DNA of 64,000 nt, from assembly GCF_023278365.1 (NCBI RefSeq), contig NZ_CP075338.1, forward strand, positions 2,542,001 through 2,606,000, given 5' to 3'. The position numbers and the translations under genes are program-made. Below, piece after piece: positions 1 to 64,000 of this stretch (position 1 is the first letter of the stretch; every line of letters begins with the position of its first letter). Under the pieces are notes generated by a model. The model ran no database searches. It was given only the letters and a program-made list of their open reading frames with translations, and was not told the origin of the DNA. The DNA is from Epilithonimonas zeae. GTDB lineage: Bacteria > Bacteroidota > Bacteroidia > Flavobacteriales > Weeksellaceae.

Positions 1-703
1 TCACTTCGCCGGTAATGTAAGATGATTTTTTTGATGCTAAGAATGCTACCAAATCTGCCACCTCTTCTGCTTCTCCAAACCGGTTTGCCGGAATCATTAC
101 TTTCAATTCATTCTCATCAAAATCCTGGGTCATATCGGTTTTGATAAAACCTGGCGCCACTGCATTAACTGTAATATTCCTCTTAGCAATCTCTTGAGCC
201 AAAGCTTTCGTCGCACCAATTACCGCTGCTTTTGCTGCCGAATAATTGGTTTGCCCTGCTGTTCCCTTCACTCCGGAAACAGAAACCATATTGATGATTC
301 TGCCATATTTGTTACGCAACAATTTCTGAATAAAGAAATTAGTCACATTGAAAAAACCATTTAAACTGGTGTTGACAACATTGTTCCAATCCTCGTGTTT
401 CATCCACATAAACAACCCGTCTCTTGTGATCCCTGCATTATTGACAATAACTTCAACTACAGAGTCCGGATTTTTTTCCTGCCAATTTCCAAGAACCGAT
501 TGTACTTCTTCAGCATTTCCTACATCAAATTTAAGAATTTCCCCAGTAGAACCCAATTCTTTAACGCTTTGTAAAGTTTCCTCTGCAGCAGACTTATTGG
601 AAGTATAATTAATCAAAATATGATAGTTCTTTTCTTCTGCAAGTTTCAAGCAGATCGCTCTACCAATTCCTCTGGAACCTCCAGTTACGATTGCACATTT
701 CAT
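1..703 (-). CDS. fabG: 3-oxoacyl-ACP reductase FabG-like, 3' end outside window
   Basis: Short-chain dehydrogenase that reduces 3-oxoacyl-ACP with NADPH. The minus strand opens with ATG at 703 and stays open to the window edge (234 codons seen), so the C-terminus is missing. It starts MKCAIVTGGSRGIGRAI, the TGxxxGxG Rossmann loop. NNAG follows in mid-protein, then Ser in MVSVSG and YSAAK, giving the Ser-Tyr-Lys triad, and the late part reads NAVAPGFIKTDMT. It lies 21 nt downstream of the ammonia-lyase gene on the same strand, so the two are probably co-transcribed. In flexirubin-type clusters a dedicated FabG works on the polyene chain. Assignment to that role rather than housekeeping fatty acid synthesis is an inference from the neighbour. 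Confidence 0.9.
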   Translation of the reverse strand, partial: MKCAIVTGGSRGIGRAICLKLAEEKNYHILINYTSNKSAAEETLQSVKELGSTGEILKFDVGNAEEVQSVLGNWQEKNPDSVVEVIVNNAGITRDGLFMWMKHEDWNNVVNTSLNGFFNVTNFFIQKLLRNKYGRIINMVSVSGVKGTAGQTNYSAAKAAVIGATKALAQEIAKRNITVNAVAPGFIKTDMTQDFDENELKVMIPANRFGEAEEVADLVAFLASKKSSYITGEV

Positions 704-724
704 AATCCTCTTCTATTAATTTGA

Positions 725-2260
725 TTATTGATGTAACGCTTCGGTTTTCATCAGATATTCTTTTACTTTTTGCAAATATGGATACATCACCATATCATCA
801 GAAAAAGCCGGAATTATTTTTCTAATCTCGTCATACAATTCTTTTGTTGAAGATGAAATCCTGTCTTGAAAACCAAGATATTCAATGGCTTGAACAATGG
901 TAATTAACTCAATTGATAATACTTCGAAAGCATTTTCTATCACTTTTCTACAGATTACTGCCGCATTGGTTCCCATACTTACAACATCCTGATTATCATT
1001 ATTGTTAGGAATACTATGAACGTACATTGGATTCGACAACATCTGGCTTTCCGCCGTTGTAGAAGTTGCCGTGAACTGAACACCTTGCATACCGAAGTTG
1101 AAACCTAATTTCCCCAAATTTACAAATGGAGGAAAGATTTCATTGATTTTAGAATTCAAAAGATAGTTCAATTGTCTTTCTGCTAACATTGTCAGTTTTG
1201 TAACAACAATTTTCAGCTTGTCCATTTCCAAGGAAATATAATCCCCGTGGAAATTACCGCCGTGATAAACGTGTTGATCATCAACATTGATAATCGGATT
1301 ATCATTAGCAGAATTGATCTCGTTTTCAAGTACATTTTCTGTATATTGCAACGTGTCCAGAACCGGTCCCAAGATCTGAGGAACACATCTTAACGAATAA
1401 TATTCCTGAACTTTTTCTTTGAAAACTTTATTCTGCTCCTCAAAGCTCGTATATAAGTGGTCTTCTCTTTTTCTAATTAACTTACTATCAGATAAATAAT
1501 CTCGCATTTTCTCAGCAACCTTTTGTTGTCCGAGATGCTTTTTAGTTGCATTCAAAGATTCTGAAAAATGGTCATCGTAAGCCTGAACCAATTCATTGAT
1601 TGCGCAAGATAATTTAATAGAGATATCAGTTAGTTGATTGGCTTTATATGCATTTACGATCCCGATTCCTGACATCACAGAAGTTCCGTTCATCAAGGCC
1701 AAACCCTCACGGATCTCGACTTTTATTGGTTCTAATCCTAATTCTGCAAAAACATCTTTTGTTGATCTTCTTTCGTTGTTATAAAAAACTTCACCTTCGC
1801 CAATAAGAACCAAAGCCAAGTGTGCCAACTGAACCAAATCACCACTTGCACCAACACCGCCGTGCTCGAAAATCAAGGGTGTAATATCTCTGTTAATTAA
1901 TTCTTTAAGCAAATTCACAACGGAATCGTGAACGCCAGAATGTCCTAATGACAAAACATTCAGTCTTGCCAACATACAAGCCTTAACTTCATCCGCTGGC
2001 AAAGTATTTCCGATACCCGAAGAATGGCTTCTTATCAAATTATACTGGAGCTGATGTGTATCGCTATCGTTGATTTTGAACTGTGCCATTGGCCCAAAAC
2101 CAGTATTGACACCATAAATGACTTTGTTCTTTGAAAACTCTTTTAGAAATTGGAAACTGGCATTAACTCTTTGCAAAAGTGAATCATCCAACTCAACATT
2201 TTCATTTTCAATAATCACCCTTTGGAAATCCCGAATGCTTAAATGGTTGCTAATTTTCAT
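725..2260 (-). CDS. Tyrosine ammonia-lyase (HAL/PAL family) of the flexirubin type
   Basis: Expected to deaminate L-tyrosine to 4-coumarate, the aryl starter of flexirubin pigments. The 511-residue protein has the MIO-forming Ala-Ser-Gly in GVGASGDLVQ, the YGVNTGFGP loop carrying the catalytic Tyr, and the NSANDNP and YVHSIPNNNDNQD segments of the family. The selectivity loop reads NLIRSHSSG. From memory the sequence is very close to the characterised Flavobacterium johnsoniae tyrosine ammonia-lyase over its whole length. Start is ATG at 2260. Pipelines often call such genes hutH. A hut operon does lie near 56-58 kb but without a lyase, so histidase activity cannot be fully excluded. Cluster context favours tyrosine. 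Confidence 0.85.
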   Translation of the reverse strand: MKISNHLSIRDFQRVIIENENVELDDSLLQRVNASFQFLKEFSKNKVIYGVNTGFGPMAQFKINDSDTHQLQYNLIRSHSSGIGNTLPADEVKACMLARLNVLSLGHSGVHDSVVNLLKELINRDITPLIFEHGGVGASGDLVQLAHLALVLIGEGEVFYNNERRSTKDVFAELGLEPIKVEIREGLALMNGTSVMSGIGIVNAYKANQLTDISIKLSCAINELVQAYDDHFSESLNATKKHLGQQKVAEKMRDYLSDSKLIRKREDHLYTSFEEQNKVFKEKVQEYYSLRCVPQILGPVLDTLQYTENVLENEINSANDNPIINVDDQHVYHGGNFHGDYISLEMDKLKIVVTKLTMLAERQLNYLLNSKINEIFPPFVNLGKLGFNFGMQGVQFTATSTTAESQMLSNPMYVHSIPNNNDNQDVVSMGTNAAVICRKVIENAFEVLSIELITIVQAIEYLGFQDRISSSTKELYDEIRKIIPAFSDDMVMYPYLQKVKEYLMKTEALHQ

Positions 2261-2302
2261 TAATTATAGGAATAAAAGACAAATTTGGAATATAATTAAA
2301 TA

Positions 2303-2318
2303 TTTGTCATTAATTTTG
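2303..2318 (+). promoter_or_regulatory. Candidate promoter of the halogenase-like gene
   Basis: TAATTTTG at 2311-2318 fits the Bacteroidota -7 consensus TAnnTTTG. A TTG at 2285-2287 lies 23 nt upstream, at the long edge of the reported spacing. The gene start is at 2346, leaving a leader of roughly 20 nt. Confidence 0.5.
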
Positions 2319-2345
2319 CGCAAAGATAAAAGTTTTATTAAACAA

Positions 2346-3593
2346 ATGAGTAAAGAATTTGTTGATGTTCTCGTAATTGGCGCAGGACCTTCGGGTTGTG
2401 TTTCCTCTGCATATCTGAAAAATAATAACATCAACGTCAAAGTTGTTGAAAAAACAAAATTCCCAAGACTGGTTGTTGGCGAGAGTTTGATTCCCCGCGT
2501 GATGGATCATTTTGAAGAAGCTGGATTGTTTCCGGCATTGGACAAAATGGGATTTGAGAAGAAATTGGGCGCTCGTTTTATGCGAGGTGATGAAGTTTGT
2601 ATTTTCGATTTCAGCAACAAGTTTGGAGAAGGCTGGGACTGGACCTGGCAGGTTCCGAGAGCCGATTTTGACAATACCTTAGCTCAGGAAGTTATTAAAA
2701 AAGGAATCGATCTTGAATTCGAAACCGAAGTTGTTGGGATTGAGTTTAACGGAACTGATTCTATTACAACAGTCAAGAATAAAGACGGCGAAACCAAGGA
2801 AATCCACGCTAAATTTGTTATTGATTCCAGTGGTTATGGACGGGTTTTACCGAGACTTTTAGATTTAGAAAAACCTTCAAAGCTGTCTCCACACTCAGCG
2901 ATTTTTTCTCACGTTAACGATATTAATAGAGAAGAAGGTGTTGAAGGCACTTTGATTTCTTTTGACATTATTGAAACTGAAGTCTGGCTTTGGGTCATTC
3001 CTTTTTCCAATGGCAATACAAGTTTGGGAATTGTTGGACCAACCGAATACATTGAAAATTTAATCGAAAACGGAGACATAGCAGCTGCATTAAGAAAAGC
3101 AATTTCTCTTTCTGACTATTATGTGAAGCGCTTTGGTGATGTAGAATTTCTATTTGAGCCGAGACATTTGAAAGATTATTCTTGTTCGGTAAAAAGTTTA
3201 TTCGGAGACGGATTTGCTTTAACTGGAAATGCTTCAGAATTCCTGGATCCGGTTTTCTCATCCGGAATGGCTTTCGCAACAGAATCCGGAATGCTGGCTG
3301 CAAAATTAGCTTTAAGACAACTAAACGGCGAAACGATTGACTGGCAAAAAGAATATTCGGATTATATTCTATACGGCGTGAATGTTTTCACAACCTACGT
3401 GAAGGAATGGTACACAGGAAATCTTCAGGAATTATTTTTTCATCAACCCGAAAATCCTGATGTGAAAAGGAAAATCTGTGCAGTTCTCGCAGGTTATGTC
3501 TGGAACAAAAAGAATCCATTTGTGAGATTACACGATTCTGCAGTGATTAATCTTGCGAATTACATCAAAGTAGAAAAGCTCGAACAGCAATAG
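2346..3593 (+). CDS. Flavin-dependent halogenase/monooxygenase-like protein
   Basis: FAD-binding oxidoreductase of 415 residues. The frame is open from 2118, but the protein starts at ATG 2346, because earlier codons overlap the divergent lyase gene and the Rossmann motif begins right after this Met (GAGPSG at residues 12-17). VGESLIP at 44-50 and GWDWTWQVPR near 96-105 resemble FADH2-dependent phenolic halogenases; two lysines at 72-73 are candidates for the halogenase active-site Lys. Halogenated or hydroxylated aryl rings occur in flexirubins, so ring tailoring is a reasonable role. The alternative is a geranylgeranyl-reductase-like or hydroxylating enzyme. Transcribed divergently from the lyase. 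Confidence 0.7.
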   Translation: MSKEFVDVLVIGAGPSGCVSSAYLKNNNINVKVVEKTKFPRLVVGESLIPRVMDHFEEAGLFPALDKMGFEKKLGARFMRGDEVCIFDFSNKFGEGWDWTWQVPRADFDNTLAQEVIKKGIDLEFETEVVGIEFNGTDSITTVKNKDGETKEIHAKFVIDSSGYGRVLPRLLDLEKPSKLSPHSAIFSHVNDINREEGVEGTLISFDIIETEVWLWVIPFSNGNTSLGIVGPTEYIENLIENGDIAAALRKAISLSDYYVKRFGDVEFLFEPRHLKDYSCSVKSLFGDGFALTGNASEFLDPVFSSGMAFATESGMLAAKLALRQLNGETIDWQKEYSDYILYGVNVFTTYVKEWYTGNLQELFFHQPENPDVKRKICAVLAGYVWNKKNPFVRLHDSAVINLANYIKVEKLEQQ

Positions 3594-3619
3594 AAAAAGA
3601 CCGCGATTGGCGGTCTTTT
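3594..3619. terminator. Bidirectional terminator between convergent genes
   Basis: GACCGC (3599-3604), loop GATTG, GCGGTC (3610-3615), flanked by an A run on the left and TTTT on the right. It sits between a plus-strand and a minus-strand gene ending 29 nt apart and can serve both. Confidence 0.85.
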
Positions 3620-3622
3620 GTT

Positions 3623-4228
3623 TTATTTAGTTCCTTTATTAATTTCTCTCAAAAGTAATCTTCCTAATTTTTCATAGGCTGCCGAAATCCTGTCATACTC
3701 CATAACATCACCACTCATTCCTGCAGGTAATTTCCCAACCACTTCATCAGCACTTATGTAAAGCAAAGCAACTGTTGGATTAGCAGTTTCAACAAACTTG
3801 ATATCAGCAGACAAAATAGCCGGCTGCATCACAAATCCGCCGTGCCATCCCGGAGATATCCACTTTGCATCTACGACAAGTGTATATTTCGCTTCAATGT
3901 CTTTTTTAAACTCAACTTTTTTAGAACCCTTTAAAGCTTTTAAAAAATCATCCAGATAAACTGATTTATATCTTTCCCATTCGCCACTCCACTTCTTCCA
4001 GCCATCATTGCCTCTTTTCGGATTCGCCAGCAAGTCCTGCTTTCTCTTCTCAAGATATTGAGCCTCTGTTAGTTTTTCTTTCAGAATCAAAACATTATCA
4101 AACTTAAGTTCAACATCTACTTGCGTTTGATCCTTTAGAAAGTCAAAATTTCCCGATTCAATTTTTAGCTTTTGCGAAAATACAGTTGTTGTAACTGCTA
4201 CGAATAGAATTAATAAGAGTTTTTTCAT
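3623..4228 (-). CDS. Secreted protein of unknown function in pigment cluster
   Basis: 201 residues starting MKKLLLILFVAVTTTVFSQ, a clear signal peptide cleaved after SQ, with no lipobox Cys. The mature part is mixed polar sequence with KWSGEWERYKS and a later WHGGFVMQPAILSADIKF segment, and no catalytic motif I recognise. It lies 22 nt downstream of the ligase gene on the same strand, so it probably shares its transcript. Envelope proteins are regular members of flexirubin clusters, because the pigment ends up in the outer membrane. A role in pigment placement is only a guess. Confidence 0.7.
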   Translation of the reverse strand: MKKLLLILFVAVTTTVFSQKLKIESGNFDFLKDQTQVDVELKFDNVLILKEKLTEAQYLEKRKQDLLANPKRGNDGWKKWSGEWERYKSVYLDDFLKALKGSKKVEFKKDIEAKYTLVVDAKWISPGWHGGFVMQPAILSADIKFVETANPTVALLYISADEVVGKLPAGMSGDVMEYDRISAAYEKLGRLLLREINKGTK

Positions 4229-4250
4229 AGTTTTTTATTAAGTATAATTT

Positions 4251-5546
4251 TTATGGTCGTAAATCTATAAAATTAATCGGTTTTCGGCTGTTTGGATTAA
4301 AAACATTTTTCGATAACACTTCAAAATCCACAACTTCGATTTTTGGACTTACTCTCAGTTTTGCGCGGAAATGATCTCTGACTTCATTTACAAAACTCTC
4401 GTCCTCACTGTCCGTACTTAGTTTGATAATGATTTCGTCCAAACCAATTTCATCCGACTGAATAACGATTTGATAACACAGAATATTACTAAAATCATTC
4501 AAAATATCATTCATCGCCGGCGGATAAAGCGTCGTTCCTTTGTATTTTATCATTTGTTGTTTTCTTCCGATAACAGGACTTAATCGCATTGTATTTCGTC
4601 CGCATTTACAAGGTTCGTAATGCGCTTTTACCAGATCTCCGGTTTTAAATCTCAATAATGGAAGCGCTTCAACCCCCAAAGTTGTAATCGTTAATTCACC
4701 GCTTTCTCCTTCTTTTACAGGATTTTCGTCTTCATCGAGGATTTCTGTAATAATCAATTCAGGATGATGATGTCCGCCAACTTGGAATTCACATTCCGTG
4801 AAAGCCGTACTCATTTCCGTAGAAGCATAAGTTGAAAATAGTTGAATGTTCCATCTTTCCTTTATTTTTCGAGACAAAATATTATCTGTGAAATCTTGAT
4901 TTTTAAGTCCTTCTCCAATACAAATCGCACCATAAACACTGGAATTTTTGTAATCTAATCCGTGTTTTTCAGCATAATCTATCATTTTCAAAAGAAAAGA
5001 TGGAACGGTTATCAAATATTTTGGCTTGTATCTGAAAATCGAATCCCATTGCAATTCCGGAATTCCGGGTCCCATTCTCACGACACTTGCGCCCATTTTT
5101 CTGAGTCCTAGAAAATAAGCCAAACCGGCCATAAATCTTTTATCAATGGTCGTAATCATTTGCACAACATCACCTTTTTGAATTCCTGCACAAGCAAAGG
5201 AAATTGCTTCATTATAAGCTAATCTCTCCAAATCTTTATCCGAAAGTCCGAAAGTTACAGGATCACCCAAAGTTCCCGAGGTCGTACTATAATCAACAAT
5301 CTCGCTTTGCGGAACACAGAAAAAATCATCATTATTTTGTTGAATATCATTTTTAGAAGTCGTAGGGATTTTTTGTAAATCTTCTAAAAAGTTAATACGA
5401 CTGATATCAATATTGTTCTCTTTAAAAAGTTTCTGATAATAGGGCGAATGATTTTCCAGATAAACCAAAAGTTCTCTCAATTTGCCTTCCTGAAAGCTTT
5501 TGATTGAATCTGAATCTGATTTTTCAATAATTGGGTATAGTTCCAA
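4251..5546 (-). CDS. AMP-forming acid ligase, phenylacetate-CoA ligase family
   Basis: 431 residues of the PaaK-like branch of the adenylate-forming superfamily. The phosphate-binding loop is TTSGTLGDP, the adenine region reads STYASTEM, and the hinge region has LRFKTGDLVKAHYEPCKCGR followed by a GRKQQMIKYKG loop. In flexirubin clusters a ligase of this kind activates the 4-coumarate made by the lyase for loading on the carrier protein, which fits the neighbour at 725-2260. The start is TTG at 5546; an in-frame stop lies three codons upstream and there is no ATG in between. Substrate is inferred from context only. Confidence 0.75.
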   Translation of the reverse strand: MELYPIIEKSDSDSIKSFQEGKLRELLVYLENHSPYYQKLFKENNIDISRINFLEDLQKIPTTSKNDIQQNNDDFFCVPQSEIVDYSTTSGTLGDPVTFGLSDKDLERLAYNEAISFACAGIQKGDVVQMITTIDKRFMAGLAYFLGLRKMGASVVRMGPGIPELQWDSIFRYKPKYLITVPSFLLKMIDYAEKHGLDYKNSSVYGAICIGEGLKNQDFTDNILSRKIKERWNIQLFSTYASTEMSTAFTECEFQVGGHHHPELIITEILDEDENPVKEGESGELTITTLGVEALPLLRFKTGDLVKAHYEPCKCGRNTMRLSPVIGRKQQMIKYKGTTLYPPAMNDILNDFSNILCYQIVIQSDEIGLDEIIIKLSTDSEDESFVNEVRDHFRAKLRVSPKIEVVDFEVLSKNVFNPNSRKPINFIDLRP

Positions 5547-5855
5547 GGATGATTATTTTAATTTAAAAGTTATTAAACATAAAAAAGTTAAGTGTCATTT
5601 TTCTCGCTGATTTCGCAAATTATGCAGATTATTTTCATCTGCTAAATCTTTAAAATCTGCGAGATATTAAATCTGACACACTGAATTCTTTTATGACTTT
5701 TGTGGTTTTACTCTTTTGCACAAATTTATAAATTTTATGGTTCTGAATTTGAAGTTTTTAACATTCAAAAACCACTCAAAAGATGTGCTAAAAATCGACA
5801 AAAATCACTAAATTCGCAAACTTAATCCACAAGAAACAGATTTGACACATTAAAA
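5547..5855. repeat. Intergenic region with palindromic repeat-like element
   Basis: 309 bases without a gene. TCTCGCTGATTT (5602-5613) pairs with AAATCTGCGAGA (5653-5664) with one mismatch, and inside it GCAGAT (5624-5629) pairs perfectly with ATCTGC (5637-5642), giving a long stem-loop. TGACTTTTGTGGT at 5694-5706 recurs in the intergenic region near 34250. Such palindromes are common scattered repeats in Chryseobacterium and Flavobacterium genomes as I remember them. TAAATTCG at 5809-5816 is a weak promoter-like match for ileS. Confidence 0.6.
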
Positions 5856-8800
5856 ATGAGCAAGTTTACCGAATATAAAAATCTTAGCCTTACCGAAACT
5901 GCTAAAAACATTGCAGAATTCTGGAAAAATAACGACACTTTCAAAAAATCCGTAGAACTTCGTGAAGGACAACCGGAGTTTGTTTTTTACGAAGGACCGC
6001 CTTCTGCCAACGGAATGCCGGGAATTCACCATGTTATGGCAAGAGCGATTAAGGATATTTTTTGCCGTTACCAAACGCAAAACGGGAAACAGGTTTTTCG
6101 TAAAGCTGGCTGGGACACGCACGGACTTCCTGTAGAATTGGGCGTTGAAAAAGAATTGGGAATTACTAAAGAGGATATCGGAAAAAAAATCTCGATTGAA
6201 GAATACAATGAAGCTTGTAAAAACGCTGTGATGCGTTACACAGATGTCTGGAACGATATGACCGAAAAAATTGGTTATTGGGTCGATATGGAAAATCCAT
6301 ATGTAACTTATAAACCAAAATATATGGAAACCGTTTGGTGGCTTTTGAAGCAGATGTATGACAAAGGTCTCATCTACAAAGGTTACACAATCCAGCCGTA
6401 TTCTCCGAAAGCTGGAACTGGATTATCTTCTCACGAAGTTAATCAGCCTGGCGCTTACCGTGATGTGACGGACACGACTGTTGTCGCTCAGTTCAAAACT
6501 TTGCCGGAAACTCTGCCTTCATTTTTACAAGGTTTTGGTGACGTTCATTTCCTGGCTTGGACAACAACGCCTTGGACTTTGCCTTCAAACACCGCTTTAA
6601 CTGTCGGACCAAAAATCGATTATGTTTTGGTTAAGACTTTTAATCAATATACATTTGAGCCGATTAATATTGTTTTAGCGAAAGCCTTAACCGGAAAACA
6701 ATTTGGAAAGAAATATGTTGAAGGAACCGATGAAGATTTTGCAAACTACACTTCAGAAAGCAAAACAATTCCTTATCAGATTTTAACTGAATTCAAAGGT
6801 GCTGATCTGGTTGGAATTAAATATGAGCAACTTTTAGATTACGCAAAACCTTACCAAAATCCTGAAAACGCTTTTCGAGTAATTTCTGGAGATTTCGTAA
6901 CAACGGAAGACGGAACGGGAATTGTTCACACAGCTCCGACTTTTGGTGCGGATGATGCTAAGGTAGCAAAAGAAGCTTCGCCGGAAGTTCCGCCAATGTT
7001 GGTTTTGGATGAGAACGGCAACCCGGTTCCTTTGGTGGATCTGCAAGGTCGATTCCTATCTATTGTTAATGATGAAATCTATGGCTTTGCAAATGAATAT
7101 GTGAAGTCGGAATATCTTAATGATGACGAAAAAACTGCTGAATTTAACATTCAGAAAGAGAAATTAAAATCGATCATCTCGGATTTAAAAGTCTATCTGT
7201 CCGTAGATGAGAGAATTGCACTTAAACTTAGAAAAGAAAACAAAGCTTTCAAGGTTGAAAAATATGTTCACAGTTATCCGCACAGTTGGAGAACCGATGA
7301 GCCATTGTTGTACTACCCATTGGATTCCTGGTTCATCAAGGTAACGGATGTAAAAGACAGAATGTTCGATTTGAATGAAACCATCAACTGGAAACCAAAA
7401 TCTACTGGTGAAGGCCGTTTCGGAAACTGGCTGAAAAATGCCAACGACTGGAATCTTTCCCGTTCAAGATATTGGGGAATTCCGTTGCCGATTTGGAGAA
7501 CAGATGATAAAAAAGAAGAGGTTTTAATCGGTTCTGTTGAGGAATTATACAACGAAATCGAAAAATCCATCAAAGCCGGTTTCCAAAAAGAAAATCCTTT
7601 CAAAGGTTTTGTGATTGGCGATATGTCGGAAGAAAACTATGCAAAAGTAGACCTTCATAAAAATATCGTTGACGAAATCATTTTGGTTTCAGCTTCCGGA
7701 AAACCGATGAAGCGTGAAAGTGATTTGATTGATGTATGGTTCGATTCGGGTTCGATGCCTTATGCGCAATTGCATTATCCTTTCGAAAACAAAGAACAAG
7801 TTGACAATAACAAAGCATTTCCTGCAGATTTTATTGCGGAAGGAGTTGACCAGACGCGTGGCTGGTTCTATACTTTGCACGCCATCGCAACTACGGTTTT
7901 CGACTCAGTCGCTTATAAAAATGTGGTATCTAACGGTTTGGTTCTGGACAAGAACGGACAGAAAATGTCCAAACGTCTTGGAAATGCTGTTGACCCATTT
8001 GAAACGCTTTCAGTTTACGGACCAGATGCGACGCGTTGGTATATGATTTCCAATGCGAATCCTTGGGAAAACCTAAAATTTGATATTGAAGGAATTGATG
8101 AAGTTCGTAGAAAATTCTTCGGAACGCTTTATAACACGTATTCTTTCTTTGCGTTGTATGCGAATGTTGACGGATTCAAGTATCTTGAAAGTAACGTAGA
8201 AAACCGTCCAGAAATTGATCGTTGGATTTTATCAGAATTAAACTTATTAATCAAAGAAGTAAAATCTTTCTACGAAGATTACGAACCGACCAAAGCTGCA
8301 AGAGCAATCAATACGTTTGTTAATGATAACTTGTCCAATTGGTACGTGAGACTATGCAGAAGACGTTTCTGGAAAGGTGATTATTCTGATGACAAAATTT
8401 CCGCTTATCAGACTTTATATACTTGTCTTGAAACTGTTGCTAAATTGTCTGCACCAATTGCACCATTCTTTATGGACCAATTGTTCCAGGATTTGAACAA
8501 AGTGACAGGCAAAGATTTGGTAAATTCTGTTCACTTGACGGATTTCCCTGTTGCAGATGAAAGTTTGATTGACCAGGATTTGGTGGAGAAGACACATTTG
8601 GCTCAGCAAATTACTTCGATGGTTTTTTCATTGAGAAAAAAAGAAAATGTAAAAGTTCGTCAGCCACTTCAAAAAGTGATGATTCCTGTTTTGGACAAAA
8701 AGACAGAAGAGCAAATTTTGGCAGTTTCAGAACTCATCAAGCAAGAAGTGAATGTTAAGGAATTACAACTGATTAATGCAGAAGAAGCGTCGCATCTCAT

Positions 8801-9311
8801 TGTAAAACAGATCAAACCAAATTTCAAAACGCTTGGCGCGAGATTAGGAAAAGATATGAAAACGGTTGCTGGTGAGATTTCAAACTTCAGTTCTGAGCAA
8901 ATTGCTGAACTTGAAAAATCAGGAAAAGTAGAGGTTGCAGGCTACGAAATTACGATAGAAGATGTTGAGATTTCTACGAAAGACATCCCAGGTTGGACGG
9001 TTGCAAGTGAAGGAAAAACAACTGTGGCATTAGATTTGGTATTGACGGATGAATTGAAGGCTGAAGGAGTCGCAAGAGAGTTCATCAACAGGGTTCAAAA
9101 CCTTAGAAAAGACAAAGATTTTGAATTAACGGACAGAATATCAATCCAGTTGGAAGAATCTTGCCCTTACAAAGAAGAATTTATTAACAATGATGCATAT
9201 ATTTCTGCAGAAGTATTGTCGGATAAAATAGAATTTGTAAATTCACTTTCAAATTATGATGAAATAGAGATAGATGAAGAACAATTCAAAGTAAAAATTG
9301 AAAAAAAATAA
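5856..9311 (+). CDS. ileS: Isoleucyl-tRNA synthetase, eukaryote-like type
   Basis: Charges tRNA-Ile. At 1151 residues it is about 200 longer than the E. coli enzyme. The HIGH-equivalent is GIHH at 56-59 after GPPSANGMP, followed by GWDTHGLPVE. The second signature is KMSKR at 703-707 (GQKMSKRLGN). The editing domain contains WTTTPWTLPSNTA and GTGIVHTAPTFGADD. KMSKR, the altered first motif and the lack of a C-terminal Cys4 zinc finger place it in the IleRS2/eukaryotic-like group, which is generally poorly inhibited by mupirocin. ATG at 5856. No strong terminator follows. Confidence 0.97.
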   Translation: MSKFTEYKNLSLTETAKNIAEFWKNNDTFKKSVELREGQPEFVFYEGPPSANGMPGIHHVMARAIKDIFCRYQTQNGKQVFRKAGWDTHGLPVELGVEKELGITKEDIGKKISIEEYNEACKNAVMRYTDVWNDMTEKIGYWVDMENPYVTYKPKYMETVWWLLKQMYDKGLIYKGYTIQPYSPKAGTGLSSHEVNQPGAYRDVTDTTVVAQFKTLPETLPSFLQGFGDVHFLAWTTTPWTLPSNTALTVGPKIDYVLVKTFNQYTFEPINIVLAKALTGKQFGKKYVEGTDEDFANYTSESKTIPYQILTEFKGADLVGIKYEQLLDYAKPYQNPENAFRVISGDFVTTEDGTGIVHTAPTFGADDAKVAKEASPEVPPMLVLDENGNPVPLVDLQGRFLSIVNDEIYGFANEYVKSEYLNDDEKTAEFNIQKEKLKSIISDLKVYLSVDERIALKLRKENKAFKVEKYVHSYPHSWRTDEPLLYYPLDSWFIKVTDVKDRMFDLNETINWKPKSTGEGRFGNWLKNANDWNLSRSRYWGIPLPIWRTDDKKEEVLIGSVEELYNEIEKSIKAGFQKENPFKGFVIGDMSEENYAKVDLHKNIVDEIILVSASGKPMKRESDLIDVWFDSGSMPYAQLHYPFENKEQVDNNKAFPADFIAEGVDQTRGWFYTLHAIATTVFDSVAYKNVVSNGLVLDKNGQKMSKRLGNAVDPFETLSVYGPDATRWYMISNANPWENLKFDIEGIDEVRRKFFGTLYNTYSFFALYANVDGFKYLESNVENRPEIDRWILSELNLLIKEVKSFYEDYEPTKAARAINTFVNDNLSNWYVRLCRRRFWKGDYSDDKISAYQTLYTCLETVAKLSAPIAPFFMDQLFQDLNKVTGKDLVNSVHLTDFPVADESLIDQDLVEKTHLAQQITSMVFSLRKKENVKVRQPLQKVMIPVLDKKTEEQILAVSELIKQEVNVKELQLINAEEASHLIVKQIKPNFKTLGARLGKDMKTVAGEISNFSSEQIAELEKSGKVEVAGYEITIEDVEISTKDIPGWTVASEGKTTVALDLVLTDELKAEGVAREFINRVQNLRKDKDFELTDRISIQLEESCPYKEEFINNDAYISAEVLSDKIEFVNSLSNYDEIEIDEEQFKVKIEKK

Positions 9312-9454
9312 TCAATATTTATTTTCTGTTAAGAATTTATTAATTGAAAGTATTACCAGAATTAATTCAAATTTTATCTTTATTCTTGCTGATTTAAAAA
9401 TGCGTGGCTGCTAAGGAAAGCCAAAAAAAATAAAAATTTGAACAATTAATAACG

Positions 9455-9841
9455 ATGGAAATGGCAGACGAAAAATTACGATATAGTGATGCTGAACTTC
9501 AGGAATTTAAAAAACTGATCCAAGATAAAATTTCAAAAGCTGAGAATGACCTTGGCCTTATTAAAGAAAGTTTTATCAATAATCAAAATAACGGTACAGA
9601 TGACACTTCACCAACCTTCAAAGCGTTTGAAGAAGGTGCAGAAACGCTGAGCAAAGAACAAAATGCTATCTTGGCATCCAGACAGGAAAAATTTGTTCGC
9701 GACTTGAAACACGCTTTGATCCGAATAGAGAACAAAACGTATGGTGTTTGCAGAGTAACTGGAAAGCTGATCCCTAAAGAAAGATTAAAAGCAGTCCCTC
9801 ATGCTACTTTGAGTATCGAAGCTAAGAACATGCAAAGATAA
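9455..9841 (+). CDS. TraR/DksA-family protein with reduced zinc finger
   Basis: 128-residue DksA-like regulator expected to bind in the RNA polymerase secondary channel. The N-terminal half is a helical hairpin (SDAELQEFKKLIQDKI through SRQEKFVRDLKHALIRI). The C-terminal part YGVCRVTGKLIPKERL lines up with the DksA zinc finger but keeps only one of four cysteines, as I recall for other Bacteroidota members. Two ATGs two codons apart (9455, 9461) could start it. It lies between ileS and lspA, and the order ileS, dksA-like, lspA is widespread. A terminator follows at 9863. Confidence 0.85.
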   Translation: MEMADEKLRYSDAELQEFKKLIQDKISKAENDLGLIKESFINNQNNGTDDTSPTFKAFEEGAETLSKEQNAILASRQEKFVRDLKHALIRIENKTYGVCRVTGKLIPKERLKAVPHATLSIEAKNMQR

Positions 9842-9862
9842 ATAGCTAATTATCAAAATATT

Positions 9863-9907
9863 AAGTCCGAATTTCTAATTCTAAAGATTGGAAATTGGGA
9901 CTTTTTT
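9863..9907 (+). terminator. Terminator after the DksA-like gene
   Basis: AAGTCC (9863-9868) pairs with GGACTT (9898-9903), and AATTTC (9870-9875) with GAAATT (9891-9896), followed by a T run. It covers the upstream ATG at 9895, so the next gene more likely begins at 9919. Confidence 0.8.
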
Positions 9908-9918
9908 CTTATAACAAA

Positions 9919-10161
9919 ATGACTTATTTAATTATTTTACTTTTGTTTGTGGCGATTGGATTTGTATTGATGAAAAACAAATCCGTCAAAAATATCTTCA
10001 AAGCTGAAGAGAAATATTACACGATTGATGATGAATACAACGCCAAAAGAAAAGATCGGGAAGACAAAATCGATAAACTCCTTGGCAAAATGGGAAAAAA
10101 TGGCTTGGCAGATTTGTCTGAAAAAGAACGCAAAAGGCTGGACGAATTGTCTAAGAAATAA
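9919..10161 (+). CDS. Small membrane protein with DUF6576-like tail
   Basis: 80 residues from ATG 9919. An earlier in-frame ATG at 9895 falls inside the terminator and is rejected. One membrane segment (MTYLIILLLFVAIGFVLM) is followed by a charged tail, EEKYYTIDDEYNAKRKDREDKIDKLLGKMGKNGLADLSEKE. That tail resembles the short C-terminal domain (DUF6576) seen on Bacteroidota rhomboid-type proteins. No enzymatic residues; function unknown. Confidence 0.65.
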   Translation: MTYLIILLLFVAIGFVLMKNKSVKNIFKAEEKYYTIDDEYNAKRKDREDKIDKLLGKMGKNGLADLSEKERKRLDELSKK

Positions 10162-10224
10162 GTAATTTGAATTACATTTGCAAAAATTTTTCTTGAAGAA
10201 AAATTAATTTAAAAACATTCAGAA

Positions 10225-10416
10225 ATGGAATCAATCATTGTACATCCAAAAAATTCTATGGAGCTGACAGCACTGAAAAGTGTTTTGAAAGATATGGGAA
10301 TTGAGTTTGAAAAATTTCACACGAAAAATAATTTTCATAATCAGAAAACCATCCAAAAAATCAGCGAAAGAAAAGAAAAAAAAATTACCCGAAACCAAAA
10401 ACCAAAAGGATTGTAA
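10225..10416 (+). CDS. Small conserved protein, DUF2683-like
   Basis: 63 residues beginning MESIIVHPKNSMELTALKSVLKDMGIEFE, the pattern of the DUF2683 group of small Bacteroidota proteins, and ending in a very basic tail. Such proteins are sometimes likened to antitoxins, but no toxin partner lies here. Its TAA overlaps the ATG of lspA by one base, suggesting translational coupling. Confidence 0.65.
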   Translation: MESIIVHPKNSMELTALKSVLKDMGIEFEKFHTKNNFHNQKTIQKISERKEKKITRNQKPKGL

Positions 10417-11060
10417 TGAAGAAGATTGTTGCCATTACTCTATTGATACTTTTCATTGATCAATTTTCTAAAATCTACGTTAAAACTCATTTCTATCTTG
10501 GAGAAAGCGTGAATGTTCTCGGACTCAACTGGTTCAAGATGACTTTTGTGGAGAATCCTGGAATGGCTTACGGACTGCATTTCGGTGGATTGTGGGGAAA
10601 ATATGCTCTGATTCTTTTAAGAATCGTTTTAGCTATTGGAATGGTTGTTCTATTTAAAAAATGGCTGAGAGAAGGCGCTTCCAATTATTTGATTATTCCA
10701 ATGGCAATGATATTTGCCGGTGCAATAGGTAATGTTTTTGATGGCGTTTTCTACGGTGTAATTTTCGACAGCGGAACTTTTTATGATGCAGAATCCGGAA
10801 GATGGATTGATTATGGCGGAATTTCTAAACTGACACAATTCGGTCACGGTTATTCGGATTTGATGAAAGGTTGTGTTGTAGATATGCTGCATTTCCCTTT
10901 GGTTGATACAACTTGGCCAGAATGGGTTCCTGTTTTTGGAGGCAACAGAATTGAATTCTTCAAATATATTTTCAACGTTGCGGATAGTTCTATTACGCTT
11001 GGTGCATTATTTCTTTATATCTTTAGAAAAAAAGCATTCCCGAACGGATTGGATTTTTAA
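10416..11060 (+). CDS. lspA: Lipoprotein signal peptidase
   Basis: Inner-membrane aspartyl peptidase that cleaves prolipoproteins after diacylglyceryl modification. Its 214 residues have four hydrophobic segments. VENPGMAYGL corresponds to the conserved VxNxGxAFG. The two catalytic aspartates are expected in GAIGNVFDG and VVDMLHFPL. It is longer than the roughly 165 residues of E. coli LspA because of a loop between these two aspartates, typical of Bacteroidota. Starts on the last base of the previous gene's stop codon. Confidence 0.95.
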   Translation: MKKIVAITLLILFIDQFSKIYVKTHFYLGESVNVLGLNWFKMTFVENPGMAYGLHFGGLWGKYALILLRIVLAIGMVVLFKKWLREGASNYLIIPMAMIFAGAIGNVFDGVFYGVIFDSGTFYDAESGRWIDYGGISKLTQFGHGYSDLMKGCVVDMLHFPLVDTTWPEWVPVFGGNRIEFFKYIFNVADSSITLGALFLYIFRKKAFPNGLDF

Positions 11061-11083
11061 AGAATTCTAAAATTAAAACACAA

Positions 11084-11725
11084 ATGAAAATACTTAAAAA
11101 CTTAATCAAAATATTCCTGTTATTTATTGTAGCAGGATTTCTTTTTATCTTTTTTGCCAATTATTCCATCAAAAAAGATAGTGATTCTTTTATTTCGTAT
11201 TCGGTTTCTGACCTTCCGAAGGTGAAAACCGCAATAGTTTTAGGCACCAACAAAAGCCTGAGCAACGGAAATCCCAATCTTTATTTCAAATACCGAATCG
11301 ATGCTGCCACAGAATTATACAAATCAGGAAAAATAGAATCGATTATCGTAAGCGGAGACAATTCTGTAAAAGGTTATAACGAGCCTGAGCAGATGAAGCT
11401 TGACCTTATTGCCAACGGAATTCCGGCTGACAAAATCTATGAGGATTTCGCCGGTTTCAGAACCTTAGATTCTGTTGTGAGAGCCAAAGAGATTTTTGGA
11501 CAAAGCAAAATTATTTTCATTTCACAAAAATTTCATAATGAACGGGCAGTTTTTTTAGCTCAAAAATTTGGGATAGAAGCTTTCGGATACAATGCAAAAG
11601 ATGTCAACAAATATGCTGGACTGAAAACCAATCTTCGCGAATATCTTGCAAAGGCAAAGGCTTATTTGGATATTTGGTTTAATGTTGAACCCAAGTTTGG
11701 CGGCGAGAAGATTGAAATCAAATAA
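11084..11725 (+). CDS. SanA/YdcF-like DUF218 envelope protein
   Basis: 213 residues: one N-terminal membrane anchor (IKIFLLFIVAGFLFIFFANY), then a DUF218 domain with TAIVLGTN, YKSGKIESIIVSGDN, NEPEQMKLDL, AGFRTLDSVVRAKEIF and SQKFHNERAVFLA. These are the hallmarks of SanA, the E. coli vancomycin high-temperature exclusion protein that affects envelope barrier function. The reaction is not established for the family. 23 nt after lspA, probably the same operon. Confidence 0.85.
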   Translation: MKILKNLIKIFLLFIVAGFLFIFFANYSIKKDSDSFISYSVSDLPKVKTAIVLGTNKSLSNGNPNLYFKYRIDAATELYKSGKIESIIVSGDNSVKGYNEPEQMKLDLIANGIPADKIYEDFAGFRTLDSVVRAKEIFGQSKIIFISQKFHNERAVFLAQKFGIEAFGYNAKDVNKYAGLKTNLREYLAKAKAYLDIWFNVEPKFGGEKIEIK

Positions 11726-11757
11726 TTTTTGTTATTTTTAGAATCAATATTCTACTT

Positions 11758-12930
11758 ATGACAAGATTCTTACTTTTGGTTTTCAGTGGTATGCTTTTTC
11801 TGTTTTCCTGCAAAGGAAATAAGGAGACTGATGACTTTGCCAATTCTGAAGATTATCAAAATCTCCTTTTGGGAATTCCGCAAGCTCAAATAGATTCTAT
11901 TCGAAAGAGTGAGGAGAAAAAACAAGTGCTTCTGAGAAAACACTCATACGAGTTGGACTCTGTCACGACGATTGATCTGATGCTTCCCATTGGAAATTTT
12001 CTGAAAGAATATTCGTTTTCAAGCAACATTAACATCGTGGATCCCAACTCAACTTCGGGAGTAGATGAAGCGGAAAGCCCTATATCAGTTGGTATTCAAA
12101 ATCCTTTTTCTGACGGTGATTCAGGAGAAGTTTTGTTGATAGGAAAATCTTCTAACCCTAATATTTTTCCAGTTTCCGACATCAAAAAATTCAATGAAAC
12201 AGAGAAAATTCTGTTTGAAGGTAAAGATGCTTTGATGTTTATTGATGGATTTGGGAGAAAAAAATTGTATTACAGACAATACAATCCTGCGAATTCCATT
12301 TACTATCTTTATACAGCAGAAGTTCCGAAATACGATGATCAGAAGTTGCAATACGCTTCATTATTTTCTATTTACAAAAAAGCTCAAAACCTACTGGCTT
12401 TCAACAAAGAAACAACGGCAGAAAATCTAACTTGGGAGAAAGCAAAACCAAGTCTTTCTGAACCTGAATTGAAAAACTACGGCATTTACTACAAATCTTT
12501 GGAAAAAGAACTGAAATATTTCTTGAAAAATAATGACAGTGTTAACATCGAAAAGGGGAAAATGCAACTCTATCTTTATCGTGATGAGGATCATACGAAA
12601 AACACTTTTGATCAAGTTACGATTTTAGGAAATTCTGAGTTCAATGGAACATTCGACAATTTAGATTTTCAAAATCGATTATATCGTGGTTATTTTCACA
12701 GAATTTATGATCGTGAAGACGAGTTCAAAGTCATTAGAAAAATCAGCGACAACAGCATTTTGGTCAAGACAACCCATATTGGTTATAGTTCTGACACGAT
12801 TAATTATTACATCATCAGTTCCATCAAAACAGAAAAAGGTCAGTTCTATCTCATCAGTCCGACTAATGAAAATGGGAATGATTTAAGCTCTTTGATGAAT
12901 GATTATTTTAGTAAACATTTAAAAATCTAA
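11758..12930 (+). CDS. Predicted lipoprotein, function unknown
   Basis: 390 residues starting MTRFLLLVFSGMLFLFSCKG, with a lipobox ending in Cys18, so probably a lipid-anchored envelope protein. The rest is acidic and soluble, with no motif I recognise. Near 120-330 it alternates strands and aromatic residues (RKKLYYRQYNPANSIYYLYTAEV). It overlaps the next lipoprotein gene by one base, so the two are likely made together and may act together. Confidence 0.75.
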   Translation: MTRFLLLVFSGMLFLFSCKGNKETDDFANSEDYQNLLLGIPQAQIDSIRKSEEKKQVLLRKHSYELDSVTTIDLMLPIGNFLKEYSFSSNINIVDPNSTSGVDEAESPISVGIQNPFSDGDSGEVLLIGKSSNPNIFPVSDIKKFNETEKILFEGKDALMFIDGFGRKKLYYRQYNPANSIYYLYTAEVPKYDDQKLQYASLFSIYKKAQNLLAFNKETTAENLTWEKAKPSLSEPELKNYGIYYKSLEKELKYFLKNNDSVNIEKGKMQLYLYRDEDHTKNTFDQVTILGNSEFNGTFDNLDFQNRLYRGYFHRIYDREDEFKVIRKISDNSILVKTTHIGYSSDTINYYIISSIKTEKGQFYLISPTNENGNDLSSLMNDYFSKHLKI

Positions 12931-13478
12931 TGATGAAAGCAATTTTTTCACTTCTGATATTGTCCCTTGTCACAATCTCCTGTAATCCTGTTGGCGAAAT
13001 CGTAACTGAAGAGACACCACTCGATCCTCAATTGGTCAACACTGTAGAAAATCTTGACCTCAAAAAAGGCGATGTCCTTGTAATCTGGGGAAAAATGGAT
13101 GCTTCTTTTCTGAAGAATGACAATGTTCCTATTTTTCATCTAAGTTATAACCTTAGCCTCGATGATAAAACGATTGAGAATAAAACCGTAGGAATGTTTG
13201 CGGACAACAGCCGAATTATTAACTCTACCCACGAAATCCGAAAAGAAGAAAAGGAAGAAAATAATGCAGATGTTTTCGAAGACACTTCCAGCACAGAAGA
13301 ATCCTCAACGGAAAAACCAGAAAAGATTGCAAAATCAGATTGGACTTTTGAACAGGAAGTTATTCAAATCCCAATCGAAAAAGACGGCAAATACACCTTA
13401 GATTATAAAGCCAACAGCTCCGATCAAGCTGCTGACAGTATGTTTACAAAAGTTTCTGTGATTATTCGGAAGAAATAA
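12930..13478 (+). CDS. Predicted lipoprotein, function unknown
   Basis: 182 residues starting MMKAIFSLLILSLVTISCNP, a lipoprotein signal with Cys18. The ATG at 12930 overlaps the preceding TAA, and a second ATG follows directly at 12933. A low-complexity acidic stretch (KEEKEENNADVFEDTSSTEESSTEKPEK) separates two strand-rich parts, suggesting a flexible linker. Ends 2 bp from the converging gene at 13481, with no clear hairpin between them. Confidence 0.7.
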   Translation: MMKAIFSLLILSLVTISCNPVGEIVTEETPLDPQLVNTVENLDLKKGDVLVIWGKMDASFLKNDNVPIFHLSYNLSLDDKTIENKTVGMFADNSRIINSTHEIRKEEKEENNADVFEDTSSTEESSTEKPEKIAKSDWTFEQEVIQIPIEKDGKYTLDYKANSSDQAADSMFTKVSVIIRKK

Positions 13479-13480
13479 AT

Positions 13481-14839
13481 TTACTTCTTATTCAATGTTT
13501 GATAGGCGATATAATAAATCCCATAGAAAACGATCGTCAACATAATCATCGCTATGGAAAATGTATGCTTTACAAAATCTAAAACGTAGTCTTTAAAAAT
13601 AAATTCGGTTGCGTAAAGTCCTCCATAAAAAGGGAAAACCTTAATCATTGTAACAATTGCCGCCAGAATCACTGCGAAAATCCAATTGTATTTTTTGATG
13701 TAAGCTACAATCCATACACTTGCTATATAAATAAAACTCAGCAAGAGTCCTTCCACCCTTTTATCATTATCAAGAATGTCATTTTTGTAGTAAAACAAAA
13801 TCAGCATTGATGCAATAATCAAATGGATTTTCTTGAGTTTATTGATGTTGCCGGCAGATAAAAATTTGATTTTATCATCAAATTTTATCATTAACAAAGA
13901 CACAATATTGACAACAGGCATCCAGACCGTACTTCCCACAATCCCGTAATATTTCTGTTTCAAAACACTTCTTTCTTTTAAAAGCTGACCAGCAAATCTT
14001 GTAGAAATAATGAAGATTGCTATGACAGAAATACTATTCAGCCAGCCAAAAACCGTCAGTTTCTTACCAAAAAAATCGAGCTCCAGCGATACCGCACTTT
14101 CGATCAGATAGCCCAAAGAAAAAATAATACAGCTGACAGCAATCAAAACCGTAACACCAAAATAACGATTGGCAAATTGAAGTATTTTATTGGAGAATGT
14201 GTATATATTTTCTCTGTTCGAAAGGCAGCTCATTAAAAATAGAAATGCGCCTAAAAATGCTATGCTTCTCACAGACGTAAGAATGTAAAACAATAATGTA
14301 ATAAAAAATTCTGTAGTTTTTGAGTTGAAGGTAGCCGAGGAAACAATCTGTTCTATAAAATCCAAATCAGAATTATAAAGCGAAAACAAGCCTAAAACAA
14401 GCAGAAAGACTTTGACAAAAGACCATTTCCCTGTTATATTTTCTTCACGCAAATAATTTTTGGAGAGAACAAAAACCGTTGCTAATGTTAAAAGAAGTGA
14501 TGTGTAATTTTTGAGCGTTTTAGAATCGATAATTGTTTCAAAAGGAATGTAATAATCCAAAGTTTGTTTGATATCTTTCAGAAAAAAGAAAGAAAGTATC
14601 AACAGTGGTAAAACAATTAGAAGTAGCTTCCAACGCTTGTTAACAACAAAATACCAAGAAAAAAACAAGCAAGCTAATGCCGAAGACAAAAAGTCTAAGA
14701 ATTTTGCAAGAAATGATGTTTTCACTTCCGGATAAAAATAATTGCTTACAAAATCTATCCCGATATAAATGATCAGAAAAATCCAAAGTTTTTGAATTGA
14801 TTTGAATATTCTAGGTGATAAAATATCGTTATTCTCCAT
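13481..14839 (-). CDS. Polytopic membrane protein, function unknown
   Basis: 452 residues with about 13 hydrophobic segments across the whole length, for example LWIFLIIYIGIDF near the N-terminus and FSIAMIMLTIVFYGIYYIAY at the C-terminus. There is no ATPase, transporter signature or conserved charged motif I can name. It faces away from trpS and converges on the lipoprotein pair. Codon use looks like its neighbours. Confidence 0.65.
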   Translation of the reverse strand: MENNDILSPRIFKSIQKLWIFLIIYIGIDFVSNYFYPEVKTSFLAKFLDFLSSALACLFFSWYFVVNKRWKLLLIVLPLLILSFFFLKDIKQTLDYYIPFETIIDSKTLKNYTSLLLTLATVFVLSKNYLREENITGKWSFVKVFLLVLGLFSLYNSDLDFIEQIVSSATFNSKTTEFFITLLFYILTSVRSIAFLGAFLFLMSCLSNRENIYTFSNKILQFANRYFGVTVLIAVSCIIFSLGYLIESAVSLELDFFGKKLTVFGWLNSISVIAIFIISTRFAGQLLKERSVLKQKYYGIVGSTVWMPVVNIVSLLMIKFDDKIKFLSAGNINKLKKIHLIIASMLILFYYKNDILDNDKRVEGLLLSFIYIASVWIVAYIKKYNWIFAVILAAIVTMIKVFPFYGGLYATEFIFKDYVLDFVKHTFSIAMIMLTIVFYGIYYIAYQTLNKK

Positions 14840-14910
14840 TTCTCAAATTGTTTTTACTAATATAATCAAAAACCATAAAGGATGTGTTAAAAATACTTAT
14901 TCAAAAAGAA

Positions 14911-14942
14911 TTTGTTTCCGCACTTCAACTTTCATACTTTTG
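14911..14942 (+). promoter_or_regulatory. Promoter of trpS
   Basis: TTTG at 14911-14914 and TACTTTTG at 14935-14942, with 20 nt between the TTG and the -7 box: a textbook Bacteroidota promoter. The start codon at 14973 leaves a leader of about 25 nt. Confidence 0.75.
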
Positions 14943-14972
14943 TCTAAGTCAAAATAACATTAATTTTTAACA

Positions 14973-15941
14973 ATGTCTAGAATCCTAACCGGAATACAAG
15001 CCACCGGAACCCCACATTTGGGAAATCTTTTGGGAGCCATCATCCCCGCAATCGAATTATCAAAACAAGCAGGAAATGAATCTTTTCTTTTCATCGCCAA
15101 TCTGCACTCTTTAACCCAAATCAAAGATGCAAAAGAGCTTAAACAAAACACCTACGAGATTGCTGCGGCTTGGCTTGCCTGCGGACTAGACACAGAAAAA
15201 ACTTTTTTTTACAGACAAAGCGACATCCCGGAAACTTGCGAGTTATCTTGGCATTTGTCGTGCTTTTTCCCTTACCAAAGATTGACTTTGGCGCATTCTT
15301 TCAAAGATAAAGCGGACAGATTACAAGATGTTAATGCAGGGCTTTTCACTTATCCAATTTTGATGGCAGCTGACATTTTGTTGTACGATGCAGAAGTTGT
15401 GCCTGTTGGGAAAGATCAATTGCAGCATTTGGAAATTGCCCGTGATGTTGCTTCAAGATTCAACAATCAAATGGGTGAAGTTTTGGTTTTGCCTCAGGCA
15501 GAATTGCAGGAAAACACCAAATATGTTCCCGGGACAGACGGACATAAAATGTCTAAATCGAGAGGAAATATCATCAATATCTTCTTGCCGGAAAAAGAAT
15601 TGAAGAAGCAGGTGATGTCTATCGAAAGTGATTCTAAAACTTTGGAAGAACCAAAAGATCCATCTACGGATAAAATTTTTGCGATCTACGAATTAATTGC
15701 TACACCAGAACAAACCGAGGAATTGAGGACAAAATATCTTGCTGGAAATTATGGCTATGGACACGCGAAAAAGGAACTTTTGGATCTAATTCTAGTGAAA
15801 TTCGCAAAAGAAAGAGAAACGTTCACTTATTATATGAATAACTTAGACGAGTTGGAAGCAAAATTGCAGGAAGGCGCTGGGAAAACCAGAGTTATTGCCA
15901 CTGAAACAATCAAAAGAGTGAGAGAAAGTTTGGGAATTTAA
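14973..15941 (+). CDS. trpS: Tryptophanyl-tRNA synthetase
   Basis: Class I synthetase that charges tRNA-Trp; 322 residues is the usual bacterial length. The first ATP motif is GTPHLGN (12-18), the second GHKMSKSRGN (KMSKS at 192-196), with FLFIANLHSLTQ, MAADILLYDAEVVPVGKDQ and the expected C-terminal helical part. ATG at 14973 follows a good promoter. A hairpin terminator shared with the converging HAD gene follows. Confidence 0.97.
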   Translation: MSRILTGIQATGTPHLGNLLGAIIPAIELSKQAGNESFLFIANLHSLTQIKDAKELKQNTYEIAAAWLACGLDTEKTFFYRQSDIPETCELSWHLSCFFPYQRLTLAHSFKDKADRLQDVNAGLFTYPILMAADILLYDAEVVPVGKDQLQHLEIARDVASRFNNQMGEVLVLPQAELQENTKYVPGTDGHKMSKSRGNIINIFLPEKELKKQVMSIESDSKTLEEPKDPSTDKIFAIYELIATPEQTEELRTKYLAGNYGYGHAKKELLDLILVKFAKERETFTYYMNNLDELEAKLQEGAGKTRVIATETIKRVRESLGI

Positions 15942-15965
15942 TTCTTCTGAACTTTAAAATATAAC

Positions 15966-15994
15966 AAAGCCTTTCGAATTGAAAGGCTTTTATT
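15966..15994. terminator. Bidirectional terminator, trpS / HAD gene
   Basis: AAAGCCTTTC, loop GAATT, GAAAGGCTTTT between the converging trpS and HAD genes. A-rich on the left and T-rich on the right, so usable from both sides. Confidence 0.85.
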
Positions 15995-16693
15995 TTATAA
16001 ATATTGTTTGATTTCTGATAAATGCTTCACGAACTTCAAACCTTCTTCCAAAGGATTTTCATCCAAAACATCAAAGAAAATGATATCGATTCCGAAGTTT
16101 TGTGCTCCTTTCACATCAGCAACCCAATCGTCACCAATTAGAATACTTTCGTCTTTTTCAGCTTTTGCAAGATTAAGAGAATATTCAAAAATTTCTGGTC
16201 TTGGTTTTCTGATGTTGACAGAGTCTGCACTTGTAATCGTATCAAAAAAATCAGCAATTCCGGATAAAATACATTTCCTTTCGGTCACTTCTTGGAAACC
16301 GTTGGAAATAATGTGCATTTTGTAATTTTTGTCTTTCAGATAATTAAGTAAATCTAACGCGCCATCAACCAACTCATTATATTTCAGAATTTCGTCTAAG
16401 AAATGATGTTCAAAATAACCTGCAAGATTGGCATCATCCACACCGAAATTCAGGAATGTATCATAAAAACGATGTTTTCTCAGATATTCTTTATCAATTT
16501 CACCATCTCGGATTTGCTCCCAAAGTTTTTCATTGATGATATGATAAGTGCTGTGAAATTCCTCAAAATCTATCTTATATTTCTCAGAAATCCCTTGATT
16601 TTTAAACAGTTCTTGTATTGTCAAATATGCATTCTTGCGGTGATCCCAAAGCGTATTGTCGAGATCAAAAAAAATGTGCCTTATATTTTTCAT
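15995..16693 (-). CDS. HAD-family hydrolase, YjjG-like nucleotidase
   Basis: 232-residue haloacid-dehalogenase-type phosphatase. Motif I is FFDLDNTLWD, motif II ISNGFQ, the motif III Lys lies in IRKPRPEIF, and motif IV is GDDWVADVKGA. A large helical cap follows motif I. The pattern matches YjjG/HAD-IA noncanonical pyrimidine nucleotidases, which clean up modified nucleotides. ATG at 16693 is chosen; the frame extends to a TTG at 16702, but the ATG gives the normal N-terminus MKNIRHIFFDLDNT. Confidence 0.85.
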   Translation of the reverse strand: MKNIRHIFFDLDNTLWDHRKNAYLTIQELFKNQGISEKYKIDFEEFHSTYHIINEKLWEQIRDGEIDKEYLRKHRFYDTFLNFGVDDANLAGYFEHHFLDEILKYNELVDGALDLLNYLKDKNYKMHIISNGFQEVTERKCILSGIADFFDTITSADSVNIRKPRPEIFEYSLNLAKAEKDESILIGDDWVADVKGAQNFGIDIIFFDVLDENPLEEGLKFVKHLSEIKQYL

Positions 16694-16770
16694 AAGGCAC
16701 AAATCTAATCATTTTTGATCCACGTAGGAAAGCTCAGTCATAAAAATCAATTATTAAAATCGAAAAAATT

Positions 16771-16908
16771 CTAGTTTTTAGAAACCAAAATTGTTTTTCT
16801 GTTTTTAGTTTTAAGCGTGTCGATATTCTTAGAATAACTCAGTAAAAAATCGATTATTTTTTTTTTAGGCATCAAAGCTTTTGTTGTTAAAGTGTCGTTT
16901 TTTTTCAT
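16771..16908 (-). CDS. Small ORF of 45 residues after the sigma factor gene
   Basis: ATG at 16908, TAG at 16773-16771. It encodes a short basic protein beginning MKKNDTLTTKALMPKKKII and ending in SKN, with a plausible amphipathic helix in the middle (IDFLLSYSKNIDTLK). It starts 55 nt after the stop of the ECF sigma factor gene on the same strand. Coding status rests on codon pattern and position only. It may be a real small protein; I do not recognise a family. The rest of the 270-base gap shows nothing. Confidence 0.5.
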   Translation of the reverse strand: MKKNDTLTTKALMPKKKIIDFLLSYSKNIDTLKTKNRKTILVSKN

Positions 16909-16963
16909 AGGCTGACTTTTACAACAATAACGCCAAAAAAAAATCTTTATTATTAACTAATTA

Positions 16964-17560
16964 TTATTTTGTTAAAATAATTTTATGTTCATCCATTATT
17001 TTTCTCAAATTAATGAGTGCATATCTCACTCTTCCAAGCGTTGTATTGATGCTCGTATCTGTATGATCTGCAATCTCTTTGAAGCTCAAACCATCAAAAA
17101 ACCTAAGCTTAATCACCTCTTGCTGGTTGTCTGGCAACATCACAAGCATTTTTAGCAAATCTTCATTTATTTGATTAGCTATTAATTTATCCTCAATATT
17201 ATTTTCCGGTTCTTTGATGATATCAAAGATGGAGAACTCTTCATTCTCGTAAGAAGTTTCAGAAATTTTAATATTTTTAGATTGTAATCTATAATGATCT
17301 ATGATCAGATTATGAGCAATTCTTTTGGCCCAAAGAATGAATTTGTTTTCTTCTTTGTAGCGCCCTTCTTTCAGCGTAATAATAATTTTGATAAAAGTAT
17401 CCTGGAAGATATCATTGGCCAAATCTTCATCCATCAACTTGTAAAAGATAAAGGAAAAAAGATCTTTCTTGTGCCTATTAATTAGTGCTGAGAGGGCTTT
17501 TTCCTCTCCGCTCTGATAAAGAAGAATCAGTTGGCTATCGGTTTGCGTTTTCATATTCAC
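16964..17560 (-). CDS. ECF-type RNA polymerase sigma factor
   Basis: 198 residues. Region 2 is visible in LFSFIFYKLMDEDLANDIFQDTFIKI and WAKRIAHNLIIDHYR. Region 4 is visible in MLPDNQQEVIKLRFFDGLSFKEIADHTDTSINTTLGRVRYAL, a helix-turn-helix for the -35 element. No anti-sigma factor with a membrane segment lies next to it, which is unlike FecI-type or RpoE-type pairs. The only downstream candidate partner is the 45-residue ORF. An ATTAC-AAT-GTAAT palindrome sits at 17591-17603, just upstream of the start. Confidence 0.92.
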   Translation of the reverse strand: MNMKTQTDSQLILLYQSGEEKALSALINRHKKDLFSFIFYKLMDEDLANDIFQDTFIKIIITLKEGRYKEENKFILWAKRIAHNLIIDHYRLQSKNIKISETSYENEEFSIFDIIKEPENNIEDKLIANQINEDLLKMLVMLPDNQQEVIKLRFFDGLSFKEIADHTDTSINTTLGRVRYALINLRKIMDEHKIILTK

Positions 17561-17771
17561 TCCTAAATATTTGAACCTATGCAGCCATCAATTACAATGT
17601 AATCAATCTGACAGTTTCGGTTCTGTTATTATTTTTTTAAGAGTAAATTTTTTCTATACGCAATTATTTTTTAGGTCTGTAAAAGTAATAAAAAAGATTA
17701 AACAAAATGTTAAAGGATTGTTAAACTTTCAATTTCTTTTCATTTGATGCAAATAAATCAAAAAAGTTAAA

Positions 17772-18245
17772 TCATTTTATAACCACTAAAGGGATATTTA
17801 TTGTGAAATTAACATTAAGCCCTTTGAGCTCTTTTCCATTAATTCCATCTTTATTTAGAGAAAATGCATAGCCTCCCATCAAATCAACAATCCCAAAAAG
17901 ACTGAAACCAACTTTTGGGGCAATATATTTATTAGTAGCTTCTGCTCCGGCAACAAAATAATAAGAATGATAGAAGTCTACGTTTTTTTCAAAATTTAAA
18001 AGAAAATCAGCCTGGACTTTTGGCATTATAGCAAATTTTTGGTTTGCTGAACCCATCAAAGCAGAAACTCCAGTTCTGAAAATCACATCATCATTACTCA
18101 GAAAAAGTAACTTTCCGCCAACTTCACCAAAACTTTGGTTTTGATAAGTATAGCCAACATTCAACATTTTATGAACGGTTAGTTGCGCTTTTGCCAATCC
18201 ACAAAAAACAATTAATAATATAATAGTGTAAAGTCTAGATTTCAT
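17772..18245 (-). CDS. Small secreted beta-rich envelope protein
   Basis: 157 residues from ATG 18245. The frame reaches 18281, but the signal peptide MKSRLYTIILLIVFCGLAKA begins at this Met. The mature protein alternates strands with aromatic ends (MLNVGYTYQNQSF, FYHSYYFVAGAEA, VGFSLFGIVDLMGGYAF) and ends in a hydrophobic residue region, like a small outer-membrane beta-barrel. No family name can be given. The 211 bases upstream of the sigma gene (17561-17771) hold no gene. Confidence 0.6.
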   Translation of the reverse strand: MKSRLYTIILLIVFCGLAKAQLTVHKMLNVGYTYQNQSFGEVGGKLLFLSNDDVIFRTGVSALMGSANQKFAIMPKVQADFLLNFEKNVDFYHSYYFVAGAEATNKYIAPKVGFSLFGIVDLMGGYAFSLNKDGINGKELKGLNVNFTINIPLVVIK

Positions 18246-18360
18246 TTTTTTATCTGATATTATATACGACAAAATTAACAAAAGGGATTTTGAAAATTTT
18301 ATCTGAGCAAAGGAACATAAAATTTTAGAGAGTTTTTATGTTCCAGATAGAAGTTTAAAA

Positions 18361-18394
18361 TAAAAAACTGCTTTACCAAAAGATAAAGCAGTTT
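18361..18394 (-). terminator. metK terminator
   Basis: AAACTGCTTTA (18365-18375) pairs with TAAAGCAGTTT (18384-18394). Read on the minus strand it is followed by TTTTTTATTTT, directly after the metK stop at 18418. Confidence 0.88.
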
Positions 18395-18417
18395 CCAGAT
18401 TTCTAAAATTCCGAATT

Positions 18418-19698
18418 TTACAATCCGAATTCTTTTTTAATATCCTCTACTCGATCCAGTTTCTCCCAAGTGAAAAACTCCAGATCTTTCAGGGTTAATT
18501 CGTTTTTCTGTCCTTTGTTGAAGGTTTTATCAGCTACGTAATAATCTTTCCCCATATGTCCGTAAGCTGCAGTTTCTATATAGATAGGATTTCTCAATTT
18601 AAGATTTTTCTCAACTGCATAAGGTCTAAGGTCAAACAATTGCTGAACTTTCTTAGCCAATTCTCCATCATTGATATCCAATTTTGAAGTTCCATAAGTA
18701 TTGATATAAAGTCCACAAGGCTCTGCAACACCAATCGCATAAGAAACCTGAACCAAAACCTCATCTGCAACACCCGCAGCCACTAAATTTTTAGCAATGT
18801 GTCTTGTTGCATAAGCTGCGCTTCTGTCCACTTTACTTGGATCTTTTCCTGAGAAAGCACCACCACCGTGAGCACCTTTTCCTCCGTAAGTATCAACGAT
18901 GATTTTTCTTCCCGTCAAACCTGTATCTCCGTGAGGACCACCGATTACAAATTTCCCAGTTGGGTTGATATGGTATTTGATATCCCCATTGAACAATTCC
19001 TGAATTTCTGGTTTCTGTTTAGCCTTAACTTTAGGAATTAAAATTTCGATGATATCTTTTTTGATTTTTGCTAACATCGCTTCTTCACTTCCGAAATCAT
19101 CGTGTTGTGTAGAAACAACAATACTGTCGATTCTTACAGGTTTGTGATCATCAGAATACTCGATTGTTACTTGAGATTTTGCATCTGGACGCAAGTAAGG
19201 AATTGCGTTTCCTTCTCTTCTAAGATCTGCCAATTCTTTCAAAATCTGATGAGCAAGATCCAAAGCCAAAGGCATATAATTTTCAGTTTCGTTGGTGGCG
19301 TAACCGAACATCATTCCTTGATCACCAGCACCTTGAGCATTTGCTCTCGTTTCAAAGTCTGTTTCGTCCAAAGTTCTGTCAACACCCTGATTGATATCCG
19401 GAGATTGTTCGTGAATCGCAGAAATCACACCACAAGAATCACCATTAAACATATATTCACTTTTCGTGTAACCAATTTTGTTGATGACATTTCTGGCGAT
19501 TTGCTGAACGTCCAGATAAGCTTCAGACTTCACTTCTCCAGCCAAAACAACCTGACCAGTCGTCACAAGCGTTTCACAAGCTACTTTTGAGTTTTTATCA
19601 TAAGCTAAGAAATGATCGATAAGTGCATCAGAAATCTGATCTGCAACTTTATCAGGATGCCCTTCAGAAACTGATTCGGACGTAAATAAATAAGACAT
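18418..19698 (-). CDS. metK: S-adenosylmethionine synthetase
   Basis: Makes SAM from methionine and ATP. The 426 residues are typical for Bacteroidota, longer than the 384 of E. coli. Signatures are [18 protein letters not shown] at the N-terminus, [12 protein letters not shown] (the ATP-binding hexapeptide) and [16 protein letters not shown] (phosphate loop). ATG at 19698 is preceded by AAAAGGAA, one of the few clear ribosome binding sites in the window. That site is sequestered in a long leader with a SAM-II-like aptamer (19704-19824), which points to feedback control by SAM. Confidence 0.98.
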
Positions 19699-19703
19699 AA
19701 ATA

Positions 19704-19824
19704 AATTCCTTTTATATTAATTTGTTTAAGGATAAACTACTGATTGTAAAAAGGAACTAAAAGAGAAAAATCTGTTTTAGCATTTTTTATTGAGGTTGCA
19801 ATCAGTCAAAGTTCTCCTCCGTTT
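19704..19824 (-). promoter_or_regulatory. Candidate SAM-II-type riboswitch and expression platform of metK
   Basis: Read on the minus strand. The aptamer spans 19820-19772: P1 GAGG (19819-19816) with CCTC (19795-19792) around a 20-nt loop ending TTGCAA. An A-rich joiner and GCTAAAA (19781-19775) follow. Pseudoknot pairs are CTG (19805-19803) with CAG (19774-19772), and GCA (19799-19797) with TGC (19782-19780). Loop length, TTGCAA and GCTAAAA match my memory of SAM-II. Downstream, AGTTCCTTTT (19758-19749) can pair with AAAAGGAATT (19713-19704), covering the ribosome binding site. CAATCAGT-AGTT (19746-19735) is complementary to aptamer ACTGATTG and AACT, giving a competing 12-bp helix. This suggests SAM-induced translational repression. 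Confidence 0.75.
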
Positions 19825-19840
19825 ATTCAAAAATCGAGGG

Positions 19841-19870
19841 CAAATTTACAAAGTAATTCTCAAACTTCAA
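19841..19870 (-). promoter_or_regulatory. Promoter of metK
   Basis: On the minus strand TAAATTTG (19848-19841), with TTG (19870-19868) 19 nt upstream. Transcription would begin near 19835, giving a leader of about 137 nt that holds the whole riboswitch. Confidence 0.75.
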
Positions 19871-19898
19871 AATCAATTCCTATTAATTGAGTATGAAT

Positions 19899-20852
19899 TT
19901 ATTCAGGTTTAATGCTCGTATAATTTTCCGGATCTTTATAATAATTAAGCCTTTGCTCCATTGATATTCTGATTTCAGAAATCAACTCATCGATGATTTT
20001 TTGCTTGTAAGTTGGCTTATAATAGATCACACTCATTTCTCGATAAGGGAAAGGCTTGATGAATCTTGAAACCTTAGTCTTCTGTTCCGATGACAATTGC
20101 TGAACACCCATTTCTGATAAAATCGTAATTCCGCCTACTTTATCAACCATTTGAATTAATGTATTGACATTGGAAGCTAAAAATTCTAAGTTATTAGGCT
20201 TCAAAGAATTCTCTTTCAGATGACAGATATTCTCGAATTGTGTTCTCAGGCAGTTTCCTTCTTCCAAAAGCCAGACTTTGTTCACGTCAATATCTTCCGG
20301 AACGACGAAACAATCTTTTTTTGTTCCTTCTTCCTGACCCGCAGAATAAAGCATCAACTCTTCATTGAAAAGAAAATCCTGATAAAACTCGTCTGCTGCA
20401 GAATAAGGCGTAGAAATAATTCCTGCGTCCAATTCTCCGGATTTCAAAGATTTGATGATACTTTCTGTCGTCATTTCTTTGATATTCAGTTCGATTTGAG
20501 GATTCTTTTTAAGAAAACTAAAAATTTCGTTTGGTAAAATATAGCTGGAAACTGTCGGGATGATTCCGAGATTTAATTTTCCTGCAAGAATATTATTCAG
20601 GAAATTCGCTTTGTTTTTCAATTCCATTACAGAATCGATTACTTTTTGCGCTTCTTTGATGATTTCACCACCTGCATCTGTCGTCCTGATGGGATGCGTT
20701 GTTCTATCAAAAACTTTCACATCAAGCTCATCTTCAAATTTCTGAATCATTGCGCTAAGTGTTGGCTGAGTTATAAAACAAGCTTGCGCAGCTTTACCAA
20801 AATGTTTATATTTATCTACTGCAATCAGATATTCTAGTTGTTGTATGTTCAC
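19899..20852 (-). CDS. oxyR: Hydrogen peroxide sensor, LysR-type regulator OxyR
   Basis: 317 residues. N-terminal winged helix (MNIQQLEYLIAVDKYKHFGKAAQACFITQPTLSAMIQ) and a periplasmic-binding-like effector domain. The key feature is GNCLRTQFENIC: Cys201 and Cys210 are nine residues apart, as are Cys199 and Cys208 of E. coli OxyR, the redox switch that forms a disulfide with peroxide. It is divergent from katA, which it very probably activates. A good promoter box, TATCTTTG, lies at 20885-20878. Confidence 0.9.
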   Translation of the reverse strand: MNIQQLEYLIAVDKYKHFGKAAQACFITQPTLSAMIQKFEDELDVKVFDRTTHPIRTTDAGGEIIKEAQKVIDSVMELKNKANFLNNILAGKLNLGIIPTVSSYILPNEIFSFLKKNPQIELNIKEMTTESIIKSLKSGELDAGIISTPYSAADEFYQDFLFNEELMLYSAGQEEGTKKDCFVVPEDIDVNKVWLLEEGNCLRTQFENICHLKENSLKPNNLEFLASNVNTLIQMVDKVGGITILSEMGVQQLSSEQKTKVSRFIKPFPYREMSVIYYKPTYKQKIIDELISEIRISMEQRLNYYKDPENYTSIKPE

Positions 20853-20877
20853 GACTTTTAATTAATTTTATCTATTA

Positions 20878-20885
20878 CAAAGATA
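20878..20885 (-). promoter_or_regulatory. -7 box of oxyR in the oxyR-katA intergenic region
   Basis: TATCTTTG on the minus strand, 26 nt before the oxyR start; a perfect TAnnTTTG. The 110-nt region between the two starts must also hold the katA promoter and OxyR sites, which I could not define with confidence. Confidence 0.5.
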
Positions 20886-20962
20886 CTTATTAATTTGTTT
20901 CATAAATAAGTTTTTTTATCGAATTTCGCTTTAAAATTAGAAATAAATCAAAATCAGAAAAT

Positions 20963-22453
20963 ATGGACAATAAGAAAAAACTCACCAATTCTGTAGGCTC
21001 GCCTTACTACGAGCATCAGGATTCACAAACTGTTGGACCAAGAGGTCCGGTACTTTTACAAGATTTTATTCTTCAAGAGAATCTTGCTCATTTCGTAAGA
21101 GAAAGAATTCCCGAAAGAATTGTTCACGCCAAAGGTTCTGGTGCTTATGGAGCTTTTACTGTGACTCACGACATTTCTAAATATACGAGGGCAAAATTGT
21201 TTTCTAAAGTTGGAAATTCTTGTAAAATGTTTGCTAGATTTTCTACCGTTGGTGGAGAAATGGGAAGTGCTGACACAGAAAGAGACCCAAGAGGTTTTGC
21301 TTTGAAATTCTACACTGAAGATGGAAACTGGGATTTGGTTGGAAACAACACACCGGTTTTTTTTATTAAGGACGCCAAAAAATTTCCAGATTTTATCCAT
21401 ACGCAAAAACGTGTTCCAAAAACCAATCTGAAAAGCAAAACAATGGTTTGGGATTTTTGGTCTTTGAATCCAGAATCTCTTCATCAGGTTTTAATTCTGA
21501 TGTCGGACAGAGGAACGCCTCACGGATACAGACATATGCATGGATTTGGTTCTCACACTTTTTCTATGATTAATGAAAATAATGAAAGAACTTGGGTTAA
21601 ATTTCATTTTAAAACACAACAAGGCATCAAGAATTTTTCTGATGATGAAGCCACAAAAATGAAAGGCGAAAATCCGGATTTTTCTCAGGAGGATTTGGTA
21701 AATGCTATCGAAAAAGGAGATTTTCCAAAATGGACGCTTTACATCCAGACAATGACGGAACAACAAGCGAAAGAATGGCGTTGGAATCCGTTTGATGTAA
21801 CTAAAGTTTGGTTCCAAGATGAATTCCCGTTACAGGAAGTTGGTGTAATGGAACTGAATGAAGTTCCAAGAAACTACTTCGTTCACGTAGAGCAAGCGGC
21901 TTTTGCGCCAAGTCATTTGGTGGATGGAATCAGTTTTTCACCGGATAAAATGTTACAAGGAAGATTGTTTTCTTACGCCGATGCTCACAGATACAGATTA
22001 GGCGTAAATTCTCATCAGCTTGAAGTTAACAAATGTCCGTTTGCTGTCAATAATTTCCAAAGAGCCGGCTTTATGGCAGACGATTCTGATTATGGTGACA
22101 AACCGAATTATTATCCCAACAGCTTCAGTGATGTAGAGCCAAGCGAATCTCACAAATCTTTTGATTATGATTTAGACAACAATCACGTTGCCAATTACAA
22201 CAGAAATCAAAATGATGACGACCATTATACACAACCTGGATTATTCTATACAAAAGCTCTGAATCAAGAAGCAAGAACAGCTTTGGTCAATAACATTGTT
22301 GGACATATGAGCGGAATCGATGGACCAAAACGAGACGAAATCATAAACCGCCAGCTTTGTCATTTCTTCCGTGCTAATATCGAATTAGGAATGAGAGTCG
22401 CACAAGGACTTGGTGTCAATATTGATGCAAATGCGATGAACCATACTAAATAG
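20963..22453 (+). CDS. katA: Monofunctional heme catalase
   Basis: Breaks hydrogen peroxide into water and oxygen. Its 496 residues fit the small-subunit clade. The distal His is His55 in RIVHAKGSGAYG, the distal Asn is in DLVGNNTPVFF, and the proximal heme-ligand Tyr is in RLFSYADAHRYRLG. FARFSTVGGEMGSADTERDPRGFA is the family signature. No signal peptide, so probably cytoplasmic. Divergent from oxyR and followed by a terminator. Confidence 0.97.
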   Translation: MDNKKKLTNSVGSPYYEHQDSQTVGPRGPVLLQDFILQENLAHFVRERIPERIVHAKGSGAYGAFTVTHDISKYTRAKLFSKVGNSCKMFARFSTVGGEMGSADTERDPRGFALKFYTEDGNWDLVGNNTPVFFIKDAKKFPDFIHTQKRVPKTNLKSKTMVWDFWSLNPESLHQVLILMSDRGTPHGYRHMHGFGSHTFSMINENNERTWVKFHFKTQQGIKNFSDDEATKMKGENPDFSQEDLVNAIEKGDFPKWTLYIQTMTEQQAKEWRWNPFDVTKVWFQDEFPLQEVGVMELNEVPRNYFVHVEQAAFAPSHLVDGISFSPDKMLQGRLFSYADAHRYRLGVNSHQLEVNKCPFAVNNFQRAGFMADDSDYGDKPNYYPNSFSDVEPSESHKSFDYDLDNNHVANYNRNQNDDDHYTQPGLFYTKALNQEARTALVNNIVGHMSGIDGPKRDEIINRQLCHFFRANIELGMRVAQGLGVNIDANAMNHTK

Positions 22454-22493
22454 ACTGATATATTCTGGACAAATAAAATATAGTCTTTCATAT

Positions 22494-22527
22494 AAAACCT
22501 TTCGAATTTTTCGGAAGGTTTTTTTAT
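22494..22527 (+). terminator. katA terminator
   Basis: AAACCTTTCGA and TCGGAAGGTTTTTTT form a hairpin with one bulge, followed by a T run, 40 nt after the katA stop. Confidence 0.8.
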
Positions 22528-22584
22528 TGATTATAAGTGAATTAATAATTATTTTTCTAAATTCGCTTCCCTTTTAATTTATGT

Positions 22585-23484
22585 ATGAAGAAAACTTTAT
22601 TCTCTTTAGCAATTGCTTTTTTATCAGTTTCATTATCGGCTCAGCAGAAGATTTCTTTTGAAGCTTCGGAAGGTTATAATCTTGGAAGTGTTATTGGTCA
22701 AAAAGAATGGACGGTAAAAACGGATAATGTTCCAAACAGCAGTTTCCAGGTCGTTTCTGGAAAAGCTACAGATGGCAATAATTCTGTGGAAGTCACAAGC
22801 ACGAATGCCTACACAGAAAACATGACTTATCTGTTCAAAAAAATCCCGGAATATAAAAGACTTTCTGTTTCTGCAGACGTGAAATTGGAAAAACTGGACA
22901 GTTCAGAATATTATATGCTGTCATTGTACTATAACAATAATGGTAATTATTCTTGGGCTGGTGGATTTAATTTTTTAATCAGTGGAAATTTTTATGCTGA
23001 TAACGATCTCAATTTTCAAGCGCTCGGAACATGGGTTCCAGGGAAATGGTATAATCTAAAAATCGAAATCGATCACGTCGGCGAAAAAAATATAAAATAT
23101 TATCTTGACAATCAATTGGTTCACACCTCTCCACTAAGCTCCAAAGTTGTAAGAGCTAATGATTTGAATTTTGAATTCGATAATGATGGAAGCGGTTTTA
23201 TTGTTGATAATATCATTATAAAAGACATGGATTTTCTTGAGGTTTCTAATGATGTTGTGAAAACAGAAGTTAATGTATTTCCGAATCCGGCTTCAGATTT
23301 CATCAATATCAAATCTAATGAAGTCATCAAATCTGTTAAATTGTATAATGCTTCCGGAGCTTTAGTCAAAACAGAAAATAACAATTCATCAAAAATTGAT
23401 ATTTCTGCTCTTCCAAAAGGAAATTACATTATTTCTATCGAAACCGAATCTGGAATCGAAACTAAAAAAATCATCAAAGAGTAA
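22585..23484 (+). CDS. Secreted T9SS cargo, lectin-like domain
   Basis: 299 residues. Signal peptide MKKTLFSLAIAFLSVSLSAQ. The middle (about 25-210) is beta-rich, with SWAGGFNFLISGNFYA and KWYNLKIEIDHVGEKNIKYYLDN, resembling a concanavalin/laminin-G-like jelly roll. The last 75 residues are a type A sorting domain: NVFPNPASDFINIKS, SVKLYNASGALV, ISALPKGNYIISIET and a final KKIIKE. It should be exported by Sec, then secreted and attached by the type IX system. Substrate unknown. Confidence 0.85.
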   Translation: MKKTLFSLAIAFLSVSLSAQQKISFEASEGYNLGSVIGQKEWTVKTDNVPNSSFQVVSGKATDGNNSVEVTSTNAYTENMTYLFKKIPEYKRLSVSADVKLEKLDSSEYYMLSLYYNNNGNYSWAGGFNFLISGNFYADNDLNFQALGTWVPGKWYNLKIEIDHVGEKNIKYYLDNQLVHTSPLSSKVVRANDLNFEFDNDGSGFIVDNIIIKDMDFLEVSNDVVKTEVNVFPNPASDFINIKSNEVIKSVKLYNASGALVKTENNNSSKIDISALPKGNYIISIETESGIETKKIIKE

Positions 23485-23508
23485 GAGATTAATTATTCAA
23501 AATATAGA

Positions 23509-23540
23509 AGCGGTTGTTATTGATTTAGCAACCGTTTTAA
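23509..23540 (+). terminator. Terminator after the T9SS cargo gene
   Basis: CGGTTG (23511-23516) pairs with CAACCG (23529-23534), then TTTT. It separates the cargo gene from recJ. Confidence 0.75.
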
Positions 23541-23564
23541 TTTCTCAAAGCCGTTTTTTTTCGT

Positions 23565-23572
23565 TACTTTTG
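23565..23572 (+). promoter_or_regulatory. -7 box immediately upstream of recJ
   Basis: TACTTTTG ends only five bases before the recJ ATG at 23578. I see no TTG at the right upstream distance. If used, it would give a transcript with almost no leader. Confidence 0.45.
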
Positions 23573-23577
23573 TAACT

Positions 23578-25290
23578 ATGAGTCAAAAGTGGATTTATAA
23601 AACCGAGCCTGATGAAGAAATTGTTGATGGACTGATTTCTTCGATTGGTTTTGGAACTTTAGAATCCAAAATCCTGGTGATGCGTGAGATTGATAATTAT
23701 CAAAAAGCACGTGAATTCTTCAAACCAAACGGAACCGACATCCATAATCCTTTTCTAATGGCTGATATGCAAAAAGCGGTAGAACGCATTGCAACAGCAA
23801 TAGAAAACGGCGAAAAAATATTAGTTTACGGCGATTATGATGTAGATGGAACAACGGCTGTTGCGCTGATGTATCTTTATCTAAGTAAAATTGTCGATAA
23901 AAAATACCTCGATTTTTATATCCCTGACAGAAATGTTGAAGGTTATGGCATTTCCGATGAGGGAATTTATTTCGCAAAAGACAATGGATTTTCTTTGATT
24001 ATTGCATTAGACTGCGGAATAAAGTCGGTTGATAAAATCGATTTGGCCAATTCTGTGGGTGTAGATTTTATTATTTGTGATCACCATTTACCCGGCGATG
24101 AACTTCCGAAAGCAATTGCTGTTCTGGATCCAAAAAGAAAAGACTGCAGATATCCTTATAAAGAACTGAGTGGTTGCGGCGTTGGTTTCAAACTTTGCCA
24201 AGGACTGAATACAATTTATAAAATCCCTGAAAGCGAGTTGTTTGAATTGACCGATCTTTTGGCAATCAGCATCGCTTCTGACATTGTTGCAATGACAGGT
24301 GAAAACCGGGTTTTGGCAATGCAAGGTTTGAAATTCCTTAGAAAAACAAGAAAATTTGGATTAAGGCTTTTGATTCCTGAAGAGAAATTAGCGCATTTTG
24401 AAATCTCGAATATCGTTTTTGATATTGCACCAAAAATCAATGCTGCAGGAAGAATTTCACACGCAAAAGCTTCGGTAGAATTGATGATTTCTGACAACCT
24501 GAAACAAGCTCAGCAAATCGTTGATGAGATTATCAACCTGAATGACGAACGTCGTGAGATGGATATCAACATCACACAATCGGCAATGAGTCAAGCTTTG
24601 GAATTGCAAAAAACCGAATGCTTCTCAACCATTGTCTACGATCCTAGCTGGAACAAAGGCGTTATTGGCATTGTAGCTTCCCGTTTGATTGAAAATTATT
24701 TCAAACCGACTTTGGTTTTTACTGAAGGTAATAATGGCGAATTAGTGGCTTCCGCAAGATCTGTGTCAGATTTTGACATTCACGGAGCGTTGGAACATTG
24801 TTCTGATCTATTCATGAAATTTGGTGGACATCAGGCTGCGGCAGGACTTTCTATGGAGAAAGAAAAATTTGAGGAATTCAAAATTCGTTTTGAGAATTAT
24901 GTGAAAAATAACATTCAGGATCATCAGAAAGAACCGACAATCTATATCGACAGTGTTGTAAATCCTGAAGATTTGAATCGTGAGTTCATCAACTTCCACA
25001 GAAAATTAGCACCATTCGGACCTCAGAATATGAAGCCAATTCTGGTTTTGAAAAATGTGAAAGTTAATGGTTATGTAAGATTGATGGGGAAAGAAAGCAC
25101 GCATTTAAAATTCAATATTTTGCAACCTAACACGGGACGAAATGTAGAATGTGTTGGTTTCCGTTTTGGACAGTTTGCAGACAATTTTAAAACTAAAACT
25201 TTCGATTTGGCATTCACCATCGAAGAGAATCATTGGAAAGGCAATGTTTCTCATTTCCTGAACATACGAGATGTAAAATTTCACGACTAA
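23578..25290 (+). CDS. recJ: Single-stranded-DNA-specific exonuclease RecJ
   Basis: 5'-3' single-strand DNA exonuclease used in recombination and mismatch repair. At 570 residues it has the DHH-family motifs in order: VYGDYDVDGTTA, IALDCGIKS, ICDHHLPGDELP (DHH), and CGVGFKLCQGL. The DHHA1 part carries GVIGIVASRLIE and FGGHQAAAGLSM, and an OB-like C-terminal domain ends with FGPQNMKPIL onwards. ATG at 23578. A shared terminator follows. Confidence 0.97.
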   Translation: MSQKWIYKTEPDEEIVDGLISSIGFGTLESKILVMREIDNYQKAREFFKPNGTDIHNPFLMADMQKAVERIATAIENGEKILVYGDYDVDGTTAVALMYLYLSKIVDKKYLDFYIPDRNVEGYGISDEGIYFAKDNGFSLIIALDCGIKSVDKIDLANSVGVDFIICDHHLPGDELPKAIAVLDPKRKDCRYPYKELSGCGVGFKLCQGLNTIYKIPESELFELTDLLAISIASDIVAMTGENRVLAMQGLKFLRKTRKFGLRLLIPEEKLAHFEISNIVFDIAPKINAAGRISHAKASVELMISDNLKQAQQIVDEIINLNDERREMDINITQSAMSQALELQKTECFSTIVYDPSWNKGVIGIVASRLIENYFKPTLVFTEGNNGELVASARSVSDFDIHGALEHCSDLFMKFGGHQAAAGLSMEKEKFEEFKIRFENYVKNNIQDHQKEPTIYIDSVVNPEDLNREFINFHRKLAPFGPQNMKPILVLKNVKVNGYVRLMGKESTHLKFNILQPNTGRNVECVGFRFGQFADNFKTKTFDLAFTIEENHWKGNVSHFLNIRDVKFHD

Positions 25291-25295
25291 ATAAT

Positions 25296-25330
25296 AAAAA
25301 ATCCCGCCTCTTTTTGAAGCGGGATTTTTA
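25296..25330. terminator. Bidirectional terminator, recJ / LRR protein
   Basis: AAAAATCCCGC (25297-25307) pairs with GCGGGATTTTT (25319-25329). It lies between the stops of two converging genes 42 nt apart. Confidence 0.9.
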
Positions 25331-25332
25331 TT

Positions 25333-28300
25333 TTATTCCTTAATAATTTTCTTAATTGAGTCTCCTTTATTGGTTTTTATTTTCAGATAATAAATTCCTT
25401 TTGAAGCACTAATATTAACTTTAGATTCTTTTGAAGCCGCACTGTGTATTTGCTTTTGTATAATTCTTCCTGCAGCATCATAGACTTCGACAGCATTAAT
25501 TTTTTCATCAGAAATAATATTAATCAATCCTTTGGTTGGAATCGGATAAACTTGCACCTCCAAATTTTTAGAATTCTCAACATCCAAAGTCGGTTCTTTC
25601 TGAACCATTTTGTTGGCAAATATTAATCCTTCCGAACAGGACACAATAGCGTTCACATCTATGGATTGTCTTACCATATTGTTATTGGAATATAAAAACA
25701 CCTTGATGTAATACCTGCCCGGAGACAGAGAATAGTTATCAACTTTCGGACTTCTGCTGTTCAACCAACCCTTGAACCCATCATTCATCCATTGTGTTTT
25801 TGTAATTTCGGTTTCAGTTTCACTTCCATCAGGATTTACTTTCACAAGGTATGTCCAGTTTCTTACGAATGATAATGATCTTAAATTAAGTTTAGCATCG
25901 GTTGCATTATCCGGAATTGTAAACTCTCTGCTTTTGTAAGTATAATAACCTTCCAAATTGTTAAGCGTAATCCATTGGCTGCTTCTTCCGTTTCCTATAT
26001 CTGCGTAGCTCCAGCCTGTATAAGTGTGTCTTACTTTCGGAGTGATTTCAACACCATTGATATCATAACCTTTCCAGTCATCTTCATCTGCATCAATTTC
26101 TATGAAGTTATTTTCAGAATTTTTACCGGTTGACAAATCTGCGACATTTCCTCCAACGCTGAAAGTAATTGTCCGTGAAGAAGACGCTCCATTGGAGTCA
26201 AAAACGGTCAATTTCGCTGTGTAATTTCCTGGCGTGTTATAAGTAACCACGGGTTTCACATCTGTACTTGAACTGATTGATGGGTTTCCTAAAAACTCCC
26301 ATTGATAACCTGTAATATTACCTGTACTAAGGCTTGCATCAAAATTAATTGGATAATTATTTTGACTGAAATTGGATGCCGAATAATTGATTTTAGCAGC
26401 AAGAACATCACTTGCATTATAGATAGTGGTTACATAATCGTTGGTTTCAATCGGGAAATTATAATCAAAATAGATTTCTGCTACATTATTAACCGTATCA
26501 CCTTCGACAAGATCGGACTTCGATTTCATCTTTAACAAGACATTTCCGTGGCCTCCACTTTGCAATTTTATTTTTTTGAATGCAAATTCTACCTGGTTTC
26601 CAACGATTTTGGTATCAACACTTGCTGAGGCATTTTGTAATTGTAATGTATTAATATCAAATTCATTTGGATCTACTTCCATTTTCACTACAATATTTTC
26701 CGCCTCTGCATTTCCTGTATTTTCAAAATTGATGACATAATGCAGGTACTTACCCACTGTTGACACAGGAACTGTTTCTCCTTCCAAACAAACAATATCA
26801 TTGGGATCAAAAGAGTTAACAACAGTATGATTGAAACCAAAAAGGTTATCTTCTGGAGTAATGTCTGCATTGGTAGGCGTAATCTGTGCATTAAAAGCCA
26901 GTACATCTCCCATATTCACAGGATTAGTTGAATCTGTTGGTGTATTGATTTTGAATGTAATTTCCGAAGCGGTGTTAGCAAATGGTTTCAGGTCGGTATA
27001 ATTAAATTCAATCGATCCATTGCTTAATATAGAATAGGGTAAAGAACTGCTCTGGAAAGTCATCTTATTGGAATCGTAATTCATTATCACTTTTCCAGAT
27101 AAAGTCGTGTTTCCTTTGTTTCTCCACACCAAATTATAAACAGCATCGAACCCTGGTCTTGCACTGGTCAGCGGTGCAATTACTACTTCTGCATCATTTT
27201 GACTTCCGTTAGCTGTTACACAAATATCCTGCGTGAAGACATTATTGTTAGCATTTGCGAAAGTGGTAGAAAAATTAGCTGGAGAAACGGTAAACAGAGT
27301 TGGATTTTCTGCAAGCGCAACTATATTAAAATTACCTGCTTTTGTATAAAACTCATATTTCCCATCATTTTGGACAAAAGTTTCTCCAGAATTAGTTCCA
27401 TCATCAATTTTCAATTTTAGATATTCGAATGGGTTATCTGTAGAATCACAACCGTTGTTATCAGTATCAATTTTTGCTGTTCCTGTGATGGTGTTGAAGT
27501 TTCCGCCTGGTGTGAATGAGCAGTAAGTGTTGATAGAAACAACATCATCTGAAATCTGATTTTTCACATCATTAATTTGAAACTCATCAACACAAATGTA
27601 TTTTAAGTTAGGTGCAAAAGTATTGTTATCAAAGAGACTTTCATTAGCTCCATTTTTTGCAAGAATAGTTGTTAATGCATTTCCATTCTGTGGATTGGAA
27701 GCAGAATAACTCACTCCACACGCAACATATTTTAAATTAGGGTTCTTATTTACATCTAATACGCTAATAGAAGTATTATAACAACCCAGATACTCAAGTT
27801 TTGTATTTTGGGAAAAATCCAATGATTTTATTAAACCATTTCCAGAACAACTTAATTCTGTAAGGTTTATATTTTTACTGATATCTAAATCTGTTAAGTT
27901 AACATTAAAATCACATCGCAAGGTTTTGAGATTAACATTTTTACTTAAATCCAATGTTGAAAACAAACCATAAATATTCAGAAAAGTAAGATTTATATTC
28001 TTTGTTAAATCTATAGATGTCAAATAATTGCTGCCAAAATCCAAATGTGTAAGTTTGACATTTTTACTTAAATCTATCGTTGGAATTTTTTCGACTAAGC
28101 TTAAATATTCAAGATCTAAATTTTGAGTTAAGTCAAGTGCTGTCAAAGATAGACTTCTTAGCTCAAGATGTTTAAGTTTCACATTTTTGCTTAGATCTAA
28201 TGATGTTAAAGTTGTATTAGGACTTGTTCCATTTATGGCATTACTAACATCAAGATATTCGAGATTAGTAAAATATTTTATTTCATCCATTGAAGAGATG

Positions 28301-30204
28301 CCAGAATTGGATATATAGATTTGTTTTAATTGAAGAGCTTCACAAACATCAATCTCACCATCATGATTCGAATCTATTTTAAATCGATTTCCATTCAGAT
28401 CTAAAGAAGCATATGGTGATGTAAGTAATACATTTTTAAAATATGCGTCGGCAAAAGTTATTATTTCACAATTAGGACAATCTGAAGAAACTATAACGCT
28501 TGATTTTCCTTCACTTGCCAATTGGTTTTTGATCTCCGTAATCTGATTATCATCAACACAAATATTATTAAAATTTGTGTTATAAAAAGGTGTTTTCCCT
28601 TCCAAAGAGATGATAGATTCATGTCCATTATTTTTACAACTAATGGTTGTAATAGGATTATTAAACAAAGCCATCTTTGATAGTTGAGATAACACACTTA
28701 TATTTAATCCTGTTAGTTTATTATTTTGTATGTATAGTTCTTCAATTTTAGAAGTGGGAGAAAAATAGATACTTTCAATTACATTGCTACTGCAATCCAG
28801 CACTTTTAGATTTGGTACTCCTGTTACCGTATTAATAGAACTTAGCTTGTTCTTTGAAACATAAAGGTTTTCTAGAGTAGCTATTCCTGTAAATGGTAAG
28901 CTAATAAAATTACAGTTGTTTGCACTTAGTGTTACCAACTTTGTTTTATTCATTCCCAAAATTCCGTTAGAATCATTTCTAATTTTGGTTAAATTATCCA
29001 TTTTCAAATAGCTAAGATTTACATTTTGAGTAAATTCTAATTTAACCAGATTCGGATTATTTGAAATATCCAAATATTTCAAATTACTAAGTTTTGTTAA
29101 AAAATTCTCATACGAAATTGAATTATTAGAGACATTCAAGTATTCTAAAGGCAAAGTGTTCGGACTATAATTGGAGATTTCGGACAATTTATTATTATTT
29201 AGATCGAGATGCTTCAGCTTAGGATACAAGTCCAGTCTAATCTTCTGAATAGTACCTTCCGTTAACACCAATGATGTCAAATTCGAAAAATAATATAACT
29301 CATCAAAAGCGTCTAAATTTGAATTATTAATTTTGATTTCGCTTATGTTTGCTGCTTCTGAGTATTCGACTTCACCATTATTATTGATATCTATTTTGGT
29401 ATAATTACCATTTAGATCTTTTGCTATTTCATTAGTGCTATCAGCAGACAAAAGCTTGGTTTTTAAAATAGAATTATTAAAATTAATGTAATAATTCCCT
29501 TCGCATGCAACACTTACATTACAATTGATATAACCATTTGTATTAACAATATTTTGAACCTTATTCTTGTCTGACTCGTTTACGCAAATCATTTTTAAAT
29601 TTGGACTATTATCAATATTCAAAGTGTTAACAACTGAAAAACTTTTCAAATTGATTGACTCTAATTTAGAATTATTTGACAGATTCAATACATATGGTAT
29701 CCCTCCAGAAAAATCTAATGTTGTAAACAAATTGTTACTCAAATTTATTCCATCAGCAAAGCCTCTATAATTAAAACTTGTCAATAGATTGTTTTGACAA
29801 GATAATATATCCAGATACTTAGGATAATTCATACTAGTTAACTTATTATTATCGCAATAAACTGATAGCTGTTCGAATCCTGAAAGATCAAGGCTTGTAA
29901 GATCATTATTATTACAATTAATATAATTCAGATTTACAAAATAATCTAATCCATCGAGTTGGGTAATATTAGAAGATGAAACATCTAGCCCACTTATCAT
30001 TTGTGCCTCTAAACTATCAATTTCTCCATCTCCATTAGCGTCTATTGAGATATAGCTTCCGCTGAGGTCTTTTGCAATGGTATTACTTGGGGAAGATGAT
30101 AGAAGGACTGCTTTAAAATTAGCATCAGGAAAATTGATATTTTGTGACTTGGCTCCCCAAGAAAAGAGAGCCAACATCACTAGGAGTAATTTTGTTTTCA
30201 TCAT
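25333..30204 (-). CDS. Giant leucine-rich, PKD-containing T9SS surface protein
   Basis: 1623 residues. After a signal peptide (MMKTKLLLVMLALFSWGAKSQ) come three similar modules, roughly 22-230, 237-577 and 580-900. Each opens with a FPDANFK-like line and an EF-hand-like loop (DANGDGEID, DINNNGEVE, DSNHDGEID). Each continues with leucine-rich repeats of the LxxLDLSxNxxL kind and closes with ICVDE or ICVNE and a Cys. A carboxypeptidase-like or Sdr-type fold with DTDNNGCDS follows at about 905-1010. Then comes a DUF7619-like region (FDPNDIVCLEGETV), a PKD domain (YNTPGNYTAKLTVFDSNG), a further beta domain and a type A sorting domain ending KKIIKE. Probably a cell-surface adhesin. It lies 82 nt downstream of the response regulator gene. 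Confidence 0.85.
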   Translation of the reverse strand: MMKTKLLLVMLALFSWGAKSQNINFPDANFKAVLLSSSPSNTIAKDLSGSYISIDANGDGEIDSLEAQMISGLDVSSSNITQLDGLDYFVNLNYINCNNNDLTSLDLSGFEQLSVYCDNNKLTSMNYPKYLDILSCQNNLLTSFNYRGFADGINLSNNLFTTLDFSGGIPYVLNLSNNSKLESINLKSFSVVNTLNIDNSPNLKMICVNESDKNKVQNIVNTNGYINCNVSVACEGNYYINFNNSILKTKLLSADSTNEIAKDLNGNYTKIDINNNGEVEYSEAANISEIKINNSNLDAFDELYYFSNLTSLVLTEGTIQKIRLDLYPKLKHLDLNNNKLSEISNYSPNTLPLEYLNVSNNSISYENFLTKLSNLKYLDISNNPNLVKLEFTQNVNLSYLKMDNLTKIRNDSNGILGMNKTKLVTLSANNCNFISLPFTGIATLENLYVSKNKLSSINTVTGVPNLKVLDCSSNVIESIYFSPTSKIEELYIQNNKLTGLNISVLSQLSKMALFNNPITTISCKNNGHESIISLEGKTPFYNTNFNNICVDDNQITEIKNQLASEGKSSVIVSSDCPNCEIITFADAYFKNVLLTSPYASLDLNGNRFKIDSNHDGEIDVCEALQLKQIYISNSGISSMDEIKYFTNLEYLDVSNAINGTSPNTTLTSLDLSKNVKLKHLELRSLSLTALDLTQNLDLEYLSLVEKIPTIDLSKNVKLTHLDFGSNYLTSIDLTKNINLTFLNIYGLFSTLDLSKNVNLKTLRCDFNVNLTDLDISKNINLTELSCSGNGLIKSLDFSQNTKLEYLGCYNTSISVLDVNKNPNLKYVACGVSYSASNPQNGNALTTILAKNGANESLFDNNTFAPNLKYICVDEFQINDVKNQISDDVVSINTYCSFTPGGNFNTITGTAKIDTDNNGCDSTDNPFEYLKLKIDDGTNSGETFVQNDGKYEFYTKAGNFNIVALAENPTLFTVSPANFSTTFANANNNVFTQDICVTANGSQNDAEVVIAPLTSARPGFDAVYNLVWRNKGNTTLSGKVIMNYDSNKMTFQSSSLPYSILSNGSIEFNYTDLKPFANTASEITFKINTPTDSTNPVNMGDVLAFNAQITPTNADITPEDNLFGFNHTVVNSFDPNDIVCLEGETVPVSTVGKYLHYVINFENTGNAEAENIVVKMEVDPNEFDINTLQLQNASASVDTKIVGNQVEFAFKKIKLQSGGHGNVLLKMKSKSDLVEGDTVNNVAEIYFDYNFPIETNDYVTTIYNASDVLAAKINYSASNFSQNNYPINFDASLSTGNITGYQWEFLGNPSISSSTDVKPVVTYNTPGNYTAKLTVFDSNGASSSRTITFSVGGNVADLSTGKNSENNFIEIDADEDDWKGYDINGVEITPKVRHTYTGWSYADIGNGRSSQWITLNNLEGYYTYKSREFTIPDNATDAKLNLRSLSFVRNWTYLVKVNPDGSETETEITKTQWMNDGFKGWLNSRSPKVDNYSLSPGRYYIKVFLYSNNNMVRQSIDVNAIVSCSEGLIFANKMVQKEPTLDVENSKNLEVQVYPIPTKGLINIISDEKINAVEVYDAAGRIIQKQIHSAASKESKVNISASKGIYYLKIKTNKGDSIKKIIKE

Positions 30205-30286
30205 TTGTGTTTTCAGAGTTTAAAATTAATTTTTATCGTTGTGTTTTGTTTGTTACATTTAGAATTCGGAAGGTTTGAGTTAGAAT

Positions 30287-31048
30287 TTATAATCTTCCAA
30301 TCACTTCCTGTAATCTTTCTTTTTTTCTTTGAGAAACAGGAACTTGTACATTATCCGACATGATGACAAATCCGCCATCTTTTTTGATATAGGACTTCAG
30401 TTCATTTAGATTAATGAGATGGGATTGATGTATTCTTTCAAAACCTTGATCAGATAACAATTCTTCATATTCTTTTAATGTTTTGGAAATCAGTACTGTC
30501 TTGTGATTTTTAAAATGAAATTTGGTATAATTATCAACAGACTCACAGCGGATAATATCCTTAATCTCAAAAAGATGAATTCCATCCGACGTTGACAAAG
30601 CAATTTTTTTGAAACTATCTGCTTTCTTCGAGATATTTTCCAACAGAAGTTCTATCGTTTTATTTTCAGAACTATTATCTGTGATATTTTTAATTTTCCG
30701 AATGACGCTTTGCAACTCTTCCGGATCAATCGGTTTCAGAAGAAAATCTAAAGCGCTGAACCGAAATGCTTTTATAGCAAACTTCTCGTGCGCTGTTACA
30801 AAAACAATATGAGAAGAGATTTTTCCATACTTTTTGTTGAGCTGTTCCAGAATATCAAAGCCAGAACCATCGTTCATCATAATATCCAGAAAAACAATTT
30901 TCGGATTATGTTCCTCGATTAGTTTAGTTCCGGTTTTCACACTGTTTGCTTCACCTAAAATATTGATTTCAGGAGCATACAGCGCCAGCATTGCTCTCAT
31001 CCCATTACGGAGATTATGATCATCGTCTATTAAAACAGCTGTTATCAT
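30287..31048 (-). CDS. LytR/AlgR-type response regulator
   Basis: 253 residues. The N-terminal receiver domain has AVLIDDDHNLRNG, the phospho-acceptor Asp in VFLDIMMNDGSG, and VTAHEKFAIKAF plus DFLLKPIDPEEL. The C-terminal LytTR DNA-binding domain has IIRCESVDNYTKFHF and FERIHQSHLINL. Its ATG overlaps the stop of the sensor kinase gene (4-nt overlap). The next gene on the strand, 82 nt away, encodes the giant surface protein, a possible target. Confidence 0.93.
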   Translation of the reverse strand: MITAVLIDDDHNLRNGMRAMLALYAPEINILGEANSVKTGTKLIEEHNPKIVFLDIMMNDGSGFDILEQLNKKYGKISSHIVFVTAHEKFAIKAFRFSALDFLLKPIDPEELQSVIRKIKNITDNSSENKTIELLLENISKKADSFKKIALSTSDGIHLFEIKDIIRCESVDNYTKFHFKNHKTVLISKTLKEYEELLSDQGFERIHQSHLINLNELKSYIKKDGGFVIMSDNVQVPVSQRKKERLQEVIGRL

Positions 31049-32961
31049 TTTTCTATAAATTCTAATGGTAATTTTATCAAAACCTGAGTTCCCAAAATCT
31101 TCTCGTTATCTCTTAGTTCTGTGATACTCAGTTCTATTTTTTTATTTTCCAATTGTTCCAGAGTTTCCAATCGTTTTTTAGAAATTTCCATTGCCATAGA
31201 CTTATGTGCGTTAACAAATGTTTCTTTATTTTTCTTCGATTGTTCTATCCCGACACCATTATCCGTAATAACACAAATTAACTGATCCGCGATTTGACGA
31301 AAAATAATATTAATAAAGCCTTTTTCTTCTATCGGAACCACACCATGGATAATTGCATTTTCTACATAAGGCTGCAGAAGCAAAGAAGGAATCGCTGTAT
31401 CATCTTCAATATTGGATTCTTTGGAAATATTAAAATCGAATTTATTATTAAACCGCAATTGCTCCAGTTCTAGATAATTTTGAAGTGCTTCGATTTCTTT
31501 ATCTAAGGTAATACTAGATTCTTTTGAAAATTCCAACGTCAGTCTCATCAATTTGGAAAACTTCGCCAGATAACGGATCGCTTCATCTTTTCCGTTTTGG
31601 ACTACGAATGCCGAAATCGCCGCCAGACAATTAAAAACAAAATGAGGATTCATCTGTAGATGTAAAGCTTTATGCTCAAATTCGGTAAGTTGTTTTTGTA
31701 GAAGCAAAGTCTTTTGCTTTTCTTTATTCCTGTAAAAAAGAAACAATCCGAGTAAAAGTAACCCGATTATTAAAACAGTAAAAAGCCATTTCAGCCTTTC
31801 CCGGCTTGCATTTTCTCTTTTTTCCAACTGCTGTTTTTCATATTGAAAATTGAGTTCCGTTTTTAGACGTTGTTGCTCATTTTTAACAGCGTCAAATTTT
31901 TCCTTTTCGATATCATAATTCTTAAGATGATACAGAGCCAACTTCTGATCTTCTTTTTGATCATAGATTTGAGAAAGTAATTTTTCGGCGTTCATTCGGG
32001 CTTCTGTCAAGTTCAGTTCTTTAGCAAGTTCAAGGCTTTTGTTCGAAAACTGAAGGGATTTTTCAAGATCATTTTCACCCAAATAAATCCTAGCCAAAAA
32101 CATATAAGTATCAGATAACCCAAACTTATCGTCAACCGATAAAAATACTTCTTCCGCTTTTTGAAGACTATTTTTGGCTGCTTGTTTCTGATTTTTACGA
32201 ATATAATATTGAGAATAACTGTTATAAAGTTCTCCTAAGCCTCGTGGATTTTCATTTTCCAGATAAGATTCTAGACTCTCGTCAAAATACTTTTTCGCCT
32301 GATCCAACTTATTCTGAAACAAGTAAATCAATCCAATATTAGATGCACTTGCAGCAAAAGTTTCTGGGTTAATTTTCTTCGAAGTCTGGTTGGCTTTAAG
32401 AAAATATTCAAGTGCTTTTTCCTTATCATCAATGGATTTATAAATCACTCCAATATTGTTATAAAGCTTTGAAGTCTGAAGATTATTTTTAGTTTCTTCA
32501 TAAATTTTCAAAGCCTGGAAATCATTTTCCAAAGCCGCAGCATAATTGTTCTGTTGAGAATAAACAACGCCTTTGCTTCCCAGAGTTTTGGCTAATGTTT
32601 CTCTGATTTCTTTTTTCTCAGAATTGATTTTTAAAAGAATTTTTTCTGATGAATCAAAATTTTGTAGTGCTTTTTCGTAATCGCCATGAATAAAAAATGA
32701 AACACCAATATTCTGATAAGCAACCGATTCCTGATAAATATTCTTATTTTTTCTGGAGTTTGTAAGCGCCAACAATGCAAATTTCTGCATTTGCTCAGGA
32801 TCCGTATGTTTATAAGCATCCGAAATCTGATTTTGTAAAGCCGTAATTTGGTTTGGATTTTTTTCTTTTTTAAGAACCGTCAACAGAGAATCTACCGCAG
32901 ATTGCGCAGAAATCCAGATGGCAGGAATAAGCATCAGAAAAAGTAGAATTTTTCTCATCAA
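31045..32961 (-). CDS. TPR-containing sensor histidine kinase, LytS-like
   Basis: 638 residues. Signal peptide MMRKILLFLMLIPAIWISAQS. About six tetratricopeptide repeats fill residues 40-350 in the periplasm (SKLYNNIGVIYKSIDDKEKALEYFLKA is one). A short coiled coil and a membrane helix follow near 388-408 (LFTVLIIGLLLLGLFLFYR). The His_kinase domain has QMNPHFVFNCLAAI, with the phospho-acceptor His near 439, and a degenerate HATPase with LLLQPYVENAIIHGV and ITDNGVGIEQSKK. Partner of the overlapping response regulator gene. A -7-like box TATTTTTG lies at 32981-32974. Confidence 0.93.
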   Translation of the reverse strand: MMRKILLFLMLIPAIWISAQSAVDSLLTVLKKEKNPNQITALQNQISDAYKHTDPEQMQKFALLALTNSRKNKNIYQESVAYQNIGVSFFIHGDYEKALQNFDSSEKILLKINSEKKEIRETLAKTLGSKGVVYSQQNNYAAALENDFQALKIYEETKNNLQTSKLYNNIGVIYKSIDDKEKALEYFLKANQTSKKINPETFAASASNIGLIYLFQNKLDQAKKYFDESLESYLENENPRGLGELYNSYSQYYIRKNQKQAAKNSLQKAEEVFLSVDDKFGLSDTYMFLARIYLGENDLEKSLQFSNKSLELAKELNLTEARMNAEKLLSQIYDQKEDQKLALYHLKNYDIEKEKFDAVKNEQQRLKTELNFQYEKQQLEKRENASRERLKWLFTVLIIGLLLLGLFLFYRNKEKQKTLLLQKQLTEFEHKALHLQMNPHFVFNCLAAISAFVVQNGKDEAIRYLAKFSKLMRLTLEFSKESSITLDKEIEALQNYLELEQLRFNNKFDFNISKESNIEDDTAIPSLLLQPYVENAIIHGVVPIEEKGFINIIFRQIADQLICVITDNGVGIEQSKKNKETFVNAHKSMAMEISKKRLETLEQLENKKIELSITELRDNEKILGTQVLIKLPLEFIEK

Positions 32962-33061
32962 TTATGTTTGTTGCAAAAATAATCATAAATTATTGATTAT
33001 TAAATAGCCAAATGAGAAAATTAATGATTTGACTTAGAATTCGATTTCAATTATAATTTTC

Positions 33062-33069
33062 TAAATTTG
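33062..33069 (+). promoter_or_regulatory. -7 box of nadD
   Basis: TAAATTTG, a perfect TAnnTTTG, 25 nt before the TTG start of nadD. No TTG at ideal distance upstream. Confidence 0.5.
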
Positions 33070-33094
33070 AAAAGTATAAAAGGATCAATCTATC

Positions 33095-33688
33095 TTGGAA
33101 AAACGTAAAAAAATCGGACTATTTTTTGGGTCATTCAATCCCATTCATATTGGGCACTTGATTCTTGGGAATTATATTTTGGAGAATTCTGATATGGAAG
33201 AATTATGGTTTGTGGTGAGTCCGCAAAATCCATTCAAGGATAAAAAATCTTTGCTCAAAGATCACAACCGTTTGGATATGGTTCAGCTGGCCATCAAAAA
33301 TTATCCAAAAATGCGAGCTTCCAATGTCGAGTTTTCACTACCAGTCCCAAGTTATACGATTGATACACTAACTTACCTGAACGAAAAATATCCGGATTAT
33401 TCTTTCTCTTTGATAATGGGTGAAGACAATCTTGGAAGCCTTCATAAATGGAAAAACTATGAATTGCTGTTAAAAAATCACCAGATCATTGTTTATCCCA
33501 GAATTTCCGGAGAAGAGAAAAAAGACAAGGACTATTTGCAGCACGACAATATTTCGCTCATCAAAGCACCTGTTATAGAACTTTCTGCGACGGAAATCCG
33601 AAACATGATTAGGGAAGGTAAAAATCCCCGTCCAATGTTGCCTCCAGAGGTTTTTGAATATTTGGATGGAAGTAGTTTTTATAAATAA
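33095..33688 (+). CDS. nadD: Nicotinate-nucleotide adenylyltransferase
   Basis: Makes deamido-NAD from nicotinate mononucleotide and ATP. 197 residues. GLFFGSFNPIHIGHLILG carries the GxFxPxHxGH nucleotide-binding motif, MGEDNLGSLHKW is the middle signature, and LSATEIRNMIREG is the ISSTxIR equivalent. The start is TTG at 33095: the upstream in-frame codons reach a stop within six codons without any ATG, and AAGGA lies about 10 nt upstream. Confidence 0.95.
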   Translation: MEKRKKIGLFFGSFNPIHIGHLILGNYILENSDMEELWFVVSPQNPFKDKKSLLKDHNRLDMVQLAIKNYPKMRASNVEFSLPVPSYTIDTLTYLNEKYPDYSFSLIMGEDNLGSLHKWKNYELLLKNHQIIVYPRISGEEKKDKDYLQHDNISLIKAPVIELSATEIRNMIREGKNPRPMLPPEVFEYLDGSSFYK

Positions 33689-33731
33689 ATGAGTTTAATC
33701 ATCAATCGGTTTTCTTTGTTCTTTATTCTTT

Positions 33732-33739
33732 TATCTTTG
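33732..33739 (+). promoter_or_regulatory. -7 box directly upstream of the DUF3817 gene
   Basis: TATCTTTG ends seven bases before the ATG at 33747. A TTG at 33716-33718 is only 13 nt upstream, short of the usual spacing. Use would give a nearly leaderless transcript. Confidence 0.45.
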
Positions 33740-33746
33740 CTTTAAT

Positions 33747-34088
33747 ATGAACATTATAGAAAAATATTACGCAAAATATCCCGAAGAAAAACTAATCAAA
33801 TGGTTTAAGCAAATTTGTCTTGCTGAAGCTGTATCGTGGCTTTTATTATTCTCAGCAATGATTTGGATTCGCATTGAGCCGGAAAATATTTTTGCTATTA
33901 TTTACATCAGTACTATTGGGAGTATCCACGGACTTTTTTTCACGCTTTATCTTATCTTTCTTCCAGCAACTAGAAAAATATACGATTGGGATGATGAGGA
34001 TTTTATCTTTGCATTGATGGGTGCTTTTTTCCCTTTTGCTACGATTTGGGTTGATAAAAAATTAGCCCGTAAAAACCGGGTTGAGTAA
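33747..34088 (+). CDS. DUF3817 small integral membrane protein
   Basis: 113 residues with three membrane segments (AEAVSWLLLFSAMIWI, FAIIYISTIGSIHGLFFTLYLIFL, FIFALMGAFFPFATIWV). The order, and the conserved histidine in GSIHGLFF, match DUF3817, a family of small bacterial membrane proteins of unknown function. Sits alone between nadD and a dehydrogenase. Confidence 0.8.
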   Translation: MNIIEKYYAKYPEEKLIKWFKQICLAEAVSWLLLFSAMIWIRIEPENIFAIIYISTIGSIHGLFFTLYLIFLPATRKIYDWDDEDFIFALMGAFFPFATIWVDKKLARKNRVE

Positions 34089-34122
34089 CGAATAGCAACT
34101 AAAAATAATCTAAAATTCATTC

Positions 34123-34258
34123 ACCACAAAAGTCACAAAAGGAATGAATTAAATTTAAACTCACATTCATATAGAGAGCAAATAAGGAAATGTCTAATAA
34201 AACCAATGTGTACTTTTCCATGAGCAGAAAGATGAAAATCTTATGTGACTTTTGTGGT
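34123..34258. repeat. Intergenic inverted repeat
   Basis: ACCACAAAAGTCAC (34123-34136) and GTGACTTTTGTGGT (34245-34258) are a perfect 14-bp inverted repeat around 108 bases without a gene. Part of the right arm recurs at 5694-5706. Probably a scattered non-coding repeat that can fold as a long hairpin. Confidence 0.65.
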
Positions 34259-34288
34259 TAAGAAACTAAATCATAATAATTTTAAAAT

Positions 34289-35287
34289 ATGAAAATCACG
34301 TTCTTCTCTTCCAAACCCTACGACAAAGAATTTTTTGATAAAGCGAATCAAAAATTCAATTTTGAACTGGATTATTTTGAGACACATCTTGGCCCGCACG
34401 TCCTGAATCTCATTGAAAATACCGACGCTGTTTGTGCCTTTGTAAATGACAAACTAGATGCTGAAGTTCTAGAGTTTCTGGCAAAAAAAGGCGTTAAATA
34501 TATTGCTTTGCGATGCGCCGGTTTCAATAATGTAGATTTGGAAGCTGCTAAACGTCTTGACTTAAGAGTCAGCAGAGTTCCAGCTTATTCTCCGGAAGCA
34601 GTTGCAGAACACGCAATGGCAATGATTCTCACTCTTAACAGAAAAACGCATAAAGCTTATAACAGAGTTCGTGAACAGAATTTTGCTTTGAATGGCTTGA
34701 TGGGTTTCAATCTTTATCAAAAAACAATTGGCGTTATCGGAACTGGCAATATCGGTGCTGCGTTTGCGAAGATTGCAAAAGGTTTTGGAGCAAGAGTTTT
34801 AGCTTACGACATTACAGAAAATCAGGAACTTATAGATCTAGGAATTGAATATGTTTCTCAGGAACAATTACTTTCTGAATCTGATATCGTTTCACTTCAC
34901 TGTCCTTTAATGGATTCTACACGTCATTTAATCAATGCCGATTCAATCAAAAAAATGAAGAAAAATGTAATGCTCATCAACACCAGTCGTGGCGGCTTGA
35001 TTGATACCAAAACTGTGATTGATGGTTTAAAATCGAAGCACATTGGTTATCTCGGAATTGATGTTTATGAGCAGGAAGAAAAATTATTTTTCCGAGATCT
35101 TTCTCATACAATTATTGAGGATGATACTATCCAGCGTTTGATGAGTTTCCCGAATGTTTTGGTTACCGCGCATCAGGCTTTTTTCACGCAGGAAGCACTT
35201 GACCAAATTGCAAATTCAACTTTGACAAGTCTTTCACATTTTGAAAAGAATCAGGAATTTGAAAATCCGAATGCCGTTTTGATTTAG
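34289..35287 (+). CDS. D-lactate dehydrogenase-like 2-hydroxyacid dehydrogenase
   Basis: 332 residues, NAD-dependent D-2-hydroxyacid dehydrogenase, most like D-lactate dehydrogenase (LdhA). NAD loop in TIGVIGTGNIGAAFA. Catalytic residues: Arg in INTSRGGLIDT, Glu in GIDVYEQEEKLFF, His in VTAHQAFFT. The YSPEAVAEHAMAMIL stretch and the FFRDLS loop are LdhA-like. Likely interconverts pyruvate and D-lactate. Followed by a terminator. Confidence 0.88.
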   Translation: MKITFFSSKPYDKEFFDKANQKFNFELDYFETHLGPHVLNLIENTDAVCAFVNDKLDAEVLEFLAKKGVKYIALRCAGFNNVDLEAAKRLDLRVSRVPAYSPEAVAEHAMAMILTLNRKTHKAYNRVREQNFALNGLMGFNLYQKTIGVIGTGNIGAAFAKIAKGFGARVLAYDITENQELIDLGIEYVSQEQLLSESDIVSLHCPLMDSTRHLINADSIKKMKKNVMLINTSRGGLIDTKTVIDGLKSKHIGYLGIDVYEQEEKLFFRDLSHTIIEDDTIQRLMSFPNVLVTAHQAFFTQEALDQIANSTLTSLSHFEKNQEFENPNAVLI

Positions 35288-35348
35288 AATCTTATCAAAA
35301 TAATGAAATAAAAACTTAAAAATTCCTGTCCGAACTAGCGGATAACGA

Positions 35349-35380
35349 AGCCTTTGTAACATTTTACAAGGGCTTTTTTC
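35349..35380 (+). terminator. Terminator after the dehydrogenase gene
   Basis: AGCCTTTGTAA, short loop, TTTACAAGGGC, then TTTTTT. The remaining 200 bases of the 301-base gap hold no gene apart from the promoter of the next one. Confidence 0.85.
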
Positions 35381-35507
35381 ATTTTTTTTATTTGTTGATG
35401 TAACAATTCTTTATCAACAGTTGTCTTAATAATAAATCAGTTTGAAAATTTTACCGCTGATAATCAATTAGTTAAAATTAATTATAAATTTTATTTACTA
35501 CTTTGTA

Positions 35508-35539
35508 TTGCCTAATACTTAAAATAATATATATCTTTG
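35508..35539 (+). promoter_or_regulatory. Promoter of the tandem receptor genes
   Basis: TTG at 35508-35510, 21-nt spacer, TATCTTTG at 35532-35539: a perfect match to the Bacteroidota consensus. The start codon at 35589 leaves a leader of about 45 nt. Confidence 0.75.
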
Positions 35540-35588
35540 CAATGTAAATTATTAGAAACTACAAACTACTTTACTAAAACCTAGTATT

Positions 35589-37802
35589 ATGAAAGCCAAA
35601 ATCCTAATTGCAGTAATTTTTTTCTCAGGAATGATTTCTGCGCAACAGACTCAGAAAAAAACAGAAGAGACAAAAACCATAGAAGAAGTAAAACTTAGCA
35701 AAAAAGTTTTCGTGAAAAAGTCTGATAGATTTGTTTACGATGTGGCTTCCTCTCCTATCGCAAAAGGAACTAACTCTTTCAATCTTTTGCAGCAGACACC
35801 AATGTTGTCCAGCACAGATGGGAAGACTTTCAAAATAATGGGAAAATCTAATGTTGTTTTTTACATCAATGGTAAAAGAACACTGATGGATGCTGAAGCC
35901 ATTACAGAAATGCTGAAAAATACACCATCAGAAAATATCCAGAAAATAGAAGTGGTAACTGTTCCGGGAAGTGAGTTCCAGGTTGAAGCGAATGAAGGTG
36001 TCATCAATATCGTGATGAAAAAAAATAAAACGAATGGCTACAACGGAACTTTGAAGATGAACAACAGCCAGAGTTTTTATAATAATCCATCTTCGGGAAT
36101 TGCCTTCAACGCCAGACAAAACAAATGGTCTTTCAACTCCAACTTCAATATGGGAAGTTATAGAGAAAGAGAAAAATATACATTGACCAACGGTGATTCT
36201 ACTTTTAGCAATGAGTCTTACGGAACAATGGACGATCCAAACAAGAATTACGGCGGAAGCGTTAATATCGATTATGAAATCAATAAAAAGTCCAATCTTG
36301 GTTTCAGCTATAATATGCGATACAACAAGAGTTTCGGGTCTGTTTTGGATATGACGAATTTTGAAAACGGAGAACTTTCCAACAAAACTATAAATCAAGA
36401 AGATGCGCAGACGAGAAATCATAACTTTAACCTGAATTATGAAGTAAAAACCGATACGCTTGGAAGTAAATTGACTTCAAACGTCTCTTACTTGTGGTTC
36501 AACAGAGACAAAGTGAGTTTAGGTGAATCTTTCCCATTGACTTCAGATGGTAGTTACAGCGCTTTCCAACAAGCTGTTCCTCAAATTATTAATAACTACG
36601 CAGCGAATATCGATTATATCAAAAAATTCAAGAACGAAAGTACGTTTGCAATAGGGACGAGTTATAATTATACCAACACAGATAGCGATACGAAACAAAA
36701 TGATTTTGACGGAACTCAATTTGTTACTAATACGAATCTTTCTAATCATTTCATTTACAAAGAAAATATCATTGGTGCTTACGCTACTTTCGAGAGAAAG
36801 TTTTCTGACAAATTCTCTGCAAAAGTGGGAACAAGATTCGAAGCTACCTTGAGTACGGGTGATGTTGTAGGAAAATCTGATATTGGTTTTGAAAGAAATT
36901 ATAACAATCTTTTACCTTACGCCACATTGAATTATGCCATTAATGATAACAACAACATCAGTTACAGCTTTTCCAGCCGGGTGAGAAGACCTGGATTTGG
37001 ACAACTGAATCCTTCAAGAACTTACTTTACACCAACCAATTATATTCAGAACAATCCTTTTATGCAGGCTTCCAAGAATTATAATCAGGAAATCAACTAT
37101 ATGTACAAGAATGCTTTCTATGCTAATGTGAGTTTCAACTTTGCTGAAAATGCTTATGGACAATTGCCTCTACAAGGAAAAATGATTGACAATGTAACTG
37201 GTGAAGAAACTAAATTTTTAAGATATATCAGAACCAATTACGGCAACAACAAACAATTGGGATTGACTTTGGGAATGAACAAAGCTTGGTTTGGCGACAT
37301 TTGGACTACAAACTATTCTGCCAATTTTGAATATGCAACTTACAAAGGAAGTGTAACGAAAGATCCAACCTCACAACCTATTGAAGGATTCACAGAGATA
37401 TTACAACCGTATACAATTGATGTAAAAACCTTGAACACTTTCTTCCAAGCGAACAATATGATAAGATTATCAGCAAAAAAAGATTGGTATCTAGGTGTTA
37501 ATTACTGGCTGATGCCATCAAGAGAAATGGAAATTGGAAAGCTTCATACGCAACAAAGTTTGGATTTGAACATCAAAAAGATAATGGGGAATTTCACATT
37601 CTTAGTTGAGTTAAATGATGTTTTCAATCAGAACATTGATGACATCAGAACGATACAAAATAACGGAAGCTACAACACTGTGAGAAGCTTACAATACAGA
37701 AGAGAGTTCAACATCAACGTGACCTACAACTTCGGAAATCAAAAATTGAAAAAAGCAAGAGAAGTGAAATCGGCTAACGATGCCATCCGCTCCAGAACTT
37801 AA
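35589..37802 (+). CDS. TonB-dependent-receptor-like outer membrane protein, copy 1
   Basis: 737 residues. Signal peptide MKAKILIAVIFFSGMISAQ, then a short linker and a plug-like domain with KKSDRFVYDVASSPIAKGTN, VVFYINGKRTLMDAEA and VPGSEFQVEANEGVINIVMKK. A long beta-barrel with aromatic-rich strands ends in REFNINVTYNFGNQKLKKAREV. This is the OMP_b-brl_3 type of receptor, not the SusC type; no SusD gene is nearby. Ligand unknown. Copy 2 follows after 61 nt with the same architecture. Confidence 0.88.
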   Translation: MKAKILIAVIFFSGMISAQQTQKKTEETKTIEEVKLSKKVFVKKSDRFVYDVASSPIAKGTNSFNLLQQTPMLSSTDGKTFKIMGKSNVVFYINGKRTLMDAEAITEMLKNTPSENIQKIEVVTVPGSEFQVEANEGVINIVMKKNKTNGYNGTLKMNNSQSFYNNPSSGIAFNARQNKWSFNSNFNMGSYREREKYTLTNGDSTFSNESYGTMDDPNKNYGGSVNIDYEINKKSNLGFSYNMRYNKSFGSVLDMTNFENGELSNKTINQEDAQTRNHNFNLNYEVKTDTLGSKLTSNVSYLWFNRDKVSLGESFPLTSDGSYSAFQQAVPQIINNYAANIDYIKKFKNESTFAIGTSYNYTNTDSDTKQNDFDGTQFVTNTNLSNHFIYKENIIGAYATFERKFSDKFSAKVGTRFEATLSTGDVVGKSDIGFERNYNNLLPYATLNYAINDNNNISYSFSSRVRRPGFGQLNPSRTYFTPTNYIQNNPFMQASKNYNQEINYMYKNAFYANVSFNFAENAYGQLPLQGKMIDNVTGEETKFLRYIRTNYGNNKQLGLTLGMNKAWFGDIWTTNYSANFEYATYKGSVTKDPTSQPIEGFTEILQPYTIDVKTLNTFFQANNMIRLSAKKDWYLGVNYWLMPSREMEIGKLHTQQSLDLNIKKIMGNFTFLVELNDVFNQNIDDIRTIQNNGSYNTVRSLQYRREFNINVTYNFGNQKLKKAREVKSANDAIRSRT

Positions 37803-37837
37803 TTATAAAATAAACTCAAACACCCAATCAACTCTAT

Positions 37838-37863
37838 AACTCTCAAACCCTAAAACTCTCAAA
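37838..37863 (+). repeat. Short direct repeat between receptor genes
   Basis: AACTCTCAAA occurs at 37838-37847 and again at 37854-37863, next to the start codon of receptor copy 2. Significance unknown. Confidence 0.4.
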
Positions 37864-40167
37864 ATGAAAACCAAGACTCTCATTGCTGCCATATTTTTCT
37901 CAGGATTGATCTATGCTCAGGAAACACCTAAAAAAGATTCTGCTGAAACAAAAAGTATAGAAGCTGTTACCTTAACCAAACAAGTTTTCAAGAAACAAAG
38001 CGATAGATTTGTTTATGATGTAGCTGCTTCACCTGTCGCAAAAGGTAATACAGCATTCAGTTTGTTGAAGCAAACACCATTGGTTTCTTCGACTGATGAC
38101 AAAACTTTGAAAATCATCGGAAAAAATAACGCTGTCATCTATATCAACGGTAGAAAAACCAATATGGATGCGGAATCTCTGACTCAGTTTTTGAAAAATA
38201 CGCCGGCAGAAAATATTCAGAAAATCGAAGTGATTACGCTTCCAGGAAGTGAATATCAGGTAGAATCTTCTGACGGAATTATCAATATTGTTCTAAAGAA
38301 AAAAATGACCGATGGACTGAATGGCAATATGAGAATGGGAAATTCACAAAATTATTATAACTCCACTTATGCTGGCGTTTCGCTAAACTACAGAAAAGAT
38401 AAACTGGGCATTAGCACGAATATCAACACCAGCGAAAACATCCAGGAACAATATTATATCCTGAGAAACGGCAGCAGCACAACCAGCAATCAATCTGAAG
38501 GACGCGTGACTGACCCAAATAAAAACCTTGGAGGTTATTTGAACATCGATTATCAGCTGAATGATAACAGCAACCTCGCTTTGACCTGGAATTCCTGGGC
38601 GAACAGAAGCTATGGTTCCGGGTCCAATCTTTTTAATACGATTGTTGCTCCCAATGAAGACGGCGATACTGAAACAAGATACAGCCTTACTAAAAATGTT
38701 GAAAATTCGCGCTCATATAATAATTCACTCAACCTGAATTATGAATGGAAAACAGACTCACTCGGAAGCAAGCTCAACCTGAATGCGGCCTATCTCAATT
38801 ACAAAAGATTCCAAAATGCGGATAACAGAACTTACACGACAGATTTGACGAGAGAGCTCTTCAATCCTTCGACTATCATTACACAAAGTACGCCTCAGAT
38901 TATTAATAATTTTTCATCTACAGTTGATTATATCAAGAAATTTAAGACTGATTTCACGGTAGCAGTCGGAGGAAACTTTAATAAAACAAAAACCGATAAC
39001 GATACAAAAAATGATACTTATTACTATGACAAAGACGGAAATCTGGTAGACCAATATGGAAAACCAATCAGCGGTCCTATCTCTACGCCCAACCATTTTA
39101 TCTACGATGAGAATATCTATGGATTCTATGTGACGTTGGAAAAGAAATTTTCTGATAAGTTCTCAGGGAAAATCGGTTCGAGATATGAATTGACGAACAG
39201 TGTCGGAAAATCAGATAATTCGGATTTCAGCAACATAGAAAGAGATTATAATAATCTGTTGCCTTATGTGAGCTTGAACTATGCGATTAACGACAAGAAC
39301 AATATTTCTTATGCTTTTTCCAGCAGAATGAGAAGACCAAGCTTCTGGGAACTGAATCCTGTGAAGAATTATCTAACCAATGTGAACTACACGCAGAACA
39401 ATCCTTTTGTTAAAGCCTCTTCTGTTTATACGAATGAATTCACGTATATGTTCAAGAATTCTTATTTCCTGATTATCAATCATTCATTGACGAAAAATGT
39501 GATTACACAGGTTCCTTTGCAGAGAGACAAAGTAAGATTGGATGCTAATAATCAGCCGGTTTTGGATGCTAACGGGAATCAAATCACAGACAGAGAATTG
39601 CGATACATCAGAACCAATTTCGGTGACAAGCAAGAGATGTCTGCAATGATTGGAATGCAAAAATCATTTTTCAAACAATATCTGACCTCCAATTTCAACA
39701 TCGGGATGCAAAGAAATGTAAACAACGGCTTCCTGAATACAGACCCGATTACCGGTGACGTTTTCCCGGATTATGTCAACAAAATCAAATCTAACAGCTT
39801 ATTGATTCAAACCAATAACACTGTGAGATTGGACAAAAACAAAACCTGGTTCTTAGGCGTCAACTATTGGTACGTGGACAACCAGCAAATCGAATTGGGA
39901 AGGTTAAAATCACTGATGAGTCTGGACGCCAACATCAAAAAAGTCTGGAACGACTGGACTTTTGCTCTGGAAATCTATGACATTCTGAAAACCAATAAAG
40001 TCGTGATTACAGATTATCAGGACAATGGCAACTTTAATTACATTAATCAGAATCAATATAACCAAGGTTTGAACTTCAGCGTTACATATAATTTCGGGAA
40101 CAAGAAAGTTCAGAAAATAAGAGATATCAGCAGCGCAGATAAGGACATTAAAAACCGCACCAGATAA
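37864..40167 (+). CDS. TonB-dependent-receptor-like outer membrane protein, copy 2
   Basis: 767 residues, paralogous to copy 1 across the whole length: signal peptide MKTKTLIAAIFFSGLIYAQ, QSDRFVYDVAASPVAKGNTAF, AVIYINGRKTNMDAES, LPGSEYQVESSDGIINIVLKKK, and a barrel ending in LNFSVTYNFGNKKVQKIRDI. The second copy carries insertions in extracellular-type loops, such as YYYDKDGNLVDQYGKP and RLDANNQPVLDANGNQ. Those are where ligand binding differs between receptors. Probably co-transcribed with copy 1. Confidence 0.88.
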   Translation: MKTKTLIAAIFFSGLIYAQETPKKDSAETKSIEAVTLTKQVFKKQSDRFVYDVAASPVAKGNTAFSLLKQTPLVSSTDDKTLKIIGKNNAVIYINGRKTNMDAESLTQFLKNTPAENIQKIEVITLPGSEYQVESSDGIINIVLKKKMTDGLNGNMRMGNSQNYYNSTYAGVSLNYRKDKLGISTNINTSENIQEQYYILRNGSSTTSNQSEGRVTDPNKNLGGYLNIDYQLNDNSNLALTWNSWANRSYGSGSNLFNTIVAPNEDGDTETRYSLTKNVENSRSYNNSLNLNYEWKTDSLGSKLNLNAAYLNYKRFQNADNRTYTTDLTRELFNPSTIITQSTPQIINNFSSTVDYIKKFKTDFTVAVGGNFNKTKTDNDTKNDTYYYDKDGNLVDQYGKPISGPISTPNHFIYDENIYGFYVTLEKKFSDKFSGKIGSRYELTNSVGKSDNSDFSNIERDYNNLLPYVSLNYAINDKNNISYAFSSRMRRPSFWELNPVKNYLTNVNYTQNNPFVKASSVYTNEFTYMFKNSYFLIINHSLTKNVITQVPLQRDKVRLDANNQPVLDANGNQITDRELRYIRTNFGDKQEMSAMIGMQKSFFKQYLTSNFNIGMQRNVNNGFLNTDPITGDVFPDYVNKIKSNSLLIQTNNTVRLDKNKTWFLGVNYWYVDNQQIELGRLKSLMSLDANIKKVWNDWTFALEIYDILKTNKVVITDYQDNGNFNYINQNQYNQGLNFSVTYNFGNKKVQKIRDISSADKDIKNRTR

Positions 40168-40198
40168 CTACATTATATATCAAGTTAAATTTTTCAAA

Positions 40199-40239
40199 AA
40201 GAAAATCCCGTCGAGTTTCATTACAAGACGGGATTTTTG
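40199..40239. terminator. Bidirectional terminator, receptor / CtlX
   Basis: AAAATCCCGTC (40202-40212) pairs with GACGGGATTTTT (40227-40238), between two converging genes. Confidence 0.9.
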
Positions 40240-40242
40240 ATT

Positions 40243-41160
40243 TTATTTCTTTGGCAAGAAAACCTCAGCCAACATACATCTTGCGCTTCCACCACCGTTG
40301 GTTTCTATCACTTCCAAATCGGAGTAAATAATTTCGCAATATTTTTCGATGGCAGAAACTTGTTCTGGCTTCAAAGATTTGTAAGCACTTTGACTCATTA
40401 CCAGGAATTTTTCTCCAGAATTATTCTGAACCTGAAGCATATTTCCTGCAAAGTTTTGCATTTGGTCTTCGGAGATTTCTATTAATTCTTTTCCTGAGCT
40501 TTTGATGGTTTCAACGACTTTTTCTCTTTCCAAACCGTCATCAATGCAATCTAGGCAAATCACTACAAATTTATCCGCAATGCACATCATTACATTGGTA
40601 TGATAAATCGGAAGCCTTTCTTCGCCAGCCGTCTGATAAGAATGAAAGACCACGGGTTGAAAACCAAACTCACTACAGAATTTTCTGAATAAATCCTCAT
40701 CCAATCTTAAAGAAACAGAACCGTAAGCAATCTTATTATCGTGATCGAAAATCATACTTCCCGTTCCTTCCAGGAATTTGTTGTCTTTTTCGGTTTCAGA
40801 ATAATCGATGATTTCCTTTACCTCAAATTGTTCTTTGATTTGATTGATGATATCCTCACGTCTTTCCAAACGTCTGTTTTCAGCAAACATTGGGTATAGA
40901 ACCACTTTTCCATCACTATGAAAACTTACCCAATTATTGGGAAAAATTGAATCTGGTGTCTTTGGGTCAAGCGTATCTTTTATCGTAATGACATTGATGC
41001 CTTTTGCTCTCAGTTTCTCAACAAAAGAATTGAACTCCATCAAGGCTTCATCCTGAACATTTCCTTCCTGCTGAACCTGAAAATAATTATTAACCGCCGT
41101 CTGCTCGTTGAATCCGAAAGCGACTGGTTCTATCATCAAAACTGTATCTGTAGTCTGCAT
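40243..41160 (-). CDS. ctlX: CtlX-type hydrolase (arginine deiminase superfamily)
   Basis: 305 residues of the guanidino-group-modifying superfamily. TVLMIEPVAFGFNEQTAVNNYFQ is the CtlX N-terminus; the catalytic His is expected in PIYHTNVMM and the nucleophile Cys in GGGSARCMLAEVF near the C-terminus. The family is annotated as citrulline utilization hydrolase. It lies 29 nt downstream of another enzyme of the same superfamily, so the two probably act on arginine-like compounds in turn. Exact substrate not settled by sequence. Confidence 0.8.
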   Translation of the reverse strand: MQTTDTVLMIEPVAFGFNEQTAVNNYFQVQQEGNVQDEALMEFNSFVEKLRAKGINVITIKDTLDPKTPDSIFPNNWVSFHSDGKVVLYPMFAENRRLERREDIINQIKEQFEVKEIIDYSETEKDNKFLEGTGSMIFDHDNKIAYGSVSLRLDEDLFRKFCSEFGFQPVVFHSYQTAGEERLPIYHTNVMMCIADKFVVICLDCIDDGLEREKVVETIKSSGKELIEISEDQMQNFAGNMLQVQNNSGEKFLVMSQSAYKSLKPEQVSAIEKYCEIIYSDLEVIETNGGGSARCMLAEVFLPKK

Positions 41161-41189
41161 TGTATTAATTTAAAAATCAAGATAAAATT

Positions 41190-42104
41190 TTACTCTCTTA
41201 CTAAAGGTAAAGTCGAACATCTTAAAAGACCTCCCATTTTAGAAATTTCGCGGTAAGGAATTTCCTCAACTGTAATTCCCCATTCGTTTCGGAAATGGTC
41301 ATTCATTCTCGTGAAAGCTTTGTCCGAAACAACTACATCTGGTGCAATTGAGAAAACATTCGGGAACATTTGGAACATCTCTTCATCATTGATATTGAAA
41401 CAATTTTCTTCGCCAAAAATATCTATCACCAATTGATAGTCATCCTCATCCACAAATCCATTTTTATAAATTACACATTTGTCCTCGCCAATCGGGTTGA
41501 ACGTACAATCCAAATGTAAAATTCCTTCGTAAGGTTTGGTATCATTTTTCTTCAGATCTAGGTCGATAATTCTCTTTTTGGGGAAATATTCTTTCAGGAT
41601 TTCGATAGCATATTCGTTGGTTCTAGCGGTTTTAAGATTCCGGTAATCTGGACTATAACTTGTTCCAACAAAAAGAAACTCATCCCAAACAATGACGTCG
41701 CCCCCTTCGATATGCGCTTTTTCCGGAAGATTAATCACATTTCTCCAAGAAACCTTGTCGATAATATGCCTGTAAGCTTCCTGTTCGTCGGCTCTGTCAG
41801 GAATAATATTAGAAATTATCATTTTATCCTCAATTACAAAAGCTACATCGCGGGCAAAAACCTGATTGTAGTCTTTGATAATTTTTGGACGAAAAACCTC
41901 AACATCATATTTCTTCAACACTTTTTCGAACTCTGTCATTTCGAAAACAATATCTTCTTCTGTTGGGTAGATATTATTCTCGATTGTGTTGTACGATTTT
42001 GCATCATAACTCTCTGCAAGTGTAGGAACTGGTCCGTTAGATTTTGGTTGTCCTAGAACTACAGATTTCAGCCTTCCTGTTTCGTTTTTGATATTAAGAT
42101 TCAT
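41190..42104 (-). CDS. Amidinotransferase/dimethylarginine hydrolase-like protein
   Basis: 304 residues, arginine deiminase superfamily. RLKSVVLGQPKSNGPVPT at the N-terminus, FARDVAFVIEDKMIISN, GGDVIVWDEFLFVG, the catalytic His in GILHLDCTFNPIG, and the nucleophile Cys in GGLLRCSTLPLVRE. This resembles dimethylargininase or bacterial amidinotransferase-like enzymes. Forms a two-gene unit with ctlX. A -7 box TATATTTG lies at 42129-42122, about 18 nt from the start. Confidence 0.8.
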   Translation of the reverse strand: MNLNIKNETGRLKSVVLGQPKSNGPVPTLAESYDAKSYNTIENNIYPTEEDIVFEMTEFEKVLKKYDVEVFRPKIIKDYNQVFARDVAFVIEDKMIISNIIPDRADEQEAYRHIIDKVSWRNVINLPEKAHIEGGDVIVWDEFLFVGTSYSPDYRNLKTARTNEYAIEILKEYFPKKRIIDLDLKKNDTKPYEGILHLDCTFNPIGEDKCVIYKNGFVDEDDYQLVIDIFGEENCFNINDEEMFQMFPNVFSIAPDVVVSDKAFTRMNDHFRNEWGITVEEIPYREISKMGGLLRCSTLPLVRE

Positions 42105-42220
42105 AAATTCTGAGAATTGAGCAAATATAAATAAAGCTTGGCAATAAAGGATAAATTAGGAATAATATCTGTTGATATAATTAATGCCTCAACTTTTGAA
42201 GTTTCAATCTTGATTGTTAC

Positions 42221-42262
42221 AAAAAAATAATCCCCAAAACTTACATTCCGGGGATTATTAAT
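42221..42262 (-). terminator. gltA terminator
   Basis: AATAATCCCC (42226-42235) pairs with GGGGATTATT (42250-42259). On the minus strand it is followed by TTTTTTT and lies just after the gltA stop. Confidence 0.88.
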
Positions 42263-42276
42263 TTTCATTAAATATC

Positions 42277-43563
42277 TTATCTGTTGTTGATATCTACGTA
42301 ATCTCTTTTTTGAGCACCTTGATAAACCTGTCTTGGTCTTCCGATCGGGTCGCCTTTCAGTCTCATTTCTTTCCATTGAGCAATCCATCCCGGCAATCTT
42401 CCTAATGCAAACATTACGGTGAACATTTCTGTTGGGATTCCCAATGCTCTGTAGATGATTCCTGAATAGAAATCTACGTTTGGATATAATTTTCTTTCGA
42501 TGAAGTAGTCGTCTTCCAAAGCTACTTTTTCCAACTGCATTGCAATATCCAGAGCCTTATCCTGAATTCCTAATGCTTCTAATAAATCGTCAGCCGCCTT
42601 CTTAATGATTTTTGCTCTTGGGTCGAAGTTTTTGTAAACTCTGTGCCCGAAGCCCATCAAACGGAAGCTATCGTTTTTATCTTTAGCCTTGGCAACATAT
42701 TTAGAAACATCGCCACCATCTTTTTCAATCAATTCAAGCATCTCGATAACCGCTTGGTTGGCTCCACCATGAAGTGGCCCCCAAAGTGCAGAAATACCTG
42801 CAGAAACTGATGCAAAAAGACCTGTGTGAGCAGAACCTACCATTCTTACTGTAGATGTAGAACAGTTTTGCTCGTGGTCAGCGTGAAGGATTAATAATTT
42901 GTCCAAAGCAGCCGTTACCACAGGATTGATTTCGAAATCTTCATTTGGTAATCTGAACGCCATTTTGTAGAAATTCTCTACATAATTTAAGCTATTATCT
43001 CCGTGATTTAATGGTAAACCAAGCGTTTTTCTGTAGGTCCAAGCTGCAAGATGAGCAAATTTCGCAATCAACAACTCAGCTGCAAGATCCATCTCTTCTT
43101 TGGATTGTACGTTAACCGCCTTAGGATTGAAAGCAGTCAACGCAGAAGTAAGCGTAGACAAAACGCCCATTGGGTGGGCAGAACGAGGAAAAGCATCAAT
43201 GATTTTCTTCATCTCCTCTGCTACGAAGTTATATTTTTTGATGTTACCGTTGAAGGTATTAAACTGCTCTGTTGTTGGTAATTCTCCGTGAAGTAAAAGA
43301 TACATTACCTCCGTAAAATTGGATTTCTCAGCAATCTGCTCTATTGGATAACCTCTGTAGAACAATTCACCCTGATCACCATCTAAGTATGTAATTTCAC
43401 TGATTGTAGCACCTGTGTTTTTATAACCAAGATCCATGGTAATCAAACCAGTTTGGTCTCTCAGTTTGGAAATATCAATTCCTCTGTCTCCGATAGTACT
43501 ATCTACGATTGGATATTCAAAGCTTTTCCCGTCGTAATTTAATATAACTTTATTATCTGACAT
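42277..43563 (-). CDS. gltA: Citrate synthase
   Basis: Condenses acetyl-CoA and oxaloacetate, the first TCA-cycle step. 428 residues, the size of the long hexameric type found in E. coli. Catalytic His in LWGPLHGGANQAV and GFGHRVYKNFDPR, catalytic Asp in LYPNVDFYSGI, with HADHEQNCSTSTVRMVGS in between. N-terminal beta domain with LNYDGKSFEYPI. Single gene with its own terminator. Confidence 0.98.
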   Translation of the reverse strand: MSDNKVILNYDGKSFEYPIVDSTIGDRGIDISKLRDQTGLITMDLGYKNTGATISEITYLDGDQGELFYRGYPIEQIAEKSNFTEVMYLLLHGELPTTEQFNTFNGNIKKYNFVAEEMKKIIDAFPRSAHPMGVLSTLTSALTAFNPKAVNVQSKEEMDLAAELLIAKFAHLAAWTYRKTLGLPLNHGDNSLNYVENFYKMAFRLPNEDFEINPVVTAALDKLLILHADHEQNCSTSTVRMVGSAHTGLFASVSAGISALWGPLHGGANQAVIEMLELIEKDGGDVSKYVAKAKDKNDSFRLMGFGHRVYKNFDPRAKIIKKAADDLLEALGIQDKALDIAMQLEKVALEDDYFIERKLYPNVDFYSGIIYRALGIPTEMFTVMFALGRLPGWIAQWKEMRLKGDPIGRPRQVYQGAQKRDYVDINNR

Positions 43564-43730
43564 TTTAAAAAAATTTATTTGCTAAATATAACACTTTCAG
43601 TCTTAATGCTCAACTGACAAAAGTCATATCTCACAATCGATTCTGTTAATATCAATAATTGAATAAAAAAAATAATTAATTATGAAAAAATCAAATAATT
43701 AACAAATTGAATTTCAATTAAATAAAAAAC

Positions 43731-43761
43731 AAAAAGCATCTGGAAAATTCCAAATGCTTTA
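43731..43761 (-). terminator. eno terminator
   Basis: AAAGCATCTGGAA and TTCCAAATGCTTT form a near-perfect hairpin. On the minus strand it is followed by TTTTTGTTTTTTA. The 140 bases between it and the gltA start are very AT-rich and hold no gene. Confidence 0.85.
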
Positions 43762-43783
43762 AATTATAAATTTTTGTTAAATC

Positions 43784-45136
<1,353 letters not shown>

Positions 45137-45205
45137 TTAAACATTTTTAAAATATTAAGTGATGAATCATTTCTTAACATTTATCACATATAATAAAATA
45201 CGACA

Positions 45206-45595
45206 TTATTTAAGGATTCTATATTTTACTTTTATGATTCCGGCATTCAGGTTGGCTATTTTTTTAAAAGCACCCTGACTCAAATCAAATTCTCTGGAAG
45301 GTTTCAATGGTCCTCTGTCATTTACAGTAATGATGACTGATTTATCATTCTCAACATTCACAATTTCTACTCGCGTGCCAAATGAAAGTGACTTGTGAGC
45401 ACCCGTCATTTTAGAATGTCTGTAAGTTTCTCCACTTGCCGTCTTTTTACCATCAAATTTATTAGCATAATAGGATACAGATGTGGATTTGTAACCAGAA
45501 CCTGAGTTACGACTTCCACAAGAAATTACAAATATAGTCAGTAACAAAATGTACGTTTTAAATACATATTGGGTTATTCTGTAAAAAGTTTTCAT
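45206..45595 (-). CDS. RlpA-like lipoprotein with double-psi beta-barrel
   Basis: 129 residues with a lipoprotein signal (YILLLTIFVISCGS, Cys near 26). The mature part is a compact DPBB domain: VSYYANKFDGKKTASGETY, GAHKSLSFGTRVEIVNV, VIITVNDRGP, EFDLSQGAFKKI. The Asp in VNDRGP is the catalytic residue of RlpA lytic transglycosylases. No SPOR domain, unlike E. coli RlpA, so septal targeting through denuded glycan is not expected. Confidence 0.85.
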   Translation of the reverse strand: MKTFYRITQYVFKTYILLLTIFVISCGSRNSGSGYKSTSVSYYANKFDGKKTASGETYRHSKMTGAHKSLSFGTRVEIVNVENDKSVIITVNDRGPLKPSREFDLSQGAFKKIANLNAGIIKVKYRILK

Positions 45596-45728
45596 TATTA
45601 TAATTTACAAAGGTTAATAAATGAAGAATATAAATGTTAATTATTCATTAATATTTTGTTTATATTGCAGGAATTTCTAAATTAGATTTCTAAATCATTT
45701 TAGAATTAATCAAAATCTTCTTTTTGAA

Positions 45729-46496
45729 ATGAGTTACGAAAGTATAAAATTAACGATAGACAGAAAAATTGCAGTTGTAACAATCAACAGACCAGAAAGC
45801 TTAAATGCTTTGAACGCTCAGGTTCTTAACGATTTGGAAAATGTGTTTGACACTTTGGCTTCTGATAAAAATGTAAACTGTGTTATCGTTACCGGAAGTG
45901 GAGAAAAATCTTTCGTTGCGGGTGCAGATATCAAAGAATTTTCTGCTTACAGCTCAGAAAAAGCGAAAGAATTATCAAAAAGAGGACATTCGGTTTTTCA
46001 AAAAATAGAAGATTTGAACAAACCTGTGATTGCAGCAATCAATGGTTTTGCTTTAGGTGGAGGATTGGAATTGGCATTATCTTGCCACATACGATACGCT
46101 TCGGAAAATGCAAAATTAGGTTTACCGGAAGTAACTTTAGGATTGATTCCCGGTTATGGAGGAACGCAGAGATTGCCAAAATTGGTAGGAAAAGGTTTGG
46201 CTAATGAGATGATTTTCTCAGCAAAAATGATTACAGCTGAAAAAGCCAAATCTATTGGTTTGGTGAATGAAGTTTTTTCTTTGGAAGAATTGCTTGCAAA
46301 AACTCAGGAATTAGCTGAGCAGATTGTGAAAAATTCGCCATTAGGCATTGCAAAAGCTATAAAAGCAGTAAATGCCAGCGACAAAGAAAATGGGATGGAA
46401 ACTGAGATTGATTCTTTTGGAGAATTATTTTCAGGAGAAGATTTTAAAGAAGGAGTTTCAGCTTTTCTGGAAAAAAGAAAGCCTGCCTTCAACTAA
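45729..46496 (+). CDS. Enoyl-CoA hydratase (crotonase family)
   Basis: 255 residues. Oxyanion-hole residues in FVAGADIKEFSA and FALGGGLELAL; the two catalytic glutamates are expected in YASENAKLGLPEVTLGLIPGYGGTQRLP. This matches short-chain enoyl-CoA hydratase of beta-oxidation or related degradation. Substrate range not determined from sequence. The dCMP deaminase gene follows after 9 nt. Confidence 0.9.
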   Translation: MSYESIKLTIDRKIAVVTINRPESLNALNAQVLNDLENVFDTLASDKNVNCVIVTGSGEKSFVAGADIKEFSAYSSEKAKELSKRGHSVFQKIEDLNKPVIAAINGFALGGGLELALSCHIRYASENAKLGLPEVTLGLIPGYGGTQRLPKLVGKGLANEMIFSAKMITAEKAKSIGLVNEVFSLEELLAKTQELAEQIVKNSPLGIAKAIKAVNASDKENGMETEIDSFGELFSGEDFKEGVSAFLEKRKPAFN

Positions 46497-46505
46497 ATTA
46501 GAATA

Positions 46506-46937
46506 ATGAATTATAATAAATTCGATATTGCTTATCTTAAGATGGCGTCTGAATGGGCAAATCTGTCTTACTGTAAGAGAAAAAAAGTGGGTGCGCTTAT
46601 TGTAAAAGACAGAATGATAATTTCTGACGGCTACAACGGAACACCGTCTGGATTCGAGAATAATTGTGAAGATGAAGAAGGAAAAACCAATTGGTTTGTA
46701 CTTCACGCAGAAGCCAACGCTATTTTGAAAATAGCTAGCAGCACACAATCTTGCAAAGGTGCAACGTTATATATAACAATGTCTCCATGTAAAGAATGCA
46801 GTAAATTGATATTACAATCTGGAATCGAAAAAGTGGTTTATATGACCGGCTATTCTGACGACAGTGGATTAGAATTTTTAAAAAACGCAGGAATTGAGAT
46901 TTTAAACATTACAGAACAAGAATTATATATCTTATGA
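46506..46937 (+). CDS. dCMP deaminase family protein
   Basis: 143 residues. Zinc-dependent cytidine/deoxycytidylate deaminase fold: catalytic HAE in VLHAEANAIL and the second zinc motif PCKEC in ITMSPCKECSKLIL. SDGYNGTPSGFENNCEDEEG is the substrate loop typical of the dCMP deaminase/ComEB group. Would supply dUMP for thymidylate synthesis. Nine bases after the hydratase gene. Confidence 0.9.
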   Translation: MNYNKFDIAYLKMASEWANLSYCKRKKVGALIVKDRMIISDGYNGTPSGFENNCEDEEGKTNWFVLHAEANAILKIASSTQSCKGATLYITMSPCKECSKLILQSGIEKVVYMTGYSDDSGLEFLKNAGIEILNITEQELYIL

Positions 46938-46979
46938 GATAAATATTATATTTTTAAAACAATTAAAAAAAACACAAAT

Positions 46980-47891
46980 ATGAATTGGTCCGAAAAAATT
47001 ACAGACTTCTCAAATTTTCTAAAATTTGAGAAAAGCTTCTCTGACAACACACTAGACGCTTACGTCAGAGATATCAAAAAGCTGGAAAGCTTTGCAACTA
47101 CAGAATTACAAGAGGTTTCTCCGCAAAATATTTCTTACGAAGACCTACAAGAATTCATCTATCAACTTTCTAAAAAGAAAATCAGCGAACGTTCTCAGGC
47201 TAGAGGAATTTCTTCTATCAAGGCTTTTTTCAAATTTCTTTTGGAAGAAGAGTACAGAGAAGACAATCCTTCTTCCCTTTTAGAAGGTCCGAAATTGGGT
47301 CTTTATCTCCCTGATACTTTGAGTATGGATGACATTGACAAAATTATCAACAGTATTGATAAAAAGACAGATATTGGACAAAGAAACCAATGCATTCTTG
47401 AAGTACTGTACGGTTGTGGTCTTCGTGTTTCGGAATTGGTAGATTTGAAAATTTCTAATATCAATTTCAAAGAAGGATTCATTATTGTAGAAGGTAAAGG
47501 TGAGAAAACCAGATTGGTACCTCTTGCAAGTTCTACGGCAGAATATCTTCACGATTACATCCAAAACGTAAGAAAGAAAATCAAAGTCAACAAAAAGCAC
47601 GAGGATATTGTTTTCCTGAATACAAGAGGAACTAATATGTCCAGAGTAATTGTTTTCATCATCATCAAAGAATTAACGCAGAAAGCCGGAATCAACAAGA
47701 GTATTTCCCCGCACACCTTCAGACATTCTTTTGCAACGCATTTGTTGCAAAATGGAGCTGATTTGAGGTTTATTCAGGAGATGTTGGGACACAGCAGTAT
47801 TACCACAACGCAAGTTTATACGCATCTGAAAACTGAGGAACTGAGAGATGTTATTTTAAATTTCCACCCAAGAAATAGAAATATAGCTTAA
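46980..47891 (+). CDS. xerD: Tyrosine recombinase XerD
   Basis: 303 residues. The N-terminal SAM-like domain begins SDNTLDAYVRDIKKLESF. The catalytic residues of the tyrosine recombinase family are visible: Arg in YGCGLRVSELV, Lys in EGKGEKTRLVPL, His-x-x-Arg in PHTFRHSFATHLL, His in MLGHSSITTT and the nucleophile Tyr in QVYTHL. Housekeeping chromosome-dimer resolution by XerCD at dif is the expected role. There is no sign of a mobile element around it. Confidence 0.93.
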   Translation: MNWSEKITDFSNFLKFEKSFSDNTLDAYVRDIKKLESFATTELQEVSPQNISYEDLQEFIYQLSKKKISERSQARGISSIKAFFKFLLEEEYREDNPSSLLEGPKLGLYLPDTLSMDDIDKIINSIDKKTDIGQRNQCILEVLYGCGLRVSELVDLKISNINFKEGFIIVEGKGEKTRLVPLASSTAEYLHDYIQNVRKKIKVNKKHEDIVFLNTRGTNMSRVIVFIIIKELTQKAGINKSISPHTFRHSFATHLLQNGADLRFIQEMLGHSSITTTQVYTHLKTEELRDVILNFHPRNRNIA

Positions 47892-47912
47892 GTTTTTCTT
47901 TAAATTTATCCA

Positions 47913-48428
47913 ATGGAAAATTTAAAGTTCTGTCCAAAATGTGGTCAGGAAAAACTACTATGGAATAATATTACCAAATTTAGTTGCAGCAATTGTGATT
48001 TTGTTTTATATCACAATACTGCTGCAGCTGTTGCGGTAATCATAAAACATCAAGATGAATTATTTTTCACAGTTCGGAATCAAGAACCTGGAAAAGGAAA
48101 ATGGGACTTATCCGGCGGTTTCACAGACCCAAAAGAAAGTTCCGAAGAAACTTGCTCCAGAGAGTTGAATGAAGAATTAGGGTTAATAATCAATCCTGAA
48201 AAATTTAAATATCTGGGAAGTCAGCCGAACATCTATCCTTATAAAAATATTGATTACAATACTTTGGATTTGTTCTATCTGTACGAAGTTGAGAAAAAAT
48301 TTGAAATCCAATTAGAAGAGTCTGAAATATCAGAAACTATTTGGATAAAAGCTTCAGAACTCGATTTGGATAAGATTGCTTTTGAATCTCAGAAACGATT
48401 TTTGAAAAATTATATTACAAAAAACTAG
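47913..48428 (+). CDS. Nudix hydrolase with N-terminal zinc ribbon
   Basis: 171 residues. The first 30 carry CPKCG and CSNCD, a four-cysteine zinc ribbon like that of NudC-type proteins. The Nudix box spans GGFTDPKESSEETCSRELNEELG and fits the pattern GX5EX7REUXEEXGU. Substrate not predictable; NADH pyrophosphatase-like or a general nucleotide-diphosphate hydrolase are possible. Confidence 0.88.
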   Translation: MENLKFCPKCGQEKLLWNNITKFSCSNCDFVLYHNTAAAVAVIIKHQDELFFTVRNQEPGKGKWDLSGGFTDPKESSEETCSRELNEELGLIINPEKFKYLGSQPNIYPYKNIDYNTLDLFYLYEVEKKFEIQLEESEISETIWIKASELDLDKIAFESQKRFLKNYITKN

Positions 48429-48455
48429 TTGTCATTTGACAGTGTTTTTAATTAA

Positions 48456-48490
48456 AAGAAACTCCGGAAATTACTTTCCGGAGTTTTGAT
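48456..48490. terminator. Bidirectional terminator, Nudix / thioredoxin-like
   Basis: AAACTCCGGAAA (48459-48470), loop TTAC, TTTCCGGAGTTT (48475-48486): perfect 12-bp stem between converging genes. Confidence 0.92.
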
Positions 48491-48491
48491 T

Positions 48492-49049
48492 TTATTTCCA
48501 CTTGATATTGCAACCCAAACTTGGCTTCTGGAAATCTTCCTGCTCAGCTCCTGCCAGAAGATTTTCGAACGCAACGATCAAATCTTCGCCTGTAATTTCT
48601 TTTTGATTGCCTGGACGCGAGTCATCCATTTGACCACGATAAATCAAACTTAGATTTTCATCGAAGAAGTAAAAATCCGGTGTACAAGCTGCTTCATAAG
48701 CTTTTGCTACATCTTGAGATTCATCATATAAATAAGGAAATTTGATGTTTCTTTCATCTACAAAATCAACCATCATTTCTGGAGAATCTGCTGGGTATTT
48801 ATCTACATCATTAGAATTAATGGCAATAAATTCAATTCCCTGAGATTTATAATCTTCATACAATTCTTCCAACTTATCGATGATATGAAGAACAAATGGA
48901 CAATGGTTACACATAAAAATAACCAAAGTTCCTTTCTTTCCTTTCAAAGATTCGAGGCTTTGTAACTCGTTATTTTCTGAAGGATTAGGAAGTTTAAAAT
49001 CCGGAGCTTTTGTTCCTAAAGCCAACATATTCGAAGGTGTATTTGACAT
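48492..49049 (-). CDS. Thioredoxin-like redox protein (AhpC/TSA-related)
   Basis: 185 residues. LGTKAPDFKLPNPSENNELQSL is a peroxiredoxin-type N-terminus and the active site is CNHCPF, a CxxC in thioredoxin position. CTPDFYFFDENLSLIYRGQMDD is the cis-Pro region. No signal peptide, so cytoplasmic. Common in Bacteroidota as a single gene; probably a general thiol oxidoreductase. Confidence 0.88.
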   Translation of the reverse strand: MSNTPSNMLALGTKAPDFKLPNPSENNELQSLESLKGKKGTLVIFMCNHCPFVLHIIDKLEELYEDYKSQGIEFIAINSNDVDKYPADSPEMMVDFVDERNIKFPYLYDESQDVAKAYEAACTPDFYFFDENLSLIYRGQMDDSRPGNQKEITGEDLIVAFENLLAGAEQEDFQKPSLGCNIKWK

Positions 49050-49120
49050 AATATTTTATTTAATATAACAATATAAAAGTGTATCAATTTACCAATTAAA
49101 AAAAACCGATTGGTAGATTA

Positions 49121-50026
49121 TCACATTGGTAAATTTGATAACAAAGATAATGCTTCTTGAAGAGAATTATCATAGTTGACCCAATTTACATTTTCCAATT
49201 TTCTATTCCACGTTGTTTGACGTTTGGCGTATCGTCTGGAATTTTTCTTGATTTCTTCTATAGCAAAGTCCAAGTTCCATTCACCATCAAAATATCGGAA
49301 TAGCTCTGAGTAACCAACCGTTTGCAAAGCAACTTTATCGCGGTCAGCAATCAAACCTCTAGCCTCTTCCAGCAAACCATTCTCCATCATTTTATCAACA
49401 CGAAGATTGATTCTTTCATAAATCACTTCTCTTGGCGCATCAATTCCAATTCTAAGAGTTTCAAAATTCCTTTTGATTTTTGGTGTACTAAGATTTTCGG
49501 TATAAGTTTTATTGGTTTGCCAAATGATGTCAATGGCTCGAAACAATCTTCTAGGATTATCTTTATCGACAACTGAAAAATACTCTGGGTCTAATTTCTC
49601 CAGCATTTCTTGTAGAATTTCGATACCTTCATTTTCAAAAATCGAAATTAGTTTTTTTTGATTTTCTTCGTCTGCTACTGGCAAATCATTCATCCCTTCC
49701 ACAACGGCTTTTTCGTACATCCCGCTTCCGCCGACCATTATTGCAACATCTTTCTTGGTAAAAATTTCGTCCAATTTCTTAAGAGCTTCTTCTTCAAAAA
49801 GTCCTATCGAATAATAATCGTTGATGCTGAGATTTCCGACAAAATGATGTTTCGCTTCCGCCAATTCTTCGTCAGTCGGCATCGCTGTTCCAATTTTCAT
49901 TTCTTTGTAAAACTGGCGAGAGTCACAGGAAATAATTTCCGTATCGAGATGATTAGCCAAATCAATTGCCAATCGGGTTTTCCCGATTCCTGTAGTGCCG
50001 ACGATAGAAATAAGACGTTTCAACAA
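49121..50026 (-). CDS. miaA: tRNA dimethylallyltransferase
   Basis: Adds an isoprenyl group to A37 of tRNAs reading codons that begin with U. 301 residues: P-loop in VGTTGIGKTRLA, substrate Asp in ISCDSRQFYKEMKIGTA, HHFVGNLSINDYYS, VGGSGMYEKAVVEG, and the C-terminal YAKRQTTWNR. The start is TTG at 50026 or TTG at 50023; no in-frame ATG exists before the upstream stop. A TAGATTTG box lies at 50044-50037, right in front, so the leader is very short. Confidence 0.93.
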   Translation of the reverse strand: MLKRLISIVGTTGIGKTRLAIDLANHLDTEIISCDSRQFYKEMKIGTAMPTDEELAEAKHHFVGNLSINDYYSIGLFEEEALKKLDEIFTKKDVAIMVGGSGMYEKAVVEGMNDLPVADEENQKKLISIFENEGIEILQEMLEKLDPEYFSVVDKDNPRRLFRAIDIIWQTNKTYTENLSTPKIKRNFETLRIGIDAPREVIYERINLRVDKMMENGLLEEARGLIADRDKVALQTVGYSELFRYFDGEWNLDFAIEEIKKNSRRYAKRQTTWNRKLENVNWVNYDNSLQEALSLLSNLPM

Positions 50027-50120
50027 AAAATTTTTGCAAATCTACAAAATCATTATTTTGATTTAAACACAAAAGACTCGTTTAATAATCCTTTATCAGC
50101 TTTTGATGTAAGATGTTTTG

Positions 50121-50128
50121 TATATTTG
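50121..50128 (+). promoter_or_regulatory. -7 box of the AraC regulator gene
   Basis: TATATTTG, perfect TAnnTTTG, 13 nt before the ATG at 50142. A TTG at 50103-50105 is 15 nt upstream, slightly short. Confidence 0.5.
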
Positions 50129-50141
50129 ATTAAAGAATATT

Positions 50142-50981
50142 ATGAAAACCGAAATCATAAAGCCCAATCACTCTGAACTGAAAAATATTATTCAGTATTT
50201 CATAATTTTCAAATCGGAAAGTATCAAGAATATTGAATATACAACATTTCCCAATACCAACCTCTGTCTTGCGATTTATAAACAAAATAACGTCGTTGTT
50301 GAACAGAATGGCAACAGCAAGCATCTCTTTACTTTGCAAGGTAATGCAATTTACAAGAGCTATTTATCAGGATTTCACGAATCGAATTTCAAAGTAAGTA
50401 TCAATGCATCTATTGATGAAATCTGTATCATTTTCCATCCAGCGGCATTACGATTATTTTCTAATATTTCTTATGAGGAACTTATAAAAAGTGATGAAGC
50501 ATTTCAGATGCTTTTCCCAAAATTTGCGGGAGATTTTGTAGAACGCTTATTCGAGGAAAACAATAATCATAAAAGGATATTAATGCTGGAAAATATCATT
50601 CTGAGAAGCATCAACAATCAATATATAACGGAAAGAACGAAGGAAGTTTTACATATCATCCAGCAAAACAAGGGTTTGAAAGTAGGCTCTCTAGCGAAAA
50701 AACTTTCTATGAACGAATCTACTTTGTACCGATTGTTTATAAATCAGATAGGACAAAATCCCAAATCTTTTTTGAGAACTGTAAGATTCCGAAAAGCGCT
50801 GGACGGAATTCTTCATCTTGAAAAAGAAAAGCTCACCAACATTGCTTATCGAAACCATTATACCGACCAATCCCATTTTATCCGGGATTTCAAAGAGATT
50901 ACGGGAGAGTCACCCAATCAGTTAAGAAATAAAACAAGCATTCAGCAGGAAGAGCTGGCGTGGATTTATTCCCAACATTAA
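50142..50981 (+). CDS. AraC-family transcriptional regulator
   Basis: 279 residues. The N-terminal part (to about 165) looks like a cupin-type ligand-binding domain. The C-terminal double helix-turn-helix has LKVGSLAKKLSMNESTLYRLF, FLRTVRFRKAL and the final HYTDQSHFIRDFKEITGESPNQLR, the AraC signature. It ends 69 nt before the broken receptor gene on the same strand, so it may have controlled that gene. Confidence 0.9.
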   Translation: MKTEIIKPNHSELKNIIQYFIIFKSESIKNIEYTTFPNTNLCLAIYKQNNVVVEQNGNSKHLFTLQGNAIYKSYLSGFHESNFKVSINASIDEICIIFHPAALRLFSNISYEELIKSDEAFQMLFPKFAGDFVERLFEENNNHKRILMLENIILRSINNQYITERTKEVLHIIQQNKGLKVGSLAKKLSMNESTLYRLFINQIGQNPKSFLRTVRFRKALDGILHLEKEKLTNIAYRNHYTDQSHFIRDFKEITGESPNQLRNKTSIQQEELAWIYSQH

Positions 50982-51050
50982 TCTGCACGATTTTTACAAT
51001 TTTTTGTTCTCTCTTCATTTTTTCTTTGTATTCAAATTTGAATATAAAAA

Positions 51051-53419
51051 ATGAAGAAGCTTCTTATCATTACGCTCCATATTATTTTACTTGGCTTGAG
51101 TCCCATAATTTCTGCCCAGCAATTGACACTGAAAGGAAAAGTAGTTAATCAGGATAATAATGCCGTTGCATTTGCAGATGCTTTACTTTTTAAAAATGAC
51201 AGCATCCCTGTAAATCAAACCTACACAGACAGTCTGGGATTCTTTTCTTTAAAAGCCGAAAAAGGAAATTACCTGCTGAGGATAAAGCAATTCGGAAAGG
51301 AATATTTCTCTGGAAATATTGAACTTAATCAAGACCAAGATTTAGGAAACATAAAGATTCAGGAAGCAAAGGCAATAGAAGGCGTAACCCTTACTGCAAG
51401 AAAAAAGCTGATTGAACAAAAGGTTGACCGCCTGGTCTACAACATCGAAAATTGAGTCGCTTCACAAGGAATGAATGGCTTGGATGCCCTCAGGAATACA
51501 CCTATGGTAAATGTCATAAACGACAATGTTTCCATTGCAGGAAAAGGGAATGTTTCTGTTATGATAAACGACAGAATGCTGAACTTATCCGGGAGCGAAC
51601 TCACGAATTATCTGCAATCGCTCCGTTCCGATGACATTGCAAAATAGAAATCATTACAACACCTCCGTCCAAGTACGAAGCCCAGGGAAACAGCGGAATC
51701 ATCAACATTATCCTGAAAAAAAATCCAAATCTAGGATGGAGTGGAAGTGTAAACGGTTCTTATCAAAGAAATTCATATAATGGTTTCAGAGCGGGAGCCA
51801 CAGTTAATTATCAATCCAAAAAAATCAGTTCTTCCTTAAAATTGAGACAATATAATGTAGCCTACAAACCAGAAGGAACACGCAATCTTTTAAGCGATAC
51901 AAACAGTGTTTATACCTCAGAAAAAAGAAAAGATGCTCCGGATGCTTTGGGAGTTAATTACAGTTTCGATTACAAAATAAATGAGAAACAAAACATCGGT
52001 TTTATTTATGATTTCGGCAATCAGCATTATAATATGGATGCCCGTGGAATCAGTCGATATGAAACAAAATCGGTTGCAGATTCTACCTTAATAACCCAGC
52101 AACGTCAACGCTGGACAACACCAACGCATACCTTGAACGCTTATTACGACATAAAGCTAGACAGCATCGGTAAAAAACTAAGTTTTACAGGAAATTACCT
52201 TAATAACAGTCCTGAAAAAATCAATGATTTCAGTACAATAAATACTGTCAATAATAATGAAGCTATCATAAAAAACAACAGCAAAATGAAATATGCTATA
52301 TTTTCCGCCCAATCCGACCTTACTTTGCCCTATAAATGGCTAAATATCGAAACCGGTTTGAAATATACTTTGCTTGACAACAAATCGGATGTCGGATATT
52401 TTGACTTCGATGGAACCGGCTACGTTCTAAATCCCGATAACACCAATGTTTTTCATTACAAAGAACATAATTATGCCGCTTATGTCAGCTTCCAAAAAGA
52501 TTTTGGTGAAAAATGGTCGGCAAAGGCAGGACTGCGCTATGAATATACTTCTCTTCAAGGATTTACACCAAATGATGAAAGCAGCAAAATCGAAAAGCAA
52601 TACGGTAAAATTTTCCCGACCGCCTACATCAGCTACAAGCCAAATAGCAATCATTCGTTAACACTGAACTACTCGAAAAGAATTGACCGCCCCGATTTTC
52701 AGTCACTGAATCCATTTCGCTGGTATACAAATCCGTATATGTATTATACAGGAAATCCAGCTTTGCAACCTTCATTTAACGATAATGTAGAACTGAATTA
52801 TTCCTACAAAGGAAAACTGACTTTTGGACTTTACAACCAATACACCCAAAACAAAACTTCCAATATTGCCCGATTCTCAAATGGAATTTACAGTAACCTT
52901 ACAGAAAACGGCTACGACCAGAACAGGACAGGAATAAACATTGGTTATTACAATACCTTCTTCAAAATCTGGGAAACATCTGTAAACGCCAATGGTTCTT
53001 ATACTAAAACAAAACCAACAATTCCTGAATTGGAAAAACTGAAAGTATATTCAATGTCCTATTCTTTCTATAACACCATCACATTGAACGAGAACAAGAC
53101 CTGGTTTCTGATGCTGAATTTCTGGCATTCGCTTCCTTTTACCTATGCCAACATAAAGCTAAAAGACCAATTAGAATTTTCACCGGGAATAAAAACCTCA
53201 TTGTTTGATAAAAAATTGCAGGTAAATTTTGTTATCAGTGATGTGTTCAAAACACTCAAAAACAATGGATACTCATACAATGGCAACTTTCGTTCGGAGT
53301 TTAACCAATATAATGATTATCGAGGTTTCAAGCTGAGCTTAACTTATTCTTTCGGAAATAAAAAAGTAAAAGGAGTAAATAAAAATATTGATTTTAAAGA
53401 GCAAAGCAGGGCGAATTAA
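51051..53419 (+). pseudogene. Broken TonB-dependent-receptor-like gene
   Basis: A full-length receptor of about 788 codons with two lesions. After signal peptide MKKLLIITLHIILLGLSPIISAQ and a carboxypeptidase-like beta domain, the frame stops at TGA 51453-51455 (VYNIEN, then VASQGMNGLDALRNTPM in the same frame), where relatives have Ser. The frame stops again at TAG 51645-51647; adding one A to AAAA at 51641-51644 restores IEIITTPPSKYEAQGNSGIINIILKK and an open frame to 53419. The barrel ends in FKLSLTYSFGNKKVKG. Related to the two intact copies at 35-40 kb. Otherwise undecayed, so recent inactivation or sequencing error are both possible. Confidence 0.85.
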
Positions 53420-53506
53420 TTTATTGTAACCTTCATCCATCCGCAATAAATTCTGTGGTTTAATTTTAAGTATATAAAGTAATAATTACTTATTTTTACC
53501 ATCAGA

Positions 53507-54661
53507 ATGGCTTTCAAATTACCAAACTCCAAACTTCCTGATGTGAAAACGACAATTTTCACAGAGATGAGCTTATTAGCACAACAGGAAAATGCAGTCA
53601 ATCTTTCACAGGGATTTCCGGATTATCAGCCTGATGAAAACCTCATCCGATATCTCGGAGACTTTGCAAAGCAAGGTCATAACCAATATGCACCTTTGTT
53701 TGGAATCAAGGAACTGCGGGAAGAGATTTCCAGGAAATTCAGTATTCAATATCAGGTTGATTATCATCCTGATTCTGAGATTAATGTAACTGCTGGAGCG
53801 ACACAAGGGATTTTTACCGTCATTTCTTCATTCGTGGAAAAAGGCGATGAAGTCATTATTTTTGAACCGGCTTACGATTGTTACGAGCCTGCAATTATCC
53901 TGAATGATGGAATTGTAAAAAGTGTCAAAATGCTTTATCCAGATTATGAAATCAACTGGAATGAAGTTAAAAATCTGGTTTCCGAAAAAACCAAGATGAT
54001 TATCATCAACAATCCAAATAATCCTTCCGGGAAAACCCTAAAACAGAAAGATATTGATCAATTAATTTCGATTGTAAAAAATACAGATATCATTATTTTA
54101 AGTGATGAAGTTTATGAAAGTATCACCTTCGACGAAAAACCTCATCTGACATTAGCCAGATATCCTGAACTGAAAGAAAGAACATTCGTAGTTGGCTCTT
54201 TTGGAAAATTATTGCACATCACAGGCTGGAAAATCGGTTATGTTTGTGCGCCTTCGGAATTGATGAATGAGTTTAGGAAAGTTCACCAGTTTAATGTGTT
54301 TTGTGTGAATACACCGGCACAATTTGCAATTTCTAAATATTTACAGAATATTGATGATTTCAAATCCATCTCAACATTTTTCCAAGCCAAAAGAGATTAT
54401 CTTAAAAATGCTTTGAAAGAAACACCTTTCCAATTATTGGATTGTGAAGGAACTTATTTTTTGTCTGCTAATTTTGGCGCAATTTCTGATAAGCAAGACA
54501 AGGATTTTTGCTACTGGTTAACTAAAGAACACAAAGTCGCAACCATCCCGTTTTCTGCATTTTACAAAGACAAAACCGATGAAAAAGTGATTCGTTTTTG
54601 TTTTGCTAAAGAACAGAAAACTTTGGATAAAGCTATAGAACAATTATTAAAAATAAAATAA
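53507..54661 (+). CDS. PLP aminotransferase, methionine/kynurenine type
   Basis: 384 residues, class I/II aminotransferase. NAVNLSQGFPDYQP at the N-terminus, GATQGIFTVISS, INNPNNPSGK, LSDEVYE, and the PLP Lys in VGSFGKLLHITGWKIGY. This matches the YbdL-like methionine aminotransferase and kynurenine-oxoglutarate aminotransferase group, which acts on methionine, glutamine and aromatic amino acids. Given the methionine genes elsewhere in the window, transamination of methionine is plausible but unproven. Confidence 0.88.
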   Translation: MAFKLPNSKLPDVKTTIFTEMSLLAQQENAVNLSQGFPDYQPDENLIRYLGDFAKQGHNQYAPLFGIKELREEISRKFSIQYQVDYHPDSEINVTAGATQGIFTVISSFVEKGDEVIIFEPAYDCYEPAIILNDGIVKSVKMLYPDYEINWNEVKNLVSEKTKMIIINNPNNPSGKTLKQKDIDQLISIVKNTDIIILSDEVYESITFDEKPHLTLARYPELKERTFVVGSFGKLLHITGWKIGYVCAPSELMNEFRKVHQFNVFCVNTPAQFAISKYLQNIDDFKSISTFFQAKRDYLKNALKETPFQLLDCEGTYFLSANFGAISDKQDKDFCYWLTKEHKVATIPFSAFYKDKTDEKVIRFCFAKEQKTLDKAIEQLLKIK

Positions 54662-54667
54662 ATCTTA

Positions 54668-55234
54668 ATGAAAAAATTAATTTTAGTCGCTTCATTATTA
54701 GTTGGAGTTAGCGCATTTTCACAAGCGAAAATCGACCCAACCAAACTGAATTATATGCCAGTTGACGTGAGTCCAATGGATGCAGTTTACTATCCGCTTC
54801 AGGTGGCTTCATCCAAAACGGAAACGCCGAAAGTGAAAGTAGAATATTCCCGTCCGCAGAAAAAAAACAGAGTCGTTTTCGGGAACCTTATCAAATACGG
54901 AGAAATCTGGAGATTTGGGGCAAATGAAAATTCTGAAATCAAATTTTACACGCCTGTGAAAATTGGTGGAAAAGAAATTCCTGCTGGAACTTACAGTATT
55001 TTCGCAATCCCATTTGAAAAAGAATGGACAATTGTTCTTAATTCTGATACAGATAAATGGGGAGCATATTTCTACGACAAAAGTAAAGATGTTGTGAGGT
55101 TCAATGTTCCGGTTGAGAAAACAACTTCTCCAATTGAGTATTTTTCCGTGACTTTTGTACAAACAAAAACGGGAGCAGATTTGTACGCTGGCTGGGATAG
55201 TACACAGGTTAAATTCCCGATTGAGTTTAAATAA
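54668..55234 (+). CDS. DUF2911 secreted protein
   Basis: 188 residues. Signal peptide MKKLILVASLLVGVSAFSQ. The mature part has VKVEYSRPQKKNRVVFGNLIKYGEIWRFGANE, GGKEIPAGTYSIFAIPFEKEWTIVLN and WGAYFYDKSKDVVRF, which define DUF2911, a beta-rich domain common in Bacteroidota. Function unknown. Six bases after the aminotransferase gene. Confidence 0.88.
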   Translation: MKKLILVASLLVGVSAFSQAKIDPTKLNYMPVDVSPMDAVYYPLQVASSKTETPKVKVEYSRPQKKNRVVFGNLIKYGEIWRFGANENSEIKFYTPVKIGGKEIPAGTYSIFAIPFEKEWTIVLNSDTDKWGAYFYDKSKDVVRFNVPVEKTTSPIEYFSVTFVQTKTGADLYAGWDSTQVKFPIEFK

Positions 55235-55256
55235 TTTTATACTTGATTTTAAAATC

Positions 55257-55293
55257 AAAAAAACCTCCTCAAATTTTTGAGGAGGTTTTTTTG
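55257..55293. terminator. Bidirectional terminator, DUF2911 / HAD
   Basis: AAAACCTCCTCAAA (55260-55273) and TTTGAGGAGGTTTT (55277-55290) form a very strong stem with flanking A and T runs between converging genes. Confidence 0.92.
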
Positions 55294-55297
55294 TACA

Positions 55298-55915
55298 CTA
55301 AAGTTCTAATAAATCTTCGAATTTTTCTATCTGTTGCTCGGAATTTTCTACGTTTCCAAAACCGTAAGCAGCATAAATAAAGTCAACGCCAGCTTTTTCG
55401 GAAGATTCTTTGTCCCAAATAGTGTCGCCAACATAAACTGGATTTTGTAGATTATTTCGTTCAACAATGAGCCGTATATTCTTGTCCTTTGGTAAACCGT
55501 CGTTGCCAAAACATTCGAAATCTTGAAACAAATCTTCAAAACTAAAAAACCCGATGAAATTCTCGATGTAACCTTTCATACAATTGCTGACAATGAAAAG
55601 TCTATGATTTTCTGCTAATTTTTCAAGTGTTTCTTTGACTTTTGGAAACAATTCTCCACCATATTTTTTAAGATATTGGCTTTCTTTCTTTGCATAAATT
55701 GTTTCAAATTCCTTTAGCTTTTCTTTCGGAACAAAACTGAAATGTTGCGCAAAAATATCGTCCATTTTCATCCCAGAAAAATCTCTCACGGTTTGAGACG
55801 TAATATTGATATCAAATCCAATTGCCTGAATGCTGTCGTTAAAAGCTCTGACAACGGTTTCCGAAGCATTCCAGAGTGTTCCGTCTAAGTCAAAAATAAT
55901 GCTATCTCTCTTCAT
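55298..55915 (-). CDS. HAD-family phosphatase, phosphoglycolate phosphatase-like
   Basis: 205 residues. Motif I IIFDLDGTLWNASET, motif II IVSNCMKGYIE, motif III Lys in GLPKDKNIRLIVE, motif IV YVGDTIWDKESSEKAG. Standard HAD-IA with helical cap. It starts 3 nt after the hutG stop, so it is transcribed with the histidine degradation genes. Its link to that pathway is unclear; it may be a detoxifying phosphatase. Confidence 0.85.
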   Translation of the reverse strand: MKRDSIIFDLDGTLWNASETVVRAFNDSIQAIGFDINITSQTVRDFSGMKMDDIFAQHFSFVPKEKLKEFETIYAKKESQYLKKYGGELFPKVKETLEKLAENHRLFIVSNCMKGYIENFIGFFSFEDLFQDFECFGNDGLPKDKNIRLIVERNNLQNPVYVGDTIWDKESSEKAGVDFIYAAYGFGNVENSEQQIEKFEDLLEL

Positions 55916-55918
55916 AAT

Positions 55919-56833
55919 CTAAATCATAAACCATTCATTTACAAGACTTGCGGCTAATCTTGCGGTTCTTTCCTGTATATCAAAATTGGGGTTGACTTCT
56001 GCCACATCCAATGCTTTTGTTTTCTTTGATGATAAAATATGATGGTAAATCTGCATAAATTGACGGTCAGCAAAAATCCCATTATAAGCAGGCGCACTGA
56101 CACCTGGCGCAATAGACGCATTGAAAACATCCATACAAACCGTGACGTAAATAACATTCACATCTTCTAAAAACGAGTTGATTGTAAACATTAAATTCGG
56201 AAGATTTTCGGAGTAAATTTCGTCAGCCAAAATATATTTCATCCCAAAATCATCTGCAATCTCGAACAATTTTCTAGTGTTACTATCTTTCTGAATCCCA
56301 ATATGCAAAGAATGAATCTCGCCTTCCTTTGCAATTTGCCAAAAACCGGTTCCAGAACTTGCCAATCCGTTTTCTGGTTCACGATTATCAAAGTGAGCAT
56401 CGAAGTTGATGATTCCTATTTTTTGATTGGGAAAAGCTTTTTTAATTCCTGAATAATGAGCAAAAGTGACTTCGTGTCCACCTCCTAAAACAACAGATTT
56501 CCCTTGTTTTGATAACACTTTCGAAACTTTTTCGGCTAATAAATTCTGAGTTGCTTCGAGGTCATTATTTTCACATTTGATATTTCCGAAATCTTTCAGT
56601 GAAAATTCGAAATTAACAACAGGAAAGTTGGACATATTTTTTCTAATCAAATCTGGTGCTTCCTGGGCTCCTACTCTACCTTTATTACGTTTCACGCCTT
56701 CATCTACAGCAAAACCGTGTAAAACGAAATCATTAGGATTAATAGTTTCATAACCCGTTTCTCTTTTCACTCGTTGGAAAATTCTGTGATACGATTCTTC
56801 TTCGCCATCAAAACGGCCTGTCCATTCAAACAT
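55919..56833 (-). CDS. hutG: Formimidoylglutamase (arginase/ureohydrolase family)
   Basis: 304 residues. Fourth step of histidine breakdown: formimidoylglutamate to glutamate and formamide. Manganese-site motifs are GGGHEVTFAHYSG, INFDAHFDNRE and CMDVFNASIAPGVSAP. In the last, the usual DxD metal pair reads C-M-D, so one ligand differs from the standard family. It starts 3 nt after hutI, which fixes the pathway. Arginase or agmatinase activity is less likely in this context. Confidence 0.85.
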   Translation of the reverse strand: MFEWTGRFDGEEESYHRIFQRVKRETGYETINPNDFVLHGFAVDEGVKRNKGRVGAQEAPDLIRKNMSNFPVVNFEFSLKDFGNIKCENNDLEATQNLLAEKVSKVLSKQGKSVVLGGGHEVTFAHYSGIKKAFPNQKIGIINFDAHFDNREPENGLASSGTGFWQIAKEGEIHSLHIGIQKDSNTRKLFEIADDFGMKYILADEIYSENLPNLMFTINSFLEDVNVIYVTVCMDVFNASIAPGVSAPAYNGIFADRQFMQIYHHILSSKKTKALDVAEVNPNFDIQERTARLAASLVNEWFMI

Positions 56834-56836
56834 AAT

Positions 56837-58060
56837 TTAGATTTTTTCTCCGTTGATATAAACACTTTTCGGCTTCAAACTTCCTTGGTGATAAAGGATG
56901 TTCTGGAAATTATCTGTTTCGTAAGTGATAAAATCTGCCTTTTTCCCTTCTGCTAAAATCCCTCTGTCCTCTAAACCCAAAGCATAAGCTGCTCGGAAAG
57001 TTATTGCAGCTAAAACTTCCGCTGTAGTCAACTTCTGATATGTCGCCAAAATCGAGGCTTGAGTAACGAGATTTCCCATTGGCGCTGAACCCGGATTCCA
57101 GTCGGTTGCAATTGCTAAAATCCCTCCTTTATCCAGAATTTCTCTTGCCGGAGCAAATGGTTCGCCTAAACCTAAACTTGCACCTGGCAAAGCAATCGCC
57201 ACCGTATTTGAATTAGCAAGAAACTCAATATCTTCATCGATAGTCGCTTCCAAATGGTCAGCAGATTTTGCACCAACTTCCACAGCAATTCGTGAACTTC
57301 CAGCCGTAAACTGGTCGGCGTGAACTGTGATTTGAAAGCCTAATTCTTTAGCTTTCAAAAGGAAAGTCTTGCTTTCTTCCGGCTGAAATGCTGATTTTTC
57401 AATAAAAATATCAACACGGCTAGCAAGGTTTTCTTCTTTTACTTTTGGTAGAATTTCATCCAAAATATAATTAAGATAATCTTCCGATGAACCTTCGAAA
57501 TCTCTTGGTTTTAAATGAGCGGAAAGGCAAGTGGGAACCAAGGTTGCTTTGGTTTTTGCCTGAGCTTTTTTTATAGCTCTCAACATTTTCAGTTCTTCTT
57601 CCACATTCAATCCATAACCACTTTTTATTTCAATTGTTGTGATGCCTTGATTTAACAAAATATTGACACGTTCAAGGATTCCATCAACCAAATTATCTTC
57701 CGAAGCTTGTCTTGTATGCTGAACGGAACTCCAGATTCCACCACCAGATTCTGCAATCTCAAGATAAGTTTTACCTGCATTTCTCATCGCAAAATCATTC
57801 GCCCGATTTCCTCCAAAACAGATATGCGTATGTGCATCTACAAAAGCTGGAAGTGCGATTTGCTCATTATCAATAAAATTGATTTCAGAATCAGGAAACT
57901 TTTGTTTCAGAAAATCGAAATCGTTGACGTCTAAAATTTTTCCATTTTCTGTTAAAATTCCGCCATTGGGAATTATTTCTAAAGATTCGTCTTGTAATTT
58001 TCCTTTGAGTGGAAGATTATTGAGTGTAATGATTTGCTTGAATGGACCAATTAGTTTCAT
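56837..58060 (-). CDS. hutI: Imidazolonepropionase
   Basis: 407 residues, amidohydrolase superfamily, third step of histidine degradation. Metal site in ALPAFVDAHTHICFGGNRANDF. Family stretch RNAGKTYLEIAESGGGIWSSVQHTR, then TIEIKSGYGL, QITVHADQF, SADHLEATID and ATDWNPGSAPMGN. First gene of a minus-strand hutI-hutG-HAD unit. Neither hutH nor hutU is in the window. Confidence 0.95.
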   Translation of the reverse strand: MKLIGPFKQIITLNNLPLKGKLQDESLEIIPNGGILTENGKILDVNDFDFLKQKFPDSEINFIDNEQIALPAFVDAHTHICFGGNRANDFAMRNAGKTYLEIAESGGGIWSSVQHTRQASEDNLVDGILERVNILLNQGITTIEIKSGYGLNVEEELKMLRAIKKAQAKTKATLVPTCLSAHLKPRDFEGSSEDYLNYILDEILPKVKEENLASRVDIFIEKSAFQPEESKTFLLKAKELGFQITVHADQFTAGSSRIAVEVGAKSADHLEATIDEDIEFLANSNTVAIALPGASLGLGEPFAPAREILDKGGILAIATDWNPGSAPMGNLVTQASILATYQKLTTAEVLAAITFRAAYALGLEDRGILAEGKKADFITYETDNFQNILYHQGSLKPKSVYINGEKI

Positions 58061-58084
58061 ATATAATCTTGAATCGTAAAATTA

Positions 58085-58116
58085 AAAAAAGAGATGCAAT
58101 TGACATCTCTTTTCTT
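58085..58116 (-). terminator. Terminator at the end of the metH-metF run
   Basis: AAAAGAGATG (58087-58096) pairs with CATCTCTTTT (58104-58113). On the minus strand it is followed by a T run and lies directly after the metF stop. Confidence 0.88.
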
Positions 58117-58117
58117 T

Positions 58118-59074
58118 TTAAAATATTTCTCTTCCTATCTTGAGAATATTATCACTTTTTCCCATTGAATAAAAATGCAGAACAGGAATTCCAAAATCTA
58201 AAAGTTCCTTGCTCTGGTTAATCGCCCATTCTATTCCAACTTCGCGAACATCATTATTGGTTTTGCATTTTAAAACTTCATTAATGAGAGTTTCTGGTAA
58301 ATCGATTTTGAAAACCTGTGGCAACATTTGCAAATGTGTTTTGGTAGCAATCGGTTTGATTCCCGGAATAATCGGAACGTCAATCCCAATTTCTCTGGCT
58401 TGCTTTACAAAATCGAAGAATTTCTGGTTATCAAAGAACATTTGAGTTACAATATAATCTGCGCCTGCTTCTACTTTTTTCTTCAACATCTGAAGGTCAT
58501 AATTCATAGAAGGTGCTTCAATATGTTTTTCAGGATAACCCGCAACACCAATGCAAAAACTGTTATCAACGTCCGATTCTATCTTGCCGTGAAGATATTC
58601 TCCGATTCCCAAATCGTGAATCTGTTTTACCAAATCCGAAGCATATTTGTGTCCGCCTTTTGAAGGTTCAAAATATTTTTCCCCTTTCATCGCATCACCT
58701 CGCAAAGCAACAATGTTATTGATTCCCAAATACATACAATCCACCAAAAGATATTCGGTTTCTTCTTTAGTAAATCCACCACAAAGTACGTGTGGAACGG
58801 TATCAACATTATATTTATTCTGAATTGCCGAACAAATCCCTAAAGTTCCGGGACGCATTCTTGTGATTTTTCGCTCCATCAAACCGTTTCCTCTTTCCAG
58901 AAAAATATATTCTTCTCGGGAAGTTGTAACATCTATAAATGGCGGTTTGAATTCCATCAACGGGTCGATATTCTTATACAAATCGGCGATTCCAACACCT
59001 TTTTGAGGCGGAACAATTTCAAAAGAAAAAAGCGTTTTGCCGTTGGCGTTTTTTATATGATCAGTAATTTTCAT
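58118..59074 (-). CDS. metF: 5,10-methylenetetrahydrofolate reductase
   Basis: FAD enzyme that makes the methyl-THF used by MetH. 318 residues, one TIM barrel, bacterial size. FSFEIVPPQKG at the N-terminus (catalytic Glu), PPFIDVTTSREEYIF, VPHVLCGGF, NNIVALRGDA, ADYIVTQMFFDN and PIIPGIKPI. Starts 19 nt after the stop of the large metH gene; order metH then metF suggests an operon. Confidence 0.96.
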   Translation of the reverse strand: MKITDHIKNANGKTLFSFEIVPPQKGVGIADLYKNIDPLMEFKPPFIDVTTSREEYIFLERGNGLMERKITRMRPGTLGICSAIQNKYNVDTVPHVLCGGFTKEETEYLLVDCMYLGINNIVALRGDAMKGEKYFEPSKGGHKYASDLVKQIHDLGIGEYLHGKIESDVDNSFCIGVAGYPEKHIEAPSMNYDLQMLKKKVEAGADYIVTQMFFDNQKFFDFVKQAREIGIDVPIIPGIKPIATKTHLQMLPQVFKIDLPETLINEVLKCKTNNDVREVGIEWAINQSKELLDFGIPVLHFYSMGKSDNILKIGREIF

Positions 59075-59093
59075 TTAATAATTTTAAATAGTA

Positions 59094-61775
59094 TTAATCT
59101 GCTAAGTTTGGAGCCAGCCATTTTCTAGCATAATCTAACTCAACATCTTTTCTTTCAGCAAAATCTTTTAATTGGTCTTCATCAATTTTTCCTACTCCGA
59201 AATATTTAGATTTTGGATTCCCAAAATAATAACCTGAAACTGCAGCAGTTGGCCACATTGCCAAACTTTCGGTTAAAGTCACGCCGATATTTTCTTCAAC
59301 TTTAAGTAAATCCCAAATGGTCAGTTTTTCTAAATGATCGGGACAAGCTGGATAACCTGGAGCCGGACGAATTCCGAGATATTTTTCTTTGATTAATTCC
59401 TCGTTATCCAGCGTTTCATTTTCAGAATAACCCCAGTATTCGGTTCTGACTTTTTTGTGAAGATATTCGGCGAAGGCTTCTGCAAAACGGTCTGCCAAAG
59501 CTTTTACCATAATGGCGTTGTAATCATCATTTTGGTCTTCATATTTTTTTGACAACTCATCAGCTCCGAAACCTGTACAAACACAGAAAGTCCCAATATA
59601 ATCCTGTTTTCCGGAATTTTCAGGCGCAATAAAATCACTTAAAGCAAAATACTCTTTCCCTTCGGATTTCTTATGTTGTTGTCGCAGAGTTCTAAAAGTC
59701 GAAATCACATTCTGATTTTCATCATAAACCAAAATATCGTCCTGTTCATTTGCATTCGCTGGAAAAATTCCGAAAATCCCTTTGGCTTTGAAACTCTTTT
59801 CTTTCAGGATTTTTTTGAGCATTATCTTAGCTTCATTGAACAAAATCGTCGCTTGTTCACCCACAACATTATCAGTCAAAATCTCAGGGAATTTTCCAAA
59901 CAATTGCCAGCTTCTGAAAAACGGTGACCAGTCAATAAACTCAACTAATTCATCCAGATTTTGGTCTTCGATAATAGTAACTCCCAATTTTTTAGGTGTT
60001 GGAATATTTTCGTTTTTCCAATCGATTTTGAATTTTTTCTCACGAGCTTCTGCAATCGGAACATACTCTTTATCAACTTGTCGGTTCAGGAATTTTTCAC
60101 GGAATTCATCATAATCTTTTCTGATTTCCAAAGCATAAGCATTGGATTTATCTCGATTCAAAAGAGAACTCACAACACCAACCGCTCTGGAAGCGTCATT
60201 CACGTGAACAACTGTACTGGAATATTTTGGCGAAATTTTTACCGCTGTATGTGCTTTGGAAGTGGTTGCACCTCCAATCAATAAAGGGAAATTAAGATTC
60301 TTACGTTCCAGTTCGTCTGCAATATGAACCATCTCGTCCAGACTTGGTGTAATCAATCCGCTTAATCCAATCACGTCCACTTTTTCATCAATGGCCGTCT
60401 GAATGATTTTTTCTGCCGGAACCATCACGCCCAAATCCACAATCTCATAATTATTACAACCCAAAACCACGCTTACAATATTTTTCCCGATATCGTGAAC
60501 ATCGCCTTTCACTGTTGCCATAAGAACTTTTCCGTTGGATTTTTGAGTCTGGTCTTTTTCTGCTTCGATGAAAGGCTGAAGATAAGCCACCGCTTTTTTC
60601 ATTACTCTCGCCGATTTTACAACCTGAGGCAAGAACATTTTTCCGCTTCCGAAAAGGTCGCCGACAACGCCCATTCCTGTCATCAGATTTATCTCAATCA
60701 CATCAAGCGGTCGTTTTGAAGTTTTTCTAGCTTCCTCTGTATCTTCTTCTATAAAACGATCAATTCCTTTGACTAAAGCGTGTGTAATTCTCGATTGTAA
60801 ATCCTGTTCTCTCCAAGCGAGGTCTTCTGTTTTTTCTTTTTTAGTTGATTTATGTTTTTCCGAGTAATCCAGAAGTTTTTCTGTCGCATCGTCTTTTCTG
60901 TCTAGCATTACATCTTCAACCAATTCCAATAAATCTTTCGGAATTTCGTCATAAACTTCCAGCATTGTCGGGTTCACGATTCCCATATTCATCCCAGCTT
61001 TTATGGCATGGTAAAGGAAAACAGAGTGCATTGCTTCTCTCACAGAATCATTTCCACGAAAGGAAAATGAAACATTGGAAACGCCTCCACTTACTGAAGC
61101 ATTTGGAAGATTGGTGCGAACCCAACGTGTTGCTTCGATAAAGTCAATCGCATTTCTGCGGTGCTCATCCATTCCGGTTGCAACAGGGAAAATATTGAGA
61201 TCGAAAATAATATCTTCGGAAGGAAAACCAACCTGATTCACCAAAATATCATAAGACCTTTTGGAAATTTCGATTCTTCTTTCGTAATTATCGGCTTGTC
61301 CAACCTCATCAAAAGCCATAATAATGGCCGCTGCGCCATATCTTTTAATCGCTTTTGCCTGCTTGATGAATTCTTCTTCTCCACCTTTCAAACTAATGGA
61401 ATTCACAACTGGCTTTCCCTGAACAACCTGTAATCCGGCTTCCAGAATTTCCCATTTTGAAGAGTCAATCATAATCGGGATTCTGGCAATGTCTGGTTCG
61501 GAGGCAATCAGATTCAGGAATCTGACCATTGCGGTTTTGCCGTCCAAAAGCCCGTCATCCATATTAACATCAAGAATCTGAGCACCGCCTTCTACTTGGT
61601 TTCTTGCAATATCCAGAGCTTCGGCATATTTTTCTTCTTTAATGAGACGAAGAAATTTTTTGGAACCGGCAACATTGGTTCTTTCCCCAACGTTGATAAA
61701 GTTGGATTCGGGTGTTATAATTAAAGGCTCGAGACCTGATAATTTCAGATATTTTCTTTTACAATCTGTTTCCAT
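59094..61775 (-). CDS. metH: Methionine synthase, folate/B12/SAM part (split MetH)
   Basis: 893 residues equal to the C-terminal three quarters of cobalamin-dependent MetH. Order: pterin-binding barrel ([16 protein letters not shown] to about 290), cap domain, then the B12 domain with the lower-ligand motif GDVHDIGKN near 424-432. The activation domain follows from about 570, with [12 protein letters not shown] near its end. The homocysteine-binding part is encoded by the separate gene at 61874-62884. The break falls at the linker that in E. coli MetH joins the two barrels. ATG at 61775. Confidence 0.95.
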
Positions 61776-61873
61776 AATTTAATTTACAATGTAAAAATTA
61801 CCAACAATAAAATGAGATTCTTCACTTCGTTCAGAATGACACTCTGTCTGATAATCGGTAAATAGATACATTG
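61776..61873. repeat. Spacer between metH halves with repeat-like sequence
   Basis: 98 bases, no gene. TTCTTCACTTCGTTCAGAAT (61812-61831) followed by GACA resembles a short scattered intergenic repeat I remember from Chryseobacterium-type genomes. No terminator hairpin, so transcription can run through. Confidence 0.45.
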
Positions 61874-62884
61874 TTATGCTGTTATATTAAGTTTTCTCGG
61901 ATGGTAAGCTTGTGCCAAATCCGCAATCGCTTTGATATGGTCCGGCGTTGTTCCGCAGCAACCACCAATAATATTGATTAGACCTTTCTCCAAATATTCC
62001 TTCACCTGCTCTGCCATTTGACCGGCTGTTTCGTCGTATTGGCCGAAAGCGTTTGGTAAACCTGCGTTTGGATAAGCCGAGATTCCGAAATCTGTGTGAT
62101 TGGCAAGAATTTCCAGGTAAGGCGTCAATTGTTTTGCTCCTAAAGCACAGTTGAAACCAACACTTATCAAATCCATATGTGAAACAGAAATCAAAAATGC
62201 ATCAGCCGTTTGCCCACTCAAAGTTCTTCCAGAAGCATCGGTAATCGTTCCTGAAACCATAATTGGAATAGTGATATTGCGTTCTTCTCTTATTTCATCA
62301 ATGGCAAAAAGTGCCGCTTTTGCATTCAAAGTATCGAAGATTGTTTCAACCAAAAGGATGTCTGAACCTCCATCGAGCAAAGCTTCTGCCTGTTGTTTGT
62401 AAGCGATTCTGAGTTCGTCAAAAGTGATAGCTCTGTAACCTGGGTCATTGACGTCCGGACTAAGGCTTGCCGTTCTGTTGGTTGGTCCGATTGAACCTGC
62501 AACAAATCTTGATTTGTCGGGATTCTGAGCGGTAAATTCATCACAGACTTTTTTAGCAATTTTGGCAGATTCATAGTTAAGTTCGTAAACCAGATCTTCC
62601 ATATGATAATCCGCCATTGCAATGGTTGTTCCGGAAAATGTATTGGTTTCGATGATATCTGCGCCTGCCAAAAGATATTTTCTATGAATTTCTTCAATAG
62701 CTTCAGGTTGCGTGAGAGACAGCAAATCATTGTTTCCTTTCAATGGCGATTTCCAGTCTTTGAATCGCTCGCCTCGGTAATCTTCCTCGGTGAAATTGTA
62801 GCGCTGAATCATCGTTCCCATTGCTCCATCGAGAATGAGAATTCTGTTTTTCAGTGCGTTGTATAGTTGTTCTGAATTATTCAT
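61874..62884 (-). CDS. metH: Methionine synthase, homocysteine-binding part (split MetH)
   Basis: 336 residues, homocysteine S-methyltransferase domain. [24 protein letters not shown] at the N-terminus, ETNTFSGT, and [24 protein letters not shown]. The three zinc-binding cysteines are expected in VGFNCALGA and [11 protein letters not shown]. The protein ends with [11 protein letters not shown], matching the start of the inter-barrel linker of one-piece MetH. It must work with the product of 59094-61775, and both probably come from one transcript. Confidence 0.93.
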
Positions 62885-62930
62885 TTTTTAATTTAATTTT
62901 TATCGTCGATTGAAAGACCAATCTTCAACA

Positions 62931-63027
62931 TAGCCCCGATAGGAACGGCATCCTTTTTTGTTTTTCTGAAAATTTTCTATTGATGACAAAACGTCGTAAA
63001 CAAAAAAGATATAGTGGATAGCGGGTT
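62931..63027 (-). ncRNA. Structured intergenic element between metZ and metH
   Basis: About 100 nt able to fold on itself. The outer arm is CCCG (62935-62938) with CGGG (63022-63025). The inner arm is ATCCTTTTTTGTTT (62950-62963) with AAACAAAAAAGAT (62998-63010), with one bulged base. I recall similar sequences between many genes of flavobacterial genomes. A small hairpin TTTCG-CGAAA (63037-63050) within a repeated AACTTGTT follows. Could be a structured RNA, an attenuator or a mobile palindromic repeat; the strand is not certain. Confidence 0.45.
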
Positions 63028-63079
63028 GGGAACTTGTTTCGAAGACGAAAACTTGTTGCTCCTAATTCCTTCGATTCCT

Positions 63080-64000
63080 TTAGTCTAAAGCTTGTTTTAA
63101 ATCATTAATTATATCATCAATATTTTCTAAACCAACGGAGCATCTCACCAATCCGGTAGTAATTCCAACTTCACTTCTTTCCTCATCGGAAAGTTTGGAA
63201 TGCGTTGTGGAAGCAGGATGTGTAACAATCGTCCTTGTGTCTCCCAAGTTGGCGGAAAGGGAACACATCTTAATTCTGTTCAGGAAATTTCTACCGCCCT
63301 CGGTACCGCCTTTGATTTCGAAAGCAACGATATTTCCACCTAATTTCATTTGTTTTTTGGCGATTTCATAGCTCGGATGAGATTTCAGGAACGGATATTT
63401 TACCAATTCTACATTGGGATGATTTTCCAGAAACTCAGCCACTTTCAATGCGTTTTCGCAATGTTTCTCTACCCGAATCGCCAAAGTTTCCAAACTTTTG
63501 CTCAAAACCCAGGCATTGAATGGCGACATCGCCGGACCAGTGTTCCTTGCAAACAGATAAATCTCACGAATTAAATCTGCTTTTCCAACCGCAACACCGC
63601 CTAACACTCGCCCTTGACCGTCAATCAATTTCGTTGCTGAATGAACCACCAAATCTGCCCCGTATTTAATCGGTTGCTGCAAGTAAGGTGTTGCAAAACA
63701 ATTGTCAACTATGAAAATCAGATTGTGTTTTTTAGCAATCTGTCCGAAAAACTCCAAATCCAACACTTCGATTGCGGGGTTCGTCGGCGTTTCCAGATAC
63801 AAGATTTTTGTATTTGGTTTGATGTATTGTTCTACGTTTTCCGCATCTTCTGCTTTGAAATAAGATGTTTCGATATTCCACTTCGTGAAATATTTTGTGA
63901 ATAATGTGTGAGTAGAACCAAATACCGACTGACAACTCACAATATGGTCGCCCGCATCAAGCAACGCTGCAAATGTTGAATAAATCGCCGCCATTCCTGT
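63080..64000 (-). CDS. metZ: O-succinylhomoserine sulfhydrylase-like (MetZ), 5' end outside window
   Basis: PLP enzyme of the Cys/Met metabolism family; 306 codons to the window edge, N-terminus missing. An ATG lies at 63994, but homology to the family extends beyond it. Motifs: YLETPTNPAIEVLDL, FIVDNCFATPYLQQPIKYGADLVVHSATKLIDGQGRVLGG with the PLP Lys in SATKL, and LSDEERSEVGI near the end. IDGQGRVLGG is the MetZ type rather than the MetB type. Would make homocysteine from an activated homoserine and sulfide, feeding the metH genes directly downstream. Confidence 0.88.
   Translation of the reverse strand, partial: TGMAAIYSTFAALLDAGDHIVSCQSVFGSTHTLFTKYFTKWNIETSYFKAEDAENVEQYIKPNTKILYLETPTNPAIEVLDLEFFGQIAKKHNLIFIVDNCFATPYLQQPIKYGADLVVHSATKLIDGQGRVLGGVAVGKADLIREIYLFARNTGPAMSPFNAWVLSKSLETLAIRVEKHCENALKVAEFLENHPNVELVKYPFLKSHPSYEIAKKQMKLGGNIVAFEIKGGTEGGRNFLNRIKMCSLSANLGDTRTIVTHPASTTHSKLSDEERSEVGITTGLVRCSVGLENIDDIINDLKQALD

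Follow-up and report, generated by a model that had tools for sequence, protein, structure and literature searches.

The SAM-II aptamer is an H-type pseudoknot. Weinberg et al. 2010 (PMC2864571) list its long-loop group, RF01726, for Bacteroidetes and for sequences of marine origin; the leader described here shares with that listing the phylum and an aptamer recognised by covariance model, and the passages of that paper on RF01726 describe no expression platform, details being given in its Additional File 1. Among SAM-II riboswitches, terminator platforms have been predicted in alpha- and beta-Proteobacteria (PMC2258182). In Sinorhizobium meliloti, where SAM-II aptamers likewise precede met genes (metZ and metA), the predicted metZ terminator platform lies outside the aptamer and the metA AUG2 start codon lies 74 nt downstream (PMC9373788). 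A platform separate from the aptamer, which a first-pass annotation of the present locus had regarded as unusual for SAM-II, is thus not new in itself. The riboswitches described under "translation attenuation" (PMC2258182) resemble the switch proposed for this locus, in that a ligand decides whether a hairpin hides the start or an alternative helix forms. Additionally, mRNAs of Bacteroidetes are reported to be without Shine-Dalgarno sequences and the ribosomes of Bacteroidia not to recognise them, and in Flavobacterium johnsoniae initiation is reportedly tuned by structure at the start site (PMC6847099; PMC9976891). For the long-loop group, we found no description of a platform that combines an anti-aptamer strand with start hiding in the literature covered, which consists of main texts from mostly open journals (the 2010 supplement being the likeliest place for one); term matching in the text of PMC12121620, PMC13273304, PMC7366714, and PMC9723704 returned no mention of it either.

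The window analysed here (the whole stretch of 64,000 nt from Epilithonimonas zeae) contains metK, encoding a methionine adenosyltransferase of 426 aa, at 18418..19698 on the minus strand (TIGR01034 equivalog, 515.3 bits against a cut-off of 309.4). The first-pass annotation had named the SAM-II class for the metK leader from its sequence alone, proposing a search with the Rfam SAM families as a check, and the covariance model search bears it out: the leader, considered over 19704-19825 of the minus strand, scores 61.2 bits for RF01726, the SAM-II long loop aptamer (gathering score 44), at 19767-19825 (-); the match is full-length (model positions 1-60 of 60), and its structure line gives nested pairs only. 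No further Rfam family, RF00521 included, is listed for 19600-19950 at E up to 1. The family match is established, and both the aptamer class and its placement upstream of a SAM/methionine gene are expected for a catalogued riboswitch and not new; the aptamer presumably binds SAM. From the end of the match (19767) to the metK start codon (19698) there are 68 nt, which leaves the ribosome site outside the 3′ strand of the aptamer, the strand that holds it in SAM-II riboswitches acting by direct occlusion.

Upstream of the aptamer, at 19841..19871 on the minus strand, we identified a promoter-like pattern, TTTG-N19-TANNTTTG. The annotation had derived a leader of about 137 nt from a good promoter; the pattern, read from 19871 to 19841, does fit a start about 137 nt before the AUG, but with three occurrences in the window (both strands, spacers of 18-20) it is weak evidence for a promoter. 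A simple consensus scan of 19650-19950 identified zero terminator-like sites (a G+C-rich hairpin followed by a U run), a result that carries little weight because shuffled sequences average 0.1. The AU-rich hairpin GCTAAAA/TTTTAGT was considered as a terminator and rejected, since its formation is expected when SAM is absent, opposite to what control of metK would require. The leader differs from the S. meliloti riboswitches, which have a Rho-independent terminator and a Shine-Dalgarno sequence within the riboswitch (PMC9373788), in showing no terminator-like site in that scan and no conserved Shine-Dalgarno sequence.

When the leader is folded freely from 19825 to 19674, the minimum free energy structure is predicted to dismantle the aptamer. 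Within the aptamer's 5′ half (captured segment 19799..19814), ACTGATTG at 19806-19799 pairs with CAATCAGT at 19746-19739 and, across a 3-nt bulge, GAACT at 19814-19810 pairs with AGTTT at 19738-19734, the invading strand being CAATCAGTAGTTT (19734..19746, minus strand), which starts 20 nt beyond the end of the aptamer match. The annotation had described this complement as 12 bp with a 3-nt bulge; it is present in the fold as those 12 bp plus one G-U pair, giving a predicted helix of 8+5 bp that competes with the aptamer. Two extensions re-pair the A-rich joiner and the 3′ strand of the aptamer (19775..19789, minus strand): TAAAAA at 19789-19784 with TTTTTA at 19752-19747, and GCTAAAA at 19781-19775 with TTTTAGT at 19762-19756. 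Folding a slightly longer stretch retains the same core and extends the outer helix further. AAGGA at 19711-19707 is still weakly paired with TCCTT in the free fold, so that opening of the start region is incomplete there.

With the aptamer masked, AGTTCCTTTT (19758-19749, minus strand) pairs with AAAAGGAATT (19713-19704, minus strand) over 10 bp; the 3′ arm covers positions -15 to -6 before the start codon, and the anti-aptamer strand falls within the loop. The 10-bp hairpin near the start that had been read from the sequence is therefore recovered in full. The annotation had further held the long helix and this hairpin to be topologically incompatible. The exclusion stands on other grounds: the partners of the joiner and 3′ strand (19747..19762, minus strand) have seven bases in common with the 5′ arm of the hairpin, so that 7 of its 10 bases (19758-19756 and 19752-19749) are paired elsewhere in the predicted apo fold and the two structures directly exclude each other, whereas topology alone would not suffice, as the order of the strands permits a pseudoknot. 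The annotation's identification of AAAAGGAA as the buried ribosome site does not survive comparison, since relatives bury AAAAGAAA, AAAACACACA, AAACTAAGT, or the start codon instead; we rejected AAAAGGAA as a Shine-Dalgarno sequence on the grounds that it is not kept between genera and that ribosomes of Bacteroidia are reported to ignore such sequences (PMC9976891, PMC6847099). These two observations suggest that the hidden target is the start region itself.

Computed energies for the window's leader set both pairings apart from shuffled sequence. The anti-aptamer duplex reaches -18.7 kcal/mol where 200 dinucleotide-shuffled tails give -12.4 (p=0.01); for the start hairpin duplex the corresponding values are -9.3 and -6.4 kcal/mol (p=0.04). 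Where the bound state is modelled by removal or masking of the aptamer, pseudoknot and ligand energies lying outside the model, the cost of opening positions -18..+4 rises from 3.3 to 8.3 kcal/mol once the aptamer is removed, a predicted switch of 5.0 as compared with 0.6 kcal/mol in shuffles (p=0.01 of 100). Neither single-state opening energy in this leader is significant against shuffles (p=0.07 for the apo state, p=0.14 for the bound state), the two states give nearly equal mean unpaired probabilities for -18..+4 (0.51 and 0.52), and the leader as a whole has an unexceptional folding energy (z -1.58).

A broader comparison took in 47 genera of the window's order, each represented by a single leader; the genera are not fully independent of one another. 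The anti-aptamer duplex averages -17.5 kcal/mol against -11.4 in dinucleotide shuffles and is significant (p<0.05) in 34 of 47 genera, while the duplex between tail and start region averages -6.4 against -5.2 (Wilcoxon 0.008) and is significant at the same level in 12 of 47 only. The start region has a mean unpaired probability of 0.58 in the presence of the aptamer and 0.47 in its absence, the former value being the higher in 36 of 47 representatives. Opening -18..+4 costs on average 3.1 kcal/mol when the aptamer can pair and 6.7 when it is removed, as compared with 4.1 and 4.8 kcal/mol for shuffled tails; the resulting switch of 3.6 against 0.68 kcal/mol (Wilcoxon 2.5e-9) is significant (p<0.05) in 25 of 47 genera, and the bound state alone in only 11 of 47. 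Prediction and comparison thus both yield two mutually exclusive structures, one of them over the start region, with a start-site switch that is not significant in 22 of the 47 genera (L103 and L030 of family f3 among them). That proportion suggests that the anti-aptamer strand is the general part of the platform and the start-hiding part lineage-specific. In leaders L103-L105, L161, L162, L164-L169, and L171 of family f3, a long insertion, apparently amounting to one or two additional hairpins, separates the 3′ strand of P1 from the A-rich joiner; the insertion-bearing loci in the start-site test, L103 and L105, are both non-significant.

Column-by-column covariation of the hairpin was abandoned, the 3′ arms of two genera falling out of register in the alignments, and partners were instead swapped among genera. 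True partners perform better than swapped ones on all three measures (z -9.7 for aptamer with tail, -6.2 for tail with start region, and -11.9 for the switch), and none of 100,000 permutations equalled them on any. The result holds for each measure among the 29 genera of the window's family and likewise among the 18 others, the weakest, tail with start region, giving p=0.00005 and 0.0028, respectively. Co-evolution of these segments is established across the 47 genera, which, within the reach of sequence comparison, supports the competing downstream structures that the annotation had proposed. In nested folds, the tail pairs (P>0.5) with the aptamer loop or with the P1 strand in 46 of 47 representatives and in 143 of the 146 loci, and with the loop alone in 36 of 47, in 121 of 146, and in 16 of the 23 leaders of the window's genus; as the model gives the pseudoknot no score, these counts are biased towards the anti-aptamer fold. 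Counting anti-aptamer pairs within a genus would be of little use, as the aptamer strand hardly varies there. Change with pairing kept is seen at some loci: L018 and L090 have an aptamer loop altered to TTTGGCCTATTG with a matching GCCAAATCTTCC downstream, and L078 combines an aptamer TAAGTGGA with a downstream TCCACTTA.

The letters of the start-hiding hairpin also vary. Across relatives, its arms read AGTTCCTTTT/AAAAGGAATT, GTTTCTTTTGT/ACAAAAGAAAT, TTCTATT/AATAGAA, TTCCTGA/TTAGGAA, TGTGTGTTTT/AAAACACACA (as in L001), TTTCTTGT/ACAAGAAA, or GGCTATTTTC/GAAAATGGCT; as the pairing is kept while the letters vary between genera, the hidden stretch is defined by its place and not by its letters. All 23 leaders of the window's genus, representing 18 distinct sequences, form AGTTCCTTTT/AAAAGGAATT or a near variant when the tail is folded by itself. 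In another genus (g26), long arms of the form (G)TTTCTTTTG(T)/(A)CAAAAGAA occur in 25 of 35 leaders, with shorter or different helices in the remaining 10. Four of these exceptions (L136, L137, and L140 with TTCTATT/AATAGAA; L138 with TTCCTGA/TTAGGAA) have an altered start-side arm that pairs with a different upstream strand; the others are L108, L124, L130, L131, L139, and L145. In two further genera, g40 and g50, the strand extends over the start codon itself (GGCTATCTT/AAGATGGCT and GGCTATTTTC/GAAAATGGCT, respectively).

Matches to RF01726 above the cut-off were recovered in 82 of 98 relatives and, in separate searches, in 23 of 23 genomes of the genus and 307 of 320 of the family. Twelve family genomes have no match, nine of them being all the searched members of a single genus, g16 (G037, G100-G107; 0 of 9), whereas 29 of the family's 33 genera have one. 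Phylum-wide, 45 of 296 genomes have a match, 41 of them past the cut-off and 36 of the 45 in the window's order, in searches that, like all those spanning over 40 genomes, used stricter filters at which weak matches are lost. A metK start, recognised by protein motif, lies downstream at 112 of the first 115 loci; of the remaining three, one is at a contig end and two are matches below the cut-off. Ten genomes of genus g20 have second RF01726 matches, which were dropped, the six examined scoring 30.9-31.8 bits, below the cut-off.

Other regulatory RNAs were also noted. In five genomes of three families (the L023 locus, G068, G071, G078, and G080), SAM-II and SAM-I (RF00162) riboswitches stand back to back on opposite strands, 66-136 nt apart; at L023, SAM-II (1501-1560, minus strand) faces metK and SAM-I (1651-1753, plus strand) faces an ORF that we take to be metH-like. 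The window's own genome has two SAM-I riboswitches outside the window (G000:C1:2608900-2609004 and 1469163-1469265), and a Flavo-1 RNA (RF01705) lies within it at 62928-63032 on the plus strand (63.2 bits; gathering score, 42).

These data suggest that the metK leader is probably a translational OFF switch built on the SAM-II long-loop aptamer, a reading drawn from folding models and comparison. When SAM is low, the anti-aptamer strand would invade the aptamer's 5′ half, and the A-rich joiner and GCTAAAA strand would pair with the U-rich stretch between the aptamer and the anti-aptamer strand; most of the hairpin's 5′ arm would be consumed, leaving the start region more open and metK expressed. 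When SAM is high, the ligand would hold the pseudoknot and free the tail, the hairpin would close over the nucleotides just before the AUG, and 30S loading would fall. The target would be the A-rich start region itself, as ribosomes in this group reportedly do not depend on Shine-Dalgarno pairing. We infer that the aptamer binds SAM, that binding turns metK off, and that control acts at translation; an OFF direction fits feedback on metK. As compared with the "translation attenuation" riboswitches (PMC2258182), the switching strand here would be the 5′ half of an H-type pseudoknot aptamer, and the target a start region without a conserved Shine-Dalgarno sequence.

The same aptamer and anti-aptamer switch could instead act on mRNA level, for example if the pyrimidine-rich strand freed by SAM served as a site of Rho-dependent termination or of decay. 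The far stronger support for the anti-aptamer strand than for the start-hiding duplex (34 against 12 of 47 genera) and the 22 of 47 genera without a significant start-site switch would both accord with such an output, as would the effect that SAM-II can have on RNA stability in S. meliloti; high SAM stabilised RNAs in that organism, however, the opposite of repression by decay (PMC9373788). Moreover, control of mRNA level does not need the co-evolution of tail with start region (z -6.2), and the hairpin is present in the tail-only fold of every leader of the window's genus; we consider control of mRNA level unlikely for this locus. The chief reservation about start hiding comes from the genera that lack a significant start-site switch, nearly half of those compared, in which the output may be mRNA level, or the energy models may miss the structure.

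Two other accounts would make the downstream pairings incidental. A review assigns SAM-II to the direct-occlusion group (PMC10907184), and the bound pseudoknot might itself block ribosomes; the 68 nt between aptamer and start codon, together with downstream pairings that exceed both shuffles and swaps, make this very improbable. That the pairings are chance products of an AT-rich leader skewed in purines and pyrimidines would suit the unremarkable energy of the whole leader, the ease with which A/U-rich arms pair, and the equal unpaired probability of the window leader's start region in both states. This account, which we hold the least probable of all, is disfavoured by the dinucleotide shuffles and between-genus swaps over 47 genera, and by arms that acquire new letters within one genus (L136, L138).

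Taking the translational OFF switch as the preferred reading for the window, it is an evenly balanced question whether the platform is general: across Flavobacteriales, perhaps Bacteroidota at large, the SAM-II long-loop family may carry a downstream strand that is complementary to the aptamer's 5′ half and coupled to a fast-changing hairpin, or to the start codon itself, hiding a start region without any conserved Shine-Dalgarno sequence, so that RNA structure alone would exert control, on ribosomes that make no use of Shine-Dalgarno pairing. For a phylum in which ribosomes reportedly ignore Shine-Dalgarno sequences, this makes a testable switch of a catalogued aptamer, and partner swapping between genera can test expression platforms where column alignments fail. 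If RNA structure alone gates the start region, the leader would offer a small SAM-responsive part for Bacteroidota and a natural system for studying how their ribosomes choose starts.
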